Origin: Bacteroidales bacterium
Lineage (GTDB): Bacteria > Bacteroidota > Bacteroidia > Bacteroidales > UBA4181
DNA: 35,469 bases
Reading direction: 5' to 3'
Assembly (NCBI GenBank): GCA_031265445.1
Contig: JAISCQ010000125.1
Location: 1-35,469 of the forward strand
Shown here: in pieces, positions 1 to 35,469 of the stretch
How positions within the stretch are numbered: position 1 is the stretch's first letter
How the letters are laid out: the number at the start of each line of letters is the position of its first letter
Program-made: the position numbers and the translations under genes
The notes under the pieces: generated by a model
What the model was told of the DNA's origin: nothing
What the model saw: the letters and a program-made list of their open reading frames with translations, nothing else
The model's database searches: none

Positions 1-861
1 CAGGGATTGGGGTATTTTGGCATTGGTGCAGCAGCAGGGGCATTAGGCGCAGGTGTCGGTGCAGGCGTAAGTTCCATGTTGCCCGTATCCGGAGCTGTAT
101 CAGGTGGTTTTTCTGCCGGATTTTGGGGAACAAGCGCTGCAACAACAGCAACATCAAGTTTTATATCAGGCGCGGCTATTGGAGGCGCAGCAGGATTTAG
201 CAGTGGATTTGTCGGTGGTTTGGGGAATGGACTGTTAGACAGGCAAAATTTTGGCGATGCTCTATGGAGCGGCACAAAGACCGGTTTCACAAGCGGACTG
301 TCCGGAGCGGCTATTGGCGGTATTACAAGTGGGATAAACGCCGTTAGAGATGGAAGAGGATTTTGGAATGGAGCAAGAATGATAGATGAACAAAATCTTG
401 CAAACCAAAATTTACCGTTAATCCAACAGAGAGGAGAATACAATTGTGGTCCTGCGACAGGAGAATCAACAACGGGTATTTCACAGGATAGATACCGAGC
501 AATAATTGGTGGAGATCCTAATAAAGACCCTGTAACCATAGCACAACTTAATGGCGCCATTCAATCAGAAACAGGAAGAACTGCTCGTGCTATTACAGAA
601 AATCTACCTACAGATAGATGGGGTGCGATAGATATAGCCAATAGGATGAATAATGGTAGTAATTTTTATTTGGGCTCTGTTAATGCAGGAGAATCAATAG
701 GACATGCAACAGCCTTAAACAGTGTAACAATACGTACTTTCCAAAAGATATCAGGCGATTTATACTATAAAATTGTTTATCAGGTGATGGATCCTGCGCG
801 AGGTATTTATAGAATTATAGGAGCAAATTCTATGAAAGTTGTAGTATGGATTCGTCCTTAA
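1..861 (+). CDS. C-terminal part of polymorphic toxin (RHS-like) with papain/C39-like cysteine peptidase tip, 5'-truncated
   Basis: The reading frame is open from base 1, so the gene begins outside the window; the TTG at 7 is not a convincing start. The first 110 or so visible residues are rich in Gly, Ala and Ser with short hydrophobic stretches, as is common just before the variable tip of RHS/YD-repeat or other polymorphic toxins. The tip resembles a papain-like peptidase: a Cys in the context YNCGPATGES (codon 445-447), a His in GHATALN (703-705) and an Asp in MDPARG (790-792). This is the Cys-His-Asp order of C39-like peptidases and of papain-fold toxin domains. Inferred role: a secreted protease or deamidase effector against competitors. 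The next gene lies 16 bases downstream and may be its immunity gene. The RHS assignment is inferred because the core is outside the window; the Cys/His/Asp pattern is directly visible. Confidence 0.62.
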   Translation, partial: QGLGYFGIGAAAGALGAGVGAGVSSMLPVSGAVSGGFSAGFWGTSAATTATSSFISGAAIGGAAGFSSGFVGGLGNGLLDRQNFGDALWSGTKTGFTSGLSGAAIGGITSGINAVRDGRGFWNGARMIDEQNLANQNLPLIQQRGEYNCGPATGESTTGISQDRYRAIIGGDPNKDPVTIAQLNGAIQSETGRTARAITENLPTDRWGAIDIANRMNNGSNFYLGSVNAGESIGHATALNSVTIRTFQKISGDLYYKIVYQVMDPARGIYRIIGANSMKVVVWIRP

Positions 862-877
862 TTTAGAGTGTATAATT

Positions 878-1498
878 ATGGTAAAGGGACTATTTTTTTT
901 AGCAATATCATTATTTTTTAGTATGCCTGTATATTCACAAAATATACTGACAGATATAAATAAATACGACTTAAATAAGATAAAAAATCAGACAATAAAA
1001 AAAAGTCGGAAGTTATTAAAAACTTCCAAAGAACGACATCTTTCTGCTTTTACATACTTTGCAGTAGGTTTATCGGATTATTTTTTTCAAGAAACTGGTT
1101 TTTTTGATTATTCGGACAAAAGAATCAAAGTATATGATAAAGAAATCGGTTCTGTTGATGATTTTTTAAAAAATTTCAGATTGTGGGATAAGTACAGATG
1201 TTTTGTATATGATGACTCATTGAATATAATTACAATGGCAATAGGGGCGACTGTATTTCATTATGCCAATACAACGCCAGATAACAAGTATATTGAATAT
1301 ATAACACGAATAAATTCTGAATATATATTTGAGTACCTATATTGTCCAACATCATGTCCCATGTATTTTTGTTACAAAGAAGGTGAAATTATAATTGTTC
1401 ATTTGTCTGATGACGGTAAAAATATTGTTTCTTATCCTTTATCGGAATTAAAAGACTGGAGATGGTTGAATACTGGGAAATTGGATAGAACAGAGTAA
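878..1498 (+). CDS. Exported protein, candidate immunity protein
   Basis: A 206-residue protein with an N-terminal signal peptide (hydrophobic residues about 4-17, cleavage probably after VYSQ). I do not recognise the family. The mature part is rich in Lys, Tyr, Phe, Asp and Asn, with short Cys-containing segments near residues 155-165 (CPTSCPMYFC). The coding sequence is visibly more AT-rich than the genes from 1842 onward, which fits a recently acquired accessory gene. It follows the toxin-tip gene by only 16 bases on the same strand and is therefore probably cotranscribed. In polymorphic toxin systems this is where the immunity gene sits. An exported immunity protein would imply that the toxin acts in, or enters through, the periplasm. 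The function is inferred from position only. Confidence 0.55.
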   Translation: MVKGLFFLAISLFFSMPVYSQNILTDINKYDLNKIKNQTIKKSRKLLKTSKERHLSAFTYFAVGLSDYFFQETGFFDYSDKRIKVYDKEIGSVDDFLKNFRLWDKYRCFVYDDSLNIITMAIGATVFHYANTTPDNKYIEYITRINSEYIFEYLYCPTSCPMYFCYKEGEIIIVHLSDDGKNIVSYPLSELKDWRWLNTGKLDRTE

Positions 1499-1841
1499 GG
1501 CAGATACAGTTTTTCACCCCTCGCAATGAGCGGCATATGCAGCGCCGATGAGTAGTCAATTGTATTACCGCTCGAAACACCAGGCAATTTATAATTACCT
1601 GCGGTGAGATCGCTTCGCTAAGTTGCCGCTTGAAATAAACCATCCGGTTGGTTGTAAAAAATGATAACAGTTATTGTTGTCAATAATTTACGTCGGTTCA
1701 GGAACCGATTGCCGCAGGGCAACTTCGCAAAGCGACCCGCCCGCAAAAACGTGAAGTGCAACAATGGTTTCCCAGCAATTAAGTGAAGCGAAATAAACAG
1801 CACAGTGAACAGTGAATAGTTATAATAGTAAATAGTGAAAA
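1499..1841. other. Intergenic region with hairpin and inverted-repeat element
   Basis: A 343-base gap with no convincing gene. It holds a hairpin at 1581-1601 (arms CAGGCAATT and AATTACCTG, 8 of 9 pairs, three-base loop) with no T-run after it, then the inverted-repeat element listed separately at 1608-1737. From about 1800 there is an AT-rich leader with several iterations of AGTGAA/AGTAAA just before the next start codon. Short ORFs on the minus strand here have no recognisable features and are not called. Confidence 0.5.
1608..1737. repeat. 130-bp element bounded by imperfect inverted repeats
   Basis: The left arm at 1608-1627 and the reverse complement of the right arm at 1718-1737 agree at 17 of 20 positions; both contain an AAGTTGCC core. 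The interior is AT-rich and carries no ORF. The shape resembles a REPIN or MITE-like non-coding element, but no target-site duplication is evident and no second copy of this sequence was seen in the window. Confidence 0.4.
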
Positions 1842-4619
1842 ATGGATCATATGAAAAATCTCTTACTCTATTTCGGTTGCATACTGATGTTTTTCCCGGA
1901 TATCCCGGCGACCGGCGGCAATGATACCGACCGGTTGGGAAGTGTGCAGGATATAGAGGATTTGTGCAGGAAACAATCCGAACATTATTCTTACATGTGG
2001 TGGATCAATTCCGTCAAGGAAGGCCCTTTGAAATTTGCAGTGAAAACCGATCGGTATGCTTTTATATTTGACGAAAATACACTGAACTTTCGAAATTTGT
2101 TGATTGATGCGGATACGCGATCTGCCGAGGAAGTGTTGCGTTTGTCCACCGATGAATTATTTCCGGCGGCGGAGGTTCCCGATTTGTCTTTTGGGATGGA
2201 AACCCACGGCGTTTTTCATCCCTGTACGCAAGCTTCGCCTCGCGGCTTTGAGGATTGTCAGTTAATTCATACGGGACGGTTTCTGCAACAGCGATTCATC
2301 AACAATCTTCCGGGCCTTTCCGGTTACGAACTCTTGCAAAGCGGCCTGGACATCGTTGCATGGCCTGACCGCCTGTCGCTGATTCTGCGCCTGTCGCTTA
2401 CCGACGAAAGTCCCCGCGACGGAAGCGATGCCTTGATCCTCCGTTTCACCGTACCGGCGGCTTATCAGGCAGTATCCGTACCGGATGCGGGCGGGCTAAA
2501 CATATTCCGTCATCCGGTCACCGGCAGCGGATATATCATCGGCGCGGCAGACGCTTCCGCTTCCCTGACGGTTTCCGGAAACACGGTAGAAGCGCGGCTT
2601 CATCCTCAAAATCCGGCAGCCGATGAATATATGGTCGGGTTGACCGTTTATCCCGTATCGGATGTTGACGCCGCTTTACAGGGAATTTCCGCACAGGAGA
2701 ACAGTCAGCTAACGGTCACGGCGCAGCAAAGCGCTCCGGTCGGCGCGGCGCATGGAGTGGTGTACGATGCCGGCATGGGATGGTACCGCGTGCACCTGCG
2801 GAATGATTTTACCGGCGTTGCCGAACAGGACGACCGGCGCATGGAGCGGGTCTTTTTCACCATCGAAAATACAGGTTCGTCCGACCGGACGGTAAGGCTC
2901 AATTTTTCCAAAGAACGCTCCGTATATGAACAGACAGCAGGAAGCAATACCGGGATTTCCGGAATCTCGGCTATGATACGGGATGGCAATGAATATCCCA
3001 CGGGCATTGCGGTGCAACTTTCGAAAAACTGGCACATCACGGATTTTTATGGTTACGCCGCACATCGTTACCGGGGCAACTGGTATCACGGGATTACCGT
3101 CTTGCATATTCCTGCGGGCAGTCGCATCACGCTTGAATATACAAGCGTCAATGCATACTGGGGAACGGTTCCCGCCGCATCGCACGCCCAGCTGTGTCTG
3201 GCAGGATGGGGCAGCAACCAGCAGTGGAATGAATCGGCCATCGGGGCATGGGGCGAAAGCATCAGTTATGAACCCGATCAGGTACAGGCAGGCTCGCCTG
3301 TTTGCGATTCCCGCATTTTAATGGCGTATGATTCGCGGGGTAACAAAACGTTGTTTTCGGGCAATGTGGGCGGCGCCGATTTTTTCAATTGCCGCAAACC
3401 GGGCGGAAACGGGAGATCCTGGCACACAGCCGTAAAAACTTATTACAAGCGGTATTGTCCCAATTTTACGGAAGTGATCAATGCGGGAGAAATCATGGAA
3501 GGGCGCATCCGGTTTGATTATGCTGTTTCCATCGGAAGATCCGACGATTATGTGCGCGGCATCTACCGACTCAGGATGGATGTAAAGCAGGACGTCGCCT
3601 TCGACCGGCTGGATATTTTCCAGTTGGCATCGGAAGGTTATCACCTTTCGCAGTCGAGAAAGATAGCGGTGGGCAATGAAGACGGGATGATGATGGAACG
3701 CAGTGCACGCAATGGAAGCCCGTCTGCTTACGTCGACCGGAAAGAAGCCTTTTCCGGGGAAACGCCCTGGGTGAGTTTCTTCGATACGCCCTGCACGGAT
3801 GAAGAAGGAGCCGGCTGGGGCGCTCACTGGACAAGCGCCGATCGCGGTTTTGTCATCCGCAGCTGGAAATCCCGCATCAACGGCCAGACAAATGTGGCGC
3901 CTCACTGGCAGGAATATAGCGTAGAGACGGGCTATCTCCGTCCGGCTTCCATTGTGAACGTAACGCTGCCCGAAACATGCGTTTCACTGTCGGCAGGAGA
4001 CTTTGTGGAAGCGGAAATCGAGTGGTTCTTCCTCCCTCTTTTTGCCTCCCAGTACTGGGGCCCCAATGAAAACCTGAAAAAAGCCCTGCAACGCAACGGG
4101 AGCAGCTGGCGCATGACCCACCGCGAAGCGACGGGCAACCGCATCACCGTAGCCGCCGAGCGCGGAACCGTTGAAAGACATTATCCGATTGTGATTACCG
4201 CCGAAAACAACGAAGCGCATTTTACCGTCGCCGGAGGCATTGGCTATGTGCCGATAACCGTCAAAGGCTTGTCTTCCTATGTTCATCCTGCGCTCTATGT
4301 CAAAAAGAACGGGAAATGGAAAAAAATCGACCAGTCGAATCACGGAAACGATTTCTGGCAAATGGATTATTACCAATACACCGGTGAATGGGAATGTACC
4401 TGCAATGTAAGTCTGGATTCCGAACAGGATCAGCCCGTGACGCGGGAATTTATGTTCTTGCTGGACAGGGATGCGCCTATTGACGAAACAACATCCGTCA
4501 TCGCGACTGATGCGTCGCCTGCCGGGTTACGGATTTATCCCAATCCCGTGAAGGACAGGTTTTATTTCCGCCTGTCCTCTGAATGGGGCCGTTCCTTCCT
4601 TGTCGAAATGCGCGTGTAA
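1842..4619 (+). CDS. Large secreted protein, paralog A, with truncated T9SS sorting domain
   Basis: A 925-residue protein with a signal peptide (MKNLLLYFGC start); the ATG at 1851 fits a typical signal peptide and may be the true start instead of 1842. I do not recognise the family. It is a clear paralog of the protein at 7383-10292: both share SYMWW near the mature N-terminus, then KNWH, WYHGxT, HAQLCLxGWG, a Trp-rich QQW segment, GGIGYVP and DQxxHGND in the same order. The many Trp, Tyr and Gly residues and beta-type composition suggest carbohydrate binding or processing, consistent with the rhamnosidase between the two paralogs. The C-terminus begins as a T9SS type A sorting domain (LRIYPNPV, about residue 896) but stops after about 30 residues at EMRV, where a full domain has about 75. 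The stop lies in a 21-bp tandem repeat that replaces the missing part. Confidence 0.75.
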   Translation: MDHMKNLLLYFGCILMFFPDIPATGGNDTDRLGSVQDIEDLCRKQSEHYSYMWWINSVKEGPLKFAVKTDRYAFIFDENTLNFRNLLIDADTRSAEEVLRLSTDELFPAAEVPDLSFGMETHGVFHPCTQASPRGFEDCQLIHTGRFLQQRFINNLPGLSGYELLQSGLDIVAWPDRLSLILRLSLTDESPRDGSDALILRFTVPAAYQAVSVPDAGGLNIFRHPVTGSGYIIGAADASASLTVSGNTVEARLHPQNPAADEYMVGLTVYPVSDVDAALQGISAQENSQLTVTAQQSAPVGAAHGVVYDAGMGWYRVHLRNDFTGVAEQDDRRMERVFFTIENTGSSDRTVRLNFSKERSVYEQTAGSNTGISGISAMIRDGNEYPTGIAVQLSKNWHITDFYGYAAHRYRGNWYHGITVLHIPAGSRITLEYTSVNAYWGTVPAASHAQLCLAGWGSNQQWNESAIGAWGESISYEPDQVQAGSPVCDSRILMAYDSRGNKTLFSGNVGGADFFNCRKPGGNGRSWHTAVKTYYKRYCPNFTEVINAGEIMEGRIRFDYAVSIGRSDDYVRGIYRLRMDVKQDVAFDRLDIFQLASEGYHLSQSRKIAVGNEDGMMMERSARNGSPSAYVDRKEAFSGETPWVSFFDTPCTDEEGAGWGAHWTSADRGFVIRSWKSRINGQTNVAPHWQEYSVETGYLRPASIVNVTLPETCVSLSAGDFVEAEIEWFFLPLFASQYWGPNENLKKALQRNGSSWRMTHREATGNRITVAAERGTVERHYPIVITAENNEAHFTVAGGIGYVPITVKGLSSYVHPALYVKKNGKWKKIDQSNHGNDFWQMDYYQYTGEWECTCNVSLDSEQDQPVTREFMFLLDRDAPIDETTSVIATDASPAGLRIYPNPVKDRFYFRLSSEWGRSFLVEMRV

Positions 4620-4690
4620 ACGACATGCTTGCGGATGTAAATGATCTGCTTGTGCGTGTAAATGACGTGCCGACGCATGTAAATAATATA
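4611..4690. repeat. 21-bp-period tandem array A (about 3.8 units)
   Basis: Units begin at 4611, 4632, 4653 and 4674, each with a GYRTGTAAA-like or GGATGTAAA core followed by YGAYNTGC. The array starts inside the last codons of the preceding gene and supplies its stop codon (the TAA within GTGTAAA). It has the same 21-bp period as the arrays at 20421 and 27673, and its RTGTAA core resembles the 27673 array. Confidence 0.8.
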
Positions 4691-4716
4691 TATTTCTTAA
4701 AAAAATAAATGATCGT

Positions 4717-7386
4717 ATGACGAAAATCATAAACCTTTCTCTACCGGTTTTGTTAATTGCTTGTGTAGTGGTGAATTGTTCGCTGCCTCCTGCAACCGTC
4801 TATGACCTTCGCTGTGAAAATCTGACGAACCCGTTGAGCATTGACAACCACGCTCCTTACCTGAGTTGGAGGACAAATTTTGGTAAAACCGGCGGAAAGC
4901 CCGTCGCTTACCAACTGTTAGCAGCCACCGACAGTACACGCTTGCGGGGAGACCGGGCCGACCTGTGCAACACCGGCAAAGTCGCCTGGCCGTTATCGGT
5001 CATGGTGCCTTGGCCGGGTAAAGCATTACAGGGAAGAATGCTCGTATATTGGTGTGTTCGTGTGTGGGACGAAAAAGGCAAGGTATCGCCCTGGAGTAAA
5101 ACGGCCTGTTTCGGCACGCCTCTCTCGGAGTCCGAACTGCAGGAAGCCGCCTATATCGGATTTCCGGAAAAGGCCGGAAATCCGCAAAGTCCTTTGTTGC
5201 GAAAGTCATTCGAATGGAATGACGACGGCAAGTGCCTCCTTTATGTCAATTCATTAGGTTATCAAGAAGTTTACCTGAACGGAAAGAAGGTCGGCGAACA
5301 GATACTTGCTCCGGCCGTTACGCAAATGGATAAGCGGTCGCTGTACCTCGCTTACGACCTAAGTCCTTACTTGAACAGGGGAAGCAACGACCTTGTCCTC
5401 TGGCTTGGGCAGGGATGGTATCGTCCGGGATTGCCCGGCGCCGTCTATGAAGGCCCCCTGGTAAAAGCGCGGTTAGACCGATACCGGCACGCTCAATGGC
5501 AGGCATTGTGTCAGACCGATACGTCGTGGCAGGCGGCCGAAAGCGGTTTTTCAAGCATCGGGAGCTGGCAGTGGCAGCAGTTTGGAGGCGAGCGCGTAGA
5601 CGCCTCCGCCGTACCTGCCAACATGAGCGCTTCCGCCCTTGACCGGCTCAAATGGCGTCCTGCCGTGGCGGTTCAAGTTCCGGAACATGCCGTATCGCCG
5701 CAAATGACGGAGAGCAACCATATCACCGAAACCTTTCAACCCGTCGGCGTCAAGAAACTGTCCGACAGCGTATGGCTTGCGGATATGGGTAAAAACATGA
5801 CGGGATGGGCGAAAATCAGGTTCGCAGGTCTGCGGAAAGGGCAGGAGATCACAATGGAATACAGCGATCAGCTGGATGGAAACGGAACCATCGTACACCA
5901 GGAGCAGAAAGACACGTATATCGCTTCGGGCGCAAAAGAGGAACTTTTCTGCAACAAATTTGCCTATCACGGGTTTCAATATATCCGGATATCCGGAATC
6001 GCATCCCTCTCCCCGGACGACATTACGGCCTGCTTCATCCGTACCGGGTTCGGGGGAGATGCCTCCTCCTTCCAATGTTCCGACCCGGACATGAACGCCA
6101 TCCACGACATGATACAGTACACGCTCCAGTGCCTGAGCCTGGGCGGGATCATGGTTGACTGCCCCCATCTGGAACGGTTGGGCTATGGAGGCGACGGCAG
6201 CGCTTCCACCGCAACCGCGCAAACCATGTTCAATCTTTCCCCGCTTTATACCAACTGGCTGGCGGCATGGGCGGATTGTCAACACGACGACGGATGGCTT
6301 CCCTACGCCGCTCCCTATCCTTACTGGTGCGGGGGAGGCCCCTACTACAGCGGCTTTATGATTACCGCCTCGTGGCAAACGTACCTTAACTACGGCGATA
6401 CACGGTTGATTGAAAAATACTATCCTGCCATGCAGCGCTGGCTGGACTATGTGGAAAAATATTCCCCTAACGGACTTCTTGAACCCTGGCCCGACAAATG
6501 GTATCTCGGCGATTGGGCCGGTCCCGACGGATTGGACCAGACCGACAGGCGGACCGTCGATCTGGTCAACAACAGCTTTATCAGTACTTCTTACCGGATG
6601 ATGGAAAAAATCGCCCTCCGGCTCGGCAAAAACGGTGATGCCCAACGTTACGATACCGCCAATGAACGGTTGAAGAAAAAAATACACGAACAGTTCTACG
6701 ATCATGACAGGCATCTCTATGCCACCGGCTCTCAGATCGACCTGGCCTTTCCGCTTCTTGCCGGGGTCACGCCGCCGCATCTTGTCGCCGAAGTCACGCA
6801 AAGCCTCGTCCGCGAAACGGAAAACCGGAAGGGACATCTCGCCTGCGGACTCGTCGGCATCCCCGTACTTACCGAATGGGCCATCCGGAACCACCGTCCG
6901 GATTTCATCTACGGAATGTTGAAAAAGAAAGACTATCCGGGCTATCTCTATATGATTGAAAACGGAGCGACCACCACCTGGGAGCACTGGGAAAACTGGA
7001 AAACCTCCTGGAGCAGAAGCCGGATTCATAATTGCTACAATGGCATCGGTTTGTGGTTTTACCAAGCCATCGGCGGCATCAGGCCGGACGAAGATGAACC
7101 CGGCTACCGGAAAATATGGATTGATCCGCAAATACCGGAAGGCGTTACCTGGTCCAAAACCTCAAAAGATACGCCTTACGGCAGATTGAGCCTCGACTGG
7201 ACTTTAACCGGTCATACCCTGGAACTATCTTTAACCGTGCCTCCGGGAAGTGTTGCCTGTGTTGTTTTACCCGGACAAACAAGCGAATACGTATTGAACG
7301 GGAAAAAATCGGCGAACAACCGGGAACATATCGTTACGGTTGAAAACGGACTGCATCAAATAACCTATTCATTTCCATCCAAGTGA
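4717..7386 (+). CDS. Alpha-L-rhamnosidase, GH78 family, lipoprotein
   Basis: An 889-residue protein that should release terminal alpha-L-rhamnose from glycans by inversion. Residues 1-21 form a lipoprotein signal with lipobox VVNC, so it is probably anchored in the outer membrane or periplasm. An N-terminal Ig/fibronectin-like domain (YDLRCENLTNPL, about 29-125) is followed by jelly-roll domains (about 150-430), an (alpha/alpha)6 catalytic domain (about 445-790) and a C-terminal beta domain. The family signature is visible as DCPHLERLGYGGDG, with the probable general acid Glu486 and Asp493. TTTWEHWENW holds the probable base Glu756. It starts 97 bases after the upstream gene, and its TGA overlaps the GTG of the next gene by 4 bases, so translation is probably coupled. 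No SusC/SusD pair is visible, so the target polysaccharide cannot be named. Confidence 0.93.
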   Translation: MTKIINLSLPVLLIACVVVNCSLPPATVYDLRCENLTNPLSIDNHAPYLSWRTNFGKTGGKPVAYQLLAATDSTRLRGDRADLCNTGKVAWPLSVMVPWPGKALQGRMLVYWCVRVWDEKGKVSPWSKTACFGTPLSESELQEAAYIGFPEKAGNPQSPLLRKSFEWNDDGKCLLYVNSLGYQEVYLNGKKVGEQILAPAVTQMDKRSLYLAYDLSPYLNRGSNDLVLWLGQGWYRPGLPGAVYEGPLVKARLDRYRHAQWQALCQTDTSWQAAESGFSSIGSWQWQQFGGERVDASAVPANMSASALDRLKWRPAVAVQVPEHAVSPQMTESNHITETFQPVGVKKLSDSVWLADMGKNMTGWAKIRFAGLRKGQEITMEYSDQLDGNGTIVHQEQKDTYIASGAKEELFCNKFAYHGFQYIRISGIASLSPDDITACFIRTGFGGDASSFQCSDPDMNAIHDMIQYTLQCLSLGGIMVDCPHLERLGYGGDGSASTATAQTMFNLSPLYTNWLAAWADCQHDDGWLPYAAPYPYWCGGGPYYSGFMITASWQTYLNYGDTRLIEKYYPAMQRWLDYVEKYSPNGLLEPWPDKWYLGDWAGPDGLDQTDRRTVDLVNNSFISTSYRMMEKIALRLGKNGDAQRYDTANERLKKKIHEQFYDHDRHLYATGSQIDLAFPLLAGVTPPHLVAEVTQSLVRETENRKGHLACGLVGIPVLTEWAIRNHRPDFIYGMLKKKDYPGYLYMIENGATTTWEHWENWKTSWSRSRIHNCYNGIGLWFYQAIGGIRPDEDEPGYRKIWIDPQIPEGVTWSKTSKDTPYGRLSLDWTLTGHTLELSLTVPPGSVACVVLPGQTSEYVLNGKKSANNREHIVTVENGLHQITYSFPSK

Positions 7387-10292
7387 AAAAGATCATCACC
7401 TCTCTTTGTATTATTTTCCTGGCGGCTCGGATTGATGCCGCAGGTACGCTGCCGACAAATGCAAAAGCAGATCCCGGCAACGGCAACGATTACGTTCAGC
7501 AGCCGTCTATACGCGACTATTCCTACATGTGGTGGGCCGACGGTTTTTACGGGAACAAGCGGCAGGTAAACATCCAGACCGGCTGTTACGGCTTGGCGGT
7601 TGACGCTGTTGCCGGCGGTATCGTGCGACTGGGAGCGCTGACTTCGCCTCCCACGGAAACCGAAACCCTGGCACAGGACAACAGCCTGATTGATGCCCTT
7701 CCGGAAATAGAAATGGATTATGCCGTTACCACAGAAGGACAATCCTTCCACTTCCAAAATGTTGACGCGGTAGAAGGAGGAAATAATTCCACCCGCATGC
7801 TTGAAAGCGGACGGTACATGCAGCGGCTGGACCTGATGTACCTCAGGTTTGCAGGCAACAGCAACCTGCGGGGACGGATGGAAGCAGCCTGTATGCCGGA
7901 ATTTCTTTCACTCGCTTTTGAAATCCATTCCGCCGTTCCGATCAACAACGTCCGACTGGCCTTTTCCATCCGACTGCCCGATGCGTATTCCGAATGGACG
8001 ACAAGCATGGGCGGACGGGCGCTTACCGTCACCGGAGCGGGACTGCCGGGCGTTACCTTTATGATCCCGGAAAACAGCAACGTCACGATCTCCCGAAATA
8101 ACCGGACGGCAGTTTTCACCTCCGCCACTGTCACCGTTCCCGCCAATCAATTCACCGGCTTTTCGGTCATCGTCTTGCCGGCTGTCAACGCCTCTCCCGC
8201 TGACGCCTCCCTGCACGACGCCCGCGAAAAAGTTACCGTGTCCGCCGTGCAGGTCTCCCCCGACAAGGGACGGCGACAGCCGACAGGCAATGTCACGGCA
8301 ACGGGCTATAAAAGCATTTCCCTGAATGGGATGGTGACGCAAAGTAACGATCCGGCAACACAAAATACATACGACCGGCTTACCTTCACTTTAACCAATC
8401 ACAGCGACATAACCGTTCGGGTGCCCGTGCAGTTCGTCAAGGAAGAACCCTTTCCGGTTACCGGATTATCCCCTTTCTTAAGCGATGCGGAAACCGGGGA
8501 ACCGATCGGCGTACCGGTGCAATTAACAAAAAACTGGCATTTTTACAGTGTAAGCGGCGGGACAAACCGTCCGTGGGACGACCCTGCCCGCAACTGGGAG
8601 GGCGTATGGTATCACGGATACACCTTGATTGAAGTGCCTGCCCGGCAAAGCGTCACGTATGGTTATACCTGTCCCTTTGCTCGCTACGGCAATGTCTTTG
8701 CCGTCAGCCATGCACAGCTTTGTCTGGTCGGATGGGGAGGGCATCAGCAGTGGGAAACGGCTGCATTAGGCTCTTTCGGCGAAAACTTCTGTTATGATGC
8801 CAATCAGGCATGGACACAATCCTTCCTGGGCGATATTTGTCCCGCACTCGTCACTTCACGCGTCAACAGCGAACCGTATAACTGGACGCTCAATGTGGGA
8901 GCAGCCGATTTCTTAGTGTACCACGCCGCCGGTCATCTGCCCAAAATACCTTTCGCACGCATGCGTACCCGCTTTAAAAAGCAGGGGCCGGTCGTAACCG
9001 AGGTGATTTATACCGGCATCACCGCCGACGGGGCGATCGAAATGGAATACAAAGCCGAGATGCCGCGCACGGACGATGCGTCCAAAGTCATTCATTCCTT
9101 CAAGTATACGTTCCTCAAGAATGTGTCTTTTTCCCGCCTTGCCTTTTATCAGTTCGGCGCTGATCAATATAATGTTGGGATTTACAACAAAATGGCGGTA
9201 GGCAACGACGCCGGCACCGTTGATTTTAATATCGGAGGACAAACTTTTAACGGCGAGTTTAATGTCCCCAAGACGGCCACAAACGCTTATTGGCTGAGTG
9301 GAAACATGCAGCGGATCGAAGTGGAAGGCGACGGCCTGTGGTTTGCCTTTCTGGGCGGACAGCCCCGTCCCGGAACCGATGGAGCCGGCGCCAACAAAGT
9401 ACTGTCCGTTTTGGATTTTAAAGCAACGATAAACGGCGCGGAGTATCATAAACCGGCGTTCAATATTCGTACTACCAATACATTATATCCCGGCGCGCTG
9501 ATCGAGCTCTGTCCTCCAGTTGCGGCAGGTAATACGATCGCAGCCGGCAGCGTCGTGGAAGGATCTGTCGCCTTTATTAACCTGCCGGCTCACAAAAACG
9601 ACTATTACGGGCCAAGCAAAGTGTTGAGTTTGGCGCCATCGAGCGATTACACCTCATGGAGACTGAGCCATTTATACGCTACCCAAACCAAAATGAAAGC
9701 GACCGCCTCGGTAGGCACCGTAGAACGGAACATGCCCTTCGAAATTGTCGCCACCGGCGAGGGCGCCGGTACGGTTTGCGAGTTCACTCTTAGTGGAGGA
9801 ATCGGTTACGTACCGGTAACCGTCAAAAATCTTCCCGGCTATTCCGGATGGCAACTGCAGCAATGGCAAAACAGCCAATGGGTCGATGTCGATCAGGCGG
9901 TGCACGGCAACGACTGGTGGCAGGCATGGTACGACGCCGAAACGGCCGCTTATGAATTGAGCTACACCCTTCCTCATAGCGGCCGAAACGATGTAATACG
10001 CTACCGGCTGACGAAAAACGACGGTACTCTTTCCGTTCCGGAACCGGTTTCGGTAACAGCGTTACAGCTTTTCCCAAATCCGGTGATCAACGGCCTGTTT
10101 TATTTCAAATGGACCGACCCGTCCGAAGAATCACTCATCGTTGAAATATTCGATAGCGCCGGGAAATTGGTCTCTCAATCCATATCCGGTGTCGATAAGG
10201 GAATTAATGTATCGAACCTGCCGGAAGGGATGTATATCGTCAAAATACACAATAAAACGACTTGCGGCGTCGGTAAAATCATCAAACGTTAA
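7383..10292 (+). CDS. Large secreted protein, paralog B, with complete T9SS sorting domain
   Basis: A 969-residue protein starting at a GTG that overlaps the stop of the rhamnosidase gene (GTGA). It has a signal peptide (about 1-19, ending near ARIDAAG). It is a paralog of the protein at 1842-4619, with the ordered motifs SYMWW, KNWH, WYHGYT, HAQLCLVGWG, GGIGYVPVTV and DQAVHGND. Unlike paralog A, the C-terminus is an intact T9SS type A sorting domain of about 75 residues: LQLFPNPV, a central IFDSAGKLV, then NLPEGMYIVKI and a final KIIKR. It should therefore be exported by T9SS to the cell surface or medium. I do not recognise the main domain family. The position suggests work on the same rhamnose-containing glycan as the GH78 enzyme, perhaps as a polysaccharide-binding protein or a lyase/hydrolase without a motif I know. 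Confidence 0.8.
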   Translation: MKKIITSLCIIFLAARIDAAGTLPTNAKADPGNGNDYVQQPSIRDYSYMWWADGFYGNKRQVNIQTGCYGLAVDAVAGGIVRLGALTSPPTETETLAQDNSLIDALPEIEMDYAVTTEGQSFHFQNVDAVEGGNNSTRMLESGRYMQRLDLMYLRFAGNSNLRGRMEAACMPEFLSLAFEIHSAVPINNVRLAFSIRLPDAYSEWTTSMGGRALTVTGAGLPGVTFMIPENSNVTISRNNRTAVFTSATVTVPANQFTGFSVIVLPAVNASPADASLHDAREKVTVSAVQVSPDKGRRQPTGNVTATGYKSISLNGMVTQSNDPATQNTYDRLTFTLTNHSDITVRVPVQFVKEEPFPVTGLSPFLSDAETGEPIGVPVQLTKNWHFYSVSGGTNRPWDDPARNWEGVWYHGYTLIEVPARQSVTYGYTCPFARYGNVFAVSHAQLCLVGWGGHQQWETAALGSFGENFCYDANQAWTQSFLGDICPALVTSRVNSEPYNWTLNVGAADFLVYHAAGHLPKIPFARMRTRFKKQGPVVTEVIYTGITADGAIEMEYKAEMPRTDDASKVIHSFKYTFLKNVSFSRLAFYQFGADQYNVGIYNKMAVGNDAGTVDFNIGGQTFNGEFNVPKTATNAYWLSGNMQRIEVEGDGLWFAFLGGQPRPGTDGAGANKVLSVLDFKATINGAEYHKPAFNIRTTNTLYPGALIELCPPVAAGNTIAAGSVVEGSVAFINLPAHKNDYYGPSKVLSLAPSSDYTSWRLSHLYATQTKMKATASVGTVERNMPFEIVATGEGAGTVCEFTLSGGIGYVPVTVKNLPGYSGWQLQQWQNSQWVDVDQAVHGNDWWQAWYDAETAAYELSYTLPHSGRNDVIRYRLTKNDGTLSVPEPVSVTALQLFPNPVINGLFYFKWTDPSEESLIVEIFDSAGKLVSQSISGVDKGINVSNLPEGMYIVKIHNKTTCGVGKIIKR

Positions 10293-10308
10293 CGTATTCC
10301 GAAAGTTG

Positions 10309-10343
10309 GGAGACTGTCTCAAAAGCCGGACAGCCTCCTTTTT
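10309..10343 (+). terminator. Rho-independent terminator after the rhamnosidase cassette
   Basis: A hairpin pairs 10309-10318 with 10329-10338 (CTGTC/GACAG, one mismatch, then four more pairs), has a 10-base loop, and is followed immediately by five T at 10339-10343. It lies 17 bases past the stop of paralog B and is well placed to end the 1842-10292 transcript. Confidence 0.8.
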
Positions 10344-10360
10344 ATGCTCTATCGTGTGTT

Positions 10361-10398
10361 CCAACCCTGTCAGGCTGCAAAGCTGCTGACAGGGTTGG
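10361..10398. repeat. Dispersed palindrome, CTGACAGGG family, copy 1
   Basis: The perfect 13-bp arms CCAACCCTGTCAG and CTGACAGGGTTGG surround a 12-base centre, GCTGCAAAGCTG. A related palindrome with a closely similar centre on the opposite strand lies at 34652-34679. It has no T-run, so it is better read as a dispersed palindromic repeat than as a second terminator. Confidence 0.75.
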
Positions 10399-10417
10399 AA
10401 CTGTTTTTGGGCGAGTG

Positions 10418-10461
10418 TTCATATGAAATTCGGTTGATGCAATAAATAATATTTATCTTTG
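10418..10461 (+). promoter_or_regulatory. Promoter with shared upstream element, for the 10513 cluster
   Basis: The box TATCTTTG at 10454-10461 fits the Bacteroidota -7 consensus TAnnTTTG, and a TTG at 10433-10435 lies 18 bases upstream as a plausible -33 element. The stretch from 10418 matches the region upstream of folK on the minus strand (35284-35317), with a perfect 24-bp core at 10423-10446. Expected transcription start is near 10468, leaving about 45 bases of leader. Confidence 0.65.
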
Positions 10462-10512
10462 CACCCATAAGCGATTTCAGTTTTATTTATTTATTTATAT
10501 TATATATTATTT

Positions 10513-11217
10513 ATGAAGTATTGTTTTCCCCTGTTTTTGGGGTTGTTTCTATTTTACGCCTGCAATAAAGATGAAGGTTTGGGCGGTTCGTCTTCTTTGG
10601 AAGGCTATGTTTATCAGATTGAACATTCCGATGATAACTTTTCTTTCCGGACGGAGACTTTTCCGGCATCGAAGAAAGACGTCTATTTGATTTTTGGAGA
10701 TAATGCAACCGATTATTTCGGCGATGATGTTGAAGTCGATAACAACGGACTGTATCGCTTCGATTACTTGCGAAAGGGCCGTTACATTGTTTATTCCTAT
10801 TCGGAATATCCCGACGGGCGCAAGGAGGCCGTCTCCAGGGAGGTGAGCGTCGGCGGCGGCGCCAATAAAGCCGATACGATTTTCATTCATACGGGAAAAG
10901 CCTACGGAACGTCGATGATCAAAGGCTCCGTCTATGCCCTGTTCTACGATGGTAGCAGGAAAGTCGATGAAGGCCCGGCGATTGATGCGGATGTTTACAT
11001 CAACCACTACGGAGAAGAAATGTTTTTTGAACGCATCCGGGTGGGAGATCAGGGGGTTTTTATCTTTCAAAAGATTCTTCCGGGGAGATATGAAGTCTGG
11101 GTGACCAGCGAAGATCCGGAAACGCGAAAGCTAACCCCGATCAAACAAGTCATTAACGTGACAGAATCCGGAAAAATATATGTATTGCCGGAATTTGAAG
11201 TTAAAGCCAGGTCGTAA
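10513..11217 (+). CDS. Lipoprotein with two carboxypeptidase-regulatory-like (beta-sandwich) domains
   Basis: A 234-residue protein with a lipoprotein signal: hydrophobic residues 4-15, then YACNKDE with the lipidated Cys at 17. Two similar beta-sandwich modules follow, about 27-115 and 134-230. Each has a segment of the form NGLYRFDYLRKGRYIVYSYS or QGVFIFQKILPGRYEVWVTS, typical of CarboxypepD_reg/SdrD_B-like folds in surface proteins, with a nearby D-x-x-T-x-K-like closing strand. It is first in a co-directional cluster ending at 16533; the next gene starts 2 bases after its stop. Probably an envelope-anchored structural or binding partner of the VTC/DUF4956 genes downstream. The exact role is unknown. 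Confidence 0.7.
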   Translation: MKYCFPLFLGLFLFYACNKDEGLGGSSSLEGYVYQIEHSDDNFSFRTETFPASKKDVYLIFGDNATDYFGDDVEVDNNGLYRFDYLRKGRYIVYSYSEYPDGRKEAVSREVSVGGGANKADTIFIHTGKAYGTSMIKGSVYALFYDGSRKVDEGPAIDADVYINHYGEEMFFERIRVGDQGVFIFQKILPGRYEVWVTSEDPETRKLTPIKQVINVTESGKIYVLPEFEVKARS

Positions 11218-11219
11218 TC

Positions 11220-11684
11220 ATGAAAAAATACATTATCGGTCTCATACTGTTTGCCGGAGCCTGCTGTATCGACTGCGCCGCTCAGGATCAAAAGCCGGAA
11301 GTTCCTCCCGCTTCGCAGGCGCAAACGCCCTTCCTGACTCCGGAAGAAAAACGGGCGCTAAGAAAGAACCTGGTCGTTAAGGAAATGAATGCCGACGCCA
11401 AAGGCCAGCGCCAATGGATGGATCACTTAACCGTTTGGGACGAAAACGGTTATAAGCTGGAAGAAATTGAATACGCCGTTTACGGACAGCGCGAAAGAGT
11501 TACTTTCGAGTACGACTATGCTACCGGAAGATGCATTCGCGAAAATGTTTACAACGACAAAAACAAACTGTTCCGGATACGCAAATATGAATACAACGAT
11601 GCCGGCAGGAAAAAAATCCAGTACAATTACAATCCCGACGGGAAATTATACTCTACCAAAGTGTATGAATACTCGTATAAATGA
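11220..11684 (+). CDS. Small exported protein with YD-like beta repeats
   Basis: A 154-residue protein with a signal peptide (hydrophobic 4-19, cleavage probably near CAAQ). After a Pro/Gln-rich linker (about 25-45) come beta-hairpin repeats of the type WDENGYKLEEIEYAVYG, YDYATGRCIRENVYNDKN and YEYNDAGRKKIQYNYNPDGK. These look like the short YD/MORN-like repeats of exported Bacteroidota proteins. Its start is 2 bases after the previous stop, and its end overlaps the start of the VTC-domain gene by 20 bases, so it is almost certainly in the same operon. The function is unknown. Confidence 0.7.
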   Translation: MKKYIIGLILFAGACCIDCAAQDQKPEVPPASQAQTPFLTPEEKRALRKNLVVKEMNADAKGQRQWMDHLTVWDENGYKLEEIEYAVYGQRERVTFEYDYATGRCIRENVYNDKNKLFRIRKYEYNDAGRKKIQYNYNPDGKLYSTKVYEYSYK

Positions 11685-12429
11685 AATACTGGAAAAGATG
11701 CAAACGATCACGCTGGGCGAAATGGAAAATATTCGCCTGATGGACAGGATAGATTCCAAGTTTGCCGCACCGGTAGCCCTGCTTCCCCAACTTCTGGAAG
11801 AGATGCTTCCTTCTTTCCGGGTACAGGTAAACGACGGCGTTCGCGTGGCTCCATACTGCACGCAATATCTGGATACTCCCGATTTGAAAATGTTCCTGAT
11901 GCATCAGAACGGAAAGTTGAACCGGCAGAAAATACGGATCCGCTCTTATGTCGATTCCAATCTTTCCTTTCTGGAAGTGAAAAATAAAAACAACAAGGGG
12001 AGAACCCGCAAGAAGCGCGTTCCTGTCGGCCTGTCCCACCTTACTTCCATTCGGGACTTGAAGGACGAAAAGCAGTTTCTGGAAGACAACGCCCGGTTCG
12101 ATACCCAAATCCTGGAACCTTCGCTGGCAAATAATTTCGAGCGGATGACCTTTGTCAACCATCATGCAACCGAACGGATCACGATCGACACGCATCTTTC
12201 CTTCCTGAATTACCGGACGGAAAATACGCAGTCGGTAGACAAGCTGATGATTATCGAATTAAAGCAGGACGGCTGGCAACATTCCGATTTCAGGGACATC
12301 CTGAACCGTTTCCGCATCAAAAAAATCTCTTTCAGTAAATATTGCATGGGAACCGTCTTGACGGATTCCCGTGTCAAGTACAACCGTTTCAAACGCAAAT
12401 GGGCGGCCATTAATAAATTAATACAATAA
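11665..12429 (+). CDS. VTC-domain (polyphosphate polymerase-like) protein
   Basis: A 254-residue protein when started at the ATG at 11665. A longer reading from 11467 would lie inside the upstream gene and begin with unrelated residues. The fold expected is the triphosphate-tunnel (CYTH/TTM) VTC domain. Visible signature residues are LMDRIDSKF (25-33), KIRIRSYVD (89-97), FLEVKNK with Glu104 and Lys106, KKR at 116-118, IIELK late in the protein and the closing SKYCMG. In eukaryotic VTC4 this domain polymerises polyphosphate from ATP; bacterial homologues are annotated by similarity. The next gene encodes DUF4956, a common neighbour of bacterial VTC-domain genes. The protein has no membrane segment, so it probably works at the inner face of the membrane with its partner. 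Confidence 0.85.
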   Translation: MNTRINEILEKMQTITLGEMENIRLMDRIDSKFAAPVALLPQLLEEMLPSFRVQVNDGVRVAPYCTQYLDTPDLKMFLMHQNGKLNRQKIRIRSYVDSNLSFLEVKNKNNKGRTRKKRVPVGLSHLTSIRDLKDEKQFLEDNARFDTQILEPSLANNFERMTFVNHHATERITIDTHLSFLNYRTENTQSVDKLMIIELKQDGWQHSDFRDILNRFRIKKISFSKYCMGTVLTDSRVKYNRFKRKWAAINKLIQ

Positions 12430-12449
12430 CATATCACATATCACATATC

Positions 12450-13157
12450 ATGATTCAAACCGATTACGATCCTCAAATTGCATCCGAACATGTCGCCGAA
12501 CTGGCTAAAAAAGGCCTGACTTTCATGGGCGTGGATGTATTTGACCCCACTAATTTCTGGATGCTTATCATGCGATTTGCATTTAACCTTCTTATTTGCT
12601 GGGTCATTATCCAGTTTTTCTATTACCGGAAAAGCCGGAGGAAAGATTATTATTTCACCTTCATCCTGTTCAGCGTCACGGTCTTTCTCCTCCTGTTCCT
12701 TTTACAGAGTATTCCGATGCAAATCGGTTTCGCGCTGGGACTTTTTGCCATCTTCGGAATGATTCGTTACCGGACGGAAACGGTACAAATCCGGGAAATG
12801 ACGTATCTGTTTGTCATTATCGGCATTTCCGTTGTCAACGGCCTGTCGATGGAAGTGCCGTACATCTCGGTGGTTACGGCGAACCTGCTTTTTGTTTTCA
12901 TCATCTGGATATTGGAAAGCAACCGGTTTCTCAAGCATACGTCAAACAAGATTATCCTTTACGAGAAAATCGATCTGATTAAACCGGACAGGTACGACGA
13001 TTTGCTTGCCGACCTGAAGGACAGAACCGGTTTGGATATTACGAAAATAGAAATAGGGCATATTGATTTCCTGCGCGACGTCGCTTTCCTGAAGGTCTAT
13101 TACAATGCTGTTTCCGACGAAATAAACACCATTGATCATGTTACGCGGTTTCCATAA
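12450..13157 (+). CDS. DUF4956 family membrane protein
   Basis: A 235-residue integral membrane protein with about five membrane segments (roughly 36-57, 67-85, 90-104, 117-131 and 138-155), followed by a soluble C-terminal domain of about 75 residues. The conserved family stretch IFGMIRYRTETVQIREMTYL (101-120) is present. DUF4956 proteins are commonly found beside VTC-domain proteins, as here (20-base gap), and are suspected partners in anchoring or moving their product. The C-terminal part (about 165-235) looks like a small alpha/beta domain and could bind a ligand. The final codons overlap the start of the next gene by 20 bases. Confidence 0.85.
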   Translation: MIQTDYDPQIASEHVAELAKKGLTFMGVDVFDPTNFWMLIMRFAFNLLICWVIIQFFYYRKSRRKDYYFTFILFSVTVFLLLFLLQSIPMQIGFALGLFAIFGMIRYRTETVQIREMTYLFVIIGISVVNGLSMEVPYISVVTANLLFVFIIWILESNRFLKHTSNKIILYEKIDLIKPDRYDDLLADLKDRTGLDITKIEIGHIDFLRDVAFLKVYYNAVSDEINTIDHVTRFP

Positions 13158-13824
13158 AAGCCTCCCCCTCCTGCTGCTGTTTTCGCTGTCGTCCTTTGCC
13201 CAAACGCCGCGCGAAACCAATTTGGGCGTTTCCCTGTCGGTAGAAGCCGAAAAAGGGTTAGGCCGTTTTTTCAGCCTGACGGGAGAAGAAGAACTGCGCC
13301 TGCGGGACAACAGCATCGGTTTCGACCGCAGCGTTACCTCGCTGGGGATTGATTATGCGTTTTTTAACCGGAAAGTGAAAATAGGGGTTTATTATGCCCT
13401 TTTGTACCTTTATAATAATGACCATATCTTTGAATCCCGGCATCGCTACTACTTCAACCTTTCGTATAAAGAGACGCTGGGCCCGTTGATCCTGTCGTGG
13501 CGCGGACGGTTGCAGGGTACATCCCGCAATGAAAACCGGGGCGAATACAGGATCAATCCCAAATACAGGATGAAAAACAAGCTGGAAGCCGCTTACCTGA
13601 TTTGGGGTTCTCCGTGGAAGCCCTACCTTTCCTGCGATTTTTCAACCGATTTGAACGATCCGGTAAGAGGCAGTGAATTAACGCGCCTGCGATTGCAGGG
13701 CGGGACGAGCTGGCGCCTGAACCGCACCACCTACCTCGATTTTTTTCTGCGTTGCGACGAATACCTCGTTGGCGACGATCCCCGCGTTTTGTCATTAGGA
13801 GCAACTTATAAGGTGAAATTCTAA
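13138..13824 (+). CDS. DUF2490-like outer-membrane beta-barrel protein
   Basis: A 228-residue protein started at the ATG at 13138 (MLRGFHKS), with a signal peptide cleaved near SSFAQ. The mature protein alternates short beta strands and turns with aromatic ends (GRFFSLTGEEELRLRD, YYFNLSYKE, LILSWRGRLQ) and ends in YKVKF, a terminal Phe typical of outer-membrane beta-barrels. The pattern fits DUF2490 proteins. It overlaps the DUF4956 gene by 20 bases and is 9 bases from the next gene, so it belongs to the same operon. It may give the VTC/DUF4956 module an outer-membrane component. The family call is by eye. Confidence 0.7.
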   Translation: MLRGFHKSLPLLLLFSLSSFAQTPRETNLGVSLSVEAEKGLGRFFSLTGEEELRLRDNSIGFDRSVTSLGIDYAFFNRKVKIGVYYALLYLYNNDHIFESRHRYYFNLSYKETLGPLILSWRGRLQGTSRNENRGEYRINPKYRMKNKLEAAYLIWGSPWKPYLSCDFSTDLNDPVRGSELTRLRLQGGTSWRLNRTTYLDFFLRCDEYLVGDDPRVLSLGATYKVKF

Positions 13825-13833
13825 TGATCATTC

Positions 13834-16533
13834 ATGAGGAAGCATTGCCCTGTTTTAAGTATAGCGTTCATATGCATATGCTGGCTGACAGCCGGTACGG
13901 CGCTTCATGCGCAGGTCATTAAAGGTCGGATCACCGACGCCGGCGGCCGCCCGGTGAGCAATGCGTCATTATTTGTCAAGGAATTGAAGCTGGGGACTGC
14001 CGCCAACGAAGACGGATATTACGACCTGAAAGTTACCGGCGGCGCCTACACCTGTGTTTTCCAATGCATCGGATACGAAACCGAAACGCAAACAATCACT
14101 GTAGGTTCTTCGGAAACGATTACCCAAAATATCACCTTGCGCGAAAAATCCTACGCAATCAGGGAAGTGGTGATCACCGACAGAAAGGAAGACCCGGCAT
14201 ACGGCATCATGCGGCGGGCCATCGCCATGGCGCCCTATTACATGAACCAGGTGTCGGAGTTTAACTCCGACGTATACATGAAAGGCTCATTGCAGATCAT
14301 CAAAATTTCGAAACTCGTGAAACGCCTGGCCAGGGACGAACTCGAAGAATACAGGGAGGGCAACACTTACGTGGAAGAATCGTTCAATGAGATTCAATTT
14401 ACGGCGCCTAATAAATACAAGCAAAAAGTATTGAAGAAAACCGGCAGTCTTCCCGACAGCGAGAATGGAAGCGCCATGGAGCTGGTTACCACCAGCGTAT
14501 ACGACCCCAAGGCGCTCCTGCCCGTCATATCGCCGCTTTCGTCGAGTGCATTTGCTCATTACCGCTTCCGTTACGAAGGATTTATCGAAGAAGACGACCG
14601 CGTCATCAACAAAATCAGGATCACGCCCATACACAAAAGTAAACAGTTGCTTTCGGGATATATTTACATTGCCGACAATTACTGGAACGTGCACAGCGTG
14701 GACGTGTCCGGACAGTTTGTGATGGGGATCAACTTCCGCATGCAGGTCAACTTTGGCGAGGTGAACGAAAATGTCTGGATGCCTGTCAGCCACCGTATTG
14801 ATTTCGATGCTTCCATATTGGGCAACAAGGGAACATTCCATTATGTATCGTCCGTGAAATACAGGCAGGTGACCGAAAACATATCCATCCGCAAGCCCGA
14901 CGCCCTGTTGCTGGCCGAACAGCAACGCAAAGCCATGCAGCAATACCAGGCTCCGCCGCTTGCCTTAACGGAAAAAGCAGAGCAGAAAAGCAAGACAAGC
15001 GCCAGGATCGAAAAGTTGCTTGAAAAAGAAGACCTTTCGAACCGCGAGTCATACAAACTGGCAAGGCTGATGCAGAAAGAAGCCAATGCAGAAAAAAAAG
15101 ACAACCAATCGCTGAACCTCACCGAAACGCTTTACGAAGACTACAAAGTGACGGTGGACAGCGCCGCCGGAGAACGCGATACGGCTTACTGGGAAAAAAT
15201 GCGCCCGGTGCCGCTGAATCCCGACGAATTGCAAAGTTACCGGGAGAAGGAGACCAGGCTGGCCGCACCGCAGCAAAAGGATACCACTAAGAACAGGCGC
15301 CGGATGACCGTGAAAAGTCCTTTCCTGCGCACAACCGCTAAAGTACTGTGGGGAGCCGATATAAAACCCGGCAAGAAAGGCGGAACACTCGAATATCGAG
15401 GATTAAAACTTTCGAAACTCGGATTTAACACGGTTGACGGATTTTTTGCAGGGCAAAAACTAACCTGGTATAAGGACTTTAAAAAGAAAGAGCGTGAAAA
15501 CCGCCTGACGCTGGAACCCGAAGTGATCTGGGCTGTCAACCGCAAGGCGGTGATGTGGGATGTGAACGCTTCGCTGTCCTACGCTCCCATGCGGCGCGGT
15601 ATTGCCAGGATCAGGTTCGGGCAGGTCGCCGCCGATCATAATGACTCCCAAGGTATCTACCCGTTGGAAAATACCGTTTCGTCGCTGTTTTTCAGGCGCA
15701 ATTACCTGAAACTGTACGGGGACAACTTTGTAGAAGCCAACAATACGATCGACATCGTCAACGGGTTGCAGCTATTCGCCAAACTGAAATACGCACACCG
15801 GGTAATGCTCGACAACACCGGCGATTACTCGTTCTTTTACCGTGATTCGCGCGAATACACGTCCAACGTCCCTGCGAATGTCGAGCTGGCCACCCCGCCC
15901 GTCAATCATACCAGCGCTGCCTTCATGCTGAATCTCAACTACACGCCGCGATTCTACTACCGGGTAGATCGCAACAACCGCAAACGGATGGTCAAGTCCA
16001 ATTTCCCGACCTTCTTTGTCACATGGCAGAAAGGCGTGAACGGGCTATGGGGCGGCGACAGTAATTTCGACCATTTGGCCGTCGGCCTGCGGCAAAGCAT
16101 CGAGACCGGCCTGATGCAGCGCTTCAATTATCTGGTGCGCGGAGGTATGTTTCTCAACGACAAAAGCGTATTCTTCCCTGATTTCAAACATTTCGTCACG
16201 ACGGAGATCCCTGTTACCATCGGTTCCATCAGCAACCAGTCGTTCAACCTGCTCGAATATTACCGATACAGCACATCCGACAAATATCTCGAAGCGCATG
16301 CGTATTACTACGCACCGTTTCTCCTGCTCAAATATCTTCCTTTCTTCAGCAACCGCCTGTGGCAGGAAGGTCTACAGTTCAATTTCCTGTATACGCCCGG
16401 GATCAAGAATTACACGGAACTTGGCTATACCATTGGTATTGTATGGCAGGCAGGCGTTTTCGCAGGGTTCGAGAATTTCAAATACCGCAGCTTCGGAGTT
16501 AAACTGTCGCTCCCGCTGGCGCTGATCCTGTAA
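13834..16533 (+). CDS. DUF5686 outer-membrane protein with carboxypeptidase-like regulatory domain
   Basis: An 899-residue protein. A signal peptide (cleaved near ALHAQ, about 27) is followed by a carboxypeptidase-like regulatory domain (about 28-108, VIKGRITDAGGRPVSNASLF with GYETETQTITV), the module also found at the N-terminus of TonB-dependent receptors. A short linker with EVVITDRKEDPAYGIMRRAI leads into a long DUF5686 region. That region contains an alternating beta pattern characteristic of a large outer-membrane barrel from about residue 500 and a hydrophobic final strand (FGVKLSLPLALIL). A Lys/Glu-rich stretch around 365-420 is probably a soluble loop. No TonB box or plug domain is seen. 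It is the last gene of the 10513-16533 cluster. The function of the family is not established. Confidence 0.8.
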   Translation: MRKHCPVLSIAFICICWLTAGTALHAQVIKGRITDAGGRPVSNASLFVKELKLGTAANEDGYYDLKVTGGAYTCVFQCIGYETETQTITVGSSETITQNITLREKSYAIREVVITDRKEDPAYGIMRRAIAMAPYYMNQVSEFNSDVYMKGSLQIIKISKLVKRLARDELEEYREGNTYVEESFNEIQFTAPNKYKQKVLKKTGSLPDSENGSAMELVTTSVYDPKALLPVISPLSSSAFAHYRFRYEGFIEEDDRVINKIRITPIHKSKQLLSGYIYIADNYWNVHSVDVSGQFVMGINFRMQVNFGEVNENVWMPVSHRIDFDASILGNKGTFHYVSSVKYRQVTENISIRKPDALLLAEQQRKAMQQYQAPPLALTEKAEQKSKTSARIEKLLEKEDLSNRESYKLARLMQKEANAEKKDNQSLNLTETLYEDYKVTVDSAAGERDTAYWEKMRPVPLNPDELQSYREKETRLAAPQQKDTTKNRRRMTVKSPFLRTTAKVLWGADIKPGKKGGTLEYRGLKLSKLGFNTVDGFFAGQKLTWYKDFKKKERENRLTLEPEVIWAVNRKAVMWDVNASLSYAPMRRGIARIRFGQVAADHNDSQGIYPLENTVSSLFFRRNYLKLYGDNFVEANNTIDIVNGLQLFAKLKYAHRVMLDNTGDYSFFYRDSREYTSNVPANVELATPPVNHTSAAFMLNLNYTPRFYYRVDRNNRKRMVKSNFPTFFVTWQKGVNGLWGGDSNFDHLAVGLRQSIETGLMQRFNYLVRGGMFLNDKSVFFPDFKHFVTTEIPVTIGSISNQSFNLLEYYRYSTSDKYLEAHAYYYAPFLLLKYLPFFSNRLWQEGLQFNFLYTPGIKNYTELGYTIGIVWQAGVFAGFENFKYRSFGVKLSLPLALIL

Positions 16534-16591
16534 CCTCAAAATCCTTTGAAATGAAACGCATGTTCGTGTTAACCCGGCTGAACAGAATCAG

Positions 16592-16599
16592 TAACTTTG
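16592..16599 (+). promoter_or_regulatory. Promoter -7 box for the HAD gene
   Basis: TAACTTTG matches the Bacteroidota -7 consensus TAnnTTTG and lies 25 bases upstream of the ATG at 16625. No strong -33 TTG is evident at the expected distance. Confidence 0.5.
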
Positions 16600-16624
16600 C
16601 ATCTGTTTCAGAATAGGATACAGG

Positions 16625-17263
16625 ATGAAGATTTTAGATTACAGATATATCATTTGGGATTGGAACGGAACATTGCTGGACGATGTTACTCCCGATTTGT
16701 TGACCGTGAATCAAATGATGAAGAATCGAAATCTCGGAGCTTTGACTTTACATGAGTACAGAAATCTATTTTGCTTCCCGATTGCCGATTTTTACAGAAA
16801 AATCAATTTCCCCGATGATATAAACTCGATTGCACGCGAATATCATGATATTTATTCTACTTACAAACAATATGAAAGATTACATCCATTTGCGGAAGAT
16901 GCGTTAAACTCAATCCAAAAGAATAATATCATGCAGTTCATTCTATCCGCAACAAAGGAAGATTCCTTACGCAAAGAAGTGGAAAAACATGGTATTTCCT
17001 CCAAATTCAAGGCCATATGCGGCTGTGAAGTTACAGGCGAAAAAAAGGAAAATCGAGGAAAAGAAATGGTTCGTTATTATCAGATTGAACCCGAAAAAAC
17101 CTTAATGATTGGGGATAGTTTTCACGATGCGGAAATTGCCCGCGCCCTTGGCTTTGACTGCATTTTATTTTCAGGCGGACACAACGACTTATCGCAACTG
17201 AATGATGCGAAAATAAACATATTCGACAATATGCAGAACTTGTTAGCGATAAGCCGCTATTGA
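16625..17263 (+). CDS. HAD-family hydrolase, phosphoglycolate-phosphatase-like
   Basis: A 212-residue cytoplasmic phosphatase of the HAD superfamily. Motif I is WDWNGTLLDD with nucleophile Asp12; the usual second Asp of DxDxT is Asn14, a variant common in one bacterial subgroup. Motif II is LSAT (Ser108), motif III Lys146 in NRGKEM, and motif IV MIGDSFHDAEIA with Asp164 and Asp168 for magnesium. A small helical cap lies between motifs I and II. The substrate is unknown; the gene resembles phosphoglycolate phosphatase (Gph-like) proteins. It is a single gene, convergent with tenA 20 bases downstream. Confidence 0.82.
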   Translation: MKILDYRYIIWDWNGTLLDDVTPDLLTVNQMMKNRNLGALTLHEYRNLFCFPIADFYRKINFPDDINSIAREYHDIYSTYKQYERLHPFAEDALNSIQKNNIMQFILSATKEDSLRKEVEKHGISSKFKAICGCEVTGEKKENRGKEMVRYYQIEPEKTLMIGDSFHDAEIARALGFDCILFSGGHNDLSQLNDAKINIFDNMQNLLAISRY

Positions 17264-17282
17264 ATGAAACGCGAGTTTCGTC

Positions 17283-17927
17283 CTACCATTTTTCCAGGTA
17301 ATATGCACTGTCCCAAAATTGGAACTCCAACCGGCTGGCTGTGATAAAAGCATCCGTCATCGCCCGCTGTTGTTTTCCGGTACATTGGGAAGCAACAGCG
17401 TCGCAGATATCAATGGCCTGGCTAACGAATACGCCAAATTCTTCGCTTGCGTAAGTGTCAATCCATTGTTGATACGGATTGTTTGCCGAATGATTTTTAT
17501 AGATGTAATCGCCAACCTCCCTGTAAATCCAAAAGCAGGGCAATGTGGCGGCCATACCCACTTCCACGGCATCCAGCGCAGCCGTGCTCTTCAGGAAATG
17601 ATTGTAGTGATGGCAGGCAGGTTCGGCGCAACCCGTATCGGTCAGATTAAAACTTCTGAAATACGATTCGTGCATTTCGCGCTCCACCACAATAACCATT
17701 TCCGCAAAGCGTATATACGCCAGTGAATCCTGAATGGAGCCGGCGCGTGCGGCAATAAGCGCGAAGGTTCTTCCGAACGATTCCAGGTAAATGGAATCCT
17801 GCGCGAGATAAAATTGAAATTTTTCCATCGGCAATGTCCCGTCCATTAACTCTTTGATATACGGCATGTCGATGATAGACTGATAAATCGGAAGCGTTTC
17901 CTTCCATGTTTTAGTTGACCAGTTCAT
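17283..17927 (-). CDS. tenA: Aminopyrimidine aminohydrolase / thiaminase II
   Basis: A 214-residue TenA-family protein. It hydrolyses aminomethylpyrimidine breakdown products of thiamin to hydroxymethylpyrimidine (HMP), feeding the base-degradation salvage route. Expected active-site residues are present: Asp44 and Tyr47 (LAQDSIYL), the catalytic Cys131 in LPCFWIYREVG and Glu201 in RLEFQFWD. The substrate-binding segment AEPACHHYNHFL (101-112) is in the usual place. The protein is all-helical, cytoplasmic and of the normal family length. It is the last gene of the thi operon; its start overlaps the thiD end by 17 bases. Its 3' end is convergent with the HAD gene, with a 19-base gap and no obvious terminator. 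Confidence 0.93.
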   Translation of the reverse strand: MNWSTKTWKETLPIYQSIIDMPYIKELMDGTLPMEKFQFYLAQDSIYLESFGRTFALIAARAGSIQDSLAYIRFAEMVIVVEREMHESYFRSFNLTDTGCAEPACHHYNHFLKSTAALDAVEVGMAATLPCFWIYREVGDYIYKNHSANNPYQQWIDTYASEEFGVFVSQAIDICDAVASQCTGKQQRAMTDAFITASRLEFQFWDSAYYLEKW

Positions 17928-18753
17928 TTTTGATAAGTTTTTGCGGATTAAAAAAATGGTTCAAAGGGCCGTTCCCTTTGCCTGTTTGTACGTCTTTCCC
18001 GTGAAAAATGGCTTGCTGTACATAATCCTGCGCCAAAGCCACTGCATCGGAAAAGGTTTTCCCCTGTGCGGTATAGCCTGCAATGGCAGACGACAGCGTA
18101 CAGCCCGAACCGTGCGTATTACCGGTATCGTATTTTTCGGAATGATATTCGCGTACCTGCCCGTCCGAAGGAAAATACAAAGAAGTGAGCTGCTTCAAAT
18201 TCAGATGCCCCCCTTTCAACAACAGGGAATTACAGCCTGACGCTCTGATTTTTTCGCCGGCAACATACATATCATCCACCGTTTCGATGGACATTTCAGC
18301 TAATATTGCGGCTTCGTCCAAATTTGGCGTGATGATGTCCGCCAGCGGGAACAATTGTTCGATCATTGAATGGATTGTTTTGTCTTCAATCAGTTTGTGG
18401 CCACTGGTAGCAACCATCACGGGGTCGAACACCAAACTTGTTTTGGGATATTTGCCGAGTACGCGGACAATGGTACTTACCAGTTCGCAACTGTGTACCA
18501 TGCCGATTTTAATCGCGTTCGGGAAAATATCATCCAAAACGGCGTGTATTTGTTCTTCTACGACTTCGCAGGGAATCGAATGGATAGATTTTACGCCCGT
18601 TGTATTCTGAACGGGCAGGGCGGTCAATACGGACGTGGCGTAACATCCCAGCGCCGAGACTGTTTTAATGTCTGCCTGAATGCCTGCGCCGCCGCTTCCG
18701 TCGAATCCTGCAATGGTAAGGACGGAAGGATAACTGTATTTTTTCTTTATCAT
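17911..18753 (-). CDS. thiD: Hydroxymethylpyrimidine / phosphomethylpyrimidine kinase
   Basis: A 280-residue ribokinase-fold enzyme that phosphorylates HMP and HMP-P to HMP-PP for coupling by ThiE. The N-terminal substrate motif GFDGSGGAGIQADIKT (16-31), the ALPVQNTTGV segment, VFDPVMVATSG (108-118), ITPNLDEA and the anion-hole motif THGSGCTLSSAIA with Cys218 are all present. The length is normal for ThiD. Its ATG overlaps the thiE stop (ATGA, 4 bases), so translation is probably coupled. In this operon it would take HMP released by TenA or imported from outside, because no thiC is visible. Confidence 0.95.
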   Translation of the reverse strand: MIKKKYSYPSVLTIAGFDGSGGAGIQADIKTVSALGCYATSVLTALPVQNTTGVKSIHSIPCEVVEEQIHAVLDDIFPNAIKIGMVHSCELVSTIVRVLGKYPKTSLVFDPVMVATSGHKLIEDKTIHSMIEQLFPLADIITPNLDEAAILAEMSIETVDDMYVAGEKIRASGCNSLLLKGGHLNLKQLTSLYFPSDGQVREYHSEKYDTGNTHGSGCTLSSAIAGYTAQGKTFSDAVALAQDYVQQAIFHGKDVQTGKGNGPLNHFFNPQKLIKNELVN

Positions 18754-19382
18754 GCTTTCTCGATTTGATTTCTGATTTCGTATGCCGCTTTTGCGGGATT
18801 ATCCGCGCCACAAATAGCCGAAACGACTGCGATACAGTCCGCTCCCGCCTTTATCGCCTCACAGGCGTTTTGAACATTCATGTTTCCTATGGCAATCAAC
18901 GGCTTGTCGGTTCGACTGCGGATTTCTTCGATACCCTGTATGCCCCATTCCGTTACCGTATCGCTCTTCGTTGGCGTTTGGAACACAGGGCTGATTCCCA
19001 AACAATCCGACGCTTGCGTGTCCTCATTTTCCAATTGCTCCAAATATTCTATCGAATACCCCAGCGAACGGCAATCTTTCCACGCTGAACGAACGTGCGT
19101 CGGGGAAATATCGCTATTACCCACGTGTATGCCGAAAGCGGACGATTGCATGGCGACTTCCAAATTGTCGTTGATAATCAGCGGAACCCGGTACCGGCTT
19201 AACCTGTCCTGCAATCGTAATGCTTTGTCAAGGAATTGAGCGGTAACAGCCGTCTTTTCCCTTAACTGAACAATATCCACGCCGCCCGATATGGCTTGTT
19301 CGGCAACATCCATAAAATTACATTTCGGACAACTGTCTTCCGAAATGACGAGGTATAGACGAAAAGGAAATTTATGCTGCAT
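18750..19382 (-). CDS. thiE: Thiamine-phosphate synthase
   Basis: A 210-residue TIM-barrel enzyme that couples HMP-PP with hydroxyethylthiazole phosphate to give thiamin phosphate. The start at 19382 (MQHKFPF) is preferred over the longer reading at 19397. Motifs are YLVISED at strand 1, DIVQLREK for pyrophosphate binding, LIINDNLEVAMQSSAFGIHVG for the pyrimidine site, SPVFQTPTKSD, and the C-terminal IAVVSAICGADNPAKA phosphate loop. In ordinary ThiE the second motif reads HLGxxD; here it is HVGNSD, still compatible. It overlaps the thiM 3' end by 11 bases and thiD by 4. Confidence 0.92.
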   Translation of the reverse strand: MQHKFPFRLYLVISEDSCPKCNFMDVAEQAISGGVDIVQLREKTAVTAQFLDKALRLQDRLSRYRVPLIINDNLEVAMQSSAFGIHVGNSDISPTHVRSAWKDCRSLGYSIEYLEQLENEDTQASDCLGISPVFQTPTKSDTVTEWGIQGIEEIRSRTDKPLIAIGNMNVQNACEAIKAGADCIAVVSAICGADNPAKAAYEIRNQIEKA

Positions 19383-20187
19383 TGACTGCCTCCACACGTA
19401 TGAGTTGTTTTATTTCTTCCAATGTGATATTGTAGAGTTTATCCAAAAGCAGGACTTGCAGGCTTCCCGTTCCTGCGGCCTGTCTGGCGGCAATCTCTCC
19501 CGAAATGCCGAACAGGGCTGTTGCAGCAAGTACCGCCTCGGCTTTGTTTTCGATGCCTGCGATAAATGCCCCGATGACAGCAGTCGCGGAACAGCCCAGG
19601 CCCGTAACCCTTGTCATCATCGTACTGCCGTTGCGGACATAATAAATTTGCCACCCGGTAACAATGATGTCGGTTTCGCCCGAAACGCAAACAATAGAGC
19701 CAAATTCCCGATTCAGGCATTGTGCTGCGGAAACGGCTTCATTGCTTTGAGCCGTGCTGTCAACGCCTTTGGTTGTTGTAAGATTGTGTTTGGCCAACGC
19801 CAGTATTTCCGAAGCATTGCCGCGTATAACCGTTGGCTTGAACGCTAAGAGCTGTTCCAAAACACTGTTCCTGTAAGGTGTAGCGCCTGCTCCGACAGGG
19901 TCGAGTATCCACGGCTTTTGCAGTTGACTGGCTCTTTCTGCCGCCCGAATCATCGAAGCAACCCAATATTCGTCCAGCGTTCCGATATTGATAACCACCG
20001 ATTGGCATATCTGTACCATATCGTCAATTTCGGGATGCGCATGTGCCATGACAGGCGAAGCCCCAACTGCTAAAACAGCATTGGCGGTATTGTTCATTAC
20101 CACATAATTGGTAATGTTATGTACAAGGGGTGAAGTGTTTCTAATTTGAAGAATGTTCTTCCAAATTATTTGTTCCCACACATCCAT
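19372..20187 (-). CDS. thiM: Hydroxyethylthiazole kinase
   Basis: A 271-residue kinase that phosphorylates the thiazole alcohol (HET) for ThiE, the salvage alternative to the ThiFSGH route. Visible motifs are the N-terminal NITNYVVMNNTANAVLAVGA (24-43), LDPVGAGATPYR (95-106), IRGNASEI (121-128) and TGLGCSATA with Cys199 as the catalytic-site Cys. It is the first gene of the operon, about 155 bases downstream of the riboswitch promoter. Its presence, with no thiC, thiG or thiH visible, marks this operon as thiamin salvage. Confidence 0.95.
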   Translation of the reverse strand: MDVWEQIIWKNILQIRNTSPLVHNITNYVVMNNTANAVLAVGASPVMAHAHPEIDDMVQICQSVVINIGTLDEYWVASMIRAAERASQLQKPWILDPVGAGATPYRNSVLEQLLAFKPTVIRGNASEILALAKHNLTTTKGVDSTAQSNEAVSAAQCLNREFGSIVCVSGETDIIVTGWQIYYVRNGSTMMTRVTGLGCSATAVIGAFIAGIENKAEAVLAATALFGISGEIAARQAAGTGSLQVLLLDKLYNITLEEIKQLIRVEAVNAA

Positions 20188-20263
20188 AATTATTTTATTG
20201 AAAAATAAAATTTATGGCAATAGAGGTTTCCTGGAAAATGCAAATAAAATATGCGGAAGAAAC

Positions 20264-20340
20264 GCTGACTTATTCCCTACGTCGGTGTGAGCCGTATCAG
20301 GTTCAAAGGGACTATCTCAACTCTTTTCGGAATACCCCTA
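20264..20340 (-). ncRNA. TPP riboswitch (thi element)
   Basis: Read on the minus strand, the region starts with GGGGUAUUCC, then has UUGAGAUAG, the core CCUUUGAACCUGAUAC, and the pyrophosphate-helix end ACACCGACGUAGGGAAU. These match the THI-box consensus (GGGGUGCC, CUGAGA, CCCUUUGAACCUGAU, CGUAGGGAA) in order and spacing. It ends about 75 bases before the thiM start codon, leaving room for an expression platform that controls ribosome access or termination. It should shut the salvage operon off when TPP is plentiful. Confidence 0.95.
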
Positions 20341-20349
20341 AAGCCGTTG

Positions 20350-20382
20350 CAAAGATAATGAAATTAATCTAACTTCCGCAAA
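20350..20382 (-). promoter_or_regulatory. Promoter of the thi operon
   Basis: On the minus strand TATCTTTG occupies 20357-20350 and matches the Bacteroidota -7 box exactly. TTTG at 20382-20379 is a good -33 element, with 21 bases between the two. The predicted transcription start, about 20343, lies just before the first base of the riboswitch. Confidence 0.75.
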
Positions 20383-20420
20383 TTGAAAAATACAAGCAGT
20401 ACGGAAAAAAATCAAAATAA

Positions 20421-20630
20421 GTCTCGCAGACGCGTGTTTTTGTCTCGCAGACACGTGTTTGCGACTCGCAAGTTCGCTATTTTGACGTCCATATGCGTAT
20501 CCGCAACTTGCAGATACTCGTTATCAATCAGCAAATCCGCATTCGTGACTTCCGGATCCGCATCCGCGCCTTTCAAATTTGAAGCGTTCATCCACGGGAA
20601 TGTCATTGCGATCCGCAGATTTGAAGGCGC
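20421..20630. repeat. 21-bp-period degenerate tandem array B (10 units)
   Basis: Ten consecutive 21-base units start at 20421. The first three share CTCGCARGW-like cores (GTCTCGCAGACGCG, GTCTCGCAGACACG, GACTCGCAAGTTCG). Later units drift (GACTTCCGGATCCGC, GATCCGCAGATTTG) but keep exact phase, with no indel across 210 bases. The region lies upstream of the thi promoter and outside any convincing gene. The 64-residue minus-strand frame and the plus-strand frame that stay open across it are by-products of a period divisible by three; neither has recognisable features. Confidence 0.8.
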
Positions 20631-20825
20631 GGACGTAAACTTATGCTAACCGTCAAAAAAAACCCGCAACAAATAAAACAATTACTTTTTTGTTTTTGTT
20701 CGAAAAGGATTTATATTTACCGTCGATTTTTTGATTCAAAAACATCTTGATCATGTCGAAATCTTTCGAAAATTTGTTGCCCGTAATAAGTTTTATAAAT
20801 ATTTGTAAGGCGCAAAAATTTATCT

Positions 20826-20948
20826 ATGCCGAGATTAGAAAAAATAGAACAAGAACGAAATCAAAAAATGGAATTTGCCAAACGCCTCACGATTCGGGAA
20901 GGGTTTAGAGGCGAAACAATGTGGAAGGTTATCGCATATAATTTTTAA
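20826..20948 (+). CDS. Very small ORF, 40 residues, upstream of small membrane protein
   Basis: ATG at 20826 to TAA at 20948: MPRLEKIEQERNQKMEF then AKRLTIREGFRGETMWKVI. The N-terminal half is a charged, probably helical segment. It lies 20 bases before the start of the next gene on the same strand, which suggests a small cotranscribed peptide or leader. I do not recognise it, it has no clear ribosome-binding site, and the call rests only on position and the helical charge pattern. Confidence 0.3.
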   Translation: MPRLEKIEQERNQKMEFAKRLTIREGFRGETMWKVIAYNF

Positions 20949-20968
20949 AAATCAACAAAATAAAAAAA

Positions 20969-21292
20969 ATGGCACAGATAAAAAATATAGAAGGGCTAAC
21001 AGTAGCCGAATTGAACAACGAGTTGTCGCGTGGCGGCAAGTTTGTAATGTTTCAATATTGTGTTTCAATTGTTGTAATGACTTTCAGACGGTCTTCCGAT
21101 ATCTATTTTGTCAGAGCAGGTGAATCGACGATAAAGCATAGCATTGGCTATACCTTGCTGACTTTGTTGCTGGGTTGGTGGGGTATTCCGTGGGGACCGA
21201 TTTATACAATCGGCTCACTTTATACGAACCTGTCAGGCGGAAAAGATGTTACACGGGAAGTACTTAATTCACTTAACAATAGTAGTCAGTAA
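20969..21292 (+). CDS. Conserved small membrane protein with GWWGIPWGPIYT motif
   Basis: A 107-residue protein. The N-terminal half is an alpha/beta segment (ELNNELSRGGKFVMFQYCVSIV) that includes a MTFRRSSDIYFVR strand pair. It is followed by a hydrophobic hairpin with YTLLTLLLGWWGIPWGPIYTIGSL (about 70-92), probably one or two membrane segments. The end is soluble (GGKDVTREVLNSL). The RRSSDIYF and GWWGIPWGP signatures recall a small, widespread hypothetical membrane family in bacteria; no function is assigned. The start at 20969 (MAQIKN) follows an A-rich leader. Confidence 0.7.
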   Translation: MAQIKNIEGLTVAELNNELSRGGKFVMFQYCVSIVVMTFRRSSDIYFVRAGESTIKHSIGYTLLTLLLGWWGIPWGPIYTIGSLYTNLSGGKDVTREVLNSLNNSSQ

Positions 21293-21594
21293 CTTATGAA
21301 TAATATCCCTCAAACCAAAACCTCGTATGATGAATCTCCTGCGAAGATTTGTTGATAGCTCTGAAAGAGCGTAATCCGATTTGTTGCATTTGATTCCGCC
21401 CTTTCAGGCCTTACAGGGCGAAATCAATTTTATCCTCAATGCGACAATTTGAATTGCTCCCACATAAAATTTTACCGGACAGCAGTGATTAATTTTATAA
21501 TCACGGTATGTACGATCCCATCGGAATTGAATCTTCGTTCAAAAGGTTTTCCTGAAATATAAATTATTGTCGTATCTTCGCCTCCAAATAAAAC
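21293..21594. other. Intergenic region with small hairpins
   Basis: A 302-base gap. It contains the hairpin GCTC-tgaaa-GAGC (21358-21370), a stem CGCCCT/AGGGCG (21397-21402 with 21415-21420) whose loop reads TTCAGGCCTTAC, and a 7-bp hairpin GTGATTA/TAATCAC at 21485-21504. None is followed by a good T-run. The rest is AT-rich with no gene I can support; the tatA promoter lies at its right end. Confidence 0.5.
21573..21580 (+). promoter_or_regulatory. Probable -7 box for tatA-lolD
   Basis: TATCTTCG differs from the consensus TAnnTTTG at one position. It lies 14 bases before the first possible ATG at 21595, giving a very short leader. Confidence 0.45.
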
Positions 21595-22098
21595 ATGATG
21601 ATGTTATCGATGGTACTTTTTATTAGTGGTGGCGAAATATTTATTATTTTGCTGGCCATATTGATATTTTTTGGCGCCGATAAAATTCCGGAATTTGCGC
21701 GGATGATGGGTAAAGGTGTTCGTGAATTCAAAAAAGCCACGGACGACATCAAGCGCGAGTTTAACGAGAATTCGTCGGGTATCATGGACGATATCAAGTC
21801 GATCAGGGATGATATGACGGGTATCGGCAGTGATCTGACCCATACCCTGACGAAGGGAGTTGCGGAGCCGATGCAGGAAACTGCTAACGAAACCGCAAAG
21901 ACTTTCGAAGAGTATCAGGATCCGTACAACACGGATTATTATTACAATAATCCGTATGATATTGGGAACAGCGGGAACGAATACCGACAGGAACTACAGG
22001 ATGCATCACCGGAAGTCGTCGCCGAAAGCGCAGAGGCGACGGACAATCGGCACATTGGTGCAGAACAGGCCAATCCCACTAAACCTGTTGATGCATGA
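21595..22098 (+). CDS. tatA: Twin-arginine translocase subunit TatA/TatE-like
   Basis: A 167-residue protein. A short periplasmic N-terminus is followed by one membrane helix (about 13-27, [14 protein letters not shown]) and the hinge Phe-Gly (26-27). An amphipathic helix comes next, with [19 protein letters not shown] (30-48), the pattern that defines TatA/TatB proteins. The tail (about 50-167) is longer than in E. coli TatA, charged, and includes a Tyr/Asn-rich stretch ([14 protein letters not shown]). No tatC is visible in the window. Three ATGs occur close together at 21595, 21598 and 21601, so the exact start is uncertain. The TGA overlaps the ATG of the ABC gene by 4 bases (ATGA). Confidence 0.88.
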
Positions 22099-22757
22099 TC
22101 CGTGGCGAAAATATCACCAAAGCGTTTGGTAATCTACAGGTTCTTAAAGGGATTGATATACAGATACCCAAAGGAAAGGTTGTATCTATTGTGGGAGCGA
22201 GCGGCGCGGGTAAAACAACCCTGTTGCAGATACTCGGAACGCTGAGCCGTCCCGGTTCGGGAAAAGTGTACGTCGATCAAAAGGAAGTGAGCAGTCTGGG
22301 CGAAAAGGAAATATCGCAATTCCGCAACCGCAACATTGGCTTCGTGTTCCAATTCCATCATCTGTTGCCCGAGTTTACCGCACTCGAAAACGTGTGTATC
22401 CCTGCATACATCAACCATGCTTCGAAGGCCAAAGCCGAACAGAAAGCCAGGGAACTGTTAACATTCCTCGGGCTTGCCGACCGTATGACCCATAAACCGG
22501 ATGAACTGTCGGGCGGCGAGCAGCAGCGGGTATCGGTAGCGCGGGCGCTCATCAACGATCCGATGGTGATCTTTGCCGACGAGCCTTCGGGGAACCTCGA
22601 TTCGCATAACAAACAGGAGCTGCACGCCCTGTTTTTTTCTCTGCGCGATACCTTCGGGCAAACATTCGTTATCGTAACCCACGATACTCACCTGGCCGAG
22701 ATGTCGGACATCAAATACGAAATGAACGACGGGAAGATCGTGAAGCGTGAAGGATGA
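22095..22757 (+). CDS. lolD: ABC transporter ATP-binding protein, LolD/MacB-type
   Basis: A 220-residue ATPase of the LolD family, which powers lipoprotein release from the inner membrane with LolC/LolE. Walker A is GASGAGKTT (34-42), the Q-loop [12 protein letters not shown] (86-97), the signature LSGGEQQR (138-145), Walker [10 protein letters not shown] (158-166), the D-loop NLDS and the H-loop THD. The length and the insert [13 protein letters not shown] are typical of LolD. It is translationally coupled to tatA. No LolC/LolE permease lies next to it, so the partner is elsewhere in the genome. A generic MacB-type ATPase cannot be excluded. Confidence 0.82.
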
Positions 22758-22842
22758 TGCGTGAGAAATCAAAATACGTTCTCCTTTTCTTCATTCCCTG
22801 TTGTTCTTTACTTTTCGTTTTTCACGCTTCATTCTTCACTAA

Positions 22843-23436
22843 ATGAAAGTAGTTATTATCAAATATAACGCCGGTAATATCTTTTCCGTCGATTACGCAT
22901 TGAGGCGATTAGGCATTAGAGCCGAAATCACCGCCCATCATGAAAAAATCCGTCAGGCGGATAAAGTAATCTTTCCCGGAGTGGGAGAGGCGTTCACCAC
23001 CATGCAGTATCTGCAACAACACGGTCTGGACCATGTAATACGCAACCTGCAACAGCCGGTATTGGGCATTTGCATTGGGATGCAACTGATGTGTCGTCGT
23101 TCGGAAGAAGGAAACACGCCATGTTTGGGCATTTTTGACGAAGATGTGATGCGGTTCCGGTCTTCGCCGGGGATCAAAGTACCGCACATGGGGTGGAACA
23201 GCCTGAAAGACATGCATTCGCCACTGTTTGACGGTTTACCCGACAATCCATACGTATATTTCGTACACAGTTATTATGCTGCCGTGGGAACGTACACCAT
23301 TGCCGCAGCATCGCATCCGGAACCTTTCAGCGCCGCCCTGCAGCATGATAACTTTTATGCTTTACAGTTCCATCCCGAGAAAAGCGGCAGGGTAGGAGAA
23401 GATATCCTCAGAAACTTTATGGAGAAGACGCATTAG
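22843..23436 (+). CDS. hisH: Imidazole glycerol phosphate synthase glutaminase subunit
   Basis: A 197-residue class I glutamine amidotransferase that hydrolyses glutamine and passes ammonia to HisF in histidine biosynthesis. The catalytic triad is visible: Cys77 in LGICIGMQL, then His177 and Glu179 in ALQFHPEKSG. Supporting segments are IFPGVGEAF (43-51), VPHMGWNSL (113-121) and YFVHSYY (139-145). The length is normal. No other his gene is in the window: downstream is the convergent putA and upstream is lolD (85-base gap). Confidence 0.95.
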   Translation: MKVVIIKYNAGNIFSVDYALRRLGIRAEITAHHEKIRQADKVIFPGVGEAFTTMQYLQQHGLDHVIRNLQQPVLGICIGMQLMCRRSEEGNTPCLGIFDEDVMRFRSSPGIKVPHMGWNSLKDMHSPLFDGLPDNPYVYFVHSYYAAVGTYTIAAASHPEPFSAALQHDNFYALQFHPEKSGRVGEDILRNFMEKTH

Positions 23437-23519
23437 TGTGAATTTGGTTTCGAGCCGGTCAACCTCACGAGATTTTGAGTGAAACCTCGCAGCTCGACAG
23501 GCTGCCGGCAGCTACAAAC

Positions 23520-26500
23520 CTAAACTGCGGATATGTCCTTCTGTTCCGTAATGCTTCCGTAACGGTGATATTCAAATGTAATGCTCTGTTCCTTCATGTA
23601 ATGGAGTATTTCTATCCGTCCTTCGGCTAATGGTGGCGCTGTGGCGATGTATTTACCCAATTTTGCCGCCTGTAAGCAGATGGCGTCGGATATCTCCGGG
23701 CTGCATGCCCTGATACGCTCGTATTGATCCATATCGTTGATGAACGAGACCTCATCCTGCACTGTAACCGAGAACCCGAGTATTTTCCCGACAAGTTGCT
23801 GCAAAGCCCTGCTTTTCGGATCATTCTCCGCAATGCTTACTATGATGGGCGTGCGGACGATACACGACACCACAACAATCATCAGTATGTCGCACAGCCT
23901 GTCCGGTACCTGCACGCGCAGTGCACAGCTTTCCAGCGGCAGGTAGCGAAACCTGTTTTCCTCGCCGACGATATGGTTCACGTCCCTTTCCTGCGAAAAC
24001 TCTGTCAGCCGGTTTTGCCGATAGCTGCGGATGGCCGATTTGAACCGTATTTTTTCGCTGTCGTCGAGCAATGCGACAAAGTCGGCGAGCGCTGTGTCTG
24101 TTTCGCCGGCTCCGGACAGTTCGGCTTCGTCAATGTCTACGAAACACGATACATAATTGGGCCCGCCCGCCTTGATACCGCCGCCAAATGCCGAAAGTTT
24201 CATCCCGCCGAAAGGTTGGCGGTTGACAATCGCGCCTGTGATGCCGCGGTTGATATAGAGATTCCCTGCCTTGATGCTGTTGCGCCACAATTCCTGTTCG
24301 GCCTCGTCGAGGCTTTGCAGCCCGGAGGTGAGTCCATACTCGGTGGAATTGACATATTCAATGCCCTGTTGCAGATGATCGATACTCACCACGGCCAACA
24401 GCGGACCGAACAGCTCGGTACGGAAGGTGTAGCTCCCCGGACGTACACCCCATTTCACGCAGGGTTTCAGGATATATTTCCTGCTGTCTACAAACTCAGG
24501 CGCTACTAACCACGATTCGCCCGGCTCCAGATGTTCGATGGCGTGCAGCAACTTATCGTTGCGGTTATCCACCATCGGGCCGATGATATTGTTGGGTTCC
24601 CACGCGCTTCCTGTCTGCATGCTAATGACGGCATCCTTTAACTTAGCCGCAAATTCGGGATCGTTGTATACTTCCTTTTCGACTAACAGCAGTGAACAGG
24701 CCGAACATTTCTGCCCGGAGTTGCTGAACGCCGACGACACGATGTTCAGTATTGCATGATCACGGTCGCCGCTGCCTGTGAGGATAATTGCGTTTTTGCC
24801 TCCTGTTTCTGCCGAAAGCGGACATTTTGGATTGTGGTTGAGCAGGTTTAAAGCAGTCTCCGTGCCACCCGTGAGGATGATGTGCCTGATGGCCGGGTGA
24901 GCGGTAAGATAGTTCACCGGTTCGCGACCATCGCTGCATACCACTTGCAATGTTTCTTTCGGGACGCCGGCTGCCCAGAAGCATCTGGCAAATTCCCATG
25001 CAATGGGGAAAGCCACTGTTGCCGGTTTCAGTATCACGGTGTTGCCACCGGCCAATGCCGATGCCACGCCGCCAACGGGTATCGCTAATGGGAAGTTCCA
25101 CGGCGGGATAACCAGGATCACACCTTTGGGCGTACAGCGGATCGTGTTCAATTCGGAAAACCGCTTCATGGTGATCGGATAAAAGCGACAGAAATCGACG
25201 GCTTCGGACACTTCCACATCGCCTTCCATAAAGGTTTTGCCGGTGACGGCAGACATGCAGCCGATAAGGTCGCCACGCGCCGCACAAAGGTTATCGGCCG
25301 CACGGTGCAGTATCCTGTTACGCTCGTCCACGCCGGTTTTCCGCCAGCCGGGAGCATCGGCCTGTGCAATATCCACAATGCGTTTCATCTGTTCGAGGTC
25401 AGACAGGTATGCTTCGCACACACAAATCCCGTCACTCTGGTTGCGGTCCATATACGGACGCTTTTTTCCGTCAAGAATTTCTTCGTTACCCACCTGTATC
25501 GGGATCACGTAAGGCGTATCTGCCGTACTCTTTTTCCAGCGGCGGCGTATTGAGTCGGCCCAGTCGCGGTTCACACGCAGGTCGAAGTTTGTATCGGGTT
25601 CATTGTGGAAAGTATCGAGATCTGTTACCGATTGCAGCGGCAGGTTGCGATTCTGCGTACGCGCAGGCTCCTGCCTGATGCGGTCTTTCATCGTGTAAGC
25701 CTGTAAAAACTGTTCGTACAGGAATTTCCAATGATCGGAATCAACTTTCAGGTTGAATGAATAGCTCAGGAAGTTATCCTTACCGGTATTTTCGTCCAGG
25801 CGGCGCACCAGATACGATACGGCATTCAGAAAATGCCTGTCTTTTACCACGGGCGTGTACAGGATGACTTGTTTGCCAAGCGATTTCATCACACGCGGCA
25901 AGTGGTTGGCCATGCCTTCGAGCATTTCGAAATCGACATATTTCTCAACGCCGTTCTCCCGGCTCAACAGATAAGCATAACCGATGGTAAAGAAGTTGTG
26001 CGAGGCCACGCCAATATGCACGGCCATTGCATTTTCGGGCAACAGGGCACGATCGAGCAGGTGCAGGTAGTTGGCATCCACTTCCACTTTGGTGGACAGG
26101 ACAGGATTTTCCCATCCGCGGAGCGACGATACAATGGTCTCCATCGACAGGTTGGCGCCTTTCACCAGACGCATCTTGATGGGAGCGCCGCCTTCGGTCA
26201 CGCGCTTTCTGGCAAAGTCTAACAACGCAGTCTGGAACAGCCATGCATCAGGCAGATAGGCTTGCACCACGATACCTGCCGTATAATTCCTGAATTGCGG
26301 CAGCGCCATCACCGTAAGAAATACATCCAGCGTCAATTCCGTATCCTTGTATTCCTCCATATCAAGGTTCACGAATTTCGGATGGCTTGCGCCGTGTTCA
26401 TCCACATAAGGATGGTCGATGGACTGCTGGTAGATGGCTGCGATTCGACGACAAAGCTCCTCCTTGCTTTGTGCATAGTTGAGCGGTTGCAACTGGGCAT

Positions 26501-27047
26501 AGATGCCCGATATTTTGATGGAGATATAATTGATTCGCGGATCTTTCAATGCTTCCAGGTAATGGCCATAGCGATGATCGGCTTCAGCGTTGCCGAGAAC
26601 TACCTCGCCGAGCAGGTTTACATTTTGCCCGATATGTTCTTTGTGGCGCGAATTGAGGTGTTTGTCCAATGCAGGGCGTTCTTCCCGGATGATCACCTTT
26701 TCGGTATCCATCCGCAGGCGTTTTTTGAAGACAGGCACCGCAATGCCCGAAAAACGGTAGCCTACGGATGTGAACAGTTTCAACAGGAAAGCGTCCGACT
26801 TGGGGAAGAACTCGGGTATGCCATATCGTTCGATCAGTATTTTCATGCGGCGCGCCAGCTTTTTATTGTCGCGGATCTGTGACGATTCGTCCAGCATCTT
26901 CGACAGTAATACCTTGTCGTTGGGACGCTGCACCAGCACGGCATATTTTTTCTGTTCCTTCAATTCTTCGAGCGTTATTTCCTTTTCGCTCATCACCAGG
27001 AATTTTTTTGCCCAGTCGCGGACATCATTGGTAGTGACCTCTTTCAT
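23520..27047 (-). CDS. putA: Bifunctional proline dehydrogenase / L-glutamate gamma-semialdehyde dehydrogenase
   Basis: A 1175-residue fusion that oxidises proline to glutamate in two steps. The N-terminal PRODH (FAD, TIM-barrel) part spans roughly 80-450 and has MRLVKGANLSMET (292-304) and HIGVASHNFFTIGYA for FAD and substrate. The P5C dehydrogenase part spans roughly 520-990: PPWNFPLAIPVGGVASALA, LTGGTETA, AETGGKNAIIL with Glu747, and NSGQKCSACS with the nucleophile Cys781. About 190 residues follow this domain, consistent with the extra C-terminal domain of longer PutA proteins. There is no N-terminal DNA-binding domain, so it is not a PutA repressor. It is a single-gene unit, convergent with hisH. 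No clear promoter was found in the AT-rich region upstream of 27047. Confidence 0.96.
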   Translation of the reverse strand: MKEVTTNDVRDWAKKFLVMSEKEITLEELKEQKKYAVLVQRPNDKVLLSKMLDESSQIRDNKKLARRMKILIERYGIPEFFPKSDAFLLKLFTSVGYRFSGIAVPVFKKRLRMDTEKVIIREERPALDKHLNSRHKEHIGQNVNLLGEVVLGNAEADHRYGHYLEALKDPRINYISIKISGIYAQLQPLNYAQSKEELCRRIAAIYQQSIDHPYVDEHGASHPKFVNLDMEEYKDTELTLDVFLTVMALPQFRNYTAGIVVQAYLPDAWLFQTALLDFARKRVTEGGAPIKMRLVKGANLSMETIVSSLRGWENPVLSTKVEVDANYLHLLDRALLPENAMAVHIGVASHNFFTIGYAYLLSRENGVEKYVDFEMLEGMANHLPRVMKSLGKQVILYTPVVKDRHFLNAVSYLVRRLDENTGKDNFLSYSFNLKVDSDHWKFLYEQFLQAYTMKDRIRQEPARTQNRNLPLQSVTDLDTFHNEPDTNFDLRVNRDWADSIRRRWKKSTADTPYVIPIQVGNEEILDGKKRPYMDRNQSDGICVCEAYLSDLEQMKRIVDIAQADAPGWRKTGVDERNRILHRAADNLCAARGDLIGCMSAVTGKTFMEGDVEVSEAVDFCRFYPITMKRFSELNTIRCTPKGVILVIPPWNFPLAIPVGGVASALAGGNTVILKPATVAFPIAWEFARCFWAAGVPKETLQVVCSDGREPVNYLTAHPAIRHIILTGGTETALNLLNHNPKCPLSAETGGKNAIILTGSGDRDHAILNIVSSAFSNSGQKCSACSLLLVEKEVYNDPEFAAKLKDAVISMQTGSAWEPNNIIGPMVDNRNDKLLHAIEHLEPGESWLVAPEFVDSRKYILKPCVKWGVRPGSYTFRTELFGPLLAVVSIDHLQQGIEYVNSTEYGLTSGLQSLDEAEQELWRNSIKAGNLYINRGITGAIVNRQPFGGMKLSAFGGGIKAGGPNYVSCFVDIDEAELSGAGETDTALADFVALLDDSEKIRFKSAIRSYRQNRLTEFSQERDVNHIVGEENRFRYLPLESCALRVQVPDRLCDILMIVVVSCIVRTPIIVSIAENDPKSRALQQLVGKILGFSVTVQDEVSFINDMDQYERIRACSPEISDAICLQAAKLGKYIATAPPLAEGRIEILHYMKEQSITFEYHRYGSITEQKDISAV

Positions 27048-27263
27048 TATTATATGGCTTGTTATTTTTTTTTGACCGGCAATATAAAAAAATAGAGGGC
27101 GTCAACAACTGATTTTTGTTAAATTTTTTTGTATTACTGAATATTTGTGCGATTGTGAAGATAAAATAAAAGAATACATAGGAGTTATCAGAAAATAAGC
27201 ATTACATTTTTCATGATTACATTGTCCGAAATTTTCTCAAGGCATCATAGCCCGAAGGTCTTT

Positions 27264-27375
27264 ATTTTCGTAACCGCATGCAAGCGAAGCGCAGCTTGCG
27301 GAAGACGCGTCCTGCCTTTCAGGCAGCGGCCGAGACATCTCCTTTCCGCAGGTCGCGACCTGCGGTTATGAAAAT
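27264..27375. repeat. 112-bp element with 15-bp inverted terminal repeats and internal palindrome
   Basis: ATTTTCGTAACCGCA at 27264-27278 pairs with TGCGGTTATGAAAAT at 27361-27375 (14 of 15). Inside are a hairpin with arms GCAAGC and GCTTGC (about 27280-27299), the short palindrome CTGCCTTTCAGGCAG near 27312, and a perfect 20-bp palindrome at 27346-27365, CCGCAGGTCG with its complement. The form resembles a REPIN or small MITE-like element. No target-site duplication was evident. Confidence 0.5.
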
Positions 27376-27573
27376 CCGGCTTTTCAAGCCGCCGGACTCC
27401 GTTTTTTCGCCACATCAAAAACCTTATTTTCACCTCATTCAAATAACAAAACAACCTCGGTAGCCCGTGTAGAAATCACATCCAATAACCTTATTACCTT
27501 ATTAAAATAAAAACAAAATACAATAATTGATACACGCATTTTGTTTTTACCATGTTCATGTTTGACAGTTGCC

Positions 27574-27646
27574 GATGCCATTACAGAGACGCGATGCCGT
27601 TACAGAGACGCGATGCCGTTACAGAGACGCGATGCATCGCGTCTCT
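27574..27646. repeat. 19-bp tandem repeat ending in GAGACGCGATGC palindrome
   Basis: Three 19-base units, GATGCCRTTACAGAGACGC, start at 27574, 27593 and 27612. A fourth start completes a perfect palindrome, GAGACGCGATGC with its complement, at 27624-27645 (24 bp counting the flanking A/T pair). The same palindrome in a longer 28-bp form lies at 34564-34591. The tandem units look like amplified copies of the left half of that palindrome. Confidence 0.75.
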
Positions 27647-27672
27647 ACGCGGTATGGTGGGCGGGTACAGGC

Positions 27673-27983
27673 GGATGTAAGATACGTACCACAGCATGTA
27701 AGATACATATCACTGTGTGTAAGATGCATACCACGGCATGTAAGATGCATACCACGGCATGTAAGATGCGTACCACGGCATGTAAGATGCATACCACGGC
27801 ATGCAAGATGCATACCACGGCGTGTAAGATGCATACCACGGCGTGTAAGATGCATACCACGGCATGTAAGATGCATACCACGGCATGTAAGATGCTTACC
27901 ACGGCATGTAAGATGCATACCACGGCATGTAAGATGCATACCACGGCGTGTAAGATTCGTACCACGGCATGTAAGATGCATCA
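27673..27983. repeat. 21-bp-period tandem array C (14 full units plus a partial)
   Basis: Fourteen full 21-base units and one partial, consensus GCATGTAAGATGCATACCAC plus G, start at 27673. Variation is mostly A/G at the third base of the unit (GCATG or GCGTG) and in ATGCATA/ATGCGTA/ATGCTTA. The first two units are the most diverged. There are no unique spacers, so this is not CRISPR. The repeat core RTGTAA is similar to array A (4611) and the period is the same as arrays A and B. Confidence 0.9.
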
Positions 27984-27994
27984 GGATGCTTCCA

Positions 27995-30382
27995 TCATTC
28001 GCTCTTGAGCGCTTTTACAGGGTTGGCGGTTGCCGCTTTCACCGCCTTCCAGCCGACGGTCAGCAAGGTAAGCGTCACCGTGATGATTCCCGCCAGGGCA
28101 AACATCCGCCAGTCGATATCGATGCGATAGGCATAATCCTGCAACATACCCTCCAGCCAATAAAAGGCCAGCGGGAAAGCGATGAGCATGGCGATGCCCA
28201 CCAGGATGAGAAATTCTTTCGAAAGCATCTCAACGATCGCAGCTACACTGGCGCCAAGCACCTTGCGAATACCGATTTCCTTAGTTTTGGTTTCGGCGGT
28301 GAAGGTAACCAGGCCAAAAAGTCCAAGACACGACACCAGAATGGCGATAAAAGCAAAAATATTGAATAACCGACCAGTACGAATATCGTTTTTGTAAACC
28401 CTGTCAAAATCCTCATCCATGAAACTGTAATCAAAAGGCAGGTCGGGATCATATCCCCTGTACACGTTCTCCACAACCTTCAGCGCATCGATTGCATTGC
28501 CCGGGACTGTTTTCACGTACAAATAACTCGCCCGGGGATTTACCTTGATGAGTAAAGGGCCGATCTTTTCGTGCATATTCGTAAAGTGAAAATCTTCCGT
28601 TACCCCAATGATCGTAGCATTGCTGCCTTCCATGTTGCGGATCTGTTTGCCCACCGGATCGTGCAGGCCCATCTGCGCCGCCGCTTCCCTGTTGATGATA
28701 AAACTGTTATTGTCGGCCGGAGTTCCTGAGAAATTAACGCCTTCGGCAAGCTTGATTCCCATCGTGGGGATGAAATCCCGATCCGTAGCCAGGATGGTAA
28801 ACGTCACCTGACGGTCGCCTTTTCCCTCCCAGTCGCCGCCGGCATTGAACTGCCGGATGTTGTTCAACGGCTGGGATACGATGGTAGCCCCTGCAACAGA
28901 CGCGGATTGCAACACGCGGGTTTTGACATCTTCCATATTTGTTTGCATATTCCGGGTCAGCCCCACGTAAAACACATGTTCTTTGTCATATCCCGGATTT
29001 TTCAGCCTGATAAACTGCATCTGCCGGTTGATGGTGAAGGCCCCGATGATCAGGATGACCGATGCCGCGAACTGCATCACCACCATGCTCTTCCGCACCA
29101 GCGCATGCACTCCTGTACGGCCATGGACAGCTTCACTGACTGTTTTTGGCCGCAAAGACAGCGCAAGAGCCGGGTAAATACCGGCAAACAGCGAAACGGC
29201 AAGGAACGCGAGCCCGAATATTGCCAGCGTCGACAGCGAAAACAGGTGGAATTCAAGCTGCTTGCCCGTGATCCGGTTATATAGCGGGAAGAGAAGATAA
29301 ATCAACAGCGTGGCTACGATCAGCGAGCAAAAGAAGAGCAGAAGCGACTCGTTGAAAAAATGGGCGAAGAGGTTCATTTTACGTGCGCCCAGCACGTTCC
29401 GTACGAAAATCTCCTTATTCCGCCGCGACGAACGCGCCGTTACAAGATTCACGTAGTTGATGCACGCGATCAGCAGCAACAGGGCAACAGCGACGGCAAA
29501 CAGGCGGCAGGCCTGCAATTTTGCACTGGCCGTGCCGTCGAGGTTGTACAGGTTTTCCTTTTCGAGCGGATGCAACAGGTACGTAAGCGCCCACTGGCTG
29601 TGGCGGCTGTGGATACCGGTTATTTTTTGCGCCGCGTTGCCGGCGTCCGCCCCGGGTTGCAGCAGAAAATACGTTTTGTAGTTCAGGTTGCCCCACCACT
29701 CGTTCAGCTGGGGCGTCAGGGCTTCGTAAAAGGCAAAGGAAAAGATGACGTTGTAGCGGTTCGACGAGTTTTCGGGCATATCGGCCATGACCCCCGTAAC
29801 ATGAAACTCGCGCCGCAAATGGTCGACAACGGTCTTGCCCACGGCCTCCCCATTACCGAATAAAACCCCGGCAGCGCTTTCCGACAGCACAACGGAGTTC
29901 CTGTCGGGCAGCACGGCATGGATATTACCTTCCCTGAGATGGAAACTGAAGATGGCGAAAAACGACGGGTCTACCAATGCGCAACGAACATCGCTCAATG
30001 TGTTGTCGCCGTGTTTGATGGTTTCCGTATCCCAGTATTCGAGGATACGGCAGGCATTTTCCACCTCGGGGATTTCGTTTTTGGCCATGCCTGCAATCGG
30101 AGGAGACGATACTTTCCAGTACTCCTGCCTGTCGCCCATATTGAAAGAGGTTACCGACAGGTAAATATCCCTGCTCCTCCTGTGAAACTTATCGAAACTC
30201 ATCTCATCATTCACCCAGAGCAAAATAAGAAGTACTGCTGCCAGGCAAACGGCCATGCCTGCAATGTTGATCCACGAGTACAAGCCGTTACGGCGCAAGT
30301 TGCGGATGGCGATGCGAAAAGAACCCCACCCGAACGGGGCGTGTTTTGCATTTTGCGAATCGGGAAATAATGTATGGTTCAT
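27995..30382 (-). CDS. ABC transporter permease, FtsX/MacB-like
   Basis: A 795-residue permease with two MacB-type halves. The first membrane segment, about residues 35-56 (YSWINIAGMAVCLAAVLLIL), is followed by a MacB periplasmic core domain. Further segments occur around 280-300, 340-365 and 385-410; a second periplasmic domain follows, with SFMDEDFDRVYKNDIRTGRLF before the last membrane group. FtsX-fold helices carry KEIGIRKVLGASVAAI. Such proteins export peptides, lipids or antibiotics with a partner ATPase. The ATPase gene lies 25 bases upstream (30408-31073). The 3' end is 12 bases from the 27673 tandem array, with no terminator seen. Confidence 0.88.
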   Translation of the reverse strand: MNHTLFPDSQNAKHAPFGWGSFRIAIRNLRRNGLYSWINIAGMAVCLAAVLLILLWVNDEMSFDKFHRRSRDIYLSVTSFNMGDRQEYWKVSSPPIAGMAKNEIPEVENACRILEYWDTETIKHGDNTLSDVRCALVDPSFFAIFSFHLREGNIHAVLPDRNSVVLSESAAGVLFGNGEAVGKTVVDHLRREFHVTGVMADMPENSSNRYNVIFSFAFYEALTPQLNEWWGNLNYKTYFLLQPGADAGNAAQKITGIHSRHSQWALTYLLHPLEKENLYNLDGTASAKLQACRLFAVAVALLLLIACINYVNLVTARSSRRNKEIFVRNVLGARKMNLFAHFFNESLLLFFCSLIVATLLIYLLFPLYNRITGKQLEFHLFSLSTLAIFGLAFLAVSLFAGIYPALALSLRPKTVSEAVHGRTGVHALVRKSMVVMQFAASVILIIGAFTINRQMQFIRLKNPGYDKEHVFYVGLTRNMQTNMEDVKTRVLQSASVAGATIVSQPLNNIRQFNAGGDWEGKGDRQVTFTILATDRDFIPTMGIKLAEGVNFSGTPADNNSFIINREAAAQMGLHDPVGKQIRNMEGSNATIIGVTEDFHFTNMHEKIGPLLIKVNPRASYLYVKTVPGNAIDALKVVENVYRGYDPDLPFDYSFMDEDFDRVYKNDIRTGRLFNIFAFIAILVSCLGLFGLVTFTAETKTKEIGIRKVLGASVAAIVEMLSKEFLILVGIAMLIAFPLAFYWLEGMLQDYAYRIDIDWRMFALAGIITVTLTLLTVGWKAVKAATANPVKALKSE

Positions 30383-30407
30383 CAGGATGTTTTTTTAATG
30401 ACATGCA

Positions 30408-31073
30408 TCACGAAACAATCATCCCGTCCAGCAAATGGACGATCCGGTTCCCGTAAGCCGCATTCTTCTCGGAATGTGTCACCTGTATGACGGTCACGCC
30501 CTCCTCCTTATTCAATGTTGTGAATACCTGCATGATTTCCTCGCCCTGTTTCGAATTGAGGTTTCCCGTAGGTTCGTCGGCCAGCAGCAGCTTGGGCCTG
30601 GTGATGAGCGCGCGCGCAATGCCCACTAACTGTTGCTGCCCGCCCGACAGTTGCGCCGGGAACAGGTCTTTCTTGCCTACGATATTGAAACGGTCGAGCA
30701 TATCGGCCACGGCTGCACGGCGTTCGCTCTGCTTCGTGCCGTGATAAAGCAGCGGCGCCTCGATGTTTTCGGCCACAGTGAGTTCGTCGATCAGGTGGTA
30801 TGCCTGGAAAATGAACCCGATATTGTGCTTGTGAAGCTCGGAGCGCTGCCGTTCCTTGAGCGTCTGCACCGGCTGCTCCATGAAGATGTACTCGCCTTCG
30901 TCGAACGTATCGAGCATGCCCAGCACGTTCAGCAGCGTGCTCTTGCCGGAACCCGAAGGCCCCATGATGGAAACGAATTCGCCCCGGGCGATGCTCAGGT
31001 TGATGTCGCGAAGCAAAAATATCCGTCCTGCAGGACTGCTTACCCATTTGGTGATGTGATGTGTTGTGAACAT
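30408..31073 (-). CDS. ABC transporter ATP-binding protein, MacB/LolD-type, with variant signature
   Basis: A 221-residue ATPase. Walker A is GPSGSGKS (38-45), Walker B LLLADEPTG (162-170), the Q-loop FQAYHLIDELTV (89-100), and the H-loop contains His200. The signature reads LSGGQQQLVGIARAL, with Leu where most relatives have Arg, and the D-loop is NLNS instead of NLDS (Asn173). Both substitutions are familiar in a Bacteroidota subgroup of these ATPases, so loss of function should not be assumed. It should drive the permease encoded 25 bases downstream. Confidence 0.88.
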   Translation of the reverse strand: MFTTHHITKWVSSPAGRIFLLRDINLSIARGEFVSIMGPSGSGKSTLLNVLGMLDTFDEGEYIFMEQPVQTLKERQRSELHKHNIGFIFQAYHLIDELTVAENIEAPLLYHGTKQSERRAAVADMLDRFNIVGKKDLFPAQLSGGQQQLVGIARALITRPKLLLADEPTGNLNSKQGEEIMQVFTTLNKEEGVTVIQVTHSEKNAAYGNRIVHLLDGMIVS

Positions 31074-31148
31074 ATCTATTGTGATTGATTGATTGATGAT
31101 TTTATTCTGTTGACTTGACCGGCTGGCCGATGGAACGCACCATCCCTG

Positions 31149-33581
31149 TTACTCCGTTTTCAACGCTTTTACCGGGTTCGCCGTAGCAACGCGCCAATTC
31201 TGGAAAGTTACCGTACATGCGGTAATAATTCCTACGGCAACAAAAGCAAGCAAATAAACCCACCAGTATATCGGCGTTTTATAAGCAAAATTTTCCAGCC
31301 AGTTATGAACGGCATACCATGCGAGCGGAGCCGCGATAACAAAGCATACCAGCAATATCCTGAAATATGTTTTATTGAACATGACAATGATCCCTGTAAC
31401 GGATGCGCCAAGAACTTTCCTGATCCCAACTTCTTTCCGGCGGCACTCGCTGTCGAATACGACCAGTCCGAAGACGCCTGTTACGGATATGAAGATGGCA
31501 ATGAGGCTAAACAGGGATATTAACGAACCCAGCGAAGTCTCTTTTTCATACAGTCGCTGCAGTACTTCGTCAAAAAATTTGACGTCAAATGTATACTCCG
31601 CATCAAATTCGGCAAGCGTGTCGCGTATGTACGACATTGCCGCGCGCTTATCCGTACCTGCCTTTACTTTGATGTATGCGCAGTTCGACCGGTCGCTCCA
31701 ATTCTCGGAGCCCCGCACATAAAACGCCATCGGTTCAACCGCCGTGCGGAAGGAAGCAAATTTTACATCCGGCATAAAACCTATAATTTCTTCCTGTCCA
31801 TCAACGGTGGTGCCGACTTCCATGTCGTATTTCTTCTTCGCCGTCTCGTTAAACACGTATGCGCCATGTCGCGTAAGTGCATCTTCCCGGCGGAAATCGC
31901 GACCTTCGGTAATCTCAATTCCCATGACTTTCAGGAATGTGTAGTCTACAGGCAGGCACTGGAACAGTATGTGCTTCTCTTTGTACGCTCGTCCCCAGCC
32001 CATATACTGGTCGGAACTCGACAGAATAACTTCCCCATGCGTCACATCCTCAACCCCCGAATACGCCTTGAGCTTATTGATAAACGCATCGCGGCTCTGC
32101 TGTATCCGCCCGATATTGGCAATGATCAACTCATCCCTGTCATAACCCAAAGGCGAATGTTGCATGTAGCGATTTTGCAGGTACATGAAGGAAACGCCAA
32201 TCATCAGCGCAAAAGAGGATACAAACTGAATGCCGATCAACGTATTGCGCAACCTTTTTCCCTTGGGCGACAGGCCGAAATTTCCCTTCAATACCAGGGC
32301 CGGAACAAACGAGGTCATATACCAGGCAGGATACAGGCCGGCAAGCAAACCGGCGAGCAGTGCAATAAAAGCCGTCCCGCCAACGATCAGCGGATGGGCC
32401 GTCAGCGACAGGTCGGCATCTACCAGCCTCGCCAGCGACGTGCGGTGAAACAGCATCATCAGACCTGTCGCAACAAGAAAGGACAGCAGGCTGATCAATA
32501 CCGCCTCCAGAACAAGCGAAAAACGCATGGCGCCCTGGCGAGCGCCCAGTACTTTCTGCGTATTGATGTTTCTGATGCGCATGGGCGTCAGCGCTGTGCT
32601 GAAATTGGTAAAATTGATCTCTGCGATCATGACAATGACGATGGCAATGGCAAACAAAATCAACAGCGTTTGCCTGCTTGCCTTCGGCGTTCTGTCATAT
32701 CCTACATCCGTTACATAATGAATGTCCGGCAAAGCGGTAAAACGCAGGCCGACATTTGCATCTTCCCAGGTAAAATCCGCTCCGAAGGCTGCCTGCGCGT
32801 CAAAATTCCGCTTGAAGTTTTCAAACAGCTGGGGTACGTTCGACGGATCATCTACACGAAAATACACATAGTAATTAAAATTTCCCCAGCTTTGCCTGTT
32901 CTCGTTTTCCTGCATGGCGAAATAAATGTCGTTATCGACAATAGAGTTCGCGGGAAAATCGCGGTATACCGCCATGACCGTTTGATTCCCCCAGGAAGCG
33001 TGGACAAGCTGTTTGCCAACTGCGGACTCGTTTCCAAACAGCTTGCGCGACAGGCTCAGCGGGATGAATACATTCGACGGCGACAGGTAATCGCCTTTCA
33101 CTCCTTCCACAAAGTCAAAGGTAAATACATCGAAAAAGGAAGGCGATACGGTGATTGAATTTTCTTCGTATAAAATTCGTACCCCATCCTTTTCTATATG
33201 GAAAGGAGCCGGTTGCAGCCATGAAGAAGTGAGCGCGCCGGCGAGGATGTGAGGCGACGACTCAAAAAAACGCTCGGCTAAAGGACGGCAAATGAGCGCT
33301 TGCGTAGAGGTGTTCTGCGAAAGTTCCATACGGAAAATCTTATCATAGTCCGTATGAAACTTATCGAAGCTATGGTCATAATCCAGTTGAATCATGATCA
33401 CCATAAATGCCGCAAAAGCGACTGAAAGCCCCAGTATGTTCAAGGTCGTCGCCATCTTAAACCGGCGGATTACGCTTAAAAAGTTTCGGACAATCGGCGT
33501 CAGTTGGAACCCCCGCCCCGATCCTCTCCCAAATGGAGAGGGAGAAGCAGTACCCGCCTTTTCTACAAAATTTCCTTTCAT
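31149..33581 (-). CDS. ABC transporter permease, FtsX/MacB-like, with palindrome-derived N-terminal insert
   Basis: An 810-residue permease of the same family as the 27995 gene. The core begins at about residue 28 with IVRNFLSVIRRFKMATTLNI and a membrane helix (43-63). A first periplasmic domain follows with SFDKFHTDYDKIFRMELSQ, then membrane segments near 290, 335 and 390, a second periplasmic domain, and a last membrane group with KEVGIRKVLGASVTGI. Residues 10-24 (ASPSPFGRGSGRGFQ) look foreign to the family and coincide with a hairpin element at 33523-33541. The only in-frame ATG that includes the first conserved segment is at 33581, so I keep that start. The partner ATPase lies 86 bases upstream. 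Confidence 0.85.
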   Translation of the reverse strand: MKGNFVEKAGTASPSPFGRGSGRGFQLTPIVRNFLSVIRRFKMATTLNILGLSVAFAAFMVIMIQLDYDHSFDKFHTDYDKIFRMELSQNTSTQALICRPLAERFFESSPHILAGALTSSWLQPAPFHIEKDGVRILYEENSITVSPSFFDVFTFDFVEGVKGDYLSPSNVFIPLSLSRKLFGNESAVGKQLVHASWGNQTVMAVYRDFPANSIVDNDIYFAMQENENRQSWGNFNYYVYFRVDDPSNVPQLFENFKRNFDAQAAFGADFTWEDANVGLRFTALPDIHYVTDVGYDRTPKASRQTLLILFAIAIVIVMIAEINFTNFSTALTPMRIRNINTQKVLGARQGAMRFSLVLEAVLISLLSFLVATGLMMLFHRTSLARLVDADLSLTAHPLIVGGTAFIALLAGLLAGLYPAWYMTSFVPALVLKGNFGLSPKGKRLRNTLIGIQFVSSFALMIGVSFMYLQNRYMQHSPLGYDRDELIIANIGRIQQSRDAFINKLKAYSGVEDVTHGEVILSSSDQYMGWGRAYKEKHILFQCLPVDYTFLKVMGIEITEGRDFRREDALTRHGAYVFNETAKKKYDMEVGTTVDGQEEIIGFMPDVKFASFRTAVEPMAFYVRGSENWSDRSNCAYIKVKAGTDKRAAMSYIRDTLAEFDAEYTFDVKFFDEVLQRLYEKETSLGSLISLFSLIAIFISVTGVFGLVVFDSECRRKEVGIRKVLGASVTGIIVMFNKTYFRILLVCFVIAAPLAWYAVHNWLENFAYKTPIYWWVYLLAFVAVGIITACTVTFQNWRVATANPVKALKTE
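33523..33541. repeat. Small palindromic element inside the permease 5' coding region
   Basis: The arms CCTCTCC and GGAGAGG (33523-33529 and 33535-33541) flank a five-base loop and sit in frame in the permease gene, encoding the SPSPFGRG stretch. The flanking GGAGA and CCCCGCCCC tracts suggest a slightly longer element of about 35-40 bases. Confidence 0.55.
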
Positions 33582-33667
33582 GGTATTATTTTTTATATTT
33601 TTTATTGATAAATGAAGCCCCCGGTATTTTTAGATGGAACGCGCCATCCTTGCCAAGCGCCGTTTTT

Positions 33668-34345
33668 CTAAAACATTTTATTTTCCAGCACCGTCTTACC
33701 GTCCAGCATCCTCACAATACGGTGTGCATAGCGGGCGTCGTGCTCGCTGTGGGTTACCATGACAATGGTCGTTCCGGCTTCATTCAGTTCGGTGAGCAGT
33801 TCCATCACTTCCTGTCCGTTGCGGCTGTCGAGGTTACCGGTCGGCTCGTCGGCGAGGATCAGCCTGGGGCTGTTCACCACTGCACGCGCCACGGCCACGC
33901 GCTGCTGCTGCCCGCCGGAGAGCTGCGACGGGAAATGATTGCGGCGGTGCATCATCTGTACTTTCTCCAGGGCAGCCTCAACAATCGCCTTGCGGTGGGC
34001 CGCTTTCACTTTGTTGTACACCAGAGGCAGCTCCACATTTTCGAAAACGGTGAGTTCGTCAATCAGGTTAAAGCTTTGGAACACGAAGCCAATATTGCGC
34101 TTGCGAAGGTCGCTGCACTGATTCTCGCTGAATTTGGCCACTTCAATGCCGTTAAACAGGAAACTTCCCGAATTGGGCTTGTCCAGCATGCCGAGAATAT
34201 TCAGCAACGTAGATTTGCCGCAGCCCGACGGCCCCATGATGGCTGCAAATTCATGCTCGGCAATGTCGAGCGACATCCTGTTCAATGCTATCGTTTCCAC
34301 TTCTTCCGTACGGTAAATCTTTTCCAGGTCGGTGATCTTAATCAT
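33668..34345 (-). CDS. ABC transporter ATP-binding protein, MacB/LolD-type
   Basis: A 225-residue ATPase started at the ATG at 34345 (MIKITDLEKI), which fits the family better than the extended reading beginning 36 bases earlier. Walker A is GPSGCGKS (38-45), the signature LSGGQQQR (142-149), Walker B LILADEPTG (162-170), D-loop NLDS, and a terminal VTHSEHDA H-loop. It is a canonical partner for the permease starting 86 bases downstream. Together with the next two genes it forms an ATPase-permease-ATPase-permease series in which each ATPase precedes a permease. No HlyD-like adaptor or TolC-like porin is in the window. Confidence 0.9.
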   Translation of the reverse strand: MIKITDLEKIYRTEEVETIALNRMSLDIAEHEFAAIMGPSGCGKSTLLNILGMLDKPNSGSFLFNGIEVAKFSENQCSDLRKRNIGFVFQSFNLIDELTVFENVELPLVYNKVKAAHRKAIVEAALEKVQMMHRRNHFPSQLSGGQQQRVAVARAVVNSPRLILADEPTGNLDSRNGQEVMELLTELNEAGTTIVMVTHSEHDARYAHRIVRMLDGKTVLENKMF

Positions 34346-34563
34346 GATATTTAATTTTTGAAGCCATTTGCCTTGCGGCAACTGTCTATGGCTCTGTTTT
34401 GATGATATGGTTGTTTTTACTCTTGATTCACAATTGCTGAATCAAGGCTTGTGCCAAATATTCAATCAGTTAAATTCCAGATTTTTATAAACAGGCATCC
34501 GCATGAAAGTGTACGGTTCCGATACAGCTTGTGTACGCTTCCGAACAGTTATCAGGGTGCATT

Positions 34564-34591
34564 GTAGAGACGCGATGCATCGCGTCTCTAC
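34564..34591. repeat. 28-bp perfect palindrome, GAGACGCGATGC family, copy 2
   Basis: A perfect 28-bp palindrome whose left half is GTAGAGACGCGATG. The same core lies at 27624-27645. Nothing here is tandemly amplified, in contrast to copy 1. The sequence is non-coding and has no T-run after it. Confidence 0.85.
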
Positions 34592-34641
34592 TGACAGGGT
34601 GTGACGGTCATATATTGCGTACATTTTACCGCCGTCTTCGT

Positions 34642-34733
34642 CTTCGTTGACCCTGTCAGCAGCTGCGCAGCCTGACAGGTCAGCGCTTCGCACCGGCGTG
34701 GGAGCAACGCCCGACCTGTCAAGGTCAACGAAG
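34642..34733. repeat. 92-bp element with 11-bp inverted terminal repeats and internal CTGACAGG palindrome
   Basis: CTTCGTTGACC (34642-34652) and GGTCAACGAAG (34723-34733) are perfect reverse complements. Inside, the palindrome at 34652-34679 has arms CCTGTCAG and CTGACAGG and the centre CAGCTGCGCAGC; it is closely related to the palindrome at 10361-10398. The remainder is GC-rich and non-coding. Confidence 0.55.
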
Positions 34734-34779
34734 GGGTTGTTCGACCGGATACTTCAGATATGGATTCGATAAAAGGTGA

Positions 34780-35268
34780 TCAATTAAAAGTCTTTACCTG
34801 CATTGTGTCCGTACAGTGATCTCTCAGATACGCCATGGTACGGTGCAGCGCCGGATGTTCCATCCCCGGCGCTAATTCCGCCATCGGTTGCAGCACAAAC
34901 ATCCGTTCCGTTATACGCGGATGGGGTATCACAAGCTCCGGAATATTCACTGTATGGTTACCGTAGAAAAGGATGTCGATATCGATGGTTCGGGCCTGGT
35001 AACCGTTATGTGTCCGTATGCGTCCCAGGGTATGTTCAATCTGTTGGATGCTTCCCAGGAGAGCGGACGGAGCAAGGTTCGTTTCTACTGCCACTGCCCG
35101 GTTAAGAAACCAGCGCGGATCGTCAAACCCCCACGGTTCGCTTTCGTACACTGCCGATACACCCGTTATCCGTCCCACAGCATGGCGTCGCAATAAATCG
35201 ATACTTTGGCGCAGGTAATCCATCCGGTCGCCAACATTGCTTCCCAACATCAGATATGAGATTTCCAT
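34780..35268 (-). CDS. folK: 2-amino-4-hydroxy-6-hydroxymethyldihydropteridine pyrophosphokinase
   Basis: A 162-residue folate-pathway enzyme (HPPK) that transfers pyrophosphate from ATP to the hydroxymethyl pterin before dihydropteroate synthase. The ATG at 35268 (MEISYLMLGSN) gives the usual start; the TTG at 35274 would add two residues. Diagnostic residues are the LGSNVGDR loop, YESEPWGFDDPRWFLN with substrate-facing aromatics, the ATP/metal motif RTIDIDILFYG and IPHPRITERMFVLQPM. The length is normal. The gene stands alone and lacks a fused FolB or FolP domain. Confidence 0.95.
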   Translation of the reverse strand: MEISYLMLGSNVGDRMDYLRQSIDLLRRHAVGRITGVSAVYESEPWGFDDPRWFLNRAVAVETNLAPSALLGSIQQIEHTLGRIRTHNGYQARTIDIDILFYGNHTVNIPELVIPHPRITERMFVLQPMAELAPGMEHPALHRTMAYLRDHCTDTMQVKTFN

Positions 35269-35271
35269 GCA

Positions 35272-35317
35272 CAAAAATAACGTATTGTTTATTGCATCAA
35301 CCGAATTTCATTTGAAC
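35272..35317 (-). promoter_or_regulatory. folK promoter with the shared upstream element
   Basis: On the minus strand the region matches the 10418-10451 stretch at 32 of 34 positions, with a perfect 24-bp core at 35288-35311. It leads into TATTTTTG (35279-35272), a -7 box matching TAnnTTTG, after an 18-base spacer from the TTG. The -7 box ends only 3 bases before the folK ATG, so the transcript would be leaderless or nearly so if this box is used. Confidence 0.55.
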
Positions 35318-35450
35318 TTGAGTGCAAATGAAATCATCGAAAGCAACAGCATATCATCTTATTACAACCATATTTTTCGTAAAAACAAGTTCATTAGAAA
35401 TGAAATATAGTTTTGAAAATTTGGTGCCGGCTCACACCATATATTAAAGC

Positions 35451-35469
35451 GATCTCGCAGACAACTGTT
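35451..35469. repeat. Probable beginning of another 21-bp-type array, cut by window end
   Basis: The last 19 bases contain CTCGCAGACAACTGTT, which matches unit 2 of array B (CTCGCAGACACGTGTT, from 20444) with two differences. Only one unit is visible, so periodicity cannot be shown within this window. Confidence 0.35.

Follow-up and report, generated by a model that had tools for sequence, protein, structure and literature searches.

The array at 20421-20630 is probably (at about 0.6) a degenerate non-coding minisatellite of ten near-palindromic 21-bp units, one of a population of arrays with a narrow range of unit lengths (mainly 21-23 and 41-42 bp), likely copied by whole units and likely no longer homogenised. 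The array and its phase, its dyad-symmetric consensus, the population of many unrelated array families, and their low gap rate were established here. The window, which is the whole stretch of 35,469 bases analysed, corresponds to contig C125 of an assembly (G000) of 4,605,076 bases in 309 contigs. The features discussed are listed in Table 1.

Table 1. Positions of features in the window.
Feature	Position	Strand	Basis or remark
Second 21-bp array, TGTAAATG core, 3.6 units	4609..4686	+	TRF 4609-4684
thi operon: tenA-like, thiD, thiE, thiM	17283..20187	-	Protein scan
TPP riboswitch (RF00059)	20256..20349	-	59.7 bits
Predicted Bacteroidetes-type promoter match of the thi operon	20350..20382	-	TTTG, 21 bases, TATCTTTG
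Left flank, part of a dispersed repeat	20380..20417	+	Other copies on contigs C32, C129, C264, C295
Target: degenerate array, ten abutting 21-bp units	20421..20630	.	Consensus with 16-bp near-palindrome
Inverted copy within the array (arms 20563-20581 and 20616-20633)	20563..20633	.	Inverted-repeat search
Right flank, dispersed leader-like sequence	20678..20778	+	Similarity to other copies
Short 19-bp array adjoining the third array	27573..27635	.	TRF
Third 21-bp array, TGTAAGAT core, about 15 units	27652..27981	+	TRF 27675-27981

Structure of the Target Array

The limits of the array and its 21-bp period, as given in the first-pass annotation, were correct. The mean match over lags of 21, 42, and 63 was 0.50, and a match this high was not reached at any of the periods 10-45 in 2000 first-order-Markov shuffles. 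The mean match was 0.47 without units 1-2 or 1-3. With the first two units removed, the observed value was still not equalled in 2000 shuffles; with units 1-3 removed, the top period on the lag statistic was 42, tied with 21. Tandem Repeats Finder detected the first 2.3 units only. Agreement with the consensus, which was derived from the same ten units that are scored against it, was 14, 15, 13, 15, 15, 13, 16, 10, 8, and 12 of 21 positions for units 1 to 10, respectively. The agreement of units 8 and 9 is therefore near chance, and units 3-7 are better preserved than the first-pass annotation had supposed.

The units are non-identical and run head to tail, as in VNTR minisatellites. Their consensus includes the near-palindromic GCAGATGCGCATTTGC; its dyad score was equalled by one of 200 column permutations, and the predicted folding ranked first of 60 (z = -2.64 versus column permutations). 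Covariation between partner positions was not significant (117 of 500 shuffles). The arms of the inverted copy are reverse complements except for one mismatch and one 1-base gap; the search returned two adjacent inverted repeats, which were merged by eye. The array is intergenic, sitting between the thi riboswitch and position 20969, and does not lie inside a conserved reading frame: the open reading frame that covers it (20383-20649) had no homologue at E 0.01. A coding origin of the arrays was rejected on this ground and because units of 22, 23, and 41 bp are not multiples of three.

The thi Operon and Its Surroundings

As had been noted from the sequence, the target lies upstream of the thi promoter, with the riboswitch, the promoter match, and thiM, thiE, thiD, and tenA all on the minus strand. 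Promoters of Bacteroidetes follow the consensus used for the TTTG-N21-TATCTTTG match. Two such matches occur in the window, and 20 of 100 shuffles contained as many; since this count is unremarkable, the weight of the match at 20350-20382 comes from its position. The nearest named records to ThiM, both Bacteroidales assemblies, were Gx485_bin136 (99%) and Tannerellaceae Gx485_bin124 (83%); the Gx485 isolates presumably come from termite-gut studies. In the 83% relative (L084), identity spans the region from the riboswitch to window position 20368 and then stops, so that the riboswitch is present at the thi site and the array is absent. The thi operon therefore does not need the array, and regulation of thi through the array was rejected on this ground; a thi regulatory role for the target is neither demonstrated nor required. 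The thi region of a closer genome (G003) is 98-99% identical, and its contig stops at 20421, the first base of the array; 21-bp arrays may thus break assemblies. For whole-unit turnover at the thi site, the comparison consisted of this contig, which ends at the array start, and the more distant L084, which has no array.

The left flank is the 38-bp stretch between the promoter match and the array. The dispersed repeat to which it belongs (about 40-90 bp) abuts the promoter match; its copies at L013:7796, L030:11173, L166:15660, and L181:6489 are intergenic and have a conserved T-rich stretch in common.

Population of Arrays in the Genome

A gapless autocorrelation scan was applied to the window and 60 further stretches of G000 (832,622 bases), three of which (C264, C270, and C295) were picked for their copies of the dispersed repeat and the rest by contig number. 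This first set contained 105 arrays, 30 of period 21, nine of period 42, seven of period 23, four of period 22, and none of period 20 or 24; a shuffled control gave no arrays in 153 kb. Twenty-five of the 30 period-21 arrays were intergenic according to a home-made codon-usage gene caller, which overlooks real genes, thiM and thiE included. The other intergenic periods were mainly 2 (16 arrays) and 7 (9 arrays). A second, separate set (31 stretches, 344,752 bases) yielded 41 arrays, with periods of 21 (8), 23 (5), 42 (4), 41 (2), 22 (1), and 24 (1).

From both sets, covering 1.18 of 4.6 Mb, 65 intergenic arrays were kept, or about 55 per Mb. Their periods were 21 (31 arrays), 42 (12), 23 (12), 22 (5), 41 (4), and 19 (1) bp. 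Joining units that agree at 15 or more of 21 positions (the maximum for permuted units being 15) sorts the 31 arrays of 21 bp into 23 sequence families, all within roughly a quarter of the genome. The target had been described as one of a family of arrays; this claim holds, and more strongly than it was made. The annotation had also asked whether other periods are as common: in the G000 sample 21 bp is the commonest minisatellite period, 20 bp is absent, and 24 bp occurs once, but 22- and 23-bp arrays occur too. Eleven of the 65 arrays lie less than 150 bp from a contig end, and the census therefore probably misses arrays. Genic 21-bp arrays that read as heptad repeats (among them L181:16257 and L051:134) were left out of the intergenic counts, and a TGTAAGAT array at L284:15014 was excluded as coding since it is crossed by an open frame. 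Long blocks of a 69-bp repeat at L019:8214-11408 are of the kind that codes for repeat proteins, and are probably leucine-rich repeats.

Within the window, the arrays reported at 4611 and 27673, with the same period and a different unit, were recovered by Tandem Repeats Finder at nearly these positions. A gap of 13 bp separates the end of the third array from the stop codon of the gene at 27995-30382.

The preference for 21 bp is not general in the genus sample, as the counts in relatives are low. In small samples, period 21 accounted for 0 of 15 arrays in G008 (nine were of period 7), 1 of 5 in G003, 1 of 6 in G002, 0 of 5 in G007 (two of period 22 and one each of 41, 42, and 84), 0 of 14 in G010, and 0 of 6 in G011. 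In 78 ThiM loci of other taxa (653,603 bases), 33 arrays were found, one of period 21 and two of period 24.

Length Constancy and Spacing of Core Motifs

To compare changes of letters with changes of length, each of the 65 arrays was aligned to itself by banded alignment after a shift of one unit. Since array limits taken from a gapless scan bias the gap counts downwards, two units were added at either end of each array to reduce this bias. Mismatches and gap openings numbered 776 and 18 in 21-bp arrays, 88 and 0 in 22-bp arrays, 116 and 1 in 23-bp arrays, 249 and 10 in 42-bp arrays, and 62 and 2 in 41-bp arrays. In dispersed non-coding repeats (39 alignments, three families) there were 541 mismatches and 55 gap openings, so gaps per mismatch were about 4-fold rarer in the 21-bp arrays. 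A first estimate of zero gaps in 21- and 42-bp arrays came from 16 arrays only and was superseded by this alignment. The arrays hold their length more tightly than other non-coding repeats, but in this a unit of 21 bp does not stand out: arrays of 22 and 23 bp, 17 of the 65, together had 204 mismatches and one gap.

Pairs of TGTAAGAT at spacings of 10-40 occurred at 103 places in G000, and all 100 of the spacings listed were 21; among nine genus genomes such pairs were found beyond G000 only in G003 (18, every one at 21). Pairs of TGTAAATG occurred in six of the nine genomes, and among 150 listed spacings 141 were 21, eight were 22, and one was 12. In viral contigs, the TGTAAATG pattern formed single pairs of varied spacing at 79 of the 80 loci listed (at least 80 exist). 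In chains of TGTAA[AG], whose first five letters were set by the search itself, 270 of 277 spacings were 21, the core being invariant or well kept and the spacer free; such chains in G000, G003, and G004 had 644 mismatches and 13 length changes over 253 neighbouring pairs.

These spacings bear on the proposal that a DNA-binding or nucleoid protein docks on every unit, its bound copies touching because the 21-bp step aligns their sites on one face of the helix. Such docking would fit the constancy of the TGTAAGAT step, the kept core and free spacer of the TGTAA[AG] chains, and the prevalence of 21 and 42 bp, which outnumber all other exact helical-turn multiples among the arrays. The dyad symmetry of the target consensus, frequent in operators, and its place upstream of a promoter match would fit as well. 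The first-pass annotation had offered phasing on one helix face as one of two readings, and the peak at 21 and 42 bp agrees with it; however, the 22- and 23-bp arrays keep their own length at least equally well, and TGTAAATG admits 22-bp steps. Strict two-turn phasing as the sole cause is thereby weakened. Moreover, 23 unrelated families cannot have one sequence-specific protein in common, and L084 has no array at the thi site. Judged from sequence features of this kind, protein docking would be an unlikely explanation.

Orthologous Sites in Relatives

Six sites were compared between G000 and G003, and arrays were present in both genomes at five of them, one with an unrelated unit. The C128 site of G000 and its counterpart on C83 of G003 have the same array in a gap-free alignment, with species-specific letters in nearly every unit. 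At C165 (C325 in G003) the same two unit types form a mosaic in a different arrangement, and at C29 (C242) the TGTAAATG core is retained and the other half of the unit replaced. The C153 site contains about 4 units, versus at least 11 on C313, where the array reaches the contig end. At C125:27652 (C126), where the neighbouring gene is 97% identical, the G003 unit is TTGCGCCGCGTACTGATAACT and agrees with the G000 unit at no more than 9 of 21 positions; the 21-bp period is kept despite the unrelated unit. At the sixth site, C125:16543 (C147), a 41/42-bp array is present in G003 and none in G000.

Copy number also differs at window position 4609, with 3.6 units in G000 and 13 consecutive 21-bp TGTAAATG steps in G004, the genes on either side being 85% and 77% identical. 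Five relatives were checked at the C128 site: the array is present in G003, and none was found there in the more distant G002, G004, G005, and G007 (71-74% identical), although a weak signal of period 42 bp lies about 430 bp from the site in G002. The C295 site, checked in five relatives, was matched in G007 only, with no array beside the match. Several G003 contigs (C147, C126, C83, and C313) end at or in 21-bp arrays or no more than about 100 bp away from one.

Homogenisation and copy-number change are established by these comparisons for other arrays, and the duplication origin offered as the second early reading gained ground: whole-unit copying is backed by the differences in copy number, by the species-wide homogenisation, and by the mosaic units. 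For the target itself we infer the same process. The arrays would grow by whole-unit slippage or unequal recombination under a constraint on unit length, units of the wrong length would carry a cost, and the target would be an old member, most likely worn because it is no longer homogenised. Plain slippage predicts neither the narrow range of unit lengths nor the replacement of the unit at 27652.

The swap of units at 27652, beside a 97% identical gene, is the key case for another reading, in which a ruler blind to sequence acts on intergenic DNA: unrelated arrays would arise and replace each other at fixed sites, the step being kept by a nucleoid or repair machine that spans two turns. Length was kept at one site while sequence was replaced, which makes the period separable from the sequence. 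Such a ruler seems unlikely. Descriptions of bacterial minisatellites in the literature consulted treat one family at a time. In this genome a narrow unit length is common to many unrelated families, which opens two origins of that length to test: the mechanism that copies the units, or a factor that reads the helix at two-turn intervals.

Dyad Symmetry, Folding, and Covariation

Dyad symmetry placed 29 of 62 arrays, the target included, in the top 5% of column permutations. Column-permuted versions were beaten in predicted folding by more than two standard deviations in 23 of 44 arrays. Of 55 arrays, 16 showed covariation significant at the 5% level, compared with 11 of 165 control tests centred at random, although related units can inflate the count for the arrays. 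Column permutations revealed no dyad signal in the TGTAAGAT and TGTAAATG arrays. That 42-bp units are exact head-to-head pairs of 21-bp units was rejected, as their halves match at 7-14 of 21 positions; there is a tendency only, 9 of 12 arrays reaching 12-14 as reverse complements (null mean 9.9, 99th percentile 13).

Under whole-unit copying, hairpins formed by palindromic units would aid slippage and inverted template switching, which would fit the abundance of dyad-symmetric units as well as the inverted copy in the target. Hairpin-assisted slippage accounts for the palindromic arrays and for this copy, and not for the other arrays.

The same folding and covariation data would be expected if the units acted after transcription, folding as RNA or single strands and protecting or ending transcripts, mostly behind genes. 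The placement of the first set would suit this: of 29 arrays, 17 lie within 80 bp of a stop codon and 2 equally close to a start, in a hand count on home-made gene calls that comprised arrays whose nearest gene ends share one strand, the target not being among them. This position may, however, merely reflect the avoidance of promoters. The two largest families, TGTAAGAT and TGTAAATG, have no dyad signal. For the target, covariation is non-significant, and the array sits upstream of a promoter match rather than behind a called gene. A role as a transcribed hairpin array, as modelled from predicted folds, would accordingly be improbable.

Comparison with Known Systems

The closest described system is BrickBuilt of Porphyromonas gingivalis, which in the available part of its description (PMC4596501) is a 23-nt intergenic minisatellite and MITE that occupies 19 loci and has a leader, a tail, and small terminal inverted repeats. 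It resembles the arrays studied here, according to the same text, in its imperfect intergenic repeats placed head to tail without spacers, its unit length near 21-23 nt, its many loci in one Bacteroidales genome, its variable copy number between strains, and its predicted dyads and stem-loops. As portrayed there it is one 23-nt family, whereas 23 families of 21 bp were found here in a quarter of the genome. The target shares the intergenic position and the stem-loop prediction, but its unit is 21 bp and not 23 nt, and it has no tail, no terminal inverted repeats, and no identical unit at many loci. With three defining features absent, it was not filed as a member.

With BrickBuilt as a precedent (PMC4596501, as far as available), arrays could also move together with leader and tail sequences as mobile elements. 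C208 and C141 share, at 94% identity and with unlike outer flanks, a block of 259 bp that includes a palindromic array, and one REP-like tail is common to four TGTAAGAT arrays; the 71 genomic matches of that tail, however, greatly outnumber the arrays beside which it lies. For the target, whole-genome BLAST found a second place for the flank only and none for the array unit, which matched only itself in the sampled genome, and the left-flank repeat is also present elsewhere with no adjoining array. No match was found in phage and plasmid collections at E 1e-5, and the inverted repeats detected lie inside the array, with no terminal inverted repeat framing it. The target was rejected as part of a shared mobile element, and movement of the arrays as such elements is very improbable.

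In the part available of a survey of prokaryotic satellites (PMC6749651), the highest density for a bacterial chromosome is 23 satellites per Mb, compared with about 55 arrays per Mb here under different criteria. Those satellites are likewise non-coding, tandem, scattered over genomes, and mostly unrelated in unit, and no preference for 21 bp is reported in that part. The tandem repeats of Borgs (PMC9879509, in its available part) are similarly pervasive, fast-changing, both intergenic and genic, and composed of unrelated units; they are perfect and A-rich with varied intergenic unit lengths, unlike the imperfect arrays dominated by 21 bp. In the literature searched, in which subscription papers were mostly not covered, no description was found of one 21-bp period common to many unrelated intergenic arrays.

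In plasmid iterons, direct repeats of about 20-22 bp lie at the origin next to a rep gene and offer one site for every two helical turns. The arrays share the layout of direct repeats of about 21 bp and differ in that unit sequences vary between arrays; in addition, no replication initiator was found among the ten proteins scanned from 16625 to 23436. In CRISPR arrays unique spacers separate the repeats, while the units of the target abut.

Other Repeats near the Arrays

A REP-like palindromic repeat (window 27309-27391 and L208:397-600) has 71 matches in G000 and was matched in five of the six other genus genomes searched. A 26-bp palindrome at 27623-27648 (GAGACGCGATGCATCGCGTCTC and its neighbours) recurs, among the matches listed, at numerous positions in G003 and is present in G007 as well. 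The leader-like sequence to the right of the target (20678-20790) has at least four other copies that adjoin long (GA)n or (CT)n runs of 21 to 70 units (L022:4575-4825, L025:11370-11578, L015:12483-12687, and L023:1-200); the window copy has no such run. To our knowledge, long (GA)n or (CT)n runs are rare in bacteria, and the copies beside them suggest a phase-variable gene family.
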